Shown: in pieces, positions 1 to 64,000 of the stretch
Position numbering within the stretch: the first letter of the stretch is position 1
How the letters are laid out: every line of letters begins with the position of its first letter
Origin: Paracoccus sp. MBLB3053
Lineage (GTDB): Bacteria > Pseudomonadota > Alphaproteobacteria > Rhodobacterales > Rhodobacteraceae
Direction of reading: 5' to 3'
Assembly: GCF_031822435.1 (NCBI RefSeq)
Contig: NZ_JAVQLW010000001.1
Span: 2,737,501-2,801,500, forward strand
Length of the DNA stretch: 64,000 bases
Notes under the pieces: model-generated
Seen by the model: only the letters and a program-made list of their open reading frames with translations
What the model was told of the DNA's origin: nothing
Databases searched by the model: none
Position numbers and translations under genes: made by a program

Positions 1-1318
1 TCTGGCGGCTGTTCACGCCGCCCTCGACCGCCTTGATCATCGCGTCGATCTCGTCATTGGGATCGATCAGCGCCCGGCGCGGCGCGGTATGGCTGAGCCC
101 GAAGGCCTCGCCCGGCAGCACCTTCTGCAAGCGCCAGGCCTCCTGCACCCAGCGTTCGATGCCCTGGCAGAACTGCAGGATGACCAGCCGCTGCCAGCGC
201 TCGACATTGCGGTCCATTTCCATCCGGCCCATCCGGCCGCTCGAGAAGTTCACCCCCGAGAGATCACCGGTCAGCGATTCGCGGGTGATGCCGATGCCCA
301 TGGCGATGGCGCCCAGGTTCTCGCGCAGGAAGTCGGGATAGCCCTCGACCCGGGGCGGCGTGGTCCAGCTCACCTGCGCGCCATGGGGTGCGGCCACCAC
401 CGCGCCGGGCTCGAGCTTGCTCAGCCCGCGCAGCTTCCTGACCTCGGAGGCCGCGGCATCGTCCTTGTCATAGGTAACGATGCCGGCCAGCAGCGAGGCC
501 ATCTTCTGCTTCAGGATCTCGGCTTCCTGGTAATCGCTGAGATCGCCCATGGTCAGCATCACCGGTGCAAGCCAGGGCACGCCGCGCAGCTGCCCCGGTC
601 GATCGAGGCGGCGCACATGCAGCACGTCGCGCCAGGACACCCGCTCGGATCTGAGGAGCGCGCCGCGCATGCGCGCCGATCCGGGATGTTCGGTGAAGAG
701 GTGATAGGCCTCGATATCGCCGATCGGGCTGTATTCCACACCCTCGATCACCTCGTTCCTGCCCCAGCTGGTGATCGTGGTATCGAGATGATCGCATTCG
801 ATGAGCTCGACCTGGAAGCCGAGCGGCAGCTCGCGGGCATATTTGCCGCGCCGGATCCGCCGGCGTGCCAGGATCTCGCCATCGGTGAAGACCGTGCCGA
901 TCACCACTTCCTGGAGCGCATAGAGATCGAGCTCGCCCCGCGCATCGAGCGCCGGCGTCAAGAGGTGATCGCTCAGCACCTGCCAGACCTGTTCCTGCAC
1001 CCCGGCATCGGCATGGACGACCGAGGGCACGATGCCGGTGCCGACGACATTGGAAACCACGACCTCGCGCGCCCGGGCGGCATAGGGCCGGTTGCGTACC
1101 ATGTCGCGGCTGAGCTGGCGCAGCCGCTCGCGCGCCCCGAAGGCGGCGGCATCGCCATCCGTGGCCGGGGCCTTCCAGCCCTCGGTGCGCCGGCCGCGCG
1201 AGGCGGCATCATAGTTCATCGCCAGCCCCATGGCCTGGCGCGCCGCCATGCGCTCGCGCCCGGCCGCAGGGGCGATCTCGCCGATCGCCCGGTCGAGCGC
1301 CCTGCCGATCCAGCCCAT
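1..1318 (-). CDS. Phage portal protein, lambda gpB family (3' part cut by window edge)
   Basis: The frame reads without a stop from an ATG at 1318 to the first base of the window, giving about 439 residues of a protein whose C-terminus lies outside. Portal proteins form the dodecameric ring at the capsid vertex through which DNA is packaged. The N-terminus (MGWIGRALDRAIGE), an internal NRPYAARA / VVSNVVGTGI block and the late segment PRRALIDPNDEIDAM match the lambda-type portal layout, where a PRR..(V/I)(N/D)P..(D/E)I motif is usual. It follows the gpW-like gene by 2 nt and belongs to the leftward terminase-gpW-portal block. A long open frame on the plus strand over the same bases is a high-GC shadow. 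Confidence 0.9.
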   Translation of the reverse strand, partial: MGWIGRALDRAIGEIAPAAGRERMAARQAMGLAMNYDAASRGRRTEGWKAPATDGDAAAFGARERLRQLSRDMVRNRPYAARAREVVVSNVVGTGIVPSVVHADAGVQEQVWQVLSDHLLTPALDARGELDLYALQEVVIGTVFTDGEILARRRIRRGKYARELPLGFQVELIECDHLDTTITSWGRNEVIEGVEYSPIGDIEAYHLFTEHPGSARMRGALLRSERVSWRDVLHVRRLDRPGQLRGVPWLAPVMLTMGDLSDYQEAEILKQKMASLLAGIVTYDKDDAAASEVRKLRGLSKLEPGAVVAAPHGAQVSWTTPPRVEGYPDFLRENLGAIAMGIGITRESLTGDLSGVNFSSGRMGRMEMDRNVERWQRLVILQFCQGIERWVQEAWRLQKVLPGEAFGLSHTAPRRALIDPNDEIDAMIKAVEGGVNSRQ

Positions 1319-1320
1319 GT

Positions 1321-1548
1321 TCAGAGCCCCCGGCCGAGGCTGGGATAGATCGTGGCGAAGGGCTCGGCGCCCGCTCCCTCGCGCGCCGCGATCTGGCTCT
1401 CGAGATCGGCGATGCGCCGGGCGAAGGCCGCGTCGTCGACGAATTCGACGCGCTCGCCATTGATCTGGACCGAACGCACGCCCCGGGCGCGGTTGCGCAC
1501 CAGCTCGTCGCGCAGGCGGGTCAGTTCACTCAGTTCGATTGCCATCAT
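1321..1548 (-). CDS. gpW-like head-tail joining protein
   Basis: A 75-residue protein between large terminase and portal, exactly where lambda gpW lies. Family members plug the portal after packaging so that the tail can attach. The protein is a short helical sequence (IELSELTRLRDELVRNRARG) followed by a hydrophilic stretch and a second helix (RRIADLESQIAA), consistent with the compact gpW fold. The first two codons are both ATG, so the start may be 1548 or 1545. The stop lies 2 nt before the portal start, which suggests translational coupling. The call rests on position, size and helical pattern more than on a signature motif. Confidence 0.75.
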   Translation of the reverse strand: MMAIELSELTRLRDELVRNRARGVRSVQINGERVEFVDDAAFARRIADLESQIAAREGAGAEPFATIYPSLGRGL

Positions 1549-1554
1549 ATCCTC

Positions 1555-3711
1555 TCAGCGGCGCAGCCATTCGATGACGCCGTCAGTGCTGTCCGGGTCC
1601 TCGGCCGCCGGCTGCGGCGGCTCGGCCCGGCCGGTCCAGATCGCGAAGCGGTTCATCTCGCCCAAGGTGGCCCAATGCGGCGGATCTTCCGGGTTGATCC
1701 GGGAAATCCCCTTCAGCTCGGCCAGGGCCTGGGCCTGCACCGAGAGATCGAGCGTCTCGTTGCGCCCGCTGCCGGGCCGCTTGCGATAGCCGTCCTCGTG
1801 GCGGCGCTCGGCGATGAGTTCCTCGAGCCGTTCCTGTTCGATGCTGCGGGCAAAGAGGTAAGATCCCGGCCCCTGGTCAAAGCGGGCCGCGCCCGCGAGC
1901 ACGGTGTCCTTGAGCCGGTCGACCGCCATGTTCATGAGCTTGATCGAACGCGCCTTGCGGTTCTGCGCGCCGCGCTCCGGCGCCGAGAGCCAGACCCGGC
2001 TCTCGAACCTGAACCCGCCGCGGCCGATCGAGAGGAACCAAAGATCTCCCTGGCCCTCGCGCCTGCGCTTGCGCCAGAACTTCTCGGCATTGTCGGCCCA
2101 GCCGGGAGGGCCGTTGAAGTCGATCGCCACCGCGCAGGGCTTGAGCGACCAGTCCTCGCCATCGACCGCGTAGGTCCGGTCGAGGAGATCGGGAAGAATG
2201 TCCGCATCCTCGACATAGCGCGCCGGGTTCAGTGCCCGGAACCGGCCTTCGAGATCGCGCGCCCGGGGCGCGGTCTCGGGCGGCTGGGTGAGATCGAAGC
2301 GATCGAGCGCGATGCGGCGCCCGTCGAGCCCCCAGGCCGTGACCAGGACGGCAAACCAGCTCCCATTCACATCGACCGAGACGGTGATGAACCGCGTCCA
2401 ATGCGGGCAGCTCATCGGCGCCAGGTCGCAGGCCGCGTCCTTCAGCGCCGCGGCCGAAAGCCCGCTCTCATCTTCCTCGGGCCGGGCGAAGGGCACGCCG
2501 ATATCGGTGTAATGCACCCGGGCAAAATCGATATCGTCCTGGCTGGCCTCGAAGGCCCGCCGCGCGGTCTCGTAGCGCTCGACCAGCTCGTCCCAGCCGG
2601 AAAATGCCGCCGCCGCGCCATTGAGCGCGTAGCTCGCGATCGGGGTCTGGCGGATCAGCGGATCGTCGATCCGGCACAGCAGCCGCCTTCCGGCCGCGTC
2701 GAGCTGGCGCGATTCATGCAGCCAGCCGCCGCGGCCGCTCAGCGCCAGCGCGTTGAGCCGCGTCTTGTGGCGATGGCTGAGCAGGTCGCCGCAATGCGGG
2801 CATTGCATCTGCGCCCCTGCCCCGGCCGCACCGGGCTCGAGGCTCCTGTCATAGGAGAGGCGATCGAAGCGCGGCTCGTAAAGCTCGGCGCAGTTCGGGC
2901 ATTCCCAGTACCAGCGCCCGCGCGTGCCCTCGTTGTAGATCTTCACGATCCCGCCGGTCACCGGCGGCAGCCGGTGCGGCGCGGCCGGGTCGAATTCCCA
3001 GGCCTGTTCGGGGTCGACCGGGAAGGCGGGCGTGCTCTCGACGAAGACGCAGCCTCGCGACATGAAGGTCCGGATCCGTTGCAGCGCCATGCCATGCGGC
3101 GTGCCCTCGGGGCTGTCCTTGGGCCCCAGCCGTTGCGGCATGTGATCGTAATCGGTCAGCAGCACCATGCGCTGGGAGCGCGAGGAGAGCTGGTTGGCCA
3201 CCGGGTAGCCGATGGTAAGCCGCATGCCCTTGAAGCGCTTGCGACTGAAGGTGCTGTCATCGCGGCTGGCGCCGAGCCGCTCGCGCAGGCTCGGGCTCGC
3301 CTCGATGGCCGGGTCGAGCTTCTCCTCGACCCAGGCATCGGCATCGGTCTTGGTCATGTGGATGATCTGCACCGGCGCCTGGGCGCAGGTGATGGCATGG
3401 GCCGAGACCGAAAGCAGCATCTGCGACTTGCCGCTTTGCGACGGGCCCACGAAACAGACCGACTTGAAGAGCCGGGACTGGCTGATGTCCTGCGGCTCGA
3501 CGGTATAGGGCGCGACCAGGCGGTCATAGGCCTGCCAATTGCCCTGGACCGGTACCTTCAGATGCCGCTCGGCCGCATCGGTGACCGAGATCCGGCTCGG
3601 CGGGTCAAGGAGCGGCAGCGCATCGGCGAGCAGCTCCTCGGGCGTGGTGAAGGGCGGCAAGGGCGCGATGCGCGCCAATGCGCCCGGGCCGCGATCCGGC
3701 ATCATCACCAT
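1555..3711 (-). CDS. Phage terminase large subunit, lambda GpA family
   Basis: At 718 residues this has the usual size of GpA-type large terminases, which combine the packaging ATPase with the nuclease that cuts concatemeric DNA. The ATPase P-loop is visible near residues 88-97 (VGPSQSGKSQ). Two CxxC pairs in the middle (CPNCAELYEP and CPHCGDLL) resemble the zinc-binding insertion of this family. The C-terminal half carries conserved acidic segments such as SVDVNGSW and AIDFNG, consistent with the nuclease domain. Its start codon shares bases with the stop of the small subunit, so the two subunits are translationally coupled. Confidence 0.95.
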   Translation of the reverse strand: MVMMPDRGPGALARIAPLPPFTTPEELLADALPLLDPPSRISVTDAAERHLKVPVQGNWQAYDRLVAPYTVEPQDISQSRLFKSVCFVGPSQSGKSQMLLSVSAHAITCAQAPVQIIHMTKTDADAWVEEKLDPAIEASPSLRERLGASRDDSTFSRKRFKGMRLTIGYPVANQLSSRSQRMVLLTDYDHMPQRLGPKDSPEGTPHGMALQRIRTFMSRGCVFVESTPAFPVDPEQAWEFDPAAPHRLPPVTGGIVKIYNEGTRGRWYWECPNCAELYEPRFDRLSYDRSLEPGAAGAGAQMQCPHCGDLLSHRHKTRLNALALSGRGGWLHESRQLDAAGRRLLCRIDDPLIRQTPIASYALNGAAAAFSGWDELVERYETARRAFEASQDDIDFARVHYTDIGVPFARPEEDESGLSAAALKDAACDLAPMSCPHWTRFITVSVDVNGSWFAVLVTAWGLDGRRIALDRFDLTQPPETAPRARDLEGRFRALNPARYVEDADILPDLLDRTYAVDGEDWSLKPCAVAIDFNGPPGWADNAEKFWRKRRREGQGDLWFLSIGRGGFRFESRVWLSAPERGAQNRKARSIKLMNMAVDRLKDTVLAGAARFDQGPGSYLFARSIEQERLEELIAERRHEDGYRKRPGSGRNETLDLSVQAQALAELKGISRINPEDPPHWATLGEMNRFAIWTGRAEPPQPAAEDPDSTDGVIEWLRR

Positions 3712-4370
3712 CAGAGCGCCATCTCGCCCTGGGCGCTGCCGATCGCGACCACCGAGGCCGGGCGGCGCAGCAGCGCCTCGATCTTGCCCTTGAGCTCGTC
3801 GCGCAGCTGATCGGTCCGGATCACGACCTCGGCCACCTGCTCGGTCGAGAGCCCGAACTTCATCTCCAGGTAATCCGGCAGGGTCTCGAGCGAGGTCGCG
3901 ACCATGACGATCACATCCTCGATCACCGCCCGGGTCCGGTCGGCGCGCACCAGGTCGCCGCGCTGCTCGGCGACCCGGTTGCGATGGTATTCCGCCTCCG
4001 AGAGCTTGCGCAGCTCATCGGCCGACATCCAGCCCTCGGCCTCTTCCTGGTCGGCATCGAGATTGCGGAAAGCGAGCGCTGCCTGCGCGGCGACCTGGTC
4101 GCCGCGCAGCTTCAAAGCCCGCGCTTTCTCGTCCCGCGCCTGGCGCCAGGCATGGCAATGCGAGAGCTGGAACTCGTAGGCCACACCGTTCTGGCCCTCG
4201 GAAAGCGCCGGCATGCCCTGCGCCATCCACTTGGTGATCGTGTTCTCGGTGACATTGAAGGCACGGGCGAGCTGCGTCCGGTTCAGCACGCCATCCTCGA
4301 TGCCTTCGGGCAAGGGCCATGCCGAGACATCGAGCACCTCCCCGTCCGAAAGCGTGACGAGCTGCGACAC
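3711..4370 (-). CDS. Phage terminase small subunit (Nu1-like)
   Basis: A DNA-recognition subunit upstream of the large terminase. The N-terminal third has a winged-helix/HTH pattern typical of Nu1 proteins (NRTQLARAFNVTENTITKWM), followed by long charged helices for oligomerisation. I prefer a GTG start at 4370 because AGGA lies 6 nt upstream (4377-4380 on the minus strand). The longer reading from an ATG at 4409 adds an implausible poly-Leu peptide from a repetitive CAA/TTG tract and has no ribosome-binding site. From 4370 the protein has 219 residues. It heads the packaging block terS-terL-gpW-portal. Confidence 0.85.
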   Translation of the reverse strand: MSQLVTLSDGEVLDVSAWPLPEGIEDGVLNRTQLARAFNVTENTITKWMAQGMPALSEGQNGVAYEFQLSHCHAWRQARDEKARALKLRGDQVAAQAALAFRNLDADQEEAEGWMSADELRKLSEAEYHRNRVAEQRGDLVRADRTRAVIEDVIVMVATSLETLPDYLEMKFGLSTEQVAEVVIRTDQLRDELKGKIEALLRRPASVVAIGSAQGEMAL

Positions 4371-4511
4371 GAATGATCCTTTCAATAACAACAACAATGA
4401 CTTGAACAAGCACCCCCGGCGCGGTTCCCGGAGCCGGATGACACGGGGCGCGAATTACCCCCGTGCAGGAGCTTGAAGGGAAGGACCCGAGGTGGGGTGG
4501 CCGGGGTCGGA

Positions 4512-5237
4512 TCAGCGCGCCTTCGCGGCGACCCGTGCCGCCATCTTCTCGATGGTGCGGCGCAAATGCGCGGGCAGTCGCGCCTCGTAGACCTCACGCG
4601 CCCCGCCGAAGAAGCCAAGCCGCTGGTCATAGGCCGGCATCGACCGGGTGAAATGCAGCACCTCGCTGATCGTACCGTCCGGCGCGCGCTTCCAGATCCC
4701 GGGCGAAAGCTTGCTCTCGGCCGAGGGCACGAAGAAGCCCGCCCGCTTGCGTTTGCGCTTGCGCGCCGCCGCCGTGGTGTTCGTGCTCCGGTCGCGCTGC
4801 GCCTGGACCGCAGACAGCGCCTGGTTCCGCTCGCCGGTCGACCAATTGCCATAGGCATCGAGCTTGGCCCCGCCTGCCGGGACCACTGCGGTGATGATGC
4901 CATCATAAGCGAGCCGGGCATCGAGCAGGCCCTCGAGCCCGGTCCTGCCCCTGCGCCCGCCTTGTTCCTGCACCTTGAGGAAATGCCGCTTGCCAACCGA
5001 GGGCCGTTCCTTGACCTCGGCCTCGAGATCACTGACCCGCGCCCGTTTCACCATGAAGGCGTTCCTGGTAAATCCCGTCGGCCGGTCGAAGACCTCTTCC
5101 ATGCGGGTCTGCACATGGGTGAGCACATCGGCCGCCGTGTCGTTCAGTGCCCAGCTGGCAGCGGTCCGGATCTCCCGATCGGCGAGGCGCGAGAAATGCG
5201 CCTGCAGCTCGCGGTCATCAAGACTGATCGTGAGCAT
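4512..5237 (-). CDS. Phage protein upstream of terminase, possibly structural
   Basis: About 241 residues from ATG 5237, chosen because GGAG sits 7 nt upstream and the longer reading adds unlikely sequence. The N-terminus has the pattern AASWALNDTAADVLTHV followed by a conserved-looking RPTGFTRNAFMV, and the middle holds a strongly basic stretch (RKRKRKRAG). The layout, an Ala-rich helix with paired N/T residues and then basic segments, recalls minor tail protein Z of lambdoid phages, but that gene normally lies downstream of the portal. I do not recognise it securely. It is separated from the terminase small subunit by about 140 nt without a gene. Confidence 0.6.
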   Translation of the reverse strand: MLTISLDDRELQAHFSRLADREIRTAASWALNDTAADVLTHVQTRMEEVFDRPTGFTRNAFMVKRARVSDLEAEVKERPSVGKRHFLKVQEQGGRRGRTGLEGLLDARLAYDGIITAVVPAGGAKLDAYGNWSTGERNQALSAVQAQRDRSTNTTAAARKRKRKRAGFFVPSAESKLSPGIWKRAPDGTISEVLHFTRSMPAYDQRLGFFGGAREVYEARLPAHLRRTIEKMAARVAAKAR

Positions 5238-5291
5238 GGAACGGCTCCGCCATATCCGCATCTGAAAGACACGCGTTGATATCTTAGCCCA

Positions 5292-5534
5292 ATGGTGCAA
5301 CGCTTTACGTCGTACCCACTCATGCGGGAATACCCAATGGTCCCAACATTGCGCGCGCATGCGAGAACGATGGTCGCTAATCACGAAGCAGCGGACCGAC
5401 TTGTCTGTGACACCCTGGACTGGGCCGTCGAGCACGTGGCTGAGTATCGGCCCGATTCAGATATGGCGTCTTGGCTGATCGGAATCATGTGCTTCCTGGC
5501 CGCCTCGCCTACTTCGAGAGATAGGCTTATCTGA
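5292..5534 (+). CDS. Short protein resembling sigma-70 region 2 of ECF sigma factors (orphan fragment)
   Basis: An 80-residue frame on the strand opposite to its prophage neighbours. From residue 16 it reads like region 2 of EcfG/ECF sigma factors: TLRAHARTMVANHEAAD, then LVCDTLDWAVEHV, then SDMASWLIGIM, matching the usual LR..AR, AD.LVQ.TL..A and P.....WL..I pattern. Region 2 binds core RNA polymerase and the -10 element; the DNA-binding region 4 is absent. No good ribosome-binding site is visible for the candidate starts at 5292, 5322 or 5337. It could be a real small protein, an anti-host-polymerase factor, or a decayed sigma gene. Confidence 0.5.
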   Translation: MVQRFTSYPLMREYPMVPTLRAHARTMVANHEAADRLVCDTLDWAVEHVAEYRPDSDMASWLIGIMCFLAASPTSRDRLI

Positions 5535-5701
5535 CGCCTCTCCAGAAAACTACTCGACCTCGGCCTGCACGGCTTCTACTTCGCTGAATGAGTTAAACTG
5601 GCCAAGAAACGAAGAATGCCCGCTCGGATCTCTCCTGCGGGCACACTTTTCGATAATGTCAAAAGAAATACGATCCGGTGTCCTAAGCAGTCAAGGACGA
5701 T

Positions 5702-6481
5702 TTAACGTTGAGCGCGCGGATTGCCCTGCATGCGATCCAGCACAAGCCTCATCGCCTCGATCAAAGTGCCCACGTTGCGGCCAGTCTTCGACCAGCCATG
5801 CCGAACCAAAACAGCCTCGAAGCTGTCTTCTGCCAGGCAAATCGCATCAACCAGAATACGGTCCATGATGATCCGGGCGCCCTCGACGCCCCGCGCCGAT
5901 GGCCGAACCCGGCGAACCGCCATGGCCACGCCATTGCCGATCCGCCGACGCAGCACAGCGATGGCTTCACCCTCGGCAATGAAGGCGTCGATGAACTCCC
6001 CGCCCCCGCTTGGGCCAGAGCCGCGGCGCGCCTCGAGACTGGCGCAGCGCATGCCGCCAGCATCATGGCGTTCGACCAGGTCGCGATAGCGCCGGGCGAC
6101 GTCTACCTGTCCCTTGGTGAAGGGTGATTTGCCGGGATTGCCGTCCCTGTCCTTCTTTGCTGCCGCGCGCCGTTCCAGGTCGTCGAAGATGTCCATGCCA
6201 CGCGCTGCCTTGAAACCGCGCCAGCCCGTGCGTTCGACCTTCCAGCCCGAGGGAGCTTTCTCATCCGGCATCATCACATGCGGCGTCACCGAGACCTGGG
6301 CACCGCGCGCCGGGGCGATCGGGATGGCTGGGCCACAACCTTCGACCGGTGTTGCCCGACGCAGTATCCCGGTGAGCCGATCCTGCTCGGCCGCGCGTCT
6401 TGCTGATCCGGCTGCACTGTCGAAGACCACGCGGGGTGCGCGGAAAGTATCCTCGCCCAGGTTGATATCCAGATCCTTCAT
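5702..6481 (-). CDS. Conserved phage protein of unknown function, possible DNA-binding C-terminus
   Basis: 259 residues. The first 90 are variable; the central part has GQVDVARRYRDLVERHDAGG followed by a Gly/Ser-rich GGGEFIDAF segment and MAVRRVRPSARG. The C-terminus ends in a helix pair, DRILVDAICLAE then VLVRHGWS, that looks like a helix-turn-helix. This arrangement recalls alphaproteobacterial DUF6456-like proteins, but I cannot confirm it. It is the last gene before the orphan sigma-like frame and the structural block, the position where lambdoid phages keep a late-gene regulator, so a regulatory role is a reasonable guess. Its start overlaps the stop of the preceding gene by 4 nt. Confidence 0.6.
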   Translation of the reverse strand: MKDLDINLGEDTFRAPRVVFDSAAGSARRAAEQDRLTGILRRATPVEGCGPAIPIAPARGAQVSVTPHVMMPDEKAPSGWKVERTGWRGFKAARGMDIFDDLERRAAAKKDRDGNPGKSPFTKGQVDVARRYRDLVERHDAGGMRCASLEARRGSGPSGGGEFIDAFIAEGEAIAVLRRRIGNGVAMAVRRVRPSARGVEGARIIMDRILVDAICLAEDSFEAVLVRHGWSKTGRNVGTLIEAMRLVLDRMQGNPRAQR

Positions 6482-7041
6482 GCCGCGTCCTCTTCTGCCT
6501 TTTGCGCCTGGATCGCCTCGATCTCGGCCATGTCCTGATGCCAGTCGGCCAGCCAGCGCCGATCCTCGGCCCCGGTCAGCCCGGCCTCGATATTCTCGGT
6601 GATGATCTGGCGACGGCGGCGATTGCGCTCGGCCTCATCCTTCAGCCCCGCCATGAAATATTTCGACGGTGGCGGGCCGAGCTTCTTGGCGATCTGGAAG
6701 AGCTCGACCGCCCAACCCTCCGCCTTGGCCTGCCGCCCCATCGCCGAACGGATCAGGCTGCGGGCATAATCGCAGTCACGCGGCGGCGGCAGCTGCAGCA
6801 TAGTGGCCCAATGCTTGATCAGCGCCTCAGCCGGCCAGATCCCCTTCACCGCATGGCGCACGATGAGGTCATGCAGACCGCGCAGGTTCTCGTCACTGAG
6901 ATAGGCCAGCCAGGACCGCAGCCGCGCGAGTGCCTTTTCATGGTTCTCGGCGCTTGTGCCCCTCGGTCGGGCAAGACCCGCCAAGGGATCCATCAGCAAG
7001 GCCGCCACCCGCGCTTCTGCTTCAGCTTTCGTCACCGTCAT
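6478..7041 (-). CDS. Hypothetical phage protein in the leftward early operon
   Basis: About 187 residues from the second in-frame ATG (7041); a start at 7047 is equally possible. The protein is mostly helical and charged, with a tryptophan-containing core (RLRSWLAYLSDENLRGLHDLIV and IWPAEALIKHWATML, shown as separate pieces) and an acidic Ala/Glu-rich tail. I do not recognise the family. In related phages this slot often encodes replication or regulatory accessory factors. Its 3' end overlaps the next gene by 4 nt, and the DNA just upstream carries the phased GACAGT array, which probably contains its promoter. Confidence 0.6.
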   Translation of the reverse strand: MTVTKAEAEARVAALLMDPLAGLARPRGTSAENHEKALARLRSWLAYLSDENLRGLHDLIVRHAVKGIWPAEALIKHWATMLQLPPPRDCDYARSLIRSAMGRQAKAEGWAVELFQIAKKLGPPPSKYFMAGLKDEAERNRRRRQIITENIEAGLTGAEDRRWLADWHQDMAEIEAIQAQKAEEDAA

Positions 7042-7149
7042 GGCCACACCCCGTTTCTCAGCATGCCGACTTATCCACAGCCCAATCCGTTTCAGTGTCG
7101 CGAACCGGCCTTTGTCTTTTTCTATGTCTCTGTCCCTGTCTCTATCGTC

Positions 7150-7212
7150 GGGGACAGTCTCGAAGTGTCCTCGGACTGTCTCGAACTGTCCCCGGGGACA
7201 GTGTTGGACAGT
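7150..7212. promoter_or_regulatory. Phased array of GACAGT/ACTGTC half-sites with an 18-bp perfect palindrome
   Basis: Six related hexamers lie on alternating strands about 10-11 bp apart: GACAGT near 7153, AGTGTC near 7164, ACTGTC at 7175 and 7185, and GACAGT at 7197 and 7207. The central pair forms a perfect 18-bp palindrome, ACTGTCCCCGGGGACAGT, at 7185-7202. The array lies between two leftward genes, upstream of the gene that starts at 7041. Spacing close to one helical turn suggests cooperative binding of a dimeric regulator, or an iteron-like replication element. More TGTC units at 7126-7140 extend it. Confidence 0.6.
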
Positions 7213-7222
7213 TTGGGAAAGT

Positions 7223-7849
7223 TTAAGGTCCGCTGCGCCGTGCTCGTAGGTTCAGTTCCAACGAATGGTTCATCCAGGCATTGATGCCGCGCTCAATCCA
7301 GTCCATCGAGCGGTACTCGCAGCCTTCTGCATGCAACCAGCCATCGATCCAGAGCACGGCACCGTCATTCGAGGCGAGCGAAGCATGAGCCCCAGTCAGG
7401 CAGGATCGCAGCCGTTGCAGCCGCTTCTTCGTGCTCGCAGCCTCGCTCCGGGCCCGGTGATCCTCGCGCCTGGAAATGGCCTCGCGCAGCGTGCGCAGAA
7501 CCATCGGATGCGACAGGCGGATCTCCTCGCCACACCGCACCGGAGACCACTTGTGCAAGGGACCATAGTCCAGGCGGCACAGCTGCTGGAAATGGGATGG
7601 ATCAACCAGAAGCATTTTAGCCAAAAGTTCTGGATCATTTGGTAAGGTACCGACCGGCGCCTGGTCGTAGCTGATATTGATGAGGTCGAAGAACAACGCG
7701 CGACATTCCGGCGTTCCGCGCAAACGCATGTCGCTGTTCAGCCAGCGGCGTCGTTCCCACGCCACGAAGTAATGACTGTCGAGGCGATCTTCGACCGTGA
7801 GCGGATATTCGTCGAGCTCGCCGACAGAGACCACCTGAAAGGCTCTCAT
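7223..7849 (-). CDS. Phage replication-type protein (DUF1376/replication initiator-like)
   Basis: About 208 residues from ATG 7849. I chose this start because it overlaps the stop of the upstream gene as ATGA and has AAGGCGG just upstream. The N-terminal half has the sequence HYFVAWERRRWLNSD then LFFDLINISYDQAPVG and LPNDPELLAKML, resembling the winged-helix domain of phage replication proteins that evaluate small 'steps' before helicase loading (DUF1376-like). The C-terminal half is basic and helical and ends with a Trp-rich segment. It probably acts in phage DNA replication, but no catalytic motif is visible. Confidence 0.55.
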   Translation of the reverse strand: MRAFQVVSVGELDEYPLTVEDRLDSHYFVAWERRRWLNSDMRLRGTPECRALFFDLINISYDQAPVGTLPNDPELLAKMLLVDPSHFQQLCRLDYGPLHKWSPVRCGEEIRLSHPMVLRTLREAISRREDHRARSEAASTKKRLQRLRSCLTGAHASLASNDGAVLWIDGWLHAEGCEYRSMDWIERGINAWMNHSLELNLRARRSGP

Positions 7850-8271
7850 TCGGACCGCCTTGTGCCAATGACCGATTGTTTCTGGATCGCCAGTCGAAAG
7901 CCGGCGCCGGGCTCTTGTGCGGCTTGCCAAGCAGTGAACACATTCCGCCCATCGACGCCGGCCAGATCACAGACCATGTAAAAATCAGTGCTGCCGAACC
8001 ATTTTTTCGCCCGCCACACATCAAGATCAGTCTCGATCTGGAGCGGCGCGATCGAAAGGTTCCAATGCTCGACGAGGACCGCGCACCAAAGGGCGCGACA
8101 TGCGCTTGCTTCTGTCTCTGAAATCTCGAATGGGACTGGCGCTGGCGCGCCAGTCCCTACCCTACCGTCGGCAGAACGGTTCTCGGCCGGGCCGGCCGCA
8201 GGTTTCGCGATTTCGGACCATTCGCGCCCAGGGCGGCCGGAATCGCGACGGGTTTCGAAAGGACAGGTCAT
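7846..8271 (-). CDS. Hypothetical phage protein of the leftward early operon
   Basis: 141 residues from ATG 8271, which has a strong AAGGAGG ribosome-binding site 7 nt upstream; the longer reading lacks one. The N-terminal third is basic and probably disordered. The C-terminal two thirds form a compact domain (RALWCAVLVEHWNLSIAP, then DVWRAKKWFGSTDFYMVC, then VFTAWQAAQEPG). I do not recognise the family. It is translationally coupled to the replication-like gene that follows it, so it may help replication or its control. Confidence 0.6.
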   Translation of the reverse strand: MTCPFETRRDSGRPGREWSEIAKPAAGPAENRSADGRVGTGAPAPVPFEISETEASACRALWCAVLVEHWNLSIAPLQIETDLDVWRAKKWFGSTDFYMVCDLAGVDGRNVFTAWQAAQEPGAGFRLAIQKQSVIGTRRSE

Positions 8272-8320
8272 ACTACCCCTCCTTGATCCCCGCCCGGGCA
8301 ACCTGAAGACCCGTGTTGCA

Positions 8321-8593
8321 TCATTTGCCCCGCATGATCTCGGTATAGCGCGGCAAGGTTGCGGTCGCATGATCGACGATGTCGCCATAAGGTCGGCACA
8401 TGCCGTCAAACCAGTTGCAGGCCGTCTGAAAGGTCACCGAGAAATGCACGGCGCATTCTTCGCGCGAATTGAAACTCGCTATCATCAACAACGACCAGCG
8501 GCGCATGAATGTGTCGCGGTTGATCGCGTGAACATGGCCGCGACGGAGAGCTGAGGCTGAGCTCCTTCGGTCAAATGCCCTTTCCCGGGACAT
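8321..8593 (-). CDS. Small helix-turn-helix phage protein
   Basis: About 90 residues if it starts at ATG 8593; a start at 8650 that overlaps the upstream gene is also possible. The C-terminal 60 residues are the recognisable part: RRWSLLMIASFNSREECA, then VHFSVTFQTACNWFDG, then LPRYTEIM. This reads as a helix-turn-helix with a conserved NWFDG turn that I associate with small prophage regulators in Rhodobacterales. It lies second in the leftward early operon. A regulatory role is likely; the start is uncertain. Confidence 0.55.
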   Translation of the reverse strand: MSRERAFDRRSSASALRRGHVHAINRDTFMRRWSLLMIASFNSREECAVHFSVTFQTACNWFDGMCRPYGDIVDHATATLPRYTEIMRGK

Positions 8594-8609
8594 TTGGCCT
8601 GTGGGCGTC

Positions 8610-8897
8610 CTAGATAAGTTGGAGTTCTGCAGCTTGGGAATCATCGTCATGGGGCAGCTCGCAGTTTGGGGCCGACTTGGCCAGTTGAGAGGTGTATGAT
8701 TTCAAGGATGTGCGCTTTGCTTTTTCTACGCTGAGCGCGGCAGCAACGCGTTCGGCAGTGTCGGGCCAGATCCGACCGTTGCTTCTAAGGCGTTCAATTA
8801 GCCGACCATTTCTAGCAAGCAGCCAGCCCGTTCGATGCTCAGAAAGCCCGGTGTCCGACATGAACTTCTCAATCAGTGGAAGGAGAGGGTGCGTCAT
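8610..8897 (-). CDS. Cro-like / early regulator with helix-turn-helix
   Basis: 95 residues, first gene of the leftward operon and divergent from the repressor gene. The N-terminus (LIEKFMSDTGLSEHRTGW, then LIERLRSNGRIWPDT) is a short DNA-binding-type helical bundle of the kind found next to prophage repressors in this group. Its start codon lies 14 bp from the nearest repressor operator and no ribosome-binding site is visible, so the mRNA leader is very short or absent. By position it corresponds to Cro, but it shows no clear relation to the repressor itself. The last 30 residues are acidic and variable. Confidence 0.6.
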   Translation of the reverse strand: MTHPLLPLIEKFMSDTGLSEHRTGWLLARNGRLIERLRSNGRIWPDTAERVAAALSVEKAKRTSLKSYTSQLAKSAPNCELPHDDDSQAAELQLI

Positions 8898-8910
8898 GGA
8901 ATCTGCAATT

Positions 8911-8973
8911 GCACGCTTTAGCGTTCACGTCAATGCACGCTATAACGTTCGAGCTAAGAACGTCACAGCGTGC
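8911..8973. promoter_or_regulatory. Three tandem 16-bp repressor operators (intergenic operator region)
   Basis: Three imperfect palindromes occupy the space between the divergent regulator genes: GCACGCTTTAGCGTTC at 8911-8926, GCACGCTATAACGTTC at 8935-8950 and GAACGTCACAGCGTGC at 8958-8973. Their starts are 24 and 23 bp apart. This copies the three-operator design of lambda OR. On the minus strand a TTGACG hexamer (8933-8928) between the first two sites could be a -35 element for the leftward promoter, so bound repressor would block it. The same motif recurs at 9625 and 9656. Confidence 0.75.
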
Positions 8974-8986
8974 TAAGTATCCACTT

Positions 8987-9337
8987 ATGAAAATGGGATG
9001 GTTTGAAAGACTTATCGAGACCATACAGGCGGATGAGCGCGGAATGCGGGAACTCAGCCGTCAGGCTGGGACGGGGCCGAACTACGTTCAGCAGATGATC
9101 AAAGACAGAAAAGAACCAGGCGCGGATCGTCTCGCGCGGCTTCTCGACGTCTTGGGAACAGAGCACGCACTCTTCATCTTAACCGGTGTGCAGGCGAGCC
9201 CTGAAGATCTAGAACTTCTAGCTCTTCTGAATACGATTCCAGATCACGTGAAGACGCAGATCCGTCCTCTATTGACAGCGATGCAAGCCTCCGAATCCGA
9301 GGCAAAACAAGGCGCTTCTGATTCAGCGACAAATTGA
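8987..9337 (+). CDS. Phage repressor, XRE/CI-type without peptidase domain
   Basis: 116 residues from ATG 8987 (a second ATG lies at 8993); longer readings translate the operator region. Residues about 20-65 form a classic helix-turn-helix: RELSRQAGTGPNYVQQMI, then RLARLLDVLG. The C-terminal half is a short helical tail (PEDLELLALLNTIPDHV), far too small for the LexA-type autoprotease domain, so induction must rely on something else, such as an antirepressor. It is divergent from the Cro-like gene, with three operators between them and two more about 600 bp downstream. Confidence 0.8.
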   Translation: MKMGWFERLIETIQADERGMRELSRQAGTGPNYVQQMIKDRKEPGADRLARLLDVLGTEHALFILTGVQASPEDLELLALLNTIPDHVKTQIRPLLTAMQASESEAKQGASDSATN

Positions 9338-9709
9338 GCCAGAGCTCGATTATTTCCAGATCCAAACTCTTCATAGCACACCTTCTCTGCTCTAAAATTT
9401 CGTAAGAACAATAAGTTGCGAGGCTGCGAGCGCTATAGCTTGGCCGCTCTCCCACGCTCGATTATTTCCTCCTCGACCACACGAGAGCTGCGCAATGATC
9501 CCGTTTGATGGGGAACTGGCTCTGTGCGCCTCATAGACCGAAACGTCATTCCAGATGACCAGCCCCGCTGATTCGCGAACCGAGCTCGTTTCAGTTCATA
9601 GCAATAATCCCATCAATCCAAAATGAACGCTATAACGTTCATTTTGGATTGACCTGCACGCTTTGGCGTGCAATCTGATTTCATCCGCAACCCTTGGATG
9701 GAGCTCAGC
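9338..9709. other. Non-coding interval with distal operators and a 14-bp direct repeat
   Basis: About 370 bp without a convincing gene. It contains the distal operator pair near its right end and a 14-bp direct repeat, GCTCGATTATTTCC, at 9344-9357 and 9456-9469. A small minus-strand frame with a passable AAGG site starts at 9374 and runs antisense into the repressor gene, but nothing else supports it. Confidence 0.5.
9613..9671. promoter_or_regulatory. Distal repressor operators, one inside a 40-bp inverted repeat
   Basis: GAACGCTATAACGTTC (9625-9640) and GCACGCTTTGGCGTGC (9656-9671) match the three operators between the regulators. The first sits inside a nearly perfect inverted repeat spanning 9613-9652 (arms TCAATCCAAAATGAACG and its complement). 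Both lie just upstream of the first rightward early gene (9710), so they probably control the rightward promoter in the way lambda OL complements OR. Confidence 0.7.
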
Positions 9710-9919
9710 ATGCAGACCCATTCACTACCCCAGACGATCCAACTGCCCTCGACCCAGCAGGCTATCGCCGACGCGCGGCTCATTGTTTGCACGCCGGAAC
9801 TAGCCGTCCTCGTCCCGCAAACATTCCGTTTGCTCGCACTGAAAATTCTCGCAAGCCAGCAAGGCTTCACTGTTGTTCAACGCCACCGCCCGGCCAACAG
9901 CGCGAGCCCACGCACCTAG
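9710..9919 (+). CDS. Small phage protein, first gene of the rightward early operon
   Basis: 69 residues from ATG 9710, preceded by GGAG at 6-7 nt spacing. The sequence is QTIQLPSTQQAIADARL, then CTPELAVLVPQTFRLLAL, then a polar tail. No family is recognised. It follows the distal repressor operators directly and would be among the first genes expressed on induction. A longer frame through the same bases in another phase belongs to sequence upstream of the GapR gene and is not coding here. Confidence 0.45.
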   Translation: MQTHSLPQTIQLPSTQQAIADARLIVCTPELAVLVPQTFRLLALKILASQQGFTVVQRHRPANSASPRT

Positions 9920-10089
9920 CCTTCCTTCCCATGCTCCAGCCCGGCACGTGCTGCCTGGTTGACTGGCCCCCGGCGTCCTTTCCCGCCGGGGGCATATTCC
10001 TCGGTCCAGCTGACCCTCCGGTGTCTCGCCTCGATACGGCCAGCATCCCGAGCGCCAGTTCGACACCGCCAACACCAACAGGAGCCGAA

Positions 10090-10443
10090 ATGAACATGCT
10101 GGTTGATCAAGCCACGATCGGCGCTGCGATGAAGAGCGCTGACAAAAGACGCCACAAATCGCCACCCATGAAAGAAACGAGCGAAGACCAGGCCGTTTCC
10201 GACAACGCCTACGGCATCGCTGCTGGCGAGTTGCGCCAGTTCATCGAGCAGTTTGAGCAGCTGGATGCGGAAAAGAAGGAGATCGCGGGACAGCAGAAGG
10301 GTGTCATGTCCGAAGCGAAGGCTCGAGGATACAACACCAAGGCCATTCGGATGATCATCGCGCTCCGCAAGCGTGACAAAGACGATGTCGCCGAGGAGGA
10401 GGCCATCCTCGAGATGTACAAAGCAGCCTTGGGGATGATATGA
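10090..10443 (+). CDS. GapR-like DNA-binding protein (DUF2312)
   Basis: 117 residues from ATG 10090, which has AGGAG 6 nt upstream; ATG 10168 is a shorter alternative. The C-terminal 75 residues read as DUF2312: ELRQFIEQFEQLDAEKK, then VMSEAKARGYNTKAIRMI, then DVAEEEAILEMYKAAL. In Caulobacter GapR is a tetrameric clamp that encloses overtwisted DNA and supports topoisomerases during replication and transcription. Chromosomal copies are universal in alphaproteobacteria; this extra copy is in the prophage early operon, so it may assist phage replication or silence AT-rich DNA. Its stop overlaps the next start. Confidence 0.88.
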   Translation: MNMLVDQATIGAAMKSADKRRHKSPPMKETSEDQAVSDNAYGIAAGELRQFIEQFEQLDAEKKEIAGQQKGVMSEAKARGYNTKAIRMIIALRKRDKDDVAEEEAILEMYKAALGMI

Positions 10444-10718
10444 TGCGCAAGGCAAACCGTCAAAATCCGAAGATCCTTACCCTTCGTTTTCGCGCTTACC
10501 AGCACTGCATGGTGTACGGCACCGATTTGACCGTCGCCGATTTGGCTGAAGCGCTGAACGTCACGACTGCCCAACTTCGACGTGTCCTGCGAGGACAAAA
10601 GTGGTCGCTGGTATTGCGATCGAGCGCGCTCGATGTGCCAGAGCGGCCTGAATTCAAAGGCTCGGCTGGATTTGAAGATCAGCAAGACGCCCGCGCATAT
10701 TTGGGGGTCACTGAATGA
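10440..10718 (+). CDS. Small phage protein with a probable helix-turn-helix
   Basis: 92 residues, ATG overlapping the GapR stop. The central segment (LTVADLAEALNVTTAQLRRV) has the spacing and hydrophobic pattern of a helix-turn-helix, followed by a basic stretch and a variable tail. The family is not recognised. The overlap with GapR suggests co-translation, so a role in phage DNA metabolism or early regulation is plausible. Confidence 0.55.
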   Translation: MMRKANRQNPKILTLRFRAYQHCMVYGTDLTVADLAEALNVTTAQLRRVLRGQKWSLVLRSSALDVPERPEFKGSAGFEDQQDARAYLGVTE

Positions 10719-10951
10719 TCATCACTCGCCACATAAGCCCCTATGTCACAGTGATCCGCCAGCAGGGTGATCCCCTGCCAAGCTGGCTGTCTCCTCCCAC
10801 GCCCGAAAATCGTTCGTGCAAGATGAGCATGAAGATTGAATATCTTCGTCGTCACGCCCACGGTCACCCCCTGAGCGATGAAGATGAGGCATTCAACACC
10901 GCACTGAATGAGCTGCAAGCCGCACTGGACGGGCGACCGAGCCATGGCTGA
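10715..10951 (+). CDS. Hypothetical small phage protein
   Basis: 78 residues, start overlapping the previous stop by 4 nt (ATGA). The N-terminal part (ISPYVTVIRQQGDPLPSWL) looks like a small beta-rich fold, and the rest is a charged helix (MKIEYLRRHAHG and ALNELQAALDG). No family is recognised. It belongs to the chain of overlapping rightward early genes. Confidence 0.5.
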   Translation: MIITRHISPYVTVIRQQGDPLPSWLSPPTPENRSCKMSMKIEYLRRHAHGHPLSDEDEAFNTALNELQAALDGRPSHG

Positions 10952-11141
10952 TCGCGCGGCACACCTGCCAGGCATCATCTACAGAGGGATCGAAATCCGG
11001 AAGTACGACGTGCCCTGTACGCCATGGGTTTGGACGCACTGCGAAACCGACGGCTTTGGGTGTGCCGATTCTCTCGATGAAGTGCAACGGCAGATTGATA
11101 CCCATTTGGGCACGTCGACCCAACTGGGCGAACCGGCGTGA
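10944..11141 (+). CDS. Hypothetical small phage protein
   Basis: 65 residues from ATG 10944, overlapping the end of the previous gene by 8 nt. The protein has an aromatic-rich core, IIYRGIEIRKYDVPCTPWVW, followed by DGFGCADSLDEVQRQID. It looks like a small beta-sheet protein. No family is recognised; the evidence is codon-level continuity and position in the operon. Confidence 0.5.
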   Translation: MADRAAHLPGIIYRGIEIRKYDVPCTPWVWTHCETDGFGCADSLDEVQRQIDTHLGTSTQLGEPA

Positions 11142-11157
11142 GCGCGGAAGCAGAATA

Positions 11158-11367
11158 ATGGCGAAACCTCCTCGATATCAGGGTGTACTAATCGACGATC
11201 TTCGGTGGGCACATGCCGAGATCGCGAGGCTCGTCCTGACAAAACCGGCCGCGCTTCCGATCTTCGAACGTCTCGACAATGAGCTAAGGGCCGCGGAGGC
11301 GATGCTGGCCAACGATCCGATCGCAGCCGCAAGAGCAATGCTGTCTGCACATAAGGCCGTTCGCTGA
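11158..11367 (+). CDS. Hypothetical small phage protein
   Basis: 69 residues from ATG 11158, 16 nt after the previous stop. It is all-helical by appearance (LRWAHAEIARLVL, then IFERLDNELRAAEAML) with an Ala-rich end. No function can be assigned. It is the last of the short rightward genes before the large cargo gene. Confidence 0.5.
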   Translation: MAKPPRYQGVLIDDLRWAHAEIARLVLTKPAALPIFERLDNELRAAEAMLANDPIAAARAMLSAHKAVR

Positions 11368-11498
11368 ACGGCAGGCGGGCGATCCGGACCTAACCCCGCG
11401 CTTGAACCTCAACTTTCATCCGCCATACTCGGAATGCGTCTCGCAGGAATTTTCTTGCTCAGCGGGGCGTATATTTTAGTTCTCTCGACGGCGGATGG

Positions 11499-14400
11499 AT
11501 GAACTTGAACGATCGATTTGAAGATCACATTCCCTCGCGGGATGCCCAGGCCAAAGCCGACACCATGCGGCAAGCTGCACTTGCACTTCTCCCCCCTCAC
11601 GAAATCAAGCCACGTGACAATACTCGCCGTTTCGAGCTGGCGGACGCCAGCCGGGCTGAGGGTAGCTACGAACTTGCGCAGGCGCTCTACGAGGCCGTGC
11701 TGCTCACAAAGCCCGACAATGTGAAGGCGTTGCGCCAAAACGCTGCCTGCCGTCTCGCGGCCGGGAAGATCAACGAAGCTCTGGCATCCGCTGAGGCGGG
11801 TCTATTGATTCTGCCTCAAGACCCGGTGCTCGAGCGGATTCGTCTAAACTCCGCCAAACGATTAGGGACCCTCCAATCGCAACCCGCCGCATCAACCAGT
11901 CTATCGCCGAAACGCATTCTGGACCTCGCACGCAAACACCTTCACCAGAGCAAACCAGAAGAAGCAGCCTCCCTGCTGGACGAACTGCTCTCGAAATACC
12001 CAGCCCATATTCATGGCCTCGCCCTGCGCGCCCATGTTGCCCTGAGAACAGGCGATCTCGAGGGCGCTCTAAAATTCTGCGCGCGAGGGCTGGAAGTTCG
12101 GCCCGACCATCCGGGAATACTTACAACGCGCGCCAAAGCGCTTTCCCGTCGTGGGCAGCATGAGACTGCGCTCGGACAGCTCGAGGAAGCCTACCGAACA
12201 AATCCGGATCTCGATGCGGGCGCCAAATTTGCACTTGCAGAGGCACGCTTGGCAGCCGGGCAGGAAATCCAAGCGGATGTCATGTACGTGGAAGTGCTTA
12301 ATGAGGCTCCGGGCGACCCACGAGCCCACCTGAGCCGGATCCGCAATGCACTTTCGGCCGGAGATATAAACGAGGCGCTCGAGCGTTGCGACGCAGCACT
12401 CGTCGATCATCCAGGTGACCCGCGTTTTCTCGGGCGCAGAGCGCATGTGCTTCTGCAGGCAGGACGTGCAGATGAGGCGTTGAGCATCCTTGAAGCGCTC
12501 AAAGCTAAAGCAACGTCCCGACCTCAGCTGCGTCGTCAGCTTGCATCCACCTTGCTCGCGGTTGGGAGAAGAAGCGAAGCCAAGCAGATTTTGCTCGAAT
12601 TGCTCACCATTGATCCAGGAGATAGTGACGCTCGCCTCGGACTGGCCGAAATTGCAGATCAGGAAGGCGACAGCGCTGCAGCATTGAAGATGATGGAAGG
12701 CGCCCTGAGCCCGGCGGCAGACCTCAACAATTCTGCAGGAGAGCCGCCGGCACCAAGCGGCGCAATAGCGACAGAGCGTCCGGGTCCAATCCTGAAATAC
12801 TTGCAGCTCTGCCTCAAACATGGACGCACCAATCAAGCGCGGCAAATTTTGGAGGGGATCGGCAGCCCAGATGAGCACTGGTCCATGCCGCAACTCATGT
12901 CACTTTCGGGCCTCGCCCAGAAGACAGGCGCTATGCCGGTCCTCAGCTCCACCTTGCAAGCATCGCTCGCGCGGGACGTCCTGTCGCCGGGAATGGCACT
13001 CAATATATTGCGGATGGGACAGGCGACAGGGAATGAACGACTTGCGCTGAAGCTCCGGGATCAGCTGCAAATCAAACTTCCGCTTGGGCAACAGGACCTA
13101 TTCCGACTCAGAAGTGATCTGACGATTTACGGCCCCGAAGGCGCACTCACTCGACTGCGAGCAACTCGGATCGCGCGGCGGAATCCCATCCAAGCGGAAG
13201 CGCTAGGTGATCTCTTGGCAAAGGCCGGCCAACGAGAACTCTGCCTGCGCTATCTACGCCATTGCAGACGTCGGTGGCCTGCCTCGCTGCCAATCCTCAA
13301 GCTGCAAAACGCAGCAATGAACCGCTTTGGCGCCGCTCAGGCCGCGTTGGACGAGCTCGAATCAATGCCTATAAGCAATGGCGCCGAAACCAAACGTCTT
13401 CGAATTAGATCCCTGATAGCTCTTGGCCGTCTCGAAGACGTCCTGCAAATCGTCGATCAAATGGATCCGGGGCAGCGCAAGCCGCTCGGCAGCCAGGGCC
13501 AGATGATGATCAGGCTGGCAATGGGCGATGCTAAGGGCGCAGCTGCCTTGGTCGATGCCGTCGCAGCGGAAAGCAGTCGAAGTGAGCGAACCAAGGCACG
13601 CTTCCGAGTGAGCCATCTGGGCGCGTTCTTGAACGAGTTGCAGCTGATCGGATCCGACCTGCCCTCTGTGGTCGCTTGCCCCGACAAAATTGCAGAAGAT
13701 CTAAAGCGCGGCTTTTACTTTCCGGCGAAGCGCTCCATCGACGCATGGCAAGCCTCTGTGAAAAGCCCTTCCCGATTGCGAAATGAGAGCGAGATCCCCC
13801 GCCGCATTGTGCAGTACTGGGATCAGAACGAAATCCCTCCGGTGATCGCCGGCCTGATGCAGAGCTGGCAAAAGGTCCCCGGTTACAGTTACCAACGATA
13901 CTCTCGGCAAACCGCAATTGCGTTTTTGAACGAACGTTTCGAGCCCTCCTACGTCCGGGCATTCAAACTGACGCACAGCCCGGCAGAGCAATGTGACTTT
14001 CTCCGCCTGTGTCTCCTGTTTGCCGATGGTGGTATTTATGCAGACGCCGATGATCTACTTCTCGGCGACGTCGACCAGCTTCGCTGCCGAGGAGCTGGCG
14101 TTGTACTTTATCGGGAGTGCTTTGGCGCGATCGGAAATAACTTCCTGGCCGCGCGCCCTGGCCATGCTTTGTTTCGACGCGCAGCGGAAATGGCTCGAGA
14201 CTCATTATTGGCCCGAGAGAACGACCTCACCTGGTCGAAGCTTGGCCCTGGGCTAATGACAAGGGCGACTGCGCTACACGTATCAACCGAACCGGACGAA
14301 GACCTGACGCTCATTTCCGAGCAGGATCTGTCGCAAGTCGTTCAGATCCATATGACCCTGCCCTATAAGGCAACGCCTGCCTATTGGAACAATCGCGAAG

Positions 14401-14534
14401 GCAGGGCTCCAGATTCCATCATAAAAATTCTCTCTGATTTTGCGAACGGTTCAAAAGCCACCTCGGATCATGACCCCAAGACAGACCCGACCAAAATAAT
14501 AAAGGGAAGCGGTGAGCCCGCTTCCCCTCGGTGA
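11499..14534 (+). CDS. TPR-repeat protein with C-terminal DXD glycosyltransferase domain (GT32/OCH1-like)
   Basis: 1,011 residues. About residues 40-420 are tetratricopeptide-type helical repeats (for example ALAEARLAAGQEIQADVMY and AHLSRIRNALSAGDINEA), followed by more degenerate repeats to about 740. From about 765 the protein becomes a sugar transferase: RRIVQYWDQNEIPP, then AEQCDFLRLCLLFADGG, then IYADADD near residue 846, the DXD metal/nucleotide-sugar site of the Gly_transf_sug family. Such proteins transfer sugars to glycans or proteins, with TPRs choosing the partner. It sits between phage early genes and the integrase beside a Hint protein, so it looks like lysogenic-conversion cargo. 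Confidence 0.8.
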   Translation: MNLNDRFEDHIPSRDAQAKADTMRQAALALLPPHEIKPRDNTRRFELADASRAEGSYELAQALYEAVLLTKPDNVKALRQNAACRLAAGKINEALASAEAGLLILPQDPVLERIRLNSAKRLGTLQSQPAASTSLSPKRILDLARKHLHQSKPEEAASLLDELLSKYPAHIHGLALRAHVALRTGDLEGALKFCARGLEVRPDHPGILTTRAKALSRRGQHETALGQLEEAYRTNPDLDAGAKFALAEARLAAGQEIQADVMYVEVLNEAPGDPRAHLSRIRNALSAGDINEALERCDAALVDHPGDPRFLGRRAHVLLQAGRADEALSILEALKAKATSRPQLRRQLASTLLAVGRRSEAKQILLELLTIDPGDSDARLGLAEIADQEGDSAAALKMMEGALSPAADLNNSAGEPPAPSGAIATERPGPILKYLQLCLKHGRTNQARQILEGIGSPDEHWSMPQLMSLSGLAQKTGAMPVLSSTLQASLARDVLSPGMALNILRMGQATGNERLALKLRDQLQIKLPLGQQDLFRLRSDLTIYGPEGALTRLRATRIARRNPIQAEALGDLLAKAGQRELCLRYLRHCRRRWPASLPILKLQNAAMNRFGAAQAALDELESMPISNGAETKRLRIRSLIALGRLEDVLQIVDQMDPGQRKPLGSQGQMMIRLAMGDAKGAAALVDAVAAESSRSERTKARFRVSHLGAFLNELQLIGSDLPSVVACPDKIAEDLKRGFYFPAKRSIDAWQASVKSPSRLRNESEIPRRIVQYWDQNEIPPVIAGLMQSWQKVPGYSYQRYSRQTAIAFLNERFEPSYVRAFKLTHSPAEQCDFLRLCLLFADGGIYADADDLLLGDVDQLRCRGAGVVLYRECFGAIGNNFLAARPGHALFRRAAEMARDSLLARENDLTWSKLGPGLMTRATALHVSTEPDEDLTLISEQDLSQVVQIHMTLPYKATPAYWNNREGRAPDSIIKILSDFANGSKATSDHDPKTDPTKIIKGSGEPASPR

Positions 14535-14551
14535 TCGCGATACTGGGAGGA

Positions 14552-15523
14552 TCAGACCGCGATCTGGTCACCGATCTCGCTGGGGCTAGCCAATCCTTCG
14601 CGAATTGCCGCAGGAACCAATCGACGGGCGGAAATCCGAGGGAGCTGCATCTCAGAGATGACGCGCTCTTGGCCATAGATGGCTTCATATTCGTGATAGT
14701 TATCGAAGGCGCGTCGGCCAACATAGTCGACAAAGGTTTCGGCCGCGGCACCATTTGCCAGGATCACATCGTGCAGCTCGGTTTCGACATGATAGTAGGT
14801 TACGCGTTCCGGCAGCGCACCGAATGGCTCGAATACGATGCTGCTGCCGTTCACGAGCGCCCCGGCATTGATCGCCAGGTCGCCGATGACAAGGGCATGC
14901 TCTGCGGTCAAGACGAGGTCGCTATGTGGCACCCCTTTTCCAAGCGCCCCAGCCTTGACGCGCACCGGAACGAAGCGCTCTGCTGGTGTGAATACCTTGC
15001 TCAGCGTCTGACGTCCGATCCACTTGACTTCGACGCTGCGACCTTCGGCTGTCTTGACGAGATCTCCGATGGTCAGGTCTTCAACCTTCACCTCACCGGT
15101 TGGGGTAGCGATCAACGTTCCTGCGGCAAAGCATTCCGGATAGGGATCGGTGTTGATGTCATCGGCCGTGAAATCGCCTGGATAGCTCGACGTGTCCGAT
15201 GAGGCGGAGACGACATAGACCGTGCCGTTTCCCGAGGTATTGGTAAAGATCAGGTAATCATTTCCGTCGATGGTGGTGACGCCTTGGTAGATACCGGCCA
15301 ATCCCGCGGGACTGCTCGCATTTTCGCCAACTTCGAAATCGCTATTGTCGAGCGACCCGCCATCGGTTGTCGTCAACGTGGTATCATAAACCAGAGGGCT
15401 TTCGGCAATGACCGAGCCCTGTACTCCTGATGTGTCACCCTCAATGAGCGTGTACGTCGCGGGGTCTGTGCTGTTATCCACTTGATAAAGAGAAGCGGAG
15501 CCGATGTCGTAACTAGCAGGCAT
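14552..15523 (-). CDS. Hint-domain (hedgehog/intein-like) protein
   Basis: 323 residues from ATG 15523, with AAGGA 9 nt upstream. The first 125 residues are a Ser/Thr/Asp-rich beta region with no signal peptide. The Hint domain begins at Cys131 (CFAAGTLIAT), continues with VKVEDLTIGDLVKT and HSDLVLTAEHALV, and ends near VETELHDVILANG, the pattern of the Hint_2 family common in Rhodobacterales. Hint domains self-cleave after an N-S acyl shift at the first Cys; here the N-terminal piece would be released or transferred. It converges on the TPR-glycosyltransferase gene with only 17 bp between stops. Confidence 0.85.
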   Translation of the reverse strand: MPASYDIGSASLYQVDNSTDPATYTLIEGDTSGVQGSVIAESPLVYDTTLTTTDGGSLDNSDFEVGENASSPAGLAGIYQGVTTIDGNDYLIFTNTSGNGTVYVVSASSDTSSYPGDFTADDINTDPYPECFAAGTLIATPTGEVKVEDLTIGDLVKTAEGRSVEVKWIGRQTLSKVFTPAERFVPVRVKAGALGKGVPHSDLVLTAEHALVIGDLAINAGALVNGSSIVFEPFGALPERVTYYHVETELHDVILANGAAAETFVDYVGRRAFDNYHEYEAIYGQERVISEMQLPRISARRLVPAAIREGLASPSEIGDQIAV

Positions 15524-15913
15524 GGAGAGGGTTCCTTCAGATACTGGCAAATGTTTTGTCTGTACTGGAATTGCGTCGGCATGGTCGCCTAAGTGATACT
15601 ACAGCCAACCTGACCTGATAACGCGCATCATCACGATCAGGCGATCGAATGGAAATTTTGTCAAGCTCACACTGCACTTCCAGGCATTTTTACCAGTTGC
15701 ATGGTTGGATCTCGCTAGGCCGACCAAGGGCTGCGGGACATTTAAGCTCGATCAGCCACCGAAGAGCGAATTATGCGGGTTCGGACGCAATTTTTTTTTC
15801 TCCTAGCATCAACCAAAGTCCCTGTTGACTGCGAGGAGGCGCGTGCCCAAGCTTTCACAATCCGTGGTTAGATCTGTCCGATCGTCTTCCTCGGATATGC
15901 GCTGGCAGGCGCG

Positions 15914-15950
15914 GAAGTCTCGTCCGCCCAGGTGGACGAGACTTCTTTAT
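15914..15950 (+). terminator. 12-bp perfect hairpin followed by CTTTATT
   Basis: GAAGTCTCGTCC (15914-15925) pairs perfectly with GGACGAGACTTC (15934-15945) over an 8-nt loop, followed by a short U-rich run. It could be a rho-independent terminator or the 3' end of a small RNA. Confidence 0.55.
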
Positions 15951-16077
15951 TGCTTAGTGCCTGATGTATTCAGCGCGCCATTGTTTTGGCACAGATCTGC
16001 CCATTCCAGAACTACAGCATTGACTAAAGCTGTGCCCCGAGCAAACATGCACCTGAAGAGGGAAAAACGAGAGAGTC

Positions 16078-16116
16078 GGGAAACTTCATCCGCCATAGGT
16101 GAGGTTTCCCATTTTA
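16078..16116 (+). terminator. Hairpin with ATTTTAT tail
   Basis: GGGAAACTTCA (16078-16088) pairs with TGAGGTTTCCC (16100-16110) as 10 Watson-Crick pairs plus one G-U, followed by ATTTTAT. This is terminator-like on the plus strand. Confidence 0.5.
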
Positions 16117-16121
16117 TGTAT

Positions 16122-16149
16122 CGAGAGGTGACGTCCAAGCGACCTCTCG
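16122..16149. other. 8-bp perfect hairpin
   Basis: CGAGAGGT (16122-16129) pairs with ACCTCTCG (16142-16149) across a 12-nt loop, only 11 bp after the previous hairpin. There is no T tract, so it is more likely an RNA fold or a binding site than a terminator. Confidence 0.45.
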
Positions 16150-16238
16150 TTATGCTCTTGATCAGAAATTTGAATTGGAGCGGCGTACAATATATCCGAA
16201 ACGCTCTCGAAAGTTATTAAGGTGGACATGATCGGGAG

Positions 16239-16268
16239 AAGCCTCGCTTTATTGGGCGAGGCTTTTCT
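16239..16268 (+). terminator. Hairpin with TTTTCT tail
   Basis: AAGCCTCGC (16239-16247) pairs with GCGAGGCTT (16256-16264) over an 8-nt loop and runs into a T tract. This is a good rho-independent terminator shape for a plus-strand transcript. Confidence 0.6.
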
Positions 16269-16481
16269 CATGTTTGACGGTTTCATTCTGGTTGCGGGAA
16301 CCGACATGAGAAGACCTCGGAACACGCAGCACGCATTCGCTTTGTAAACCCATGAGCCTGATTGTCTCCGATCTGCGCGCGGGGCCGCCAATCGAGAAAA
16401 GCACAGCCATTGACAGCGGCCTAGTTCCGCAGCAGCCGACGCAAGCACAGCCACCAGTTGCTCGAAAGACGAGCAGAGGCC

Positions 16482-16519
16482 GAGAGGCCTATCCCTGATA
16501 ATGCGGGCCTCTCTTTTTC
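16482..16519 (+). terminator. Hairpin with TTTTTC tail
   Basis: GAGAGGCC (16482-16489) pairs with GGCCTCTC (16506-16513) and is followed by five T residues. A small CTCG-CGAG stem at 16461-16473 precedes it, giving the look of a small-RNA 3' end. It also points at the 3' end of the convergent integrase gene. Confidence 0.6.
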
Positions 16520-16560
16520 TCAGAACATATTTGCAGGGTGCGGCGGTCTGGGCTCGCACC

Positions 16561-17829
16561 TCAAAATGCAACCTGCTGAATAATAGCTGTCGACGTAGCG
16601 AGAGGCGCGCCCGCACCGTAACGTTCGCGCATGAGCTTGTGCCCCATCAGATCCGCCCTGATCCGCTCATCCACGCCGGCCGCCAAAAGCCGATCCTCGA
16701 AGCTGTGGCGAAGCCCATACATCGAATGCTCAGCTGTTTCCATCAGGCCATTCTCACGCAGGAACTTGTTCACGGCGCCGCTAAGGTTTCCGCTCGCCCG
16801 ATAGCGTGGGAACCCCTCGGGATGTTGCTTCATAGCTTCAAGGCTGACACCGAGAAGCGGGATCTTGCGCCGCGAATGGATCGTCTTGAGATGACGGCCT
16901 TCCGGCTCGATCGAAATATGTGGCCACTCATGACCCAGCTGGATGTGGTGGGGCAGAAGTCCGGCGATCTCGGCAGGACGACAGCCGGTATTGATCATGA
17001 TCAGCAATATGGCGCGCGCCTGGTCGTTCATCCCATCCAAAGCGCCGGGCTCGAGAAGGCGATCGCGGATCCAGGCATCGGAAAAGGGCAGACGCGTATT
17101 CTGTTCGCCTTCCGTAAAAGCCAGCTTCTCGACCGGTAGATCGATATGCAGCCGCTTCATCTCGTTGACGGTCCGCAGGATATTCACCAATGCGGAGATG
17201 TCCTTGTTGGCACTATTGGCGGTCATCGCCTCGTCCCGGATACGCTCCCACCACCATTGCCGAAAGTCGAGCATGTGATCGCGGGTGATATCTTCGAGCG
17301 CCAGGTCGCCGATGATCTCGACGAAATTACCGATCGCGCGCTTGCGCTGGTTCTTCCAGATCCGGAGCTGGTTGGCATCCTTGCCATGTACCCGCTCCTC
17401 GGAAAGTCGCCAGAATTCGGCAAGCGCGCCAGTTACAGTAAGGCGCGGCGCCGCGACGAGGCCCAATACGGCTTCTGCATCTCTGGGTTTGATCTGGCCT
17501 TCCCGGCTTCGAACAGCCTTCATGCGATCGACGATTTCTCCCAGCGGCTGGCGTGCCACCTGGGGAGCAGAAGCGAACCGGAAGCCATGTGCCTGGGCGA
17601 GGTCGCGCGCGGCATCGAAACGCGCCATTGCGTCTTCGGATTGGCCCTTGAGGCGCGCCTCCCAGCCCAGCTTCTGCAGATCCCACACCGCCGGTACCTT
17701 CGCCTCGGCTTCCGCGCGTGAATCTGTCTTGAGAGACACGACGAACCAGTCGCGAGAATCGATTGCACGATATCGGGCAGGTACACGCCGCTTCAGGTAA
17801 TAGGTAGTGCCACGAATGATGAGAGACAT
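16561..17829 (-). CDS. Prophage integrase, tyrosine recombinase
   Basis: 422 residues from ATG 17829; upstream in-frame sequence would run back through the tRNA gene and is not coding. The N-terminus (MSLIIRGTTYYLKRRVP) is the DUF6538-type arm-binding region of this integrase class. The catalytic domain shows the first Arg in NTGCRPAEIAGL, the second box in MYGLRHSFEDRLLAAGV (Tyr replaces the first His, as is common in this group), then LMGHKLMRERYG with the Tyr nucleophile. It is adjacent to tRNA-Gly and transcribed away from it, the standard layout for an element integrated at a tRNA 3' end. Confidence 0.95.
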   Translation of the reverse strand: MSLIIRGTTYYLKRRVPARYRAIDSRDWFVVSLKTDSRAEAEAKVPAVWDLQKLGWEARLKGQSEDAMARFDAARDLAQAHGFRFASAPQVARQPLGEIVDRMKAVRSREGQIKPRDAEAVLGLVAAPRLTVTGALAEFWRLSEERVHGKDANQLRIWKNQRKRAIGNFVEIIGDLALEDITRDHMLDFRQWWWERIRDEAMTANSANKDISALVNILRTVNEMKRLHIDLPVEKLAFTEGEQNTRLPFSDAWIRDRLLEPGALDGMNDQARAILLIMINTGCRPAEIAGLLPHHIQLGHEWPHISIEPEGRHLKTIHSRRKIPLLGVSLEAMKQHPEGFPRYRASGNLSGAVNKFLRENGLMETAEHSMYGLRHSFEDRLLAAGVDERIRADLMGHKLMRERYGAGAPLATSTAIIQQVAF

Positions 17830-17995
17830 AGGGCCGAAAATGGCCGATCTGCGCCCTCGCCACAAGCCATCTGATGCACAAAAAGATGCGCAAATTGTTG
17901 TACAATTTTCCGCTCCACTCCAAATTTTCACATTAGGAATTCCAGCTAATGCGCTGAAAACACTTCGTAATCTGCAAATTTTCAGGATTAGGATT

Positions 17996-18020
17996 TGGAG
18001 CGGGTAGCGGGAATCGAACC
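17996..18020. other. Probable attachment-site core (prophage right end)
   Basis: Inferred: tyrosine integrases next to tRNA genes usually recombine within the tRNA 3' half, leaving the tRNA intact. The matching direct repeat at the other prophage end lies beyond base 1 and cannot be seen, so the exact core is unknown. Confidence 0.4.
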
Positions 18021-18069
18021 CGCGCCAAGAGCTTGGGAAGCTCGTGTGATACCATTTCACCATACCCGC
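17996..18069 (-). tRNA. tRNA-Gly (anticodon CCC), prophage integration site
   Basis: The 74-nt cloverleaf has acceptor stem GCGGGTA/TACCCGC, anticodon arm GAGC-TTCCCAA-GCTC and T arm GCGGGTTCGATTCCCGC, with the CCA end encoded. The loop TTCCCAA places CCC as anticodon. It reads leftward so that its 3' end abuts the integrase side of the prophage. Confidence 0.95.
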
Positions 18070-18282
18070 GCAGACGATCCGATAACATTGCGCAGGCGAC
18101 CACTTCAAGCCCAATCTTCGGGAGAGAGGCAACCGCGCATCCGGCGCGGGTTATCGAAGCCTCTATCGCGTTGCTGCCGCGCACGGATGCACCGCGCAAC
18201 GCCTTGTGTCATATTGGGGATTGATCATCCCCGGCAAACCCGTCGTTATATCCCTGAGTCAGCATATGCCCGGAGCATCTTC

Positions 18283-19506
18283 ATGTCAGCGCTCTCGCGC
18301 CGCATTGCCATTGCCATTGCCTTGCCGCTTGCAGCAGGACTGGTTCCGCATCCTTCCTGGGCACAGGCGCCCGGCGGGGGAATGCCCCCGCCCACGGTCA
18401 CCGTCGTGACACTTCAGGCCCAGGACGTGCCCTTGACGACCACCCTGCCCGGCCGCGTCACTGCCTCGGCCGAGGCCCAGGTCCGGCCACAGGTCAATGG
18501 CATCGTGACCGAGCGCCTGTTCGAGGAAGGCCGGACGGTCAAGGTGGGTGATCCGCTGTTCCGGATCGACAAGACCACCTATGAGGCTGCCGTGGCGCAG
18601 GCCGAAGCTGCCGTTGCCCAGGCGGTAGCGCAGGCCGACAATGCCGACCGCGAAGCCGAGCGCGTCGGGGCATTGCGCGATCGGCGTGTCGCGAGCGAAA
18701 GCACGACGGAAAGCGCAATCGCCGCCCGCGATGCGGCGCGCGCCGCCGTGAAGGTCGCCGAGGCGCAGTTGCAGACGGCGCGGATCGAGCTTGACCGCAC
18801 CACAATTCGGGCCGAGCTGGATGGCGAGATCGGCCTTGCCCAGACCAGCCAGGGCGCCCTTGTAACCGCAAGCCAGGCGACGCCACTTGCCGTGATCCGC
18901 ACGCTTGACCCTGTCCATGTCGACGTGACCCAATCCGCCGCCGAGATCATCCGCTGGCGCCGCCAGATGAAACTGGAACCCCAGACGGCGCTGGATCGCA
19001 AGGTTACGCTGAGGCTTGCCGATGGCACGGAATATGGCGTCAACGGCACGCTGACCGCAGCCGAGCCATATGTGAACGAAACCACGGGCGTGGTGACGCT
19101 GAGGCTTGCCTTTGCCAATCCAGATCGCTTGCTTCTTCCGGGCATGTATGTCCAGGCGGTTGTGCAGCAGGCGATCGCGCGCGGCGTGGTTCTTGCCCCG
19201 CAGGAAGGTGTCAGCCGTGACCGCCGGGGAGAGCCGATCGCCCTTGTCGTCAATCCCGAAGGGGTCGTCGAACAGCGATCGCTGAGCATTCTGCAGGACC
19301 TCGGCAACGCCTGGGTCGTGAGCGAAGGCCTTGTCGAGGGCGATCGCCTGGTTGTCGAGGGGCTGCAGCGCATCGCGACGGGCATGCAGGTCAATGCCGA
19401 GGAACGACAGCCCGAGAACGCCGAAACAGCCGATGCGGCCGCCCCGGCCGAAACGACCGAGCAAGCCCCCGCGGAAACCGGGGCGCAGGACGCTTCCGGC
19501 GGCTGA
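18283..19506 (+). CDS. RND efflux periplasmic adaptor (MFP, AcrA/MexA type)
   Basis: 407 residues from ATG 18283; the longer frame runs through the tRNA. An N-terminal signal peptide (LPLAAGLVPHPSWAQA) without a lipobox cysteine is followed by the beta-barrel/lipoyl half-motif (GRVTASAEAQVRPQVNGIV), an Ala-rich helical hairpin (about residues 100-165), the second lipoyl half (RAELDGEIGLAQTSQGALV) and a C-terminal membrane-proximal domain. The last 35 residues are a Pro/Ala/Glu-rich tail unusual for AcrA. It couples the inner-membrane pump downstream, 34 nt away, to an outer-membrane channel encoded elsewhere. No local repressor is present. Confidence 0.93.
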   Translation: MSALSRRIAIAIALPLAAGLVPHPSWAQAPGGGMPPPTVTVVTLQAQDVPLTTTLPGRVTASAEAQVRPQVNGIVTERLFEEGRTVKVGDPLFRIDKTTYEAAVAQAEAAVAQAVAQADNADREAERVGALRDRRVASESTTESAIAARDAARAAVKVAEAQLQTARIELDRTTIRAELDGEIGLAQTSQGALVTASQATPLAVIRTLDPVHVDVTQSAAEIIRWRRQMKLEPQTALDRKVTLRLADGTEYGVNGTLTAAEPYVNETTGVVTLRLAFANPDRLLLPGMYVQAVVQQAIARGVVLAPQEGVSRDRRGEPIALVVNPEGVVEQRSLSILQDLGNAWVVSEGLVEGDRLVVEGLQRIATGMQVNAEERQPENAETADAAAPAETTEQAPAETGAQDASGG

Positions 19507-19540
19507 CGCCGTCCCGAGACAATTCACACAGGAGCCTGAC

Positions 19541-22500
19541 ATGGCGCGCTTTTTCATTGACCGCCCCGTCTTCGCCTGGGTGATCTCGATTCTCATCATG
19601 GGCCTGGGCGTTCTGGCGGTTTATACCCTGCCCGTCGCCCAATATCCCCAGATCGCGCCCCCGACGGTCGAGATCCGGGCGACCTATCCCGGCGCATCGG
19701 CGGAAACCGTCGCCAATACCGTGACCCAGGTCATCGAACAGCAGATGACCGGGCTTGACGGTCTGCGCTATTTCTCGTCCAGCTCCAGTTCCGCCGGCAG
19801 TTCGACGACGACCCTGACCTTCGAGACCGGCACCGATGCCGACATTGCCCAGGTTCAGGTGCAGAACAAGCTGTCCCAGGCCACATCGCTTCTGCCCGAG
19901 GTGGTGCAGCGCCAGGGGGTCACGGTCGAAAAGTCGGCCTCGGGCTTCCTGATGGTCGTGGGCCTTATCTCGGATGACGGCCGGCTCGAGCAGGTCGATC
20001 TTTCCGACTACCTGATCTCGAACCTCGTGAACGATCTGAGCCGGGTCGAGGGCGTGGGCTCGGTTCAGGTCTTCGGTGCGCAATATGCGATGCGGATCTG
20101 GCTCGATCCCTCGAAGCTCGCAGCTTTCGAATTGACCCCGGGCGATGTCGTGACTGCGGTTTCGGCGCAGAACGCGCAGATTTCGGCAGGCGCCTTCGGC
20201 ACGCAGCCCGCACCCAAGGGGCAGATGCTCAATGCCACCGTCACGGCGCAATCGCTGCTGTCCACACCCGAGGATTTCGAGCAGATCGTCCTGCGCGCCG
20301 AAGCCGATGGCGGCCTGATCCTTCTCAAGGATGTGGCGCGTGTCGAGATCGGCGCGGAAAGCTATGCGACCAACGCGCGCTATAACCGCAAGCCCTCGGC
20401 GGGTATCGCGATCAGCCTTGCCTCCGGCGCGAATGCGCTCGACACGGCCGACCGCGTAAAGGAACGGATGGAGGAATTCGCCCGCTTCTTCCCCGAAGGG
20501 GTCAGCTACGTCATTCCCTTCGACACCACCCCCTTCGTGCTGATCTCGATCGAGGAAGTGGTCAAGACGTTGGTTGAAGCCATCGTTCTGGTCTTCTTCG
20601 TGATGCTCCTGTTCCTGCAGAACTGGCGTGCGACACTGATCCCGACGCTCGCCGTGCCGGTTGTCATCCTTGGCACGTTCGGCATCCTCGCGGCACTGGG
20701 TTTTACCATCAACACGCTCACCATGCTTGCGATGGTTCTGGCGATCGGCCTCTTGGTGGACGATGCCATCGTCGTGGTCGAGAACGTCGAGCGGATCATG
20801 GAGGAGGAAGGCCTGGAGCCCCGCGAGGCGACGCGGAAATCCATGGGCCAGATTACCGGCGCTTTGGTCGGGATCGCGCTGGTCCTTTCCGCCGTTTTCG
20901 TGCCCATGGCCTTCTTCGGCGGCTCGACCGGGATCATCTACAAGCAGTTCGCCATCACCATTGCCTCGGCGATGGGGCTTTCGGTCGTCGTCGCGCTGAC
21001 ATTGACACCGGCGCTGTGCGCGACACTTCTGCGCAATGAACACGGCCACAAGACGCGCGGCCTGTTCGGGCTTTTCAACCGTGGCTTCGACCGCACCATG
21101 CACGGCTATGGCGCCTGGGTGAACTGGATCATCCGGCGCCCGGTCAGGATGCTCATCGTCTATCTCGCGATCGGCGCAGGGGTGGCTTTCCTGTTCCTGC
21201 GCACGCCCACGGGGTTCCTGCCGGACGAGGATCAGGGGATCATGTTCGCGCTGGTCCAGGGACCGACCGGCGCGACGACCGAGCGCACCGAGGCGGTGAT
21301 CGACCAGATCCAAGACTATTTCCTGGACACCGAAAGCGAGAATGTCGATTCGATGTTCGGAGTTTCGGGATTCAGCTTTGCCGGCGCAGGCCAGAACATG
21401 GGCATCGCTTTCATCCGGCTGAAGGACTGGAAGGATCGCCCGCGTCCCGACCAATCCGTTCAGGCCATCGCCGGCCGGGCATTCCCCGCGCTGAGCCAGA
21501 TCCGCGATGCCATGGTCTTCCCGATCGTGCCGCCATCGGTCATCGAACTGGGGAACGTCTCGGGGTTCGACTTCTACCTGCAGGCCCGCAGCGGGCAATC
21601 GCATGAACAGCTTCTGGCGGCCCGGAACCAGATCCTGGGCATGGCCGCGCAGGACCCCAGGATCGCCTCGGCGCGACCGAATGGGCTTGAGGACGCGGCG
21701 CAATACAACCTGGACATCGACTGGCGCAAGGCGGGCGCGATGGGGGTTTCGGCGACCGATGTGGGAAGCATGCTGTCCGTTGCCTGGGCCGGCAGCTACG
21801 TCAACGACTTCATCGACCGCGGCCGGATCAAGCGGGTCTATATCCAGGGCGAGTCGGATTCACGTGCCGCGCCCACCGATATCGAGAAATGGCGGATCAG
21901 GAACAGCTCGGGCGGGCTTGTGCCCTTCTCGAACTTTGCCGAGGGGAACTGGAGCTACGGGCCGCAGGGCCTCAGCCGCTACAACGGCGTGCCCGCCATG
22001 CAGATCCAGGGCTCACCCGCGCCGGGGATTTCCAGTGGCGGCGGCATGGCGGCGATCGAGGAAATAGGCCAGAGCCTGCCCCAGGGATTCGCCGTGTCCT
22101 GGACCGGCCTTTCGCTGGAAGAGCAAGAAGCAGGCAGCCAGACCACGCTGCTTTACACGCTGTCTCTTGCGGTCGTGTTCCTTTGCCTCGCGGCGCTTTA
22201 CGAAAGCTGGTCGATCCCCTTCGCGGTGATGCTTGCCATGCCGATCGGCGTGTTGGGCGCCCTGCTGGGCGCATGGCTGGGAGGGTTCGACAATGGGGTC
22301 TTCTTCCAGGTCGGGCTGCTGACCGTGATCGGCCTGACGGGCAAGAACGCGATCCTGATCGTCGAATTCGCCCGCGAGCAGGTCGAACTCAGCGGCAAGC
22401 CGCTTTACGAGGCCGTGCTTGAAGCCGCGCGCCAGAGATTCCGTCCGATCATGATGACGTCGGTCGCGTTCTCGCTGGGGGTGCTGCCGCTGGTCCTGTC

Positions 22501-22666
22501 CACCGGCGCCGGGGCCAATGGCCGGAACACCATCGGCACGACGGTTCTGGGCGGAACGATCTCGGGCACGATCCTGGGCATTCTCTTCGTGCCGCTGTTC
22601 TTCGTGCTGGTCAGCCGTCTTCTCGGCCGCAAGCCGAAGCTCGAGGCCGCCCCTTCGACGCAGTGA
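19541..22666 (+). CDS. RND multidrug efflux pump inner-membrane transporter (AcrB/MexB, HAE1 type)
   Basis: 1,041 residues from ATG 19541, with AGGAG 6 nt upstream. It starts with the hallmark MARFFIDRPVFAWVIS and carries the proton-relay aspartates Asp407 and Asp408 in LLVDDAIVVVEN of the fourth membrane helix. Two large periplasmic loops alternate with two groups of membrane helices, and length and layout are those of trimeric HAE1 drug exporters. It exports hydrophobic or amphiphilic compounds from the periplasm and inner leaflet using the proton gradient. No outer-membrane factor follows, so it probably shares a TolC-type channel. Confidence 0.95.
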   Translation: MARFFIDRPVFAWVISILIMGLGVLAVYTLPVAQYPQIAPPTVEIRATYPGASAETVANTVTQVIEQQMTGLDGLRYFSSSSSSAGSSTTTLTFETGTDADIAQVQVQNKLSQATSLLPEVVQRQGVTVEKSASGFLMVVGLISDDGRLEQVDLSDYLISNLVNDLSRVEGVGSVQVFGAQYAMRIWLDPSKLAAFELTPGDVVTAVSAQNAQISAGAFGTQPAPKGQMLNATVTAQSLLSTPEDFEQIVLRAEADGGLILLKDVARVEIGAESYATNARYNRKPSAGIAISLASGANALDTADRVKERMEEFARFFPEGVSYVIPFDTTPFVLISIEEVVKTLVEAIVLVFFVMLLFLQNWRATLIPTLAVPVVILGTFGILAALGFTINTLTMLAMVLAIGLLVDDAIVVVENVERIMEEEGLEPREATRKSMGQITGALVGIALVLSAVFVPMAFFGGSTGIIYKQFAITIASAMGLSVVVALTLTPALCATLLRNEHGHKTRGLFGLFNRGFDRTMHGYGAWVNWIIRRPVRMLIVYLAIGAGVAFLFLRTPTGFLPDEDQGIMFALVQGPTGATTERTEAVIDQIQDYFLDTESENVDSMFGVSGFSFAGAGQNMGIAFIRLKDWKDRPRPDQSVQAIAGRAFPALSQIRDAMVFPIVPPSVIELGNVSGFDFYLQARSGQSHEQLLAARNQILGMAAQDPRIASARPNGLEDAAQYNLDIDWRKAGAMGVSATDVGSMLSVAWAGSYVNDFIDRGRIKRVYIQGESDSRAAPTDIEKWRIRNSSGGLVPFSNFAEGNWSYGPQGLSRYNGVPAMQIQGSPAPGISSGGGMAAIEEIGQSLPQGFAVSWTGLSLEEQEAGSQTTLLYTLSLAVVFLCLAALYESWSIPFAVMLAMPIGVLGALLGAWLGGFDNGVFFQVGLLTVIGLTGKNAILIVEFAREQVELSGKPLYEAVLEAARQRFRPIMMTSVAFSLGVLPLVLSTGAGANGRNTIGTTVLGGTISGTILGILFVPLFFVLVSRLLGRKPKLEAAPSTQ

Positions 22667-22755
22667 TGCCCCTGAAAAAAGGCAAAGCTTGCCGGAAACC
22701 AGTCCGAAGCCTAGTCTCTGCCTAGGGGAACTGCCGGAACCGGCAGAGGAGGAGA

Positions 22756-24123
22756 ATGGACGCGACGGGCCAGATCGGCGCGATGCGCAAGGCCAGGCAG
22801 GCCTTGCCGCCGCGAAACATGTCACTGAGCACCATCGCGCTTGGCGGTTCTGCCATCGCATGGAGCGCGGTGTTCGTCATCATCCTTGCGGTGGTGCTGT
22901 GGAACGCGCGCGACTCGGTTCGAAACGAAACGCAATCCGCATTCCAGATGGCGACGGCCGCGGCGACGCTGCGCCTGCCGACAGCCTTCGATCGCAAGGA
23001 CATGATGGCCGAGGCGGTGAAGCTCGCGGTCGAACTGCGCAGCCAGCGTCACGTCACGGCCGAATTGAGGGACCGCAGCGGCAAGACCATTGAACTGCCA
23101 ACGCCCCCCTCACCCGCCCATCCTGCGCCGCAATGGTTTTCGAACCTGCTGCGCCCCGATCAGTTGCAGGACGTCATCACGATCACCCAATATCCCAATG
23201 TCGAGGGCTTGCTGGAAATCCGGACCGATCCGGCCGACGAGATCGCCGAGGTTTGGCGCGACCTGAGCGTCCTTGTGCCGCTGCTGTTTCTGACTGCCCT
23301 GGCGGCAATCGGGACCACCTTGGCGGTGAGCAGCCTCGTGTCGCGCAGGCTCGAGGCCCTGCATAATGTCCTGGGGCACATGCGCGAGGGCGATCTGGAG
23401 CAGCGCGCGCCGCGTTCCGGCCTGGCCGAACTGGATTCGCTTGGCGAAGGGATCGGGGCACTGGCCTCGCATCTCGCGCTGGAACGGGGTGAGAACCGTC
23501 GTCTGCAGGCGCGGATGATGACCCTTGCCGAGGCCGAACGTGCCCGCATCGCAAGCGATCTGCATGATGAGATGGGGCCGCAGCTTTTCGCCCTGCACGC
23601 AGCCGTGGGACAGGCCCGACGGCAGGGCGGGAGTCCCGAAATATCTGACAGTCTAGACGCCATCAGCCGCCATTCCGATGCCATCCGCAAATCGGCGCGC
23701 GCCGCGATCGACGACCTGCGCCTGACCCCGACTGACGGCGTCTCCCTCCCCGAGATGATCCAGGAGCTTGTCATCGAGTTCGAGGACATCGCGCCCGACA
23801 TCTGCTTCGCCTTCCAGTCGGATCAGGATCTGCCCGAACCGGATGAGGCAGGACGGATCGCGATCTTCCGCTTCGTGCGCGAGAGCGTGCTGAATGCCCT
23901 GCGGCATGCTGGCCCCGGTGCCCTCTGGATCGACCTTGCCCTTGACGGTGCCACGCTTCTGGCGCGGGTGTCGGATGACGGCGCCGGTCCCACACCACGT
24001 GACCGGCGCGGGCTGGGCCAGGCGGGAATGCGCGACCGCGCCCTGGCGCTTGGCGCCGAATGGACCGCCCCGCAGCGTCGGGACGGGCTCACGATTACCG
24101 AGTTCAGGATCTTGCTCACATGA
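22756..24123 (+). CDS. NarX/UhpB-type sensor histidine kinase (HisKA_3)
   Basis: 455 residues, preceded by a strong AGGAGGAG site. Two membrane helices (about residues 24-48 and 171-196) enclose a periplasmic sensor of about 120 residues, followed by a HAMP-like linker. The dimerisation domain has ERARIASDLHDEMGPQ with the phosphoacceptor His near residue 270, typical of HisKA_3 kinases that pair with NarL regulators. The ATPase domain shows the N box (VRESVLNALRHA) and a reduced G box (VSDDGAGP, then GLGQAGMRDR). Its stop overlaps the start of the response regulator. MoxY/FlhS of methylotrophs belong to the same broad class, but the ligand is unknown. Confidence 0.9.
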   Translation: MDATGQIGAMRKARQALPPRNMSLSTIALGGSAIAWSAVFVIILAVVLWNARDSVRNETQSAFQMATAAATLRLPTAFDRKDMMAEAVKLAVELRSQRHVTAELRDRSGKTIELPTPPSPAHPAPQWFSNLLRPDQLQDVITITQYPNVEGLLEIRTDPADEIAEVWRDLSVLVPLLFLTALAAIGTTLAVSSLVSRRLEALHNVLGHMREGDLEQRAPRSGLAELDSLGEGIGALASHLALERGENRRLQARMMTLAEAERARIASDLHDEMGPQLFALHAAVGQARRQGGSPEISDSLDAISRHSDAIRKSARAAIDDLRLTPTDGVSLPEMIQELVIEFEDIAPDICFAFQSDQDLPEPDEAGRIAIFRFVRESVLNALRHAGPGALWIDLALDGATLLARVSDDGAGPTPRDRRGLGQAGMRDRALALGAEWTAPQRRDGLTITEFRILLT

Positions 24124-24794
24124 CCATGCCCCTCGCCAAAGCAACCCCCGTGGCGCTTCGCGTCCTGATCATCGACGACCATCCGGTCGTAGCCGAGGGG
24201 TGGGACCGCATCACGCGCGGGCGGATCGATTGCGAAGTCAGCGCGGCCTCGGGCCCATGCGAAGGCTTTCGCGCATGGCGGCGCGAAGCGCCTGACGTGA
24301 TCGTCATCGACCTGACGATGGGCGAAAGGAAGCTGGCCGGACTGCGCCTGATCGAGCGGCTGCGCGCGGCGGGGGCCAAGGTGCCGATCCTTGTCTTCAC
24401 CATGCATCGCAGCCCGATCATTGCCCGCCGCGCATTGCAGGCCGGCTGCAACGGGATCATCATGAAGGACTTTCCTTCGGATGAAATCTGTCAGGCCCTG
24501 ATCGAAGTCGCGGCGGGCAAGGACCATGTTCCCTCCGACCTCGCCCGCAAGATCGCGCTCCTTGAACGGCCCGGAGCCATGGCCGCGCCACGTCTCACCC
24601 CGCGCGAAATGGACATCCTGCGCGCCATCTCCGAAGGGCTGTCCTATCGCGAGATCGCCGAGCGGGTCGGGATCAGCTACAAGACCGTCACCAATGTCAG
24701 CCAGACGCTGAAGGACAAGCTTGGCGCGTCAAGCTTTGCCGATCTGGTCGTCAAGGCGATCCGACATCTGGAGCAGACCGGGGACGCGGTCTGA
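24120..24794 (+). CDS. NarL/FixJ-family response regulator
   Basis: 224 residues. The receiver domain has the acidic pair in LIIDDHP, phosphoacceptor Asp64 (VIVIDLTMG), Thr/Ser switch residue in VFTMHRS and Lys in MKDFPS. The output domain is a LuxR-type HTH (LTPREMDILRAISEGLSY, then VGISYKTVTNV). ATG overlaps the kinase stop by 4 nt, so the pair is a cognate system. Only 3 nt separate it from the XRE-type regulator that follows, so it is probably one transcript with the next three genes. Confidence 0.93.
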   Translation: MTMPLAKATPVALRVLIIDDHPVVAEGWDRITRGRIDCEVSAASGPCEGFRAWRREAPDVIVIDLTMGERKLAGLRLIERLRAAGAKVPILVFTMHRSPIIARRALQAGCNGIIMKDFPSDEICQALIEVAAGKDHVPSDLARKIALLERPGAMAAPRLTPREMDILRAISEGLSYREIAERVGISYKTVTNVSQTLKDKLGASSFADLVVKAIRHLEQTGDAV

Positions 24795-24797
24795 CCC

Positions 24798-26102
24798 ATG
24801 CCCCGATTGCCGAACGAAGTCGCGACCAGGCCCGGACAAGCCACCAGAACAGTGGCCAAGCGGCCCCTGATCGGCACCCGGATCCGAGAGCGCAGGCTCT
24901 TGCTCGGATGTCGGCAGATCGAGGTCGCCCAGCGCGCGAAGATTTCGGCGGCCTATCTCAACCTCATCGAACACAATCGCCGGCCGGTCGGCGAGGCCCT
25001 GCTTGGCCGGCTTGCCGCGGCGCTTGAAATCGACGCGGCCGAACTTGCCTCGGACCGGGAAGAATCGCTCATGTCCGGGCTGCGAGAGGCCGCAGCCCTC
25101 GCCGACCGCCAGAACCTGCCGATCGAGCTTGACCAGATAGCCGAATTCGCGGCGCGCTTTCCGGGCTGGGCGAGTTCCCTTTCCTTTGCCGTGCGCAGGG
25201 CTGATGCCCTTGAACGACGTCTCGTGGCCCTGTCCGACCGGATGACCCGCGACCCATATCTTCTGACCACGCTGCATGAAATCCAGTCGGCGGTGACCGT
25301 GGTGCGATCGACCGCATCTATCCTGGCCGAAACACCCGACATGGAACAGGACTGGCGCGACCGCTTTCACGCCAATCTTGAAACGGACAGCCAGCGCCTT
25401 TCGCGCACGGCACAATCTCTCGTGACCTATCTGGACAGCTTCGAGGACGAGGCCGTGCCGATGTCGCCCCAGGAAGAGGTCGAAAGCTGGGTCGAGGCCG
25501 GCCAGCCAGAGCCCGCCGACGGGCATCTTGCCTCGGACGCGGCACGCGCGCTCGCCCGCTCGGTCCTTGCCATGCAGGAACAGGATCGGGCGCTGCTTTC
25601 CGATGCAGACCTTTCGGCCGCAGTCGAGGCAGGTCATGGCAGCGACCCGGCGGCACTGGCCCAGCAGATCGGGCGACCCCTTGAGCTTGTGCTGCGACGC
25701 CTGGGCAACCTGCGTCCCGGAGAATGGGCGCGCGCGGGACTTGTCATCTGCGATGGTTCTGGCGCCACGCTGTTTCGTCATGCGGCGCCGGGATTTCCGC
25801 TTCCGCGCCCGGGCGAAGGATGCGCGCTTTGGCCGCTTTTCGAGGCCTTGGTGCAGCCCCAACTTCCCGTCGTGCGGATGATCGAAACCCCTGATGGCGC
25901 GCGCTTCATGGCCTGGGCCGTGTCCGAACGCCTTCTGCCGATGGGCTTCGACGGGCCGCCCCTGAGCCGGGCGCAGATGCTGATCCTGCCCGCGCCTCAG
26001 GGCGAGAACAGGGCCACGCTCGCCGTGGGCCCGGCCTGCCGGATCTGTCCGCGCAACGCATGCCCTGCCCGGCACGAACCCTCGATCCTGGGGCCGGCAT
26101 GA
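24798..26102 (+). CDS. XRE-family regulator with ScfR-like C-terminus and a DHp-like middle domain
   Basis: 434 residues. Residues about 25-80 are an XRE helix-turn-helix (RQIEVAQRAKISAAYLNLIE). The C-terminus ends with GPACRICPRNACPARHE, a Cys motif shared with the ScfR/RamB protein at 59,050. Residues about 155-215 align by eye with histidine-kinase dimerisation domains: LLTTLHEIQSAVTVVRSTAS corresponds to an H-box with His160-Glu161, and RFHANLETDSQRLSRTAQSL to the second helix. No ATPase domain is present. This suggests a phosphotransfer-capable or kinase-binding transcription factor. Its stop overlaps the next start by 4 nt. Confidence 0.75.
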   Translation: MPRLPNEVATRPGQATRTVAKRPLIGTRIRERRLLLGCRQIEVAQRAKISAAYLNLIEHNRRPVGEALLGRLAAALEIDAAELASDREESLMSGLREAAALADRQNLPIELDQIAEFAARFPGWASSLSFAVRRADALERRLVALSDRMTRDPYLLTTLHEIQSAVTVVRSTASILAETPDMEQDWRDRFHANLETDSQRLSRTAQSLVTYLDSFEDEAVPMSPQEEVESWVEAGQPEPADGHLASDAARALARSVLAMQEQDRALLSDADLSAAVEAGHGSDPAALAQQIGRPLELVLRRLGNLRPGEWARAGLVICDGSGATLFRHAAPGFPLPRPGEGCALWPLFEALVQPQLPVVRMIETPDGARFMAWAVSERLLPMGFDGPPLSRAQMLILPAPQGENRATLAVGPACRICPRNACPARHEPSILGPA

Positions 26103-26356
26103 AATTGCGAACCCGCCGCCTGTTCCTTGGTCGCGAAGGGTATCATCGCCGTCGCATGATCGACGCAACGCGGATCATGCCCGTCGTTTTCGCCATCTTC
26201 GTCCTGCTTCCCCCGGTCTGGCTGCCCCAGAAATTCAGCTTTGCGACGGGAACGGTCTGGTTGGCGCTGGGCTGGCTTGCGACGATCGCGCTCACGGCCG
26301 CGCTGCATCGCGCCATCGGACCCATCCGCCCGGCCGAGGAAGACGATGACACCTGA
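26099..26356 (+). CDS. Small two-helix membrane protein partnered with the SSF kinase
   Basis: About 85 residues from ATG 26099, which overlaps the preceding stop (ATGA). It has a basic N-terminus, two membrane helices (IMPVVFAIFVLLPPVWL and VWLALGWLATIALTAAL) and an acidic tail. Its end overlaps the start of the SSF-kinase by 11 nt. Small two-helix subunits accompany several sodium:solute symporters (for example DUF485 or DUF4212 proteins); I see no sequence match to those, but size, topology and coupling suggest a similar accessory role. Alternative starts at 26156 or 26177 would shorten the N-terminus. Confidence 0.65.
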   Translation: MKLRTRRLFLGREGYHRRRMIDATRIMPVVFAIFVLLPPVWLPQKFSFATGTVWLALGWLATIALTAALHRAIGPIRPAEEDDDT

Positions 26357-29021
26357 AACGCTTAGCGCGGCAGCGGTTCTCTATGTCGGCTTCATGTTTC
26401 TTCTGGCACATGCGGCAGACCGTGCGGCCGCCGCGGGACGCTGGAAGTGGATGAACCAGCCGATCATCTATACCCTGTCTCTGTCAGTCTATTGCTCGGC
26501 ATGGACCTTTTATGGCGCCGTGGGCTATGCGAGCCGTTCGGGGCTTGAATTCCTCACCATCTATCTTGGTCCCGGCATCGTCTTTGCCGGAGCATGGTGG
26601 GGCGTGCGCCATCTTGTCCGGGTCGCGCGCATGCATCGCGTCACCTCGGTTGCGGATCTGATTTCCAGCCGTTTCGGAAAATCGGCAAGCCTTGCCGCTC
26701 TGGTCACCCTGATCGCGGTGACGGCGGCAACGCCGTATATTGCCTTGCAACTGCAATCGGTCTCGATGGCGCTGACCGCTTTCGCCGAGGCGGGACAGCC
26801 CCTTCCCGGCAGCGTGCCCTTCTGGACGGCAATGGGCCTGGGCGCTTTCACCATCCTTTTCGGCACGCGCAACCTGGCTGCGGATGAACGCCATCACGGC
26901 GTCGTCATGGCCATTGCGCTAGAGGCCATCGTCAAGCTCGCTGCCTTCATCGCGGTCGGCACCTATGTGTTGTGGGGGCTGGCGGATGGGCCGGCGGATA
27001 TTCTCGCGCGGATCGAGCGGATGGCAAGCCAGCCCGAGGGCACGGGCTGGACGATCAAGCCGGACCGCTGGATCGTCCTCATCACGCTGTCGGGCGCGGC
27101 CGTTCTCGTGCTGCCCCGCATGTTCCAGGTGCTCGTCGTCGAGGCCCATGACGAAGACCGCCTGCGCCAGGCCGGCTGGGCATTTCCGCTGTATCTCTTC
27201 ATCCTTTCGTTTCTCGTCCTGCCGATCGCGGTCATCGGGGACGAGTTGCTGCCGGCGGGATCGAACCCGGACCTGCACGTTCTTGCCCTGCCCCTGTCGC
27301 AGGGCAAGGACAAGCTTGCGGCATTCGCCTTCATCGGCGGGTTTTCATCGGCCATGTCCATGGTCGTCGTCAGTGCCATCGCGCTTTCGACGATGATGGC
27401 GAACCATTGGCTCGTGCCATTCTGGCTGTGGCTCAGACATGGCGGTTTCAGGGCCAAACCCCTGCCCGGCGCCACGCGCGAGGATCTGAGGGTGCTGATG
27501 CTGAACGCCCGCCGCCTTGCCATCCTGTGCATTCTTGCCGCGGGCTGGGCCTATCACCGGATGTCGGGCGGAACATCGGCGCTTGCCGTGATGGGGATCG
27601 TCGCCTTTTCGGGAATGGCGCAGGTGCTGCCCGCGATGACGGCCGGGCTGTTCTGGCGCGGCGCGACAAGGCGGGGGGCGATCGCGGGCATTTCCGCCGG
27701 CTCGCTGATCTGGTTGTGCATGATCTTCCTGCCCTCGCTCGGCCTGCTGCCCCATCCGGTCATCTCGATCGGGATAGATCCCTTCGCCGGAACCGTTCTG
27801 CTGGCGCTGACGGTCAATGTCGCTCTGCTGACGCTTGTCTCCCTGTTCGATTTTCCCCACCCGGTCGAAAGAATGCAGGCGCTTTCCTTCGTCCATGCAG
27901 TTTCGCCCGACAGCACGCCGCGAAACTCGACGGATGATGCCGGCTCCGAGGCCCTGCTTGCGCTGGCCGGGCGGCTCTGGGGCAGCGACCGCGCGCTTGA
28001 GGATTTCCAGAACGCGGCGGCCCTGCAGGGGAAATCGGGCTATCTGCCGGATCTGACCCCTCGTTTCCTGTCGGATTTCGAACGCCAGCTTGCCGGCACG
28101 GTCGGCGCGGCTACGGCCGGTGCGCTGATGTCCCGGGTCGCCGGGCACGGCAATATCACAGTGGCGGATCTGATGGATGTGGCCGGTGAGGCCAGCAGGG
28201 CAAGGGCAGACAACCTGCGCCTTGAAAACGCGACCGAAGAACTGGAACGCGCCGCACGCAAGCTGCGGGAGGCGAATGAGAAGCTGACTGTCCTGTCGCA
28301 GCAGAAAGACGCCTTCCTGGCGCAGATCAGCCATGAATTGCGCACCCCCATGACCTCGATCCGCGCATTTTCCGAGTTTTTGCGCGAACCCGACCTGCCG
28401 CAGCAGGAACGCGACCGCTTCGCCAGCATCATCCATGACGAGGCCGGCCGCCTGACCCGGCTGATCGACGACCTGCTCGACCTTGCCTTGCTTGAAGGTG
28501 GACGGGCAAAGATCTCGCCGACAGTCGTCAACCTGCACGATCTGATCGATCGGGCGCTGGCCTCGGCCCGCGCCTCGGGCGGGGCGCGGGATTTCACCAT
28601 CCTGCGCGATCCTCCGGCGGAGCATCTCATGGTGATCACCGATGCCGACCGATTGCTTCAGGTTCTGATCAACGTGCTTGCGAATGCCCGGAAATACTGT
28701 GCCGCCGCACGGCCCGAGATCCGCATCGAAACGAAGCGCATGCGGGACGGCACGGCCGAGATCGTGATCAGCGACAATGGCAGTGGCATCCCGCCAGAAC
28801 AGGCCGCGCTGATCTTCGAGAAATTCGCGCGGCTCGACGACAATTCCCGTGCCGGCGGGGCCGGTCTCGGGCTCGCCATCTCGCGCGAGATCATGCAGGC
28901 CCTTGACGGCTCGATCAGCTACCTGCCCGGCCAGGGCGGCGCGGCCTTTCGCATTCTTTTGCCCAGAAGGCCGCATCAGGTGGGCGATGGCGATCCCGCC
29001 AGGCAAGCGGCTTCGGGCTAA
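26346..29021 (+). CDS. SSF transporter-histidine kinase fusion (CbrA/CrbS-like)
   Basis: 891 residues from ATG 26346. The first 500 or so residues are a sodium:solute-symporter fold with many membrane helices (for example YCSAWTFYGAVGYASRSG and FIGGFSSAMSMVVVSAIALS). After a linker and coiled coil comes a HisKA domain with His near residue 662 in QISHELRTPM, then an ATPase domain with N box (INVLANARKYC), G1 (ISDNGSGIP) and G2 (GGAGLGLAI). In gamma-proteobacteria CbrA senses histidine and CrbS controls acetate use. No dedicated regulator follows, so the NarL-type regulator or the DHp-bearing XRE protein upstream are candidate partners. Confidence 0.9.
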   Translation: MTPETLSAAAVLYVGFMFLLAHAADRAAAAGRWKWMNQPIIYTLSLSVYCSAWTFYGAVGYASRSGLEFLTIYLGPGIVFAGAWWGVRHLVRVARMHRVTSVADLISSRFGKSASLAALVTLIAVTAATPYIALQLQSVSMALTAFAEAGQPLPGSVPFWTAMGLGAFTILFGTRNLAADERHHGVVMAIALEAIVKLAAFIAVGTYVLWGLADGPADILARIERMASQPEGTGWTIKPDRWIVLITLSGAAVLVLPRMFQVLVVEAHDEDRLRQAGWAFPLYLFILSFLVLPIAVIGDELLPAGSNPDLHVLALPLSQGKDKLAAFAFIGGFSSAMSMVVVSAIALSTMMANHWLVPFWLWLRHGGFRAKPLPGATREDLRVLMLNARRLAILCILAAGWAYHRMSGGTSALAVMGIVAFSGMAQVLPAMTAGLFWRGATRRGAIAGISAGSLIWLCMIFLPSLGLLPHPVISIGIDPFAGTVLLALTVNVALLTLVSLFDFPHPVERMQALSFVHAVSPDSTPRNSTDDAGSEALLALAGRLWGSDRALEDFQNAAALQGKSGYLPDLTPRFLSDFERQLAGTVGAATAGALMSRVAGHGNITVADLMDVAGEASRARADNLRLENATEELERAARKLREANEKLTVLSQQKDAFLAQISHELRTPMTSIRAFSEFLREPDLPQQERDRFASIIHDEAGRLTRLIDDLLDLALLEGGRAKISPTVVNLHDLIDRALASARASGGARDFTILRDPPAEHLMVITDADRLLQVLINVLANARKYCAAARPEIRIETKRMRDGTAEIVISDNGSGIPPEQAALIFEKFARLDDNSRAGGAGLGLAISREIMQALDGSISYLPGQGGAAFRILLPRRPHQVGDGDPARQAASG

Positions 29022-29044
29022 ACGTTTTGGCAAGGTCTGGCTGC

Positions 29045-29071
29045 AATCATCCGGCAGAGAAACGGATGATT
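29045..29071. terminator. 9-bp perfect hairpin after the sensory operon
   Basis: AATCATCCG (29045-29053) pairs with CGGATGATT (29063-29071) over a 9-nt loop, between the SSF-kinase stop and the next start. There is no T tract, so it may attenuate or protect the message rather than end it. Confidence 0.4.
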
Positions 29072-29078
29072 CGGGCGG

Positions 29079-30200
29079 ATGATGGACAAGACAGGTGCGG
29101 CGCAATCCAACGGCGAGGGGAACGGGAACCGCATTGCCGTCCTGCGCCGCCTGATTGCCGAACGCGCGAGGGCGCGCGGCCTGTCTCTCGCCCAGGGGCA
29201 GGATCGTCTCGAAATACCGGTCGATCGGGCCGCGGCCATGGCACTTGGCCGGGCAGCCGAAAAGCAGCATCGCCTTGCCGTCTTTGTCGAAAAGGTCACG
29301 GAAGGTCAGACATCCCTTTCGGAAATCGCCGAGCTTCTGCCCGAACAGGCCCTGCTGGCCGTGGTCGAGGGCGGCCCCGACCAGCTTGGCGTCGTGGCCC
29401 TTTGTCCCGCCTTCCTCGCCTCGGTGATCGAAATGCAGGCGCTTGGGCGGGTCACGTCGCGACAGGCTCAGCCACGCCGCCCGACCCGTACGGATGCCGC
29501 GATCTCGGCCGAATTCGTGAACGGCCTTCTCGCGGAACTGGGGCGCGAATTCGCGCTGAGCGCAGAGATGCCCGGCTTTGCCGCATTCCGATATGCGACC
29601 TATCTCGACGATGCCCGTCCGCTTGGCCTGATGCTGGAGGACGGGCCGATGTATCGGCTTTCGCTAAGCTTCCGCATCGGAAGCGGTGGCCAGCGGGACG
29701 GACAGATCCTGGTCGCCCTGCCGACTCGCCTTGCCGAGGATGCGCCTTCCGCGCGGCGGAACGACCATGCCCAGATCCAGGCATTGCCGCCCTTACCGCA
29801 AGCGATCCGGACGTCTCTTGCGGGAGCGGTCCAGAAAGCACCGGTCCAACTGCGCGGCATTCTCTGCAGGCGCAAGGTAAGCCTGCAGGCCCTCAGGGGA
29901 ATGAAGTCGGGAACGCTCATCCCGCTGCCCCCGAACGCGCTGAACGACGCCCGCGTCGAGACCGCCGGAGGTCAGTTGCTTGCCCGCGGCAGGCTGGGAG
30001 AAATCGACGGGTTCCACGCCATCCGGCTGCAAGCCGGTTGCGACGAGCAGTCCTCTCCCGAGGCCACGTCAACGACCACGCGGCTGATCCAGGAAACGGC
30101 TGCGCCCGAAAACCGCTCTTCTGGCCTTGATCTCGACCGGGCCGACCCCGTCGAATCCTCGACGGCGCAGGACTTCGGCGATTTGCGCGCCGCGCGCTGA
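29079..30200 (+). CDS. FliM/FliN-type (SpoA domain) flagellar motor switch-like protein
   Basis: 373 residues; ATG codons at 29079 and 29082 are both possible. The N-terminal two thirds are divergent and only loosely like the FliM middle domain. The segment from about residue 245 (AGAVQKAPVQLRGILCRRKV, then LRGMKSGTLIPLP, then VETAGGQLLARGRLGEIDG) is a SpoA/FliMN_C domain, which forms the C-ring of the flagellar motor. A variable acidic tail of about 45 residues follows. No other flagellar gene is adjacent, although fliG lies 22 kb away. It may be the lineage's dispersed FliM. Confidence 0.75.
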   Translation: MMDKTGAAQSNGEGNGNRIAVLRRLIAERARARGLSLAQGQDRLEIPVDRAAAMALGRAAEKQHRLAVFVEKVTEGQTSLSEIAELLPEQALLAVVEGGPDQLGVVALCPAFLASVIEMQALGRVTSRQAQPRRPTRTDAAISAEFVNGLLAELGREFALSAEMPGFAAFRYATYLDDARPLGLMLEDGPMYRLSLSFRIGSGGQRDGQILVALPTRLAEDAPSARRNDHAQIQALPPLPQAIRTSLAGAVQKAPVQLRGILCRRKVSLQALRGMKSGTLIPLPPNALNDARVETAGGQLLARGRLGEIDGFHAIRLQAGCDEQSSPEATSTTTRLIQETAAPENRSSGLDLDRADPVESSTAQDFGDLRAAR

Positions 30201-30376
30201 CCGCGCGGCAGAGATTGTCTTCGCGGATGGTGACAAAACAGGGTTTTTACCCGCCGACATTGCGGCCATTTGCCCTCCCCGCCTCCGAAACGTGCAGATT
30301 CCCCTTGAAAAGCCGGGCGTCTGGACGCATGTAGCTTGCGCCCGCACACAGGCGGATCACCCCTACAGGAGAGAAC

Positions 30377-30595
30377 ATGGCCAAGGAAGAAATGCTCGAA
30401 TTCCCCGGCGTCGTGAAGGAACTCCTGCCCAATGCGACATTCCGGGTCGAGCTAGAGAACGGCCATGAGATCATCGCACATATGGCAGGAAAGATGCGCA
30501 AGAACCGTATCCGGGTTCTGGCCGGCGACAAGGTTCAGGTGGAAATGAACACCTATGACCTGACCAAAGGGCGGATCAATTACCGCTTCAAGTAA
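30377..30595 (+). CDS. infA: Translation initiation factor IF-1
   Basis: 72 residues, the exact family length. The sequence [20 protein letters not shown] with [19 protein letters not shown] and a C-terminal GRINYRFK is that of bacterial IF-1, an OB-fold protein that occupies the ribosomal A site during initiation. An AGGAG site lies 7 nt before the ATG. The 176 bp upstream must hold its promoter. A hairpin follows its stop before maf. Confidence 0.98.
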
Positions 30596-30606
30596 GCTCT
30601 CTGCCT

Positions 30607-30629
30607 CATCTGCGGCGATGCCGCAGATG
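30607..30629. terminator. 9-bp hairpin between infA and maf
   Basis: CATCTGCGG (30607-30615) pairs perfectly with CCGCAGATG (30621-30629) across a 5-nt loop, 11 bp after the infA stop. There is no T tract. It may be an attenuator or an RNA-stability element that separates high infA from lower maf expression. Confidence 0.45.
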
Positions 30630-30653
30630 CAGCGACAGAACAGGGCCACGAAC

Positions 30654-31286
30654 ATGACTGATACGAACACCCCCCGCCCGGACGAATCGGCAAGCGGGGA
30701 TTTTCATATTCGGACACGGCTTGTCCTTGGCTCGGCCAGCCCGCGTCGGCTCGAGCTTCTGGCCCAGATCGGCATTCGCCCCGACCAGGTCATGCCCGCC
30801 GACATCGACGAAACCCCGAGACCCCGCGAAGACGTGCGCGACTATACGTCGCGCATGGCCCGCGAAAAGGCGCAGGCGCTCAGCGGCCAGGCTTCCGGCG
30901 CCATTCTTTGCGCCGATACCTCGGTTGCGGCCGGTCGCCGGATTCTGGGCAAGCCCGCTGACGCGGACGAGGCCCGCGCCTTCCTGCGGCTTCTGTCCGG
31001 GCGACGTCACCGGGTTCTGACTTCGGTCGCGCTTGCCCATGCCGGGCGGCTTCACGAAAGGCTCGTCGAAACAACGATCCGGCTGCGACCCCTGAACAAT
31101 GCCGAGATCGAGGATTACATCGTTTCGCAGGAATGGCAGGGCAAGGCCGGCGGCTACGGCATTCAGGGCCGCGCCGGTGCCTTTGTCGCATGGCTCCAGG
31201 GGTCTTACAGCGCCGTCGTCGGCCTGCCCCTGGCAGAAACCGCAACTTTGCTCGCCCATGCAGGAATCCGGGGGATGAAGGAATGA
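30654..31286 (+). CDS. maf: Maf-family nucleoside triphosphate pyrophosphatase
   Basis: 210 residues from ATG 30654; an earlier in-frame ATG at 30618 lies inside the hairpin. The Maf signature [18 protein letters not shown] starts near residue 23, followed by [11 protein letters not shown], the catalytic-type [10 protein letters not shown], and QGRAGAFV. Maf proteins hydrolyse modified or non-canonical nucleoside triphosphates (dTTP/UTP/m5UTP or m7GTP subfamilies) to the monophosphate. The start of the RNase E/G gene overlaps its stop by 4 nt, so the infA-maf-RNase-yacG set is one operon. Confidence 0.95.
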
Positions 31287-32341
31287 AGGGACGCCAGATC
31301 GTTCTGGGACAGGTCTTCGGTCGCGATGCCGCGGCATTGATGCAGGACGGCAGGCTCGAGGACCTGATCATCGACGCCGGCAACCTTACCCCGCTTGCGC
31401 CCGGAGCGATCTGCCGCGGCCGCGTGGACAGGCTGGTCAAGGGCCAGGGCGGTGTCTTCCTGCGCCTGCCGGATGGCGAACGCGGCTATCTGCGCGATCG
31501 CAGCGGCCTGCGCGAAGGTCAGACCATCCTTGTCCAGGTCAATGGCAGCGCCGAAGACGGCAAGGCCATTCCCGTCAGCTCGCGCCTGAACTTCCGCGGC
31601 CGCCATGTCATCGTCACGCCCAGCACTCCCGGCGTGAACGTCTCGCGCCGGATCCGCGAACAGGAGATCCGCGATGAACTCGCGCAGCTTGGTGAAGCCG
31701 CGATCGAAGAGATGGCAGAGCGGCCGGGCCTTGTCTTCCGCAGCGTTGCCGCATCCGCGGAACTCGACGAAATTGCGGATGAGCTGAACCAGCTTCTTGA
31801 GCTTGCCCGCAATGTCCTGGCCGATCATGACGGACCGCCCGAACTGCTGCTGGACGCCCCCGAGCCGGGCGAGGCCGCCTGGCAGGACTGGGCCGAGCCC
31901 GAACCCGACTCGGTCGAAGATGGCCCCGATGCCTTCGAGCAGACCGGCGCGACCGAAGCGGTCGAGTCGCTGCTTTCACCGCGCGTCGATCTGGGCGGCG
32001 GCGCCTGGGCCGAGATCGAGCCCCTGCGCGCGCTTGTCGCGATCGACGTGAACACCGGATCGGATCACACGCCGGCAGCCGGGCTCAAGGCCAATATCGC
32101 CTTGGCTCGCGATCTTGCAAGGCAGCTTCGACTGCGCGGACTGGGCGGGCAGATCGTCGTCGATTTCGCCCCCATGCCCAAGCGCGATCGCGGCACGCTC
32201 GAACAGATCCTGCGCGCGGCCTTCAAGACGGAATCGGCTGAAACCGTCCTGATCGGCTGGACTGCGATGGGCCTTTACGAAATCAGCCGCAAGCGCGACC
32301 GCCTGCCGCTCAGCCGCCTCGCCGCGGCGGAGAAGGCGTGA
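31283..32341 (+). CDS. Ribonuclease E/G family protein (short RNase G-like)
   Basis: 352 residues from ATG 31283, clearly shorter than RNase E and lacking the C-terminal scaffold. It retains an N-terminal S1-like segment ([20 protein letters not shown]), the RNase H-like region ([15 protein letters not shown]) and the metal-binding catalytic part, [12 protein letters not shown] and IVVDFAPM, with the expected Asp residues. Enzymes of this family cleave single-stranded RNA and process rRNA. An acidic insertion (about residues 190-220) interrupts the core. It shares a base with yacG (TGATG). Confidence 0.9.
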
Positions 32342-32490
32342 TGGCCTGCCCGATCTGCGGCAAGCCGGCGGACGAGAAATACCGCCCCTTCTGCTCGCGT
32401 CGTTGCGCCGACGTTGATCTGGCCCGCTGGCTGCGGGGGGATTACCGCATCCCGGGCGAGCCCGTCAGCGAGAGTGAAAAAGAAGATTAA
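32341..32490 (+). CDS. yacG: DNA gyrase inhibitor / zinc-ribbon protein YacG
   Basis: 49 residues, too short for routine gene finding. The sequence [20 protein letters not shown] continues with [11 protein letters not shown], giving the four zinc-binding cysteines in CxxC...CxxxC form and the RW motif of YacG, followed by an acidic tail. E. coli YacG binds the GyrB subunit and inhibits gyrase. Its ATG overlaps the stop of the RNase E/G gene by one base, and tRNA-Phe follows 77 bp later, a gene order I associate with Rhodobacterales. Confidence 0.95.
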
Positions 32491-32567
32491 GTTTTTGCTT
32501 TTTCGCTCTGGACACGGCCGCGCGGGTATCCTAGTTACGCGCCTGCCGAAAGCGAAAAGGCAACGGC

Positions 32568-32643
32568 GCCCGGATAGCTCAGTTGGTAGAGCAGCGGATT
32601 GAAAATCCGCGTGTCGGTGGTTCGAATCCGCCTCCGGGCACCA
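32568..32643 (+). tRNA. tRNA-Phe (anticodon GAA)
   Basis: The 76-nt cloverleaf starts GCCCGGATAGCTCAGTTGG and ends with an encoded CCA. The anticodon loop ATTGAAAAT gives GAA. The acceptor stem GCCCGGA/TCCGGGC and T arm with GGTTCGAATCC are complete. Confidence 0.97.
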
Positions 32644-33266
32644 CTTTTTCCCCTTGAAATCGTTGGTGTCTCGAAGACGCAAACATGTCTGTCTCTCGAC
32701 CGAGAGAAGACGTCTTTCATGCGACGTTCGGCTGTGACGTGCAAAGGCACCCCTTTGGCCGCGTCAGCGACGAAAGCGGCAGCCCTTCAACCCGTGCCCA
32801 GCCTCGGATCACATGGACGCCTTCCGCGGGAAGCATGCATTGCACCTGGCGCGCCCCATCCTTCGTCACAAGGGTCCGTTGCCAACAAGCCGGACTGGCG
32901 GGGCCGGCCCTGCGGTCGGATCGGATTTCGAAGCGGCGAGTTCCGCCCGGTCCCCAAGCGCTTTTCACGCCGGCGCGTCACGCGGCGGTTGAACGCCGCC
33001 CACGGGATCAAATTCCCGGCAGCAGCGGGGCGTGCGGCGCTGGGGCCGACCTGTATATAAGAACAGTCTCGACCAGAAACTGTTTGACGGACGATTTGCC
33101 AATGGGCCCAAATGCGCTGGAAAGCAGGCCCTTGGTAAGTTGTGAATCGGTTGGCCGGGATTTTAAGCAGGACTCACTTTCTCATTAACAAATTTCAAGA
33201 ACAATAAGTTAAGGGACATTCCTGCCGAACTCCTCCCGACACGTTCGAGAAAGACGGAGTTGGACT
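32644..33266. other. Intergenic stretch, no gene seen
   Basis: About 620 bp. Several open frames of 60-160 codons exist on both strands, but they either run through the tRNA or have no ribosome-binding site and no recognisable sequence. A drop in GC content at about 33,050-33,240 suggests the promoter of the prenyltransferase operon. Confidence 0.5.
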
Positions 33267-34706
33267 TTGCGCCTGAATGATGCTGCGCTGGTTGTGGACA
33301 TGGACGGCACGCTCATCAAAAGCGACAGCCTTCATGAAACGCTGCTTCGGCTGGTGGTCGAACATCCCATTCCCTCGATCGGCCTGCCCGGCCTGGTCAC
33401 GCGGGGGAAGCCCGAGTTCAAGCGCCTGGTCGCCGATCGCAAGATCCTGGCCCCCGACAATCTGCCCTATAACGAGGCCGTCATCGAGATGGTGCGGCGG
33501 GCACGCGCCGAAGGACGGACAACGGCCCTTGTCTCGGCCGCGGATCACCGACAGGTGGAAGTGGTCGCGGCACATCTTGGCCTTTTCGATCTGGCCGTCG
33601 GGACCGGCGCGATGGCGGCCGGCGCGGGCAATATCGCGGGCTCCGGCAAGGCCGCGCTGCTGCGCCAGACCTTCGGGGAAAAGGGGTTCGACTATATTGG
33701 CGACAGCCGGGCCGACCTGCCGGTCTGGGCCGCCGCACGCGATGCCTATGTCGTCGGTCCATCAACGGGCCTGCACAAGGCGGCCGAGGAACACGGGCTG
33801 CGGCTGATCGCCGTCGACAAGCCGGGCCCGCGCTGGCGTCCCGCCCTGCGCGCGATGCGTCCCCATCAATGGTCCAAGAACTTCCTTGTCCTGCTGCCGG
33901 CCCTTGCGGCGCATGATCTTTCGGCGCTCGGCCCGGCCCTGATCGCCATGTTGATCTTCTGCTTCGTCGCCTCATCGGTCTATCTGCTGAACGACCTCAT
34001 CGACCTTCCCTCGGACAGGGCCCATCCGCGCAAGCGCCTGCGGCCCTTCGCCTCGGGCGCGCTCAAGATCCGCGACGGGCTGATGCTTGCGGCGGGCCTG
34101 ATGGTGGTGTCGCTTTTGCTGTCGCTGGCGCTGCTGCCGCCGCTGTTCCTTGCCGTGCTCGCCCTCTATTTCGTCACGACCTTTGCCTATTCGATCTGGC
34201 TCAAGCGCAAGGTCCTGATCGATGTGGTCACGCTGGCCGGACTTTACACCTTGCGCATCATCGCGGGCGCGGCCGCGACCGGGATCATCCTGTCCCCCTG
34301 GCTGCTCGGCTTTTCGATGTTCATCTTCTTCTCGCTCGCCGCGATCAAGCGTCAGGCCGAGCTGACTGATTTCGGCAAGAACGGCGACGAAAAGCCTGCG
34401 GGCCGCGGTTACATGGCAAGCGACCTGCCAGTGGTGCGCGGCATCGCGATCTCGGCCGGTCAGGCCGCCGTTCTCGTCTTTGCGCTATATGTCAACAGCA
34501 CCGCGATCGAAGACCTCTACAAGCGCCCGGAACTGATGTGGCTGATCTGCCCCATCCTTCTCTACTGGCTGGGCCGAATGGAGCTGATGACCCATCGCGG
34601 CTACATGTCCGACGACCCGATCGTCTTTGCCGCACGCGACAGGGTCAGCCAGGTCTGCGTTCTGACCATGGCGCTCGTCGTGGTCGCGGCCGTCTTCGGA
34701 GGCTAG
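33267..34706 (+). CDS. HAD-phosphatase/UbiA prenyltransferase fusion (decaprenyl-phosphate phosphoribosyltransferase-like)
   Basis: 479 residues, apparently from a TTG start at 33267 with GGAG 7 nt upstream. Residues 1-190 are a HAD phosphatase: DMDGTLIKSD with Asp11/Asp13, LVSAADH, and GDSRADLPVW. From about 195 it is a UbiA-type membrane prenyltransferase with MRPHQWSKN and the prenyl-diphosphate motif NDLIDLPSDRAHPRKRLRPF, the form seen in mycobacterial Rv3806c. That family attaches phosphoribose to polyprenyl phosphate, and the HAD half would remove the 5'-phosphate. About nine membrane helices. It heads an operon with a GT-C transferase and an SMR flippase. Confidence 0.85.
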   Translation: MRLNDAALVVDMDGTLIKSDSLHETLLRLVVEHPIPSIGLPGLVTRGKPEFKRLVADRKILAPDNLPYNEAVIEMVRRARAEGRTTALVSAADHRQVEVVAAHLGLFDLAVGTGAMAAGAGNIAGSGKAALLRQTFGEKGFDYIGDSRADLPVWAAARDAYVVGPSTGLHKAAEEHGLRLIAVDKPGPRWRPALRAMRPHQWSKNFLVLLPALAAHDLSALGPALIAMLIFCFVASSVYLLNDLIDLPSDRAHPRKRLRPFASGALKIRDGLMLAAGLMVVSLLLSLALLPPLFLAVLALYFVTTFAYSIWLKRKVLIDVVTLAGLYTLRIIAGAAATGIILSPWLLGFSMFIFFSLAAIKRQAELTDFGKNGDEKPAGRGYMASDLPVVRGIAISAGQAAVLVFALYVNSTAIEDLYKRPELMWLICPILLYWLGRMELMTHRGYMSDDPIVFAARDRVSQVCVLTMALVVVAAVFGG

Positions 34707-34708
34707 TC

Positions 34709-35956
34709 ATGAACCGCAATTCGGACCGCGACCTTGCATGGCTTCTCGCAATCGGGCTGGCGCTGCGCATCATCTGGGCGCTGATGGTGCCGGTCGAACC
34801 CGTCTCGGACAGCTGGGCCTATGCAAACTTTGCCCGCAACATCGTCGAGCACGGCGTCTATGGCGGGCAACCCGACCAACCCAGCGCCTATTGGGCGGTC
34901 GGACCCGCCGCGATCACCGCCGCGACCTTCCTCATCTTCGGGACGGAAAGTTTCGTCGGCGTGGTCCTTCTCAACCTGCTGGCGGGCGCGCTGATCATCC
35001 TGCTGATCTATCGGATCGGTGAAATCTGGTACGATCAGCGAACCGCGACGATCGCGGCCCTGATCGCGGCGCTCTGGCCGAACCTGATCTTCTTCACCTC
35101 GATCCTGTCGAGCGAGATCTGGTTCATCGCCCTGACCCTCGGCGGTCTGTGGTTCCATGAAAGACGTGACGGCCGAGCCTGGCTGAACCTGCTTCTCGCC
35201 GGCGTCATCTGGGGCCTCGCATGCTATGTCCGGCCCGTCATCCTGCTTTTGCCGGTCGCCCTTGCGCTGGTCGCCCTGCCCGATGGCTGGCGCGCAATTC
35301 TGCGGGCCGGCATCCGCGCCGCGCTTCTGGTCGGGCTGATCGTTCTGACGGTGTCGCCCTGGACCTATCGCAATGCCCGCACATTCGGGAGCCCGGTTCT
35401 TGTCTCGACCAATTTCGGGCCGAATCTCTGGATGGGCAACAACCCCGATACAACCGGCGGCTACATGCCCCTGCCCGAGCGGGTCGGAGAAATGGACGAG
35501 ATCGAGCGTGCCGAAACGCTGAAGTCCGAGGCCAAGGATTACATCAGATCCGAGCCGGTCGCCTTTGTCGCGCGGACCCTGCGCAAGGTTGCGCAATTGC
35601 ACGAACGCGAAACCATCGGCGTGGTCTGGAACGGCGACTTCCTCACCCAGACGATCGGCCAGCCCGGCCTGCTGGGCCTGAAGCTGATCGCGACGGGCTA
35701 TTGGTTCGCCGTGCTGGGACTTGCAGTTTTCGCCGTCGCGCTGCGTTTCGCGCAATCCCCCGCACGGGCGCTCTTTCATCCTGCGATCGCCGGTTGGGCC
35801 TATTTCACCATGCTCCACGCAATCACCGTGGTCGAGGATCGCTACCACATGCCCAGCGCGCCCTTCATCGCCCTGCTGGCGGCCGCCAGCGCCAACTATC
35901 TTCTGCAACGGCGAAACCTGCCATATGCCAGCCGGAAAGAGCGGAGAACGACATGA
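34709..35956 (+). CDS. GT-C membrane glycosyltransferase (ArnT/PMT-like)
   Basis: 415 residues starting 2 nt after the preceding stop. It has about ten membrane helices, and the first loop carries the acidic catalytic-type motif PVSDSWAYANFARNIVEHG, as in ArnT and PMT-type enzymes that use polyprenyl-phosphate sugars outside the membrane. A second recognisable loop (WTYRNARTFGSPVLVSTNFG, then LWMGNNPDTTGGY) recurs in this family. It would transfer the sugar made by the UbiA enzyme to a periplasmic acceptor such as a polysaccharide, lipid A-like glycolipid or protein. The acceptor is unknown. Its stop overlaps the next start by 4 nt. Confidence 0.85.
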   Translation: MNRNSDRDLAWLLAIGLALRIIWALMVPVEPVSDSWAYANFARNIVEHGVYGGQPDQPSAYWAVGPAAITAATFLIFGTESFVGVVLLNLLAGALIILLIYRIGEIWYDQRTATIAALIAALWPNLIFFTSILSSEIWFIALTLGGLWFHERRDGRAWLNLLLAGVIWGLACYVRPVILLLPVALALVALPDGWRAILRAGIRAALLVGLIVLTVSPWTYRNARTFGSPVLVSTNFGPNLWMGNNPDTTGGYMPLPERVGEMDEIERAETLKSEAKDYIRSEPVAFVARTLRKVAQLHERETIGVVWNGDFLTQTIGQPGLLGLKLIATGYWFAVLGLAVFAVALRFAQSPARALFHPAIAGWAYFTMLHAITVVEDRYHMPSAPFIALLAAASANYLLQRRNLPYASRKERRTT

Positions 35957-36318
35957 ACCACTGGCTTCTCATCTTCATCGCGGCCGCAGCGAATGTGGTC
36001 TTGAACCTCTGCCTGAAACAGGGCGGGCGCGACCTGAACACGGCGGGCCTCGTTCCGCTTGTCGGAAGCATCTTCGTGTCGCCCTGGATGTGGGCCGCGG
36101 TGGGCAGTGCGGTGATCCTTCTGTCGGCCTTTGTCGCGGCGGTCAGGGTCTATTCGCTCAGCCTGACCTATACGGCGGTCACCGCGCTTGCGATGGTCAC
36201 GCTGACCGGGCTTGGCATCGCACTGCAGCAAGAGGCCCTGTCGCTTGGAAGGCTTGCAGGTCTGGCCCTGATCGTCGGCGGCCTGATCGTCATCGCCATC
36301 AGCAGCTCTGCGGCCTGA
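35953..36318 (+). CDS. SMR/EamA-type small membrane protein, likely polyprenyl-phosphate-sugar flippase subunit
   Basis: 121 residues with four membrane helices, the size of EmrE and of the ArnE/ArnF flippase subunits. The N-terminus (NHWLLIFIAAAANVVLNLCL) and the helix-4 region (LAGLALIVGGLIVIAIS) match the SMR pattern, and a conserved SLTYTAVTALAMV segment lies in helix 3. In this setting it most likely moves a polyprenyl-phosphate sugar from the cytoplasmic to the periplasmic side for the GT-C enzyme. It lacks the membrane Glu14 of drug-exporting EmrE, which supports the flippase reading. A drug/metabolite transporter cannot be excluded. Confidence 0.8.
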   Translation: MNHWLLIFIAAAANVVLNLCLKQGGRDLNTAGLVPLVGSIFVSPWMWAAVGSAVILLSAFVAAVRVYSLSLTYTAVTALAMVTLTGLGIALQQEALSLGRLAGLALIVGGLIVIAISSSAA

Positions 36319-36820
36319 GCGTGAACATCCGCCGCCAGGCCCTGCAATGAGGCGGCATCCCGCCCCTCGACCCAATCCGCCCAACGCCTGATCGCCTTTG
36401 AACGGCATTGGCGGGCATCTCGGCCAGACAACCGGGATTGCTCACGTGTCGGAAAGGTTTGCCTTTCGCAGACCGCAGGTCGCTTAGCCGCACCCGCAGC
36501 CACATTTGAGGCACCCCGCGGCGAATGGAGGCATGGAATCCGAAGCGGACGGTCGAGCTGCGCCTATTCTGCCGCCTCAGCGGTGTCCGGTGGTCGGCCC
36601 GTCTCCGAAAGCTTCGGAATTTGCGACAAACCCTCGAATTATTCCCAGGTTTCGAACCAGGTTCTACGACTACGGAACGCTCGACCCTTGAAACTTGACC
36701 AATGCGCAGTGTGGGCGCACCGTGAAACGGTGGGCGCTCGACTTGAGGAATGTGGATTCATACAGCGTCAAAGGTGGGATCGCCTTCCAGGCTGAAACAG
36801 TGGTCAGGGAACGGTTAGTC
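36319..36820. other. Intergenic stretch, no gene seen
   Basis: About 500 bp. GC content falls between 36,600 and 36,800, where the promoter of the downstream outer-membrane protein gene is expected. No RNA gene or credible open frame is visible. Confidence 0.5.
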
Positions 36821-37483
36821 ATGAAACAGGCAAGGTCGGCGACAGCACTGGCGATCGCGGCGCTGGCGGGGGGCACGGGAATGGCCTCCGCTCAGACGCT
36901 TTCGCTTGGAGATTTTTACGTCAAAGCTTTTGGCGGCGCGGCCTGGCCGCAGAATTTCGACACCACCCTCAAGGAAGATGGCGAGCAGATCGCCCGCCCC
37001 AGCTTCGACTACGAAACCGGGTATACTCTGGGCGTCGCGGTCGGCGCAGCCCTCACGTCGAATATCTCGATGGAGATCGAGTATGCCTACCGCAGCTTCG
37101 ATGCCGCCATCACGGACCGCGACGAGGATGACGAAAGCAGCAGGGCGGACGGTGATTCCTCTGCCAACGCCTTCATGTTCAACGCGATCTACATGTTTGA
37201 CGGCATGGGCGCGACTGGGGCGATCCGGCCCTATCTCGGCGGCGGCATCGGCGGGGTCAACGTGGAGACGAGCGTCCCGGGCCAGAATTACGACGCCGAT
37301 ACGTTGCTTGCCTACCAGCTGATCGGCGGCGTTGGCTACGAACTGAACCCCAATGTCACCCTCTACGCCGAGGGACGCTGGTTCCAGACCGAGTCGGGCA
37401 GGTTCGACGGGCCGGGCGGGGATTATTTCGACGGCAAGCTCGAAAGCTTCGACCTGCTCGCCGGCCTGCGCTACACCTTCTGA
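36821..37483 (+). CDS. Outer-membrane beta-barrel protein (OMP_b-brl/porin-like)
   Basis: 220 residues from ATG 36821, chosen because a signal peptide starts here (MKQARSATALAIAALAGG, cleaved after GMASA). The mature part alternates short hydrophobic strands and polar turns and ends in LRYTF, a terminal aromatic residue typical of outer-membrane barrels. Strand-like pieces include FYVKAFGGAAWP, ISMEIEYAYRSF and YLGGGIGGVNVE. Small eight-stranded barrels of this type are common surface proteins in alphaproteobacteria. It is a single gene. Confidence 0.85.
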   Translation: MKQARSATALAIAALAGGTGMASAQTLSLGDFYVKAFGGAAWPQNFDTTLKEDGEQIARPSFDYETGYTLGVAVGAALTSNISMEIEYAYRSFDAAITDRDEDDESSRADGDSSANAFMFNAIYMFDGMGATGAIRPYLGGGIGGVNVETSVPGQNYDADTLLAYQLIGGVGYELNPNVTLYAEGRWFQTESGRFDGPGGDYFDGKLESFDLLAGLRYTF

Positions 37484-37703
37484 GCCTCGCGATCTGATTT
37501 TCAGGGCCTGTCCAATGCCCACTTCCCGCCCGGCCTGTTGAACCACCCCCAGGCTTGGCAGGATCGAGCATCCGCAACGAACCTTCGCAATGCGATACCT
37601 CGCGGCAGCGTAAGCGAAAGGCCGCTTCACCATGGCCAACCCGGCCAGAGGCAGATGCCCTGACAAGAAATTCAGACCTGGCTGATACTTTTCAAGATGA
37701 TCT

Positions 37704-37779
<76 letters not shown>

Positions 37780-38145
37780 ACCGGAGGTCAAGACAGCGGC
37801 GCGCGCCGTCCTTGTGGAGCGTCGTATAGGTAGCTCGGAAATCGGGCGCAAGCGGAAAAGCGACCTTGGCGCAGATTTCTTCATCGCGTCGTCACATGCC
37901 CCGGACCAGGCTCACGCCCCGCGTTCGCGCCCATCCGGCCGCGCCGGTCGCAGGCGCCGCCCCGTCAGCCGCAAGCGATGCATCCGGCACGGCGCCTGGC
38001 GGCCTTCCGGGGCGCCCTTCCTCCTTGCTATACTCGGCAAAATCCCCTAGCTAGCGCGCTGAAACGCTGCGGGGGCGCGCGGCGGCTTGCCGACGTGCCC
38101 GGGACTTTCCCTTCCCCCGCATAATGGTTGGATGAAGGAACGCAA
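37780..38145. other. Intergenic stretch ahead of trigger factor
   Basis: About 365 bp with no gene recognised. It should contain the promoters of tRNA-Ala (leftward) and tig (rightward). No clear repeats or long hairpins were seen. Confidence 0.5.
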
Positions 38146-39480
38146 ATGCAGGTCAAGGAAACCCAGAACGAAGGGCTGAAGCGCGGCTATGAATTCACCC
38201 TGCCGGCGGCCGATCTGGCAGCCCAGGTGGAAGCGAAGCTGAAAGAGGCCCAGCCCGAAGTCGAAATCAAGGGCTTCCGCAAGGGCAAGGTCCCGATGGC
38301 GATGCTCAAGAAGCAGTTCGGCCAGCGCGTCATGGGCGATGCCATGCAGGAAGCGATCGACACCGCCCTGAAGAACCATCTCGAAACCTCGGGCGACCGT
38401 CCGGCGCTGCAGCCGAAGGTCGAAATGGTCAATGGCGAGACCTGGAAGGAAGGCGATGACGTTGTCGTCACCGTTTCCTACGAAGCCCTGCCCGCCATCC
38501 CGGAAGCCGATCTTTCGGGCGTCGAGCTTGAGCGCCTGGTTGTCGAAGCCAGCGAAGAGCAAGTGACCGAAGCGCTGGAAAACCTTGCTAAGAACGCGCA
38601 GTCCTTCGAGGACCGCAAGAAAGGCACCAAGGCCAAGTCGGGCGACCAGGTCGTGATCGACTTCAAGGGCATGGTTGATGGCGAAGCCTTCGAAGGCGGC
38701 ACCGCCGAAGACTATCCGCTGGTTCTGGGCTCGAACAGCTTCATCCCCGGCTTCGAAGACCAGCTGGTCGGCGCCAAGGCCGGTGAAGAAGTCAAGGTCG
38801 AGGTGAAGTTCCCCGAGGATTACGGCCACCCGACGCTCGCCGGCAAGGACGCGGTCTTCGAGACCACCGTCAAGGCCGTCAAGGCGCCGAAAGCCGCCGA
38901 ACTCGACGACGAGCTGGCCAAGAAATTCGGTGCCGACGACCTGGAAGCCCTGAAGGGCCAGATCCGTCAGCGGCTCGAGGCCGAATACAAGGGCGCCTCG
39001 CGCCAGATCCTGAAGCGCGCGCTGCTCGACAAGCTGGACGGGCTGGTCAAGTTCGACCTGCCGGAATCGCTGGTCGAAGCCGAAGCCGGCCAGATCGCGC
39101 ACCAGCTCTGGCACGAAGAGCATCCGGAAGAGCACGGCCACAACCACGGCGAAATCGAGCCGACGGAAGAGCACAAGTCGCTCGCCGAGCGTCGCGTTCG
39201 CCTTGGCCTGCTGCTCGCCGAGATCGGCCAGAAAGCCGAAATCACCGTCTCTGACCAGGAAATGACCCAGGCCGTGCTGAACCAGGCCCGTCAATATCCG
39301 GGCCAGGAACGCGCTTTCTTCGAGTTCATCCAGCAGAACCCGCAGGCTCAGCAGCAGCTGCGCGCGCCGATCTTCGAAGACAAGGTCGTCGACCACATCG
39401 TCGAAGGCGCCAAGGTTGCCGACAAGCCGGTCAGCAAGGAAGAGCTGGAAAAGGCCATCGAGGCCCTGGACACGCTCTGA
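38146..39480 (+). CDS. tig: Trigger factor, ribosome-associated chaperone
   Basis: 444 residues from ATG 38146, with AAGGAA at 5 nt. The N-terminal ribosome-binding domain has the signature [17 protein letters not shown] (usual GFRxGxxP), the middle is the FKBP-like prolyl isomerase ([20 protein letters not shown]), and the C-terminus is the long helical arm domain. It shields nascent chains at the ribosome exit. An internal stretch rich in His/Glu ([16 protein letters not shown]) in the C-terminal arm is typical of alphaproteobacterial versions. The gene is monocistronic and followed by a terminator. Confidence 0.98.
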
Positions 39481-39502
39481 TCGGACAGATCAGCCGGAAT
39501 TC

Positions 39503-39531
39503 GGGCCGTCCCTTCGGGGGCGGCCTTTTTC
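39503..39531 (+). terminator. Rho-independent terminator after tig
   Basis: A GGCCGTCC/GGGCGGCC stem over CTTCGG is followed by TTTTT, 20 bp after the tig stop. Confidence 0.8.
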
Positions 39532-39581
39532 GTTCTGGGCGCCGGCTTCTTCCGCCTGTCCCGCAGGGCAAGATGGCAAAA

Positions 39582-39612
39582 TAAAAACGCCCCCTTCCGG
39601 GGGCGTTTCCAT
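39582..39612. terminator. Bidirectional terminator between tig and the leftward OMP gene
   Basis: AAACGCCCCC pairs with GGGGGCGTTT over a 4-nt loop (39585-39608). The AAAAA before and TTT after it let it act on transcripts from either side; it lies 20 bp beyond the stop of the convergent beta-barrel gene. Confidence 0.8.
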
Positions 39613-39630
39613 CAAACCTGTCCGGTCAAA

Positions 39631-40212
39631 TCAGAAGCGGTAGGCCGCGCGGATCTGGAACAGGTCGGTGTCGAGGTCGGCGCCATCGACGTCGGCCACG
39701 TCCGAGAAGTCGTTGCGGGTGTATTCCGCGCCAACGGTGAACTTGTCGTTGATCATGTAGTCAGCGCCGATACCGTAGGTGATACCGGTTTCCGACAGAT
39801 CGTCCGCTTCCAGCTGGGCGACGCCGAGCGTGGCATAGGGCAGGAACTTGCCCATGTCGTAGCCGGCGCGGCCGCGCAGGCGCCACAGGTCGCCGTCTTC
39901 GTCCGTGTCATCCATGCTGATGCGGTTGTAGTCCAGTTCGCCGCCCAGGACGAACGAACCGAAGTCACGCATGTAGCCGCCGTGCACGCCATATGCGTCG
40001 AAATCGCTATCCGCGGACTCGCCGGCATAGCTCAGCTCGGCATTGCCCTTGCCGTACTGGACACCAGCGTAGAAGCCCGACCAGTCGGCCACCGGCTCGA
40101 CGGTTTCAACGACCGGAACAACCGGGGTTTCAACGACCGGGGCAACATAGCCACCAGCCGAAGCTGCAGTTGCCGACATGCCGGCCAGGATCGCGTAATA
40201 TGCCATTTTCAT
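39631..40212 (-). CDS. Outer-membrane beta-barrel protein (OMP_b-brl)
   Basis: 193 residues, with AAGGAG upstream of ATG 40212. The signal peptide (MKMAYYAILAGMSATAASA) is followed by a Val/Pro/Glu-rich linker (VVETPVVPVVETVEPV, an imperfect PVVET repeat) and an eight-strand-type barrel: DWSGFYAGVQYGKGN, YATLGVAQLE, FTVGAEYTRNDFS and the C-terminal RAAYRF ending in Phe. The DWSGFYAG motif is characteristic of the family in Rhizobiales and Rhodobacterales (for example Omp25/Omp31-like proteins). It is monocistronic. Confidence 0.92.
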   Translation of the reverse strand: MKMAYYAILAGMSATAASAGGYVAPVVETPVVPVVETVEPVADWSGFYAGVQYGKGNAELSYAGESADSDFDAYGVHGGYMRDFGSFVLGGELDYNRISMDDTDEDGDLWRLRGRAGYDMGKFLPYATLGVAQLEADDLSETGITYGIGADYMINDKFTVGAEYTRNDFSDVADVDGADLDTDLFQIRAAYRF

Positions 40213-40824
40213 GGTCTTTTTCTCCTTTATCGAAGGACGGCCCGACTAGCAGTTGCCTTGGGGAGAGTGAAAGCAAATGATTGTGATGGTCATGAGCGGG
40301 CCTCCGCCGTTCGCGGCGGTGCGGGCCGACCCGCGGGGTGATCTCGCCGGTCGGTGAAAGGGCCCGAAGGGCGCACCGCGGCCAAGCGGATGGGCGAGAA
40401 AAAGCTGCGCCGGTCATCGCCGCGATCCTGATCGCAAGCGCGGACCAGCCGGGCAGCTAAGCTGTGCGATGCGCCCCGGCAGGGCCGATCAGGCGCGCAG
40501 ACCTGCTCCGGTCGAGCGTGCCGAGACGGGGGCCTGCCCCGCGCCTTCAGCTATCCTTCCACTTCCCAAGTGACGCGACGTCCCGGAATTGATGCATCCC
40601 GTCGCATTTTCGCGCGGCAATGTCGGTTTCCGCCATGTTCGCTGACCCGATCGGGTATCGAACTCGGTCTGGTAGGAGCGAGGCATCATCACCGGTCACC
40701 GGCCAGCAACGCGGCGGGACGCGAAATGGGAAATGCGGCTGCATTTCGCCATCCGTCACCTTGCAGGGTTCTGATCCCTGCGGTCGGGACCTCGGGATGA
40801 TGCCGCAAGGAGGAGCAAAGGAAG
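40213..40824. other. Divergent intergenic stretch between OMP gene and fdhA
   Basis: About 610 bp without a recognised gene. A 26-codon frame starting at 40277 and a CCGCCG-TTCG-CGGCGG hairpin near 40310 are present but unsupported. Promoters of the leftward OMP gene and of fdhA must lie here. Confidence 0.45.
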
Positions 40825-42006
40825 ATGAGCAATTTTGGTGTGGTTTACACCGGCCCGGGCAAGGTCGAGGTCCAGAAGATCGACGATGCCAAGATGGTCG
40901 CACCGAATGGCCGCAAGCTTGAGCACGCGGTCATCCTGAAGGTCATTTCGACCAATATCTGCGGTTCCGACCAGCACATGGTCAGGGGCCGGACGACGGC
41001 GCAGGCCGGGCTGGTCCTGGGTCACGAGATCACCGGCGAGGTCATCGAGATCGGCTCGGATGTCGAGATGTTGTCGGTGGGCGATGTCGTCTCGGTGCCC
41101 TTCAACGTGGCCTGCGGTCGTTGCCGCTGCTGCCGCGAAGGCGATACCGGCGTGTGCCTGACCGTGAACCCCGAACGCGCGGGCGGTGCCTATGGTTACG
41201 TCGACATGGGCGGCTGGATCGGCGGGCAGGCCCGCTACGTCACCGTGCCTTATGCCGATTTCAACCTGCTGAAATTCCCCGATCGCGATCGCGCGATGGA
41301 AAAGATCCGCGACCTGACCATGCTGTCGGACATCCTGCCGACCGGCTTTCACGGCGCGCTTCAGGCAGGGGTGGGCGTCGGTTCGGTTGTCTATGTCGCG
41401 GGCGCCGGCCCGGTCGGCCTGGCTGCAGCGGCCTCGGCCCGCATCCTTGGCGCAGCCGTCGTGATGATCGGCGATTTCAACAAGGAACGGCTCGACCATG
41501 CCTCTCGCGTGGGTTTCACGCCGGTCGACCTGTCCAAGGGCGACAACCTGCCCGAGATGATCGCCGACATCATCGGCTCGCCCGAAGTCGACGCGGCCAT
41601 CGATGCCGTCGGCTTCGAGGCGCGCGGGCATTCGGGCGGTGAACAGCCGGCGATCGTGCTGAACCAGATGATGGAAATCACCCGCGTTGCCGGCAAGATC
41701 GGCATACCGGGCCTTTACGTCACCGAAGACCCGGGCGCCGTCGACGATGCCGCCAAGACCGGCAATCTCTCGATGCGTTTCGGACTGGGCTGGGCCAAGG
41801 CTCATACCTTCCACACCGGCCAGACCCCGGTGCTGAAATACAACCGCCAGCTCATGCAGGCCATCCTGCACGACCGCCTGCCGATCGCCGATATCGTCAA
41901 CGCCACGATCATGCCGCTGGAACGCGCGGCCGAAGGCTATGCCAGCTTCGACAGCGGCGTGGCCAAGAAATTCGTGCTCGACCCGCACGGGCTTCTGGCC
42001 GCCTGA
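40825..42006 (+). CDS. fdhA: Glutathione-independent formaldehyde dehydrogenase, zinc type
   Basis: 393 residues, the length of Pseudomonas putida FdhA, with strong AAGGAGG and AAGGAAG sequences upstream. It is a zinc alcohol dehydrogenase-family enzyme that dismutates or oxidises formaldehyde with tightly bound NAD. Catalytic zinc ligands include Cys46 in STNICGSDQH and the His-Glu in GHEITGEV; structural zinc cysteines are in CGRCRCCREGDTGVC. The NAD-binding fold has VAGAGPVGLAAAA. The extra segment PERAGGAYGYVDMGGW is diagnostic of this subfamily. It serves formaldehyde detoxification, which fits a Paracoccus-like methylotroph. Confidence 0.95.
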   Translation: MSNFGVVYTGPGKVEVQKIDDAKMVAPNGRKLEHAVILKVISTNICGSDQHMVRGRTTAQAGLVLGHEITGEVIEIGSDVEMLSVGDVVSVPFNVACGRCRCCREGDTGVCLTVNPERAGGAYGYVDMGGWIGGQARYVTVPYADFNLLKFPDRDRAMEKIRDLTMLSDILPTGFHGALQAGVGVGSVVYVAGAGPVGLAAAASARILGAAVVMIGDFNKERLDHASRVGFTPVDLSKGDNLPEMIADIIGSPEVDAAIDAVGFEARGHSGGEQPAIVLNQMMEITRVAGKIGIPGLYVTEDPGAVDDAAKTGNLSMRFGLGWAKAHTFHTGQTPVLKYNRQLMQAILHDRLPIADIVNATIMPLERAAEGYASFDSGVAKKFVLDPHGLLAA

Positions 42007-42178
42007 CCGCCTTTGAACCGTTTCCCGCCCCGGGCCGATCGCGGACCGGGGCGGTTCTTGCCCTGAAACCATGCAGCCCCCCGACCCTTCGCGCGCGCAT
42101 CGTCCGACGGCTTGCAACCTTGCGCCAAACTCGTGACTAATTGCCGCAAGGCGCGGCAGGCAGATGAAGGGTCCGAAC

Positions 42179-42901
42179 ATGTCCGGGACAGTGAAATTCG
42201 TCATTCTCAGCGATTCCCGCTCGGGCACCTCGCTCTTGTCGGAAACCCTGAACAGCCATCCGCAGATCGTCTGCCATGGCGAGGTGTTTCACCCCACGCC
42301 CCGCGGCCATATCAAGATCCGCGAGGAAGAACGGACGCTGGACCAGCTTGTCGCGCTGCGCGAGCAAGACCCCGTGTCCTTCATGCGCCTTGTCTATGAC
42401 CGCCCCGGCGCGCAGGCCGTCGGCTTCAAGATGTGGCGCAACCAGAACAGCGAGGAATGCGACCGGCTGATGGCCGACGATTCCGTCGCCAAGATCATCT
42501 ACGAACGCACCAATATCCTTGCCCGTTTCGCGTCCAGCCGTCTCGTCAAGGCAACCGGGATCTACAATCTCGCGCCCGGCGCGGCCCGTCCGGCAAGGCT
42601 CGAATCGAAGATCACCTTCGACCGGGCGGAATTCGACAAGTATCGGGCGCGACACGAGCGGATCTTTTCGACCTATCGCCAGAATTCGCGCGGGCCCGTC
42701 CTGGAACTGACCTACAAGTCGCTGGTCGAGAAGGGCTTCGACGAGGTCCTCTCCTTTCTCGGCGCGCCCCTTCAGCCCCTCGCGCCACAAAAGGAAAAGC
42801 TGCACGATTCGCGCATCATCGAGCGCTTCGAGAGCGCGCATCACCCCCTGATCGTCTCGACCGTGACCGAGATGGGCTGCGCCGAATGGCTCGACGAATG
42901 A
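42179..42901 (+). CDS. Sulfotransferase family protein
   Basis: 240 residues from ATG 42179, with AAGGG 8 nt upstream; ATG 42164 is an alternative. The PAPS-binding 5'-phosphosulfate loop is ILSDSRSGTSLLSETL near the N-terminus, followed by SHPQIVCHGEVFHP. The second nucleotide segment, AKIIYERTNILARFASS, resembles the 3'-phosphate loop. It would transfer sulfate from PAPS to a carbohydrate or small molecule; the acceptor is unknown. It stands alone downstream of fdhA with about 170 bp between. Confidence 0.8.
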   Translation: MSGTVKFVILSDSRSGTSLLSETLNSHPQIVCHGEVFHPTPRGHIKIREEERTLDQLVALREQDPVSFMRLVYDRPGAQAVGFKMWRNQNSEECDRLMADDSVAKIIYERTNILARFASSRLVKATGIYNLAPGAARPARLESKITFDRAEFDKYRARHERIFSTYRQNSRGPVLELTYKSLVEKGFDEVLSFLGAPLQPLAPQKEKLHDSRIIERFESAHHPLIVSTVTEMGCAEWLDE

Positions 42902-43013
42902 TTGCCCCCACCCCGCGCGGCTGACGCGCGAGGGGCCGCGCCTCATCTGCAAGCCGTTGCGCATCGGCTCCGCCGCCGGCCCGCGAAGATGGCGCGGCGC
43001 GACCCGCTGGATG

Positions 43014-43352
43014 TCAGGTTAGGAAGGGCATGATGTCCACGCCATCGCCCGGAAAGACCGTGATGTGCGGATGATCCCGAAAAAGCAGCGCCGCCGCATG
43101 GGCATTTTCAGCCTCGATGACGAGATAGCCGCAAAACGGGTTCGCGGCATCGGTGACACCATCCCTGGTGATGCGGGTCGTTTTCCCCACCATGCCGCCA
43201 CGGTCGAGGATGGAGGCCGCATTCCTCTCCTCCCAGGCGGCCCATTCCCTGAGCCCCACCGCATCAACGGCCTCCTGCTCGGCCTTGGGCAAGGCCCGAA
43301 ATCGATCGAAGTCTTCGGATTTCATCGTGTAGACGGCAAGGAAACGTGGCAT
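43014..43352 (-). CDS. YciI-like protein (YCII-related domain)
   Basis: 112 residues from ATG 43352, with GGAGG 6 nt upstream. It is a small ferredoxin-like alpha/beta protein: RFLAVYTMKSEDFDRFRAL, then DRGGMVGKTTRI, then FCGYLVIEAENAHAAALLF and DHPHITVFPGDGVDIMP. The pattern of a DRGGM.G turn and a DHPH..VFPG end is that of the YCII-related family, which includes small muconolactone-isomerase-like enzymes and proteins of unknown function. The gene is isolated, with no operon partner. Confidence 0.75.
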   Translation of the reverse strand: MPRFLAVYTMKSEDFDRFRALPKAEQEAVDAVGLREWAAWEERNAASILDRGGMVGKTTRITRDGVTDAANPFCGYLVIEAENAHAAALLFRDHPHITVFPGDGVDIMPFLT

Positions 43353-43561
43353 GAGACACCTCCATGGTCGCAACCGACGATCACCCTACACCCAGAGCCG
43401 CATCTGGCGTCCTCGGGAAGGCGGCAGCGCAGGGCAAACGGCGAAAACTTGCCCGGATCCTCCGCGCCCGCGACCACCAGTCGCGCAAGATGAACCAGGC
43501 GGGGCCGGTCTGGTCGATCGACGTCCCGTCTGCCGGAAAGCATCCCGTTTTCATGACTTTA

Positions 43562-43646
43562 TGGTGCGGGTGGAGGGACTTGAACCCCCACGCCTTGCGG
43601 CGCCAGAACCTAAATCTGGTGCGTCTGCCAATTTCGCCACACCCGC
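43562..43646 (-). tRNA. tRNA-Leu (anticodon TAG)
   Basis: An 85-nt type II tRNA on the minus strand: it starts GCGGGTGTGGCGAAATTGG and ends in an encoded CCA. The anticodon arm CCAGA-TTTAGGT-TCTGG gives TAG, and the long variable arm (GCCGCAAGGC) is present. Confidence 0.95.
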
Positions 43647-43932
43647 ATCCTGTCTCGCGCCGGTCAAGGGCCGCGAGAGTTCGGCTCTCTTAGCAAAGCG
43701 TCCGGGGGGATGCGAGAGGGAAAATCATCTCCCCCCTGCCCTTGCTTTCCGGTCGGCCGGGGGATCGGGATCTTGGGGTGCGAGGAATGGCCCGAAAAGC
43801 TCACCCGAAGGGTTCGCGATCCGCGCCCCGCCCATCCCGCGCCCTCGTTGGCCGCGCCGTCCTTGGCCGCGCCCGCGTTGAGGCCGCGCATGGATCGTGG
43901 CACGCAAGGTGTCAGGTGTCTGCGCTCTGGGG

Positions 43933-45939
<2,007 letters not shown>

Positions 45940-46040
45940 TCGGCAGATTGAACGATTGAGGGGGCTGGCCCCGGCCAGCCCCATAGCTTTACCATGTCCG
46001 GCCGCGGCGGCTGGGCCGACTGAATGGAGGAAGGAATCCA

Positions 46041-47447
46041 ATGAAAGTCAAGGACGTACTGGATCTGATGAAGGAGGAAGACGTCGAATACGTCGATGTC
46101 CGCTTCACCGATCCCAAGGGCAAGCTGCAGCACGTGACCCTGGTTGCCGACCTGGTCGACGAGGACTTCTTCGAAGAAGGCTTCATGTTCGACGGTTCCT
46201 CGATCGCCGGCTGGAAGTCGATCGACCAGTCCGACATGAAGCTGATCCCGGATGCGTCGTCGGCTTACATCGACCCGTTCTATGCCGAAAAGACCCTCTG
46301 CGTGCATTGCAACGTCGTCGAGCCCGACACCGGCGAGGCCTATTCGCGTGACCCGCGCGGCACCGCCCTGAAAGCCGAGGCCTATCTGAAATCCTCGGGC
46401 ATCGGCGATGTCTCCTATTTCGGGCCGGAAGCCGAATTCTTCCTGTTCGACGATGTGAAATATTCGATCACGCCCCAGAAGGTCGCCTTCGAGATCGACG
46501 CCGTCGACGCCGCCTGGAACACCGACACCGCCTATGAAGACGGCAACCTGGCGCACCGCGCGGCCCATAAGGGCGGCTATTTCCCGGTGAACCCGGTCGA
46601 TGCGGCCCAGGACATCCGCGGCGAGATGCTCTCGACCATGAAGCGCATGGGCATCAAGGTCGACAAGCACCACCACGAGGTCGCGACCGCGCAGCACGAG
46701 TTGGGGATGATCTTCGGCGGGCTGACCGAGCAGGCCGACAACATCCAGAAATACAAATACGTCATCCACAACGTGGCGGCCGCCTACGGCAAATCGGCAA
46801 CCTTCATGCCGAAGCCGATGAAGGGCGACAACGGCTCGGGCATGCACGTCAACATGTCGATCTGGAAAGACGGCAAGCCGCTCTTTGCAGGCGACAAATA
46901 TGCCGACCTGTCGCAAGAGGCCCTGTGGTTCATCGGCGGCATCCTGAAGCACGCCAAGGCGCTGAACGCGCTGACCAACCCCTCGACCAACAGCTACAAG
47001 CGCCTGATCCCGGGCTTCGAGGCTCCGGTTCTGCGCGCCTACTCGGCCCGCAACCGCTCGGGCTGCGTCCGTATTCCGTGGACCGAGTCGCCGAAAGCCA
47101 AGCGCGTCGAGGCTCGTTTCCCCGATCCGGCCGCGAACCCCTACCTGGCTTTCGCAGCCCTGCTGATGGCCGGCCTTGACGGCATCAAGAACAAGATCGA
47201 TCCGGGCCCGGCTTCGGACAAGGACCTTTACGATCTGCCGCCGGAAGAACTGGCCGAGATCCCGACCGTCTGCGGCTCGCTGCGCGAGGCTCTGGAAGAG
47301 CTTGAAAAGGACATGGACTTCCTGCTGGCCGGTGACGTGTTCACCCGCGACCAGCTTGAAGGCTACATCAAGCTGAAGTGGGAAGAGGTTTACGCCTACG
47401 AGCACACCCCCCACCCGATCGAATACGCAATGTACTATTCGGTCTAA
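46041..47447 (+). CDS. glnA: Glutamine synthetase type I
   Basis: 468 residues. It carries the N-terminal [13 protein letters not shown], the ATP-binding [16 protein letters not shown], the glutamate-site [11 protein letters not shown] and the substrate region NRSGCVRIP. Tyr397 in [10 protein letters not shown] is the adenylylation site, so the enzyme is of the GSI-beta type switched by GlnE under PII control. It assimilates ammonium into glutamine. GGAGGAAGG lies 10 nt upstream. A strong terminator follows. Confidence 0.98.
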
Positions 47448-47471
47448 GTCCATAACAGGGACAGTGACAGC

Positions 47472-47503
47472 GAAAGGCCGCCCCCCGGGGCGGCCTTTTT
47501 TGC
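47472..47503 (+). terminator. Rho-independent terminator after glnA
   Basis: AAAGGCCGCCCC pairs with GGGGCGGCCTTT and is followed by a T tract, 25 bp after the glnA stop. Confidence 0.85.
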
Positions 47504-47578
47504 GTCATCCGCGTCTAACCCTTGGCCGAGGCACCCCATCGGGGGCATGATTGGCAAAAACCGAAGGGGGGCGGGATC

Positions 47579-49114
47579 ATGAACTTGTCGAAATCTGGCG
47601 CGGCCATCTGCATGGCCCTGTTTCTCGCGGCATGCGGGCCGGGGCCGGACCTCCGCGATGTCCCGAAACCCGTGACCACGGCCCCGACCGACACGTCGGC
47701 GACCTTCCTTGGCCGCAAGGTCGAAGCCTTCGCGCCGCCGCAGGACGGGCGCTCCGGCATCCGGCTCGTCACCAGCGGCCCCGAGGCATTGGCCTTTCGG
47801 CAGATCCTCAGTGAACGGGCCGAACGCAGCATCGATGCGCAATATTACATCATGCATAATGACGTGACCGGCCACATCTTCGCGGGCGAGCTTCTCAAGG
47901 CAGCGGATCGCGGCGTCCGGGTGCGGCTCCTGCTCGATGACATGTACACTGCGGAATATGATGACATGATGGTCGCGCTCAGCCGCCATCCGAATATCAG
48001 CATCCGCCTGTTCAATCCGTTTCGCCGTGACCTCTGGCGTCCCATCGACAGCCTTTTCGAATTCGGGCGGATCAACCGGCGCATGCACAACAAGTCGATG
48101 ACCTTCGACAACCAGGTCACGCTGGTGGGCGGGCGCAATATCGCCGACGAATATTTCTCGGCGGATGAAGACAGCAACTACGACGATCTCGACCTGCTCG
48201 CCACCGGGCCGGTCGTCGGCGAGGTATCGGGTATCTTCGACACCTATTGGAACAGCCCCTACGCCATCCCCGCCGAAACCGTCATCGGCCAGCGCAAGGA
48301 TACGCCAAGCTATGCCGAGGCCCGCGCCCGGCTGCTCGCGCTTTACGACGCGGCCGGTGACACCGCCTATGGCACTGCGGTCGGGCGGGACGTGCGCCGC
48401 CAGATCAGCGACGGAAACCTGAACCTGTCATGGGTGCCTGCCAGGGCCATTGCCGACAACCCCGACAAGGCCGCAGGCGCCAGCCGTGAAATCCTTGCCG
48501 CCGAGATCCTGCCCTTGCTGACCTCGGCCCGCCGCGAGGTCGTGATCGAATCCGCCTATTTCATGCCCGGTCCCCGCGGCACCGAGCTTCTGGCATCGCT
48601 CGCACGGCGGGGGGTGCATGTCGTGATCCTGACGAACTCGCTCGACTCGAACGACGTCCAGATGGTCCACGCGCATTACGCGCGCTACCGCAAGACCCTG
48701 CTCGAGGCCGGTGTCGAGCTTTGGGAACTGCGCCCCGACAAGGAACGCGCCGACCGCTCGATGCTGCAACTGGGGCAATCCCTGTCGGGCCTGCACAGCA
48801 AGGCGTTTTCCGTGGACGGGCGCTATCTTTTCATCGGCTCCTTCAACTGGGACCCGCGATCGGTCAACATCAACACCGAAATGGGCATCCTCGTCGATTC
48901 CCCGAAAGACGCCCGGGGCGCCGTCCGCCGGCTCGCATCGAACCTGCCCGACACCGCCTACCGGCTGCGCCTGGATGCAGAAGGCCGGATCGAATGGCTG
49001 GAACATCAGCCGGGCGGCGGCTGGATCGCCTACCGGCAGGAACCGGCAAGCTCGGGCTGGCGGCGCTTCGTGACCGGGCTATATGCCTGGCTGCCCGTGG
49101 CAGGGCAGCTTTAG
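47579..49114 (+). CDS. Phospholipase D-family lipoprotein, cardiolipin synthase C-like
   Basis: 511 residues from ATG 47579. A lipoprotein signal ends in LFLAACG with Cys19 as lipid-modified residue. Two HKD motifs are present: MHNKSMTFDNQVTLVGGRN in the first half, and GLHSKAFSVDGRYLFIGSFN in the second. Each shows HxK...D followed by Gly-rich and Asn residues. This organisation and size match ClsC/YmdC-type enzymes that condense phosphatidyl groups to make cardiolipin. Cys19 would anchor it in a periplasm-facing membrane. The gene stands alone after the glnA terminator. Confidence 0.9.
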   Translation: MNLSKSGAAICMALFLAACGPGPDLRDVPKPVTTAPTDTSATFLGRKVEAFAPPQDGRSGIRLVTSGPEALAFRQILSERAERSIDAQYYIMHNDVTGHIFAGELLKAADRGVRVRLLLDDMYTAEYDDMMVALSRHPNISIRLFNPFRRDLWRPIDSLFEFGRINRRMHNKSMTFDNQVTLVGGRNIADEYFSADEDSNYDDLDLLATGPVVGEVSGIFDTYWNSPYAIPAETVIGQRKDTPSYAEARARLLALYDAAGDTAYGTAVGRDVRRQISDGNLNLSWVPARAIADNPDKAAGASREILAAEILPLLTSARREVVIESAYFMPGPRGTELLASLARRGVHVVILTNSLDSNDVQMVHAHYARYRKTLLEAGVELWELRPDKERADRSMLQLGQSLSGLHSKAFSVDGRYLFIGSFNWDPRSVNINTEMGILVDSPKDARGAVRRLASNLPDTAYRLRLDAEGRIEWLEHQPGGGWIAYRQEPASSGWRRFVTGLYAWLPVAGQL

Positions 49115-49133
49115 GCACCGCGCCGCACCGGCT

Positions 49134-49919
49134 TCAGGCGGCTTCGCGGATCGGGAATTCGTCCAGAGACTGGCGCTGCTCCTCGCTCAGATCCTCTTCG
49201 CGGATGACCGAGGTGTGGATCGAAAAGACCACCGCTCCGGTTTCCGGCAGACGGAACAGGCATTGGCGCTCGACCCGGATAAAGGGCAGATCGCCATCGG
49301 GTGCCCTGCCCTGTTCCTCGGTCCGGGGATTGTGCAGCGGCGCGTTCGAATGATGCGCCGTCCCGCGCATCATGCCGATCCCGGGCCGGATGCCGTCCAG
49401 AAGGCGCTGCACCCGCCTGCCGATATCCTCGGTATATTTCTCGACCGGCTTGTGGATGCGCATCATCGGGCGCATGAATTTCTGCTCGAGCGACCACCCC
49501 GCGGGAAAGCACAGGATCGCGCCGCCCAGGATGTGCTCGCCCCCCTCGCCCGGAACCATCAGGCACAGATCCTCCGCGACCAGCCGTCCCAGCGTCAGCA
49601 GCGGCTGGTCGGGGTCCGGGCGGACCAGCCCGCCATCGGGGCGGCGAATGAGCTCGCCCATTCCGTAGCCGTAGCCCGGCAGCAGACGCATGATCCAGTC
49701 GTAAAGTTCGCGCGCGGCCGGTGCACAACCTGTGTACAGCCGGTGTACGGCCTGTGTACGCTCGGTGATCAGCTTTTCCCGCAATTCCAGTTGCTTGGCG
49801 AAGGCATCGTCGCGGATCAGCCAATCCGCCTCGCTGACGGGAACCGTGCCCGGCAGGCGCCGCGTGCGCGGGTCGGTCCAGGGCGCGAAGCCCAGATGTT
49901 TCTGTAAGATCTCGCTCAT
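49134..49919 (-). CDS. Heme-dependent oxidative N-demethylase-like protein (DUF3445)
   Basis: 261 residues. The sequence LGFAPWTDPRTRRLPGTVPV at the start, LVAEDLCLMVPGEGGEHIL, a conserved LCFPAGWSLEQKFMRPM and QCLFRLPETGAVVFSIHTS at the end are those of DUF3445, described for heme-dependent oxidative N-demethylases that act on dimethylamine or related compounds. The other subunits of that enzyme are not adjacent, so its substrate here is open. An 11-bp sequence is tandemly repeated four times inside the gene at 49,717-49,760, coding for residues about 54-68. It is divergent from purB. Confidence 0.85.
   Translation of the reverse strand: MSEILQKHLGFAPWTDPRTRRLPGTVPVSEADWLIRDDAFAKQLELREKLITERTQAVHRLYTGCAPAARELYDWIMRLLPGYGYGMGELIRRPDGGLVRPDPDQPLLTLGRLVAEDLCLMVPGEGGEHILGGAILCFPAGWSLEQKFMRPMMRIHKPVEKYTEDIGRRVQRLLDGIRPGIGMMRGTAHHSNAPLHNPRTEEQGRAPDGDLPFIRVERQCLFRLPETGAVVFSIHTSVIREEDLSEEQRQSLDEFPIREAA
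49717..49760. repeat. Four tandem 11-bp repeats inside the DUF3445 gene
   Basis: Units are GCCGGTGCACA, ACCTGTGTACA, GCCGGTGTACG and GCCTGTGTACG, each differing from a consensus RCCKGTGYACR only at degenerate positions. The period is not a multiple of three, so the same DNA is read in all three phases and the encoded peptide is not itself repetitive. Confidence 0.75.
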
Positions 49920-49995
49920 CCCCGCATCATGCTTACGGCAAGGTTGCGGGCAAGGGGTCTTGCGGCTATCAGGCCAGCAAATACAGGAGAATCCG

Positions 49996-51312
<1,317 letters not shown>

Positions 51313-51372
51313 CGGGCTGTTCTTCATTTGATGCAAGGCTGCCCCCGAGGATTCGGAATCGGGGGCAGTCAC

Positions 51373-52407
51373 ATGGAAATCGCGGCGATCCGGCAACCGG
51401 GGCTGACTGCCCGTCAGAAAGCCGCCATCATTGTCCGGCTGATCCTGGCCGAGGGCGAGGATCTGGATCTTTCGCGACTCTCTCCCGAAATGCAGGCCGA
51501 TCTCGCGCAGGAAATGGCGCAAATGGGGCTGATCGACCGGGAAACCCGCAATGCGGTCATCGTCGAATTCTGCGAAAAACTGGAAAAGGTGGGTCTCAGC
51601 TTTCCGGGAAATATCGACGGAACGCTTGATCTACTTGACGGATACCTCTCAGCCGACACGTCGGATCGGCTGCGCCGCATGGCGGCCCTGCATGGCAGCG
51701 GCGATCCGTGGTTCCGCATCAGCGGCCTCGCCAGCGACCTCCTGGCCGAGCTTGCGCGCACCGAGTCGATCGAGATCGCGGCGGTCATGTTTTCGAAACT
51801 GCCCGTTCCACGCGCCGCAGAGGTCTTCAGCCAGATCGACCCCGAACGCGCCAGGCAGATCGCCTATGCCATGTCCTTGACCGGCACAGTCGAAGCGCCT
51901 GCGCTGAACCGGATCGGCCACGCGCTGATCCAAGCGGCGGATGCCATCCCGCGTACGGCGATCGAGGCGAACGCGGTCGAAAAGGTGGGCGCGATCCTCA
52001 ACTACTCGCCGGCTCTTACCCGCGACACCGTGCTGGCCGGTCTGGAAAATGACGATGCCGATTTCGCTGAGGAGGTCCGCAAGACGTTGTTCACCTGGGC
52101 CAGCATTCCCAGCCGCATCGACGTGCGCGATATCGCGCGCATCCTGCGAGAGGTGGACGGGACAACCCTCGTGAAGGCGCTTGCCGGATCGAAGGGCAAG
52201 GATGTCGCGACCGTAGACTTCCTGCTTGGAGGAGTTTCTTCGCGACTGGCCGAGTCGATCCGGGATGAGATGCAGGCCGTCGGCAAGATCCCCGCGAAGG
52301 CCGCCGAGGAAGCGATGGGCGAGGTCGTGGCGGCGATCCGCCGCATGGAGACCGAGGGTGACCTGTTCCTGATCGCGCTCGACCCGGACGACCCCCCAGC
52401 GCCGTGA
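51373..52407 (+). CDS. fliG: Flagellar motor switch protein FliG
   Basis: 344 residues from ATG 51373; ATG 51328 would add 15 residues without a better ribosome-binding site. The three-domain layout of FliG is visible: an N-terminal LTARQKAAIIVRLILAEG, a middle segment (VMFSKLPVPRAAEVFSQIDP), and a C-terminal domain with charged motor residues (DIARILREVDGTTLVKALAG, then LLGGVSSRLAESIRDEM). FliG joins the MS ring and transmits torque from the stator. It stands alone, away from any flagellar cluster in this window, and is divergent in sequence from enteric FliG. Confidence 0.85.
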   Translation: MEIAAIRQPGLTARQKAAIIVRLILAEGEDLDLSRLSPEMQADLAQEMAQMGLIDRETRNAVIVEFCEKLEKVGLSFPGNIDGTLDLLDGYLSADTSDRLRRMAALHGSGDPWFRISGLASDLLAELARTESIEIAAVMFSKLPVPRAAEVFSQIDPERARQIAYAMSLTGTVEAPALNRIGHALIQAADAIPRTAIEANAVEKVGAILNYSPALTRDTVLAGLENDDADFAEEVRKTLFTWASIPSRIDVRDIARILREVDGTTLVKALAGSKGKDVATVDFLLGGVSSRLAESIRDEMQAVGKIPAKAAEEAMGEVVAAIRRMETEGDLFLIALDPDDPPAP

Positions 52408-52482
52408 CATGCATAGCTTGCCGAGCGGCCCCACCTGGCCTAGCACTTCGGGTTGTATCAAAGGAAAGCTCGGGAAGCGAAG

Positions 52483-52626
52483 ATGACCAACTCCATCGCC
52501 ATTGGGCTCGGATTGCTGATCCTGGCGCTTTTCGCGCTGGACGCGCTGGTCCTGCACCTGGACCTGCCGGTATTTCTGGGAAAGCAGTTTGCCGCGCTGA
52601 TCGAATATCTGAGCTTTTGGCGCTAA
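52483..52626 (+). CDS. 47-residue membrane protein upstream of gap
   Basis: Too short for routine calling, but well formed: GGAAG precedes ATG 52483, and the protein has one membrane helix (SIAIGLGLLILALFALDALV) followed by PVFLGKQFAALIEYL and a final SFWR. I associate such small single-helix proteins with the position upstream of gap in Rhodobacterales, sometimes mislabelled as GAPDH. The gene lies 151 bp before gap. The function is unknown; a regulatory or respiratory-complex accessory role is only a guess. Confidence 0.75.
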   Translation: MTNSIAIGLGLLILALFALDALVLHLDLPVFLGKQFAALIEYLSFWR

Positions 52627-52777
52627 CAGACGACGAAGCGGGCAGAAGCGCCCGTCTGTCAAGGCGCTAACATGAACTATTCACAAGAAACTGGCACTTA
52701 AAGCCGTTCAGCCATTTGCATTCCCCCAGGAATGCGGTCTATCTCGCAGCCGAACATCAACACCGCCGGAGGAACCC

Positions 52778-53779
52778 ATGGCTGTAAAGGTGGCAATCAA
52801 CGGTTTTGGCCGTATCGGCCGGAACGTGCTGCGCGCGATCATTGAATCGGGTCGTACCGATATCGAGGTCGTCGCGATCAACGATCTCGGCCCGGTCGAG
52901 ACCAACGCCCATCTGCTGCGCTACGATTCGGTCCATGGCCGCTTCCCGGCCAAGGTGACGACCACCGAGGACACGATCGACGTTGGCCGTGGCCCGATCA
53001 AGGTCACCGCGATCCGCAACCCGGCCGAACTGCCCTGGGGTGACGTTGACGTCATCATGGAATGCACCGGCATCTTCACCTCGAAGGAAAAGGTCCAGCC
53101 GCACCTTTCGACCGGCGCGAAGCGCGTGCTGATCTCGGCCCCCGGTGACAATGCCGACAAGACCATCGTCTTCGGCGTCAACCACGAGACGCTGACCAAG
53201 GACGACATCGTCGTCTCGAACGCCAGCTGCACCACCAACTGCCTTTCCCCCGTGGCCAAGGTGCTGAACGACACGATCGGGATTGCCCGTGGTTTCATGA
53301 CCACGATCCACAGCTATACCGGCGACCAGCCGACGCTCGACACGATGCACAAGGACCTGTATCGCGCCCGCGCCGCGGCCCTGTCGATGATCCCGACCTC
53401 GACCGGTGCTGCCAAGGCCGTGGGCCTCGTGCTGCCGGAACTCAAGGGCCGCCTCGACGGCGTCGCGATCCGCGTGCCGACCCCGAACGTCTCGGTCGTC
53501 GACCTGACTTTTGAGGCCGCCCGCGACACCTCGGTCGAGGAAATCAACAATGCGATCCGCGCAGCCGCGAATGGCCCGCTGAAAGGCATCCTTGGCTATA
53601 CGGACGAACCGCTGGTTTCGACCGACTTCAACCACGACCCGCACAGCTCGGTCTTCCACATGGACCAGACCAAGGTCATGGAAGGCAAGCTCTGCCGCAT
53701 CCTGACCTGGTACGACAACGAATGGGGCTTCTCGAACCGCATGTCGGATACCGCCGTCGCGATGGGCAAGCTGATCTGA
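52778..53779 (+). CDS. gap: Glyceraldehyde-3-phosphate dehydrogenase, type I
   Basis: 333 residues, with GGAGGAA at 5 nt. The NAD-binding motif [13 protein letters not shown] begins at residue 7, and the catalytic Cys is in [12 protein letters not shown] (residue 151), with the partner His in [13 protein letters not shown]. The C-terminal [12 protein letters not shown] is typical. The enzyme converts glyceraldehyde 3-phosphate to 1,3-bisphosphoglycerate in glycolysis, and in reverse in gluconeogenesis. Asp at the end of the second beta strand (AINDL) points to NAD preference. A strong terminator follows. Confidence 0.98.
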
Positions 53780-53804
53780 TCCGGGACTGGACGAAGAAAT
53801 GACG

Positions 53805-53828
53805 AACGCGCCCCAAGGGGCGCGTTTT
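53805..53828 (+). terminator. Rho-independent terminator after gap
   Basis: AACGCGCCCC pairs with GGGGCGCGTT, followed by TT. It may also end the convergent gene at 53,862. Confidence 0.75.
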
Positions 53829-53861
53829 GCGTTTGCAAGACCGACAGCTCAGCGCCGGGTA

Positions 53862-54176
53862 CTATTTCTTGTTCGACAGGCGCCGAACATTCGCCTTTGT
53901 GCGCCGACGATAGGGGCGCAGCGCCGCCGCCACGACCCGATCGGCCCGATCTCCGCGGCCCGCGGCTTGAAGCGCTGCGAACATTGCCTCTGAGGCCGCA
54001 TTGGCTTTCTCGACCACCATCCTGGTCGGTTCGGTGGCGTCCTGACGCACCAGGCCCATCATGCCGGCCGTGCGCATTGCGATCACCATCTGGGATTCCC
54101 ATGCGATCCGGGCCATCTGCTGCCAAAGCAGCATCGGGTTGCCGATCGTGAACGGGTCTAACTTGCGAGACGCCAT
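53862..54176 (-). CDS. Small helical protein, conserved-type hypothetical (phasin-like)
   Basis: 104 residues from ATG 54176, with GGAG 6 nt upstream. It is entirely helical with a Met/Ala/Gln-rich core (LLWQQMARIAWESQMVIAM, then RMVVEKANAASEAMFAALQA) and a basic C-terminus (RRRTKANVRRLSNKK). This resembles short phasin-like or coiled-coil proteins seen in Rhodobacterales, but no motif proves it. It is divergent from pyrC and convergent with gap. Confidence 0.55.
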   Translation of the reverse strand: MASRKLDPFTIGNPMLLWQQMARIAWESQMVIAMRTAGMMGLVRQDATEPTRMVVEKANAASEAMFAALQAAGRGDRADRVVAAALRPYRRRTKANVRRLSNKK

Positions 54177-54303
54177 CCGCCACTCCGTTAACATCTTTAC
54201 AGGCGAAGGAACCTGCGCCTTCCGGCGAAGGAATCCAAGTCATTCTTTCGCGATCTGCCCGGGGCCTATTTTCATGCCCTGCCAGCCGGTATAGAGGATG
54301 CCC

Positions 54304-55347
54304 ATGATCACTTCCATGACGCTCCGCCGCCCCGACGACTGGCACCTGCACCTTCGCGATGGTGAGATGCTTGCTGCAGTTGCAGCATATTCCAGCCATT
54401 TCGGCCGGGCCATGATCATGCCCAATCTGGTGCCCCCCGTCGTCACCGGGGCACAGGCTGCTGCCTATCGCGACCGCATTCTCGCCGCTCTGCCCGAGAA
54501 AGTGACGTTGCGTCCATTGATGACGCTCTACCTGACCGAAGACACTGATCCCTCCGATCTTGTGGCGGCGCATCGGGATGGAATCATCACCGCCGTCAAG
54601 CTCTATCCGGCAGGCGCGACGACGAACTCGGCTTCGGGCGTGCAGGACTTCGACAAGGTGCGGCCCGTTCTCGAGGCCATGGCCGAGGCCGGCATCCCGC
54701 TTTGCACCCATGGCGAGGTGACCGATCCGGCGGTCGACATCTTCGACCGCGAGGCCGTCTTCATCGACCGCGTGCTTGACCCGATCCGCCGCGCGACGCC
54801 GGGCCTGCGCGTGGTGATGGAACATATCACCACCTCGGACGGCGTCGATTACGTCAGCAGCCAGAGCGATATGGGCGCGACCATCACCACCCATCACCTG
54901 GTGATCAACCGCAACCACATCCTGGTCGGCGGCATCCGCCCGCATTACTACTGCCTGCCGGTCGCCAAGCGCGAAAGCCATCGCCTCGCGCTGCGCCGCG
55001 CCGCGACCTCGGGGGACACGCGCTTCTTCCTCGGCACTGATTCGGCGCCGCATCCGGACCGCGCCAAGGAATCGGCCTGCGGCTGCGCCGGCTGCTTCAC
55101 CGCCCCGAACACCATGTCGATCCTTGCCAAGGTCTTCGAAGAGGATGGCGCGCTCGACAGACTGGAAGGCTTCACCTCGCTCAACGGCCCGGCCTTCTAC
55201 GGGCTGCCCGCGAACGAGGACATGATCCGCCTCGTCAAGCGCGAGACCCCGGCCACCTATCCGACCCATATCCCCGCCGGGGACGAGACCGTCACCGTCT
55301 TCGATCCCGGCTTCCCGCTCTACTGGCATGTCGAGGACCCCGCATGA
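54304..55347 (+). CDS. pyrC: Dihydroorotase, class II (PyrC type)
   Basis: 347 residues from ATG 54304, preferred over 54298 because of AGAGGA spacing. The zinc ligands are His14 and His16 in [10 protein letters not shown], the carbamylated Lys99 in [13 protein letters not shown], the His residues in LCTHGEV and VMEHITT, and the Asp in [10 protein letters not shown]. It closes carbamoyl-aspartate to dihydroorotate in pyrimidine synthesis. Its stop overlaps the pyrE start by 4 nt, giving a pyrCE unit. Confidence 0.97.
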
Positions 55348-56015
55348 CCCTGCCCTTCCCCCCGCGTGAGGAAATCGCGCGCCTGACCGCCCGCATGCTG
55401 CTGGAAATCAAGGCCGTGCATTTCAACGCGGCCGAGCCCTATACCTATGCGTCCGGCCTGAAGGGCCCGACCTATATCGACTGCCGCAAGCTGATCAGCT
55501 TCCCGCGCATCCGCTCGACTCTGATGGATTTCCTGTCGGCAACCGTGCTGCGCGATGCGGGCTTCGACGCCTTCGACAATATCGCCGGTGGCGAGACGGC
55601 GGGCATCCCCTTCGCGGCTCTGGTCGCGGAACGGCTTGAGCTGCCGATGACCTATGTGCGCAAGAAGCCCAAGGGTTACGGCCGCAACGCCCGCATCGAG
55701 GGCGCGATGACCGAGGGCCAGCGCGTCCTGCTGGTCGAGGACCTGACCACGGATGGTGGCTCGAAGCTGAGCTTCGTCGACGCGATCCGCGAGACCGGCG
55801 CTTCCTGCGCCCATACCGCGGTGATCTTCTATTACGGCATCTTCCCGGAAACGACGCAGCGCCTTGCCGATCACGGCGTGCAGCTGCACCATCTCTGCAC
55901 CTGGTGGGACGTGCTGGCCGAGGCCAAGGCGCAGGGCTTCTATGACGAGGCCACGCTGAACGAGGTCGAGAGCTTCCTGACCGATCCGCGCGCCTGGCAG
56001 GCCGCCCACCCGTAA
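55344..56015 (+). CDS. pyrE: Orotate phosphoribosyltransferase
   Basis: 223 residues. It has the PRPP-binding motif [17 protein letters not shown], the catalytic-loop Lys residues in [17 protein letters not shown] and an N-terminal [16 protein letters not shown]. It converts orotate and PRPP to OMP and is co-translated with pyrC. The Pro and Trp-rich C-terminus ([12 protein letters not shown]) is typical of the alphaproteobacterial type. Confidence 0.97.
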
Positions 56016-56041
56016 GCCGTTCTCGGCCCAGAAAATGCGAC

Positions 56042-56074
56042 GCCGCCCGTGCGCCTGCGCGGGCGGCAATCTTT
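56042..56074 (+). terminator. Hairpin after pyrE with CTTTT tail
   Basis: GCCGCCCGTGC pairs with GCGCGGGCGGC (one G-U) and is followed by AATCTTTT. It overlaps the first of the DnaA-box-like sites ahead of dnaB. Confidence 0.7.
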
Positions 56075-56130
56075 TCCACAGCTTATCCACAGCATATCCA
56101 GATAGACCGCTGGTAGCTTAAGGTGGATAA
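56072..56130. promoter_or_regulatory. DnaA-box-like cluster upstream of dnaB
   Basis: TTTTCCACA (56072-56080), TTATCCACA (56083-56091) and, on the other strand, GTGGATAA (56123-56130) are one near-match, one perfect match and one 8-of-9 match to the DnaA box. All lie within 100 bp of the dnaB start, so DnaA may regulate helicase expression. Confidence 0.6.
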
Positions 56131-56169
56131 GTACCCTCACTCGAGTCGAACATCCGGAGCCTTCAAGGG

Positions 56170-57669
56170 ATGAGCGAGCTGCGCGCCGTCGAAATCAGGA
56201 ACCCAAGTGAAATCGCCGAGGCTGTCGCAAGCCAGGCCGTGCCCTTTTCGATCGAGGCTGAGCAACAGCTTCTGGGCGCGCTCCTGACCAATAACGAAGT
56301 CTACGACCACGTTTCGCGCATCATCCAGCCAAAGCACTTCTACGACCCGGTTCACCGCCGCATCTACGAGATCTGCATCGAGCGCATTGCCAAGAATGCG
56401 CTGGCAAGCCCGGTGACGATCAAGGCGTTCATGGAAAACGACGCCGGGCTCAAGGAACTGGGTGGTCCGGCCTATCTGGCTCGCCTCGCTGGCGCTGCGA
56501 TCTCGTCCCACGCGGCGCGCGACTATGCGCAGATGATCCGCGAATTCGCTCTACGCCGCGACCTGATCTCGCTCGGGCAGGACATTTCCTCGCGCGCCTC
56601 GACCGTTTCGGTGTCGGACTCGGCCGAGGACCAGATCAAGGAAGCCGAGCAGACGCTTTACAAGCTGGGGGAACAGGGCGTCGCGGAACGTGGCTTTCAA
56701 AGCTTTCTCTCGGCCGTCAGCGGCGCGCTGACTGCGGCCAATGCCGCCTTCAGCCGCGGCGGCGGTCTGTCGGGGATTTCTTCCGGGCTGGTCGATCTCG
56801 ATGGCAAGATGGGCGGCTTGAACCGTTCGGACCTCATCATTCTGGCAGGCCGTCCCTCGATGGGGAAAACCTCGCTTGCCACCAACATCGCGTTCAATGT
56901 CGCCAAGGTGCATCGCATGGGCGAACAGCCCGACGGTACGCATGGCACGGTGGCGGGCGGCGTCGTGGGCTTCTTCAGCCTGGAAATGTCGGCCGAACAG
57001 CTTGCTGCACGCATCCTGTCCGAGGCCGCCGAAGTCCCGAGCGAGTCGATCCGCCGCGGCGACATGACCGAAGACGAGTTCCGCCGCTTTGTCAAAGCCG
57101 CGCATGACCTGCAGAACTGCCCGCTCTATATCGACGACACGCCCGCGCTGCCGATCAACCAGCTGGCCGCCCGCGCGCGCAAGCTAAAGCGCACGATGGG
57201 GCTCGACCTGCTGATCGTGGACTATCTTCAGCTGCTGCGCGCCGCGACCGCCAAGGACAGCCGCGTCAACGAGGTCTCCGAGATCACGCAGGGCCTCAAG
57301 GCCATCGCCAAGGAATTGGACATCCCGGTCATCGCCCTGTCGCAGCTGTCGCGTCAGGTCGAGAACCGCGAGGACAAGCGCCCGCAGCTTTCCGACCTGC
57401 GGGAATCGGGCTCGATCGAGCAGGACGCCGATATCGTGATGTTCGTCTTCCGCGAGGAATATTACCGCGAGCGCGAGAAGCCCGCCGATCACGAACTGGA
57501 CAAGATGGCGGCCTGGCAGCAGATCATGGAAGCCTGCCATGGCAAGGCCGAGGTCATCATCGGCAAGCAGCGTCACGGGCCGATCGGCACGGTCGAACTG
57601 TCCTTCGAAGGCCGCTTCACGCGATTTGGAAATCTCGAAAAACATCGTAGCTGGGATCGCTCCGAATAA
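56170..57669 (+). CDS. dnaB: Replicative DNA helicase
   Basis: 499 residues, normal DnaB length. The N-terminal domain starts PFSIEAEQQLLGALL, a linker follows, and the RecA-like domain carries Walker A in LAGRPSMGKTSLAT (about residues 226-238), Walker B in LLIVDYLQLL, and the arginine-containing LSDLRESGSIEQDADIV. The DnaB hexamer unwinds DNA at the fork. The start at 56170 gives a normal N-terminus. It follows pyrE across a terminator and the DnaA-box-like sites. Confidence 0.98.
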   Translation: MSELRAVEIRNPSEIAEAVASQAVPFSIEAEQQLLGALLTNNEVYDHVSRIIQPKHFYDPVHRRIYEICIERIAKNALASPVTIKAFMENDAGLKELGGPAYLARLAGAAISSHAARDYAQMIREFALRRDLISLGQDISSRASTVSVSDSAEDQIKEAEQTLYKLGEQGVAERGFQSFLSAVSGALTAANAAFSRGGGLSGISSGLVDLDGKMGGLNRSDLIILAGRPSMGKTSLATNIAFNVAKVHRMGEQPDGTHGTVAGGVVGFFSLEMSAEQLAARILSEAAEVPSESIRRGDMTEDEFRRFVKAAHDLQNCPLYIDDTPALPINQLAARARKLKRTMGLDLLIVDYLQLLRAATAKDSRVNEVSEITQGLKAIAKELDIPVIALSQLSRQVENREDKRPQLSDLRESGSIEQDADIVMFVFREEYYREREKPADHELDKMAAWQQIMEACHGKAEVIIGKQRHGPIGTVELSFEGRFTRFGNLEKHRSWDRSE

Positions 57670-57778
57670 AGGGGGAGCCCAGGCGCGATTGCATCATGAT
57701 GCTGCCTCTGTTCGCGGCGAAACACTTCCATACAATCGCCTGGTTGCCATTCCCGCAGACACGCGCGATTACTGCGGC

Positions 57779-58987
57779 ATGACCCCGAACCATGCCCCGG
57801 CCGACAAGCGGCCGAGCCTGCTGACACTGGTATCGATCACCGGTGTGGGCGCGCTCTCGATGAACATCTTTCTGCCTTCGCTGCCGGGAATGGCACGGGA
57901 TTTCGGTGTTGATTACGCCGTCATGCAGCTTTCGGTTTCGGCCTTCCTTGCCGTCAGCGCCGTGCTGCAACTGCTCTGCGGACCGATCAGCGATCTGTTC
58001 GGGCGCCGCCCGGTGATTCTGGGCGCCTTCGCGATCTTTCTCCTTGCCACCCTCGGCACGCTTCTTGCTCCGAGCGCGGGATGGTTCTTGCTGTTTCGGA
58101 TGATTCAGGCGGTCGTCACGACGGGATTCGTTCTAAGCCGCGCCGTGGTGCGCGACATGGTTCCCGCCGAACAAGCCGCCAGCATGATCGGCTATGTCAC
58201 TATGGGCATGTCGCTTGTTCCGATGATCGCACCGACGATTGGCGGCGTGCTTGACGAAAGCTTCGGCTGGAAAGCCAGCTTCGCAACAATGGGCATCCTT
58301 GGCTGCGCTGTCTTTGCGCTGTGCTGGTTCAACCTTACGGAAACCGCGCGAGACGGGGGCATCCCGTTGCGCCAGCAGGTTGCGACCTATCCCGTCCTGG
58401 CGCGCTCGCACCGGTTCTGGGGGTATTCGCTGGCGGCAACGCTCAGTGCGGGCGCGTTCTATGCCTATCTCGGTGGCGCGCCGTTTGTTGGCCAGGTTGT
58501 CCTGCACCTGAGCCCGGCCCAGGTTGGCTACTGGTTCGCGGCCCCTTCGATCGGCTATGCCCTGGGCAATTTCCTTTCCGCACGTTTTTCCCTGCGCATC
58601 GGCATGAACCGGATGATCCTTGCCGGGTCGATCATCTGCACGGTGTCCCTTTCGATTGCCCTGATGATCGACATGGCGGGGGGCCAGTCGCCGCTGGTCT
58701 TCTTTGGCTCCGTCGCCTTCATGGGACTGGGCAACGGCATGCTGCTGCCCAATGCCAATGCCGGGATGATGAGCGTTCGACCCGAACTGGCAGGCACGGC
58801 AAGCGGTCTGGGCGGCAGCATGGCCGTCGCGGGCGGCGCGGGCCTTGCCGCTTTGGCCGGTGCCTTCCTGCATGACGATGCCGGCGCGGCGCCGCTTCTG
58901 ACGATCATGGTCATCGTCTCGGCCGCTTCGATCCTTTCGACGCTTTGGGTCATTGCCCGCGAAAGGCAGGTCGTGGCAGGCGGCTAG
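57779..58987 (+). CDS. Bcr/CflA-family MFS multidrug efflux transporter
   Basis: 402 residues from ATG 57779. It has twelve predicted membrane helices and the MFS loop 2-3 motif GPISDLFGRRPVILGAF, a feature of DHA1 drug:proton antiporters; the second helix pair starts ALSMNIFLPSLPGMARDFGV, typical of Bcr/CflA. A proline-rich helix 5 (GMSLVPMIAPTIGGVL) carries the antiporter motif C. Likely substrates are chloramphenicol-, bicyclomycin- or sulfonamide-type compounds. It stands alone; upstream DNA is short after dnaB. Confidence 0.9.
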   Translation: MTPNHAPADKRPSLLTLVSITGVGALSMNIFLPSLPGMARDFGVDYAVMQLSVSAFLAVSAVLQLLCGPISDLFGRRPVILGAFAIFLLATLGTLLAPSAGWFLLFRMIQAVVTTGFVLSRAVVRDMVPAEQAASMIGYVTMGMSLVPMIAPTIGGVLDESFGWKASFATMGILGCAVFALCWFNLTETARDGGIPLRQQVATYPVLARSHRFWGYSLAATLSAGAFYAYLGGAPFVGQVVLHLSPAQVGYWFAAPSIGYALGNFLSARFSLRIGMNRMILAGSIICTVSLSIALMIDMAGGQSPLVFFGSVAFMGLGNGMLLPNANAGMMSVRPELAGTASGLGGSMAVAGGAGLAALAGAFLHDDAGAAPLLTIMVIVSAASILSTLWVIARERQVVAGG

Positions 58988-59004
58988 GCCCTTGCGTCCA
59001 AGCC

Positions 59005-59033
59005 TTTGCAAACCGTATGACTCGATTTGCAAA
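59005..59033. promoter_or_regulatory. Paired TTTGCAAA boxes ahead of the ScfR/RamB gene
   Basis: TTTGCAAA occurs at 59005-59012 and 59026-59033, 21 bp apart (two helical turns), with mirrored flanks CTTTGCAAA and TTTGCAAAG. RamB of actinobacteria recognises a TTTGCAAA core, and this box sits 17-37 bp before a RamB-type gene, which suggests autoregulation. Confidence 0.65.
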
Positions 59034-59049
59034 GGGGGAGGAGCCAGGG

Positions 59050-60444
59050 ATGGCCATGCAGAAGATCTACGCCGGGGCCTCCTTGCGCGAAACCCGCGGT
59101 CGCGCCGGATTGACGCAGCGGGCCTTCGCAGACCGCCTTGGCATTTCGCTGCCCTACCTGTCGCAGATGGAGAACAACCACCGTCCCGTCTCGGCCGGGG
59201 TGCTGTTGCGATTGGCTTCGGAATTCTCGCTTGATCTTGGCGCAATGGCCGCCGGGGATTCTGAACGCATGGTGATGGACATGGCCGAAGCCCTCGCCGA
59301 CCCGCTGTTCGATTCGCCCCCGCCCCGCGCCGATCTGCGTCTTGCCGCCACCAATGCCCCGGCGCTCGCGCGGGCTTTTCTTGATCTGTATCGAGCGCAT
59401 CGAGACGGGCAGGAACGTCTTGCCGCGCTGGACGAGGTCATCGGAGCCGGGGTCCAGAATACAACACCCTCGCCTTGGGAAGAGGTTCGCGACTTCTTTC
59501 ACTATTGCGACAACTATATCGACGCCGTCGATCGCGCAGCCGAGCAATTCGACCGCAACCACCCCCAGCCGACGCCTCTTGCCCGCGCCATTTCTGCACT
59601 GAGCGATATCGGGGTTCAGGTCGAAATGGCTGAACTGGGAAGTGGGCCGGTCTACCTGCGCAACGATCGCCGCATCACGCTGAATGCCGCGGCCGAGCCA
59701 TCGACCCAGGCCTTTCAGCTCCTTCATCTGTTCGCCCTCGAAAGCCGCGCCGAGCTGATAGAAGCCACGCTTGAACTGGCCCGCTTTCGCAGCGGCAGCG
59801 CCCGGGATATCGCACGGCTCGGGCTTGCGAACTATTTTGCCGGCGCCGCGATGATGCCATATGGGCGTTTTCTTCGGGCAGCCGGCCGCGAGCGCCACGA
59901 TCTTGAACGGCTGGCGCATCTTTTCGATGCCTCGCTCGAACAGGTGGCGCATCGCCTTTCGACCCTGCAGCGCAGCGGCGATCGGGGCGTGCCGTTTTTC
60001 TTCGTCCGCGTCGATCAGGCTGGCACGATCACCAAGCGGCACTCCGCGACGCGGCTGCAATTCGCACGCTTCGGCGGCGCCTGCCCGCTTTGGAACGTGC
60101 ACCAGGCATTCGAAACACCGGGCCGATTCCTCCGCCAATTGGCCGAGACGCCGGACGGCAAGCGCTACCTGCTTTTGGCGCGGGATGTCACGAAATCATC
60201 AGGGGCATTTGGCGCGCCGATCCGTCGTTTCGCCATCGGCCTCGGCTGCGAAATCACCCATGCGCGGGAACTCGTCTATGCTGATGGACTGGATCATGGG
60301 AACCCCCAGATCTTCGAGCCCATCGGAATCTCTTGCCGGATCTGCCCGCGACCGAACTGCCATCAGCGATCGGTTCCGCCGCTGGACCGCCCGATCCGGG
60401 TCCCGAAGGACCGGCCCGGCCCGCTCCCATACGAATTTTCGTGA
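59050..60444 (+). CDS. RamB/ScfR-family XRE transcriptional regulator
   Basis: 464 residues from ATG 59050, preceded by a purine-rich GGGGGAGGAG site. Residues about 10-65 are an XRE HTH (LTQRAFADRLGISLPYLSQM). The middle is an ImmA/IrrE-like peptidase fold in which HExxH is degenerate (QLLHLFALESRAELIE), so it is probably an inactive ligand-sensing domain. The C-terminus has the signature ISCRICPRPNCHQRS of the DUF2083 part. Such proteins control acetate, propionate and glyoxylate metabolism through acyl-CoA-type effectors; in Paracoccus a RamB homologue regulates ethylmalonyl-CoA genes. It has no metabolic neighbours here. Confidence 0.88.
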   Translation: MAMQKIYAGASLRETRGRAGLTQRAFADRLGISLPYLSQMENNHRPVSAGVLLRLASEFSLDLGAMAAGDSERMVMDMAEALADPLFDSPPPRADLRLAATNAPALARAFLDLYRAHRDGQERLAALDEVIGAGVQNTTPSPWEEVRDFFHYCDNYIDAVDRAAEQFDRNHPQPTPLARAISALSDIGVQVEMAELGSGPVYLRNDRRITLNAAAEPSTQAFQLLHLFALESRAELIEATLELARFRSGSARDIARLGLANYFAGAAMMPYGRFLRAAGRERHDLERLAHLFDASLEQVAHRLSTLQRSGDRGVPFFFVRVDQAGTITKRHSATRLQFARFGGACPLWNVHQAFETPGRFLRQLAETPDGKRYLLLARDVTKSSGAFGAPIRRFAIGLGCEITHARELVYADGLDHGNPQIFEPIGISCRICPRPNCHQRSVPPLDRPIRVPKDRPGPLPYEFS

Positions 60445-60850
60445 AACCTGCCGTAACGTCCTTTCCGCGATACGGTTCCATGACCTGCCGTTCGACAGAT
60501 GAATGCCTAACGATTTTGCCTTGATCAAAGGCAAAAACGGAACCTTTTCGGATTCGCCCATCATGCAAGTCCCAAAACCCATAGGATGAACTTTCACCCT
60601 TTATTTCTTGTTTATTTCCAGAGCGGTGATCCGGGCTCTTCGAAAAACAAGACCTTAGTATGGTATTTTTCCGCCCCCGTTTCAGGCTGATTTTCTCTTG
60701 TTAGCGCTGACTCTATCGGCGCAGATCCGCCCATATTGGATGCAGTAATTCCGCAAATGTTGCGCTTTGAGCACATGTCAGATTTATCAGACGCAATCGC
60801 GACCGCCTCTGCTCGGTTGGAACGCGTCGCAACAGAATGGATCAGGGACA
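60445..60850. other. Intergenic stretch ahead of the M23 peptidase gene
   Basis: About 405 bp. An AT-rich block (60,500-60,720) suggests promoters. No gene or RNA was recognised. Confidence 0.5.
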
Positions 60851-62143
60851 TTGCGGATCACTCACAGTCTGAATTCGGTGCTTGAGCGCTGGCTGCCAGA
60901 ACAGCGACTCTTCTTGAAGTCGGACAGTTCGACTCGTTTCGTCCGGCTCAGCCCGGTCACGCAACTCGTGGCGCTTGGCGGCTCGGCTGCCTTTCTGGGC
61001 TGGACCATCATTGCCAGCTCGATCCTTGCGATCGACGGGATCAGCGCGCATGGCACACGGGATCAGGCTCGCATGTCGCAAGCCGCGTTCGAGACGCGGC
61101 TGGCCGATCTGTCGGCCGAGCGCGACAATCGCGCCTCCGAGGCCCTGGCCGCGCAGAACCGCTACAAGGTGGCACTGAACCAGGTTTCGGACATGCAGTC
61201 CCAGCTTCTTGAATCCGAAGCGCGCCGCAGCGAACTTGAAACCGGTATCGGCGTCGTCCAGTCCAGCCTGCATGCCGCGGTCAAGGAACGCGACGAATTG
61301 AAGGCTCAGCAGCTTGCATCGGGCGAAAAGAGCCCTGCCGAACGCACATCCGAGCTTCAGCTTGCGTTGGACATCGTGTCGGGCGAGTTGAAACAGGCGG
61401 CGGCTGCCCGGGTAGATGCACTCAAGCAGGTTGAGGACGCCAAGCAGACTGCCGATGCGGTCACCTTGCAGCGCGACCAGATCGTCGCCCGCAACGACGA
61501 GATCATGACCCAGCTCGAGGATGCCGTCAGCGTCTCGGTGAAACCGTTCGACGAAATGTTCCGCAGTGTGGGCCTGAACCCGGACGAAGTGCTGCGCACG
61601 ATCCGTCGCGGCTATTCCGGTCAGGGCGGTCCGCTGAACCCGATCAGCTATTCTTCCAGCGGGAATGCCGAGATTACCCAGAAGGAAGCCAAAGCGAACG
61701 AGATCCTGATCACGCTCGACAAGATGAACAGCTATCGCATCGCGGTCGAGAAGATGCCGCTGGCGATGCCGGTGAAAAGCGCGTTCCGCTACACCTCGCC
61801 CTTTGGCCGTCGCTGGGGACGCGCGCATGAAGGCATCGACATGGCCGCGCCGGTCGGTACGCCGATCTATGCGACAGGTGACGGGGTCGTAACATTTGCT
61901 GGCCGTCAGAGCGGATATGGCAATCTTATCAAGGTTCAGCACGAACTTGGCACAGAAACCCGCTATGCGCACCTGTCCAAAATCAAGGTCAAGGTGGGTC
62001 AAAAAGTGTCGCGCGGAAGCCTGATCGGTGCTATGGGCAATACCGGCAGGTCGACCGGTCCGCATCTTCACTATGAAGTTCGCGTGAACGGCCGTGCCGT
62101 GAACCCCATGACCTTCATCAAGGCAGCGCAAAATGTTTTCTAA
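60851..62143 (+). CDS. M23-family peptidase with N-terminal DUF5930-type domain
   Basis: About 430 residues if the start is TTG 60851; an in-frame ATG at 60767 adds 28 residues that look non-coding. The sequence LNSVLERWLPEQRLFLKSD at the start is typical of DUF5930 proteins of Rhodobacterales, followed by one membrane helix and a long coiled coil (about residues 75-240). The LytM/M23 domain is complete: GRRWGRAHEGIDMAAPVGTP with His and Asp, and GPHLHYEVRVNG with HxH. It cleaves or remodels peptidoglycan peptides in the periplasm. The bactofilin gene overlaps its end by 11 nt. Confidence 0.88.
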   Translation: MRITHSLNSVLERWLPEQRLFLKSDSSTRFVRLSPVTQLVALGGSAAFLGWTIIASSILAIDGISAHGTRDQARMSQAAFETRLADLSAERDNRASEALAAQNRYKVALNQVSDMQSQLLESEARRSELETGIGVVQSSLHAAVKERDELKAQQLASGEKSPAERTSELQLALDIVSGELKQAAAARVDALKQVEDAKQTADAVTLQRDQIVARNDEIMTQLEDAVSVSVKPFDEMFRSVGLNPDEVLRTIRRGYSGQGGPLNPISYSSSGNAEITQKEAKANEILITLDKMNSYRIAVEKMPLAMPVKSAFRYTSPFGRRWGRAHEGIDMAAPVGTPIYATGDGVVTFAGRQSGYGNLIKVQHELGTETRYAHLSKIKVKVGQKVSRGSLIGAMGNTGRSTGPHLHYEVRVNGRAVNPMTFIKAAQNVF

Positions 62144-62645
62144 GACGCGTGTGACAGAACCCGGACCCAGAACGCAACCGGCGACCGAACCCGAGGCTCC
62201 GCGCAAGCTCGACACCAGTTTCGACGTCCCCGCTTCGCCGGCCACCCAGTCGACGCCCCGCCCACGCACAGCGCCATCGGTTCTGGCATCGGACCTGACG
62301 GTGACCGGAAACATCAGGACACAGGGCGACATCCAGGTCGAAGGCACTGTTGAAGGCGATATCCGCGCCCATCAGCTTGTCGTCGGCGAAAGCGCGACGA
62401 TCCGTGGCGAGATCGTGGCCGAAGAAGTGGTCGTCAACGGTCGCGTCGTCGGCCGCGTCCGCGGCCTGAAGGTTCGCCTGACCGCCAGCGCGAAAGTCGA
62501 AGGCGATATCATCCACAAGACCATCGCGATCGAATCCGGTGCGCATTTCGAGGGATCGGTGCAGCGTCAGGAAGATCCGCTTGCGAATGGCGTCACGCCC
62601 AAACTGGCCGCGCCCGCACGCAAGGCCGACGAAGCGGCCGAGTGA
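62133..62645 (+). CDS. Bactofilin
   Basis: 170 residues. A proline/serine-rich N-terminal tail (about 48 residues) is followed by a beta-helix core: VTGNIRTQGDIQVEGTVEGD, then LVVGESATIRGEIVAEEVVV and GRVRGLKVRLTASAKVEGDI, the right-handed DUF583 repeat of bactofilins, which polymerise without nucleotide. Bactofilins often organise local peptidoglycan remodelling, and overlap with an M23 peptidase gene is a well-known arrangement (BacA-LmdC), which fits a cell-shape module. Confidence 0.95.
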   Translation: MFSKTRVTEPGPRTQPATEPEAPRKLDTSFDVPASPATQSTPRPRTAPSVLASDLTVTGNIRTQGDIQVEGTVEGDIRAHQLVVGESATIRGEIVAEEVVVNGRVVGRVRGLKVRLTASAKVEGDIIHKTIAIESGAHFEGSVQRQEDPLANGVTPKLAAPARKADEAAE

Positions 62646-62667
62646 TCGGGGCCCCTACGAAAACGAT

Positions 62668-62694
62668 GCGGGCGGCCATTGGCCGCCCTTTTTC
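62668..62694. terminator. Rho-independent terminator after bactofilin
   Basis: GGGCGGCC pairs with GGCCGCCC over a 3-nt loop and continues into TTTTT. It ends 4 bp before the stop of the convergent Pro-rich gene. Confidence 0.8.
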
Positions 62695-62697
62695 ATG

Positions 62698-62826
62698 TCA
62701 GCCTGACATTCTTTCCGAAACTGCCGTCTCTCCCGGTCCGGGATCGGGCATCGGGTCCGGCATGGGCGGTCGGTCAGGGTCGGGAATGGGCAATGGCTTG
62801 GGCTGGGGAGAACTGTCGGATGGCAT
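62698..62826 (-). CDS. 42-residue proline-rich small protein
   Basis: The frame starts at ATG 62826 with AGGAGG exactly 5 nt upstream, a better ribosome-binding site than most large genes here have. The product is MPSDSSPQPKPLPIPDPD followed by RPPMPDPMPDPGPG and a short polar end. It has an imperfect P-x-P-D-P repeat, no membrane helix and no signal peptide. It is convergent with bactofilin and lies 56 bp upstream of coaD on the same strand order. The family is unknown; a Pro-rich peptide could bind SH3-like or WW-like partners, but that is speculation. Confidence 0.6.
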   Translation of the reverse strand: MPSDSSPQPKPLPIPDPDRPPMPDPMPDPGPGETAVSERMSG

Positions 62827-62882
62827 TCTGGCCTCCTGCGGTGGCCCGATCAGCCTAATGCCAACAACGCGTCACGCAAGCG

Positions 62883-63377
62883 TCAAGCGGGGTAGCGTGA
62901 AATAAGCGCGTCCCGCACGGCGGGCGTCACGAATTTCGACACATCACCTCCGAGCCGCGCGATCTCTTTCACCAGCTTGGAAGCGATGGCCTGACGTCGC
63001 GCATCCGCCATGAGAAAGACCGTTTCGATGCTGGCATCAAGCGCGCGGTTCATCCCGACCATCTGGAATTCGTATTCGAAATCCGCGACCGCGCGCAGGC
63101 CCCGGACGATGACCGAGGCACCGACATCGCGCGCGCAATCGATCAGCAGGTTCTCGAAGGGATGAACGACGATTTCGCCGCCAAAGCGCTGCGTGATGTC
63201 ATTGCATTCGCGTTGCACCATCTCGACGCGCTCATCCAGCGGGAAAAGGGGGCCCTTGTCCCTGTTGATGGCCACGCCGATCACGAGCCGGTCGACTAGG
63301 GCCAGCGCGCGCTGGATGATATCTAGATGACCCAGCGTGATCGGGTCGAAAGTGCCTGGGTACAACCCGATGCGCAT
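62883..63377 (-). CDS. coaD: Phosphopantetheine adenylyltransferase
   Basis: 164 residues, the family length. It starts MRIGLYPGTFDPITLGHLDI with the nucleotidyl-transferase TxGH motif, and continues with GVAINRDKGPLFPLDERVEM and VIVRGLRAVADFEYEFQM, which binds phosphopantetheine and ATP. It catalyses the penultimate step of coenzyme A synthesis. AAGGG lies upstream of the ATG. The gene is followed by the Pro-rich small gene in the same orientation. Confidence 0.98.
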   Translation of the reverse strand: MRIGLYPGTFDPITLGHLDIIQRALALVDRLVIGVAINRDKGPLFPLDERVEMVQRECNDITQRFGGEIVVHPFENLLIDCARDVGASVIVRGLRAVADFEYEFQMVGMNRALDASIETVFLMADARRQAIASKLVKEIARLGGDVSKFVTPAVRDALISRYPA

Positions 63378-63485
63378 GATCTGCCCTTCCCCTCAACGGA
63401 CCGCGACACCGAAACAGGTTTCTGCGCGCGATTGCAAGGGGCTCTGCGTGATCTCGCAGAGCCCGAGGCGGTCATCCCACCGAAA

Positions 63486-63923
63486 TCAATTGCCCATGAT
63501 CATGCCGGTCAGCGCGTCACGCTCGTCCCTCAGCTCCTTCAGACGGGCCGAGACCGCGTCGCCGATCGAGACGATGCCGATCATCCGGCCTTCGGCATCG
63601 ACCACCGGCATGTGACGAAAACGCCCCTCGGTCATCCGTTCCAGGATCGCGCGGGTATCTTCGCCCGTCGAGCAGGTCGACGGCTTGCGGGTCATGATGT
63701 CTGCAACGCTGCGCGACAGCACTTCGGGCCCCTGTTTGCCCAGTTCGCGAACGATATCGCGTTCCGAGATGATCCCTTCCGGATTGACGCCGTCATCTGA
63801 AACGATGATCGCCCCGATGCGCTTGTCCGACAATTGCTTCACGGCATCGGCCACACTGGCGGACGAGGCGATGGTGTAGACCTCGCCACTGGGCTTCATC
63901 GACAGCATCTGCTTCACGAGCAT
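63486..63923 (-). CDS. CBS-domain pair protein
   Basis: 145 residues with AGGAGG 6 nt upstream. The protein consists almost wholly of two CBS domains: VADAVKQLSDKRIGAIIVSD with GIISERDIVRELG, and RAILERMTEGRFRHMPVVD with MIGIVSIGDAV. Such stand-alone pairs bind adenosine nucleotides or SAM and act as energy-sensing modules. The last 20 residues form a helix (RLKELRDERDALTGMIMGN). The partner is unknown. The 77 bp to its right contain no feature I can identify. Confidence 0.9.
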   Translation of the reverse strand: MLVKQMLSMKPSGEVYTIASSASVADAVKQLSDKRIGAIIVSDDGVNPEGIISERDIVRELGKQGPEVLSRSVADIMTRKPSTCSTGEDTRAILERMTEGRFRHMPVVDAEGRMIGIVSIGDAVSARLKELRDERDALTGMIMGN

Positions 63924-64000
63924 GGCATTCCTCCTAGGGTCGCGAAAGCTGTTTTAATTCAGCGTTGCCCCTCGTCGTTCATCCGTCAAGTGTGCACTTG

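Follow-up and report, generated by a model that had tools for sequence, protein, structure and literature searches.

Can a DNA-binding protein carry the phosphoacceptor domain of a histidine kinase and, if so, which partner would supply the phosphate? The question is raised by a locus of Paracoccus sp. MBLB3053, found in the 64,000-nucleotide stretch of DNA that we analysed as a whole and call the window. There, a gene for an XRE transcription factor shares an operon with a gene for an SSF-type sensor kinase. An initial annotation, made from the sequence alone, had noted that positions 25260-25442 resemble the phosphoacceptor helices of that kinase, and had proposed that the regulator could receive phosphate from a kinase or heterodimerise with one. 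The segment does correspond to residues 155-215 of the 24798-26102 open reading frame. The regulator gene and its parts are as follows.

24798..26102, + strand: ScfR/IsaR-type XRE transcription factor with an embedded DHp, as classified by its domains (434-aa ORF)
24882..25046, + strand: HTH_3 DNA-binding domain (residues 29-83, above the Pfam cut-off)
25056..25247, + strand: helical linker common to RamB (residues about 87-150)
25248..25448, + strand: DHp (HisKA-like) helix pair (residues 151-217), from profile, BLASTP and structure prediction
25275..25277, + strand: codon of His160, putative phosphoacceptor, from conservation across the family
25278..25280, + strand: codon of Glu161, unconstrained in the family (204 of 235 rows, 21 changes on the tree)
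25743..26087, + strand: ScfRs C-terminal domain (residues 316-430, above the Pfam cut-off)

A DHp domain within an ScfR/IsaR-type regulator

Judged by its HTH_3 domain, its ScfRs domain and a C-x2-C-x4-C motif, the window protein is an ScfR/IsaR-type regulator. Together with a helical linker, these elements are shared with the known factors PrpR, RamB and PccR. The motif (Cys414, 417 and 422, within the ScfRs domain), which was defined for IsaR and described for PrpR (PMC6765138), is complete in all 228 family rows that reach that far, the remaining 7 of the 235 rows being gapped. The NCBIfam RamB model covers residues 25-151, and AlphaFold2 predicts linker helices at 87-104, 111-120 and 122-151. 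Two features set the window's family apart from the known factors: a DHp insert of about 70 residues and, in its Rhodobacterales form, the absence of a detectable M78/IrrE-like domain, for which neither the window regulator nor the 35 close relatives scanned gave a match. Among the best 120 relatives listed, those bearing a name are all Paracoccus.

Three lines of comparison, namely BLASTP, hhalign and whole-genome profiles, identify residues 151-217 as a DHp, in agreement with the helix pair first proposed. In a single BLASTP comparison with the window's SSF-kinase, 70 aa of the regulator align at 30% identity (E 1e-5) and His160-Glu161 falls on the His-Glu of the kinase, so that the two residues are indeed in register. 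Alignment by hhalign of 33 regulator DHp sequences (set A3) with the kinase (probability 89.9, E 1.7e-6) extends across both helices, with LETDSQRLSRTAQSLV aligned on IHDEAGRLTRLIDDLL in the second, which bears out the second-helix match noted earlier. The lack of an ATPase domain was likewise borne out, no HATPase model matching the window regulator even at E <= 10.

The relationship is specific to the neighbouring kinase. Whole-genome searches, which score first-pass candidates only, were run in 12 genomes with a profile of DHp plus linker (A2; 38 sequences, 116 columns) and with the DHp-only profile A3; like the set A1 of 35 out of 120 proteins, both are hand-chosen, here from among the collected loci. 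The A2 profile recovered the regulator in 12 of 12 genomes and one further clear match in 11 (E 3.8e-9 to 4.9e-5, the next best being 0.535), and in 11 genomes A3 found a sole non-self match below E 0.01 (5.1e-7 to 2.3e-3), with 0.089 for the next best after this kinase frame. The further match lies about 3-4 kb away as a frame 900-1023 aa long, and in the window it is the SSF-kinase. The exception is genome G245, where the profile did not match the SSF-kinase located about 8 kb from the regulator. Pfam HisKA (PF00512) matches neither the window regulator (E <= 10) nor any of the 35 close relatives; the NCBIfam CreC kinase model matches all 35, at best with 1.4e-6. On these alignments, residues 151-217 are a DHp without an ATPase domain, homologous to the DHp of the SSF-kinase. 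Because the regulator DHp resembles that of its neighbour and not those of kinases generally, a domain duplication inside the cluster is suggested, and descent as a copy of the kinase DHp would be the simplest reading of its origin.

Structure prediction is consistent with this assignment. AlphaFold2 gives the expected two-helix hairpin (helices 153-178 and 184-217), and the segment alone is likewise predicted as a hairpin, a fold match that by itself cannot tell a DHp from other helical hairpins. The helix face that bears the histidine is the more conserved one (mean entropy 0.54 versus 1.37 bits, with face positions picked by hand).

Distribution of the domain and conservation of its histidine

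The same arrangement occurs well beyond Paracoccus. In a survey of 337 alphaproteobacterial genomes, where at most 13 first-pass candidates were scored per genome and counts are thus lower bounds, A2 found matches in at least 48 (E <= 1e-6). By frame length, at least 40 of these 48 hold the regulator and eight hold another frame only, mostly kinase-sized; the regulator-bearing genomes comprise at least 5 in the window's family and at least 35 in 19 other family codes. We retrieved 34 of the 35 regulators from outside (L300-L333; G555 was left out), plus six other matches. These regulators are open frames of 484-599 aa, except for one cut at a contig end. Eight of them were scanned: Pfam HisKA scores above its cut-off of 26.9 bits in L326, L327, L328, L329 and L333 (31.9-38.7 bits), below it in L318 and L330, and is absent from L305, while M78, as in known ScfR/IsaR factors, and ScfRs are present in all eight. 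HTH, HisKA, M78 and ScfRs are thus combined in orthologues outside the order, the N-terminus of L333 being missing at a contig end. No HisKA match was found in L001, the canonical ScfR paralogue of the window genome.

The boundaries of the domain were delimited with family models. In the window protein, the match to the RamB model ends ahead of the DHp, at model position 129; it is taken up again behind the DHp at 138 in L326 and 135 in L329. In L327, the part after the DHp aligns strongly with PrpR (219-530 on chain 96-406) and the part before it weakly (69-149 on chain 11-90; 13.7 bits, i-Evalue 0.18), so the RamB model is the firmer basis for the insert junction. Since both alignments break around the DHp, it is an insert of about 70 residues.

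For conservation, identical proteins and the loci retrieved for their receiver or kinase (L168-L191) were dropped before counting, and the genome samples are draws, partly a hand-picked spread with one search aimed at weak matches. His160 is invariant in the 120 close relatives listed, window included, and 232 of 234 distinct proteins retain it, which makes 233 of 235 rows, the window protein being counted twice (as L004 and q). Both exceptions (L050, L275) carry Tyr, belong to one genus and have an intact receiver gene alongside. These two form a natural DHp variant with His-to-Tyr plus Glu-to-Asp next to an adjoining receiver.

Kinases of the HisKA type have the core motif H-E-x-x-T/N-P. The regulators keep its His and Ser/Thr, relax the Glu and replace Pro(H+5) by Ala, Thr, Ser and others. 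Glu161 occupies the position of the kinase general base; 31 of the 235 rows have Asp, Gln, Gly, Leu, Arg or Thr there instead. Ser/Thr occupies H+4 in 232 of the 235 rows, and the listed residues of 234 rows include no Pro at H+5. On a FastTree phylogeny of the 235 rows, built without the tested columns, His160 changed once, H+4 13 times and Glu161 21 times. Outside the order, His is found in 29 of 34 sequences, Glu at +1 in only 4, Thr/Ser/Asn at H+4 in all 34, and Pro at H+5 in none; the His is replaced by Gln in L323/L324 and by Phe in L330-L332, which brings to three the genera that have lost it. A fixed His beside a free Glu, with one change against 21, is the pattern expected if phosphate acceptance matters and autokinase activity does not, as in a phosphoacceptor that would no longer autophosphorylate.

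Receiver and kinase genes around the regulator

The genes adjoining the regulator, and the more distant paralogue, are listed below.

22756..24123, + strand: sensor kinase with HisKA_3 and LapD_MoxY_N, from domain matches
24132..24794, + strand: NarL/LuxR-type response regulator, directly upstream (Response_reg 80 bits, GerE 46.2 bits)
26099..26356, + strand: small hydrophobic protein (85 aa), its start overlapping the regulator stop
26346..29021, + strand: SLC5/SSF-type sensor histidine kinase (891 aa; HisKA 654-719, HATPase_c 766-875)
28305..28502, + strand: SSF-kinase DHp, related to the regulator insert (His codon 28332-28334)
about 59047-60441: canonical ScfR paralogue L001 (coordinates by arithmetic)

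Residues 34-509 of the SSF-kinase align with PDB chain 10ed_A, named 'histidine kinase', at E 5e-66; Pfam SSF has no match in the window kinase and lies above its cut-off in the relative L345 (24.0 versus 22.8 bits). An SSF transporter domain fused to HisKA and HATPase is also the layout of the SLC5/STAC kinases CbrA, CrbS and RpuS. The small hydrophobic protein has no Pfam match at E <= 0.1 in residues 1-74. Downstream of the kinase, a FliM/FliN C-terminal-like protein is encoded at 29079-30200, and homologues (24-59% identity) trail the kinase in many longer loci.

Comparison of loci revealed a component that the window lacks. Among 214 distinct loci of the wide set with at least 1.4 kb downstream, 200 have a gene for a stand-alone receiver (REC) downstream of the regulator, 194 of them with a kinase within the examined stretch. 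A homologue of the small protein is also present in 200 loci, and receiver, small protein and SSF-kinase occur together in 193. Four loci (the window, L057, L063 and L064) have small protein and kinase but no receiver, and ten have none of the three nearby. In the layouts inspected, the order is regulator, receiver, small protein, kinase. All 212 receiver sequences carry the catalytic residues Glu9, Asp10, Asp53 and Lys105, and the one receiver scanned contains Response_reg only, without an output domain; the pathway therefore needs an output protein.

Receiver and SSF-kinase also travel together where the regulator does not. They adjoin each other in genomes where the regulator sits elsewhere (G245, G286, G289, G141 and G295), as they do in L340-L345, six regions from outside the order. 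In nine of eleven genomes searched for the receiver, a match of 49-63% identity to the query lies far from the regulator; G161 and G177, the remaining two, are Tyr variants with the receiver beside the regulator. In P. thiocyanatus (L060, whose regulator is identical to that of L006), regulator and receiver have no adjacent SSF-kinase, and a more distant SSF-kinase (42%) is found elsewhere in the genome.

Loss of the histidine shows no uniform relation to this linkage. Outside the order, it affects none of 22 sequences with a receiver at most 1 kb downstream versus 5 of 12 without, which represent two independent losses only: the Gln variants L323/L324 have a receiver-kinase pair on other contigs, and the Phe variants L330-L332 have one about 7-11 kb from the regulator, L330 and L331 showing the receiver only within an examined stretch that ends there. 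The trend inside the order is opposite, with losses in 2 of 212 linked rows (one genus) versus none among the 14 unlinked loci that have room for a receiver. A covariation analysis of 212 DHp-receiver pairs (Neff 104) placed 0 interface pairs in the top 200, with 5.8 expected, in a test of low power because docking positions hardly vary.

The window's own clade has lost the linked receiver: no such gene is found in the window, P. yeei, P. limosus or P. ravus, all of which keep His160, and the loss maps to one event on the tree. This explains why the receiver escaped the initial annotation. In the window, the gap between regulator and kinase holds the small hydrophobic ORF only. With 44% identity to the receiver of P. 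versutus (E 4.4e-22), the best receiver match in the window genome is comparable to the extra single-domain receivers that P. denitrificans has in addition to its own copy of 95% identity. Outside the order, L313 likewise retains the His without having the receiver. Persistence of His160 in the window clade points either to a recent receiver loss or to another donor. The upstream NarL-type regulator may stand in as partner for some members of this clade; its own partner is probably the HisKA_3 kinase encoded just before it. As a general partner it was rejected, since the HisKA_3 and NarL-type pair lies beside the regulator in some Paracoccus loci only (tblastn E <= 1e-8). Osp, the receiver-like CckA inhibitor of R. 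sphaeroides, was ruled out as a different gene by its neighbours, as it lies downstream of a TetR-family gene (PMC9430884).

Proposed routes to and from the regulator

The hairpin, the near-invariant His and the absence of an ATPase domain uphold the part of the initial proposal that places a kinase-like DHp, a putative acceptor of phosphate, in the regulator. The donor is where it gives way: with the regulator followed by a receiver gene at 200 of 214 loci, phosphate would most plausibly arrive via the receiver Asp and not straight from the kinase. Heterodimerisation of regulator and kinase is possible in principle. We consider it rather likely that a phosphorelay runs from the SSF-kinase through the free receiver to His160, the phosphotransferase being the DNA-binding protein itself. 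The kinase would sense or move an external small carboxylate, autophosphorylate on its own DHp and hand the phosphate to the stand-alone receiver, which would dock on the related DHp surface of the regulator and exchange phosphate with His160. DNA binding may then change through an altered dimer or tetramer geometry. In regulators that retain the CoA-binding part, external substrate and internal acyl-CoA/Fe-S status would converge in one protein. In the window clade, the donor could be another receiver, either the adjacent NarL-type regulator or one encoded elsewhere, or the kinase itself.

Several observations speak against such a relay: the window clade lost its linked receiver yet keeps His160, and L313 shows the same combination; in the wide set, His losses do not track the loss of linkage; the His is lost in three genera, one with an intact receiver; no covariation signal links DHp and receiver; and the SSF-kinase of G245 is not matched by the profile. 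In a rival reading, the DHp would be a receiver-docking or receiver-phosphatase module, altering DNA binding without being phosphorylated and maybe speeding receiver dephosphorylation through the Ser/Thr at H+4. The conservation of that position inside and outside the order, and the hairpins that persist without His in three genera, agree with this idea; the phosphatase activity of EnvZ-type kinases, however, does not need the His, and here the His is held more strictly than H+4 (1 versus 13 changes), so we regard such a module as unlikely. Direct phosphorylation of His160 by the ATPase of the SSF-kinase, or mixed DHp dimers, would fit the specific relatedness of the two domains, and also the window clade and L313, where regulator, SSF-kinase and His remain in the absence of a linked receiver. 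This appears quite improbable given the receiver gene that follows the regulator in nearly all loci and the loss of kinase-substrate features, Glu(H+1) being free and Pro(H+5) almost entirely gone. Hairpins dimerise, and the His is gone in three genera, as would be seen if a former DHp were retained solely as a dimerisation element; a His kept in 232 of 234 proteins on the very face that is conserved, and linked receiver and kinase genes, make this highly improbable.

The phosphorelay that we favour can be set beside known systems. ChpT and Spo0B are DHp-type histidine phosphotransferases fed by a receiver, a use of the DHp that is proposed here for the regulator. The regulator differs in having no ATPase-like domain and in the fusion of its DHp to a DNA-binding protein, in place of onward transfer to a response regulator. 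A C-terminal REC makes hybrid kinases of RpuS and the S. fredii CrbS homologue, which have LuxR-family regulators (PMC9100948); in the present cluster a gene of its own encodes the REC, and an XRE factor is the candidate output. By this comparison, the present cluster looks like a split hybrid kinase, the next step of which may be the regulator DHp. In the P. denitrificans ScfR network, from the family of Carter and Alber 2015 as cited in PMC10370305, Pden_1785 is a member encoded in a cluster with a two-component system; the parts of that paper concerned then turn to other members and mention no DHp for it. Pden_1785 is probably the orthologue of the window regulator. Among the top-ranked matches of PMC full-text searches, neither biochemistry nor a description of a DHp in this regulator family was found, and within that scope we provisionally regard the DHp-bearing form as new.

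Upstream sequences offer a view of what the regulator may control. Sites of the TTTGTAAA/TTCTGTAAA type occur in 118 of 233 regulator upstream sequences (L004-L281) versus a mean of 4.5 in mononucleotide shuffles, the only control for a pattern that was written after the enriched words had been seen. Paired sites are most often 32 bp apart, a spacing that suggests self-regulation by a multimer. None lies near the window regulator, which directly follows the NarL-type gene. A divergent gene for a urea/branched-chain-type substrate-binding protein lies upstream in 44 of 88 long loci (for example L107:3238-8501 and L130), and a matching ABC ATPase gene, counted apart, also in 44 of 88; this divergent ABC transporter is a candidate target. 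The same loci include an acyl-CoA ligase in 9 cases and a PAS-LuxR protein in 5. The ScfR motif TTTGCAAA shows no overall enrichment in the window, with 13 matches at up to one mismatch versus 15.8 expected. Two exact sites, with starts 21 bp apart, are found at 59005-59033, just upstream of the canonical ScfR paralogue.

Outputs of two-component systems are normally receivers fused to effectors. Here, it is the donor-side domain that is fused to the effector, and its relative is found in the adjoining kinase. Whether this acyl-CoA/Fe-S type transcription factor acts as the histidine phosphotransferase in a His-Asp-His relay, fed by a split hybrid transporter-kinase that would report external substrate, is in our judgment an even question on present sequence comparisons. 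If true, this would constitute an output mode in which a DNA-binding protein carries the phospho-His and no receiver, in the window's family and in 19 further family codes of Alphaproteobacteria. With one His, one free receiver and one kinase, the system provides a specific test of phospho-His driving transcription directly, and suggests how a conserved alphaproteobacterial gene cluster could join the sensing of outside substrates to internal acyl-CoA status.
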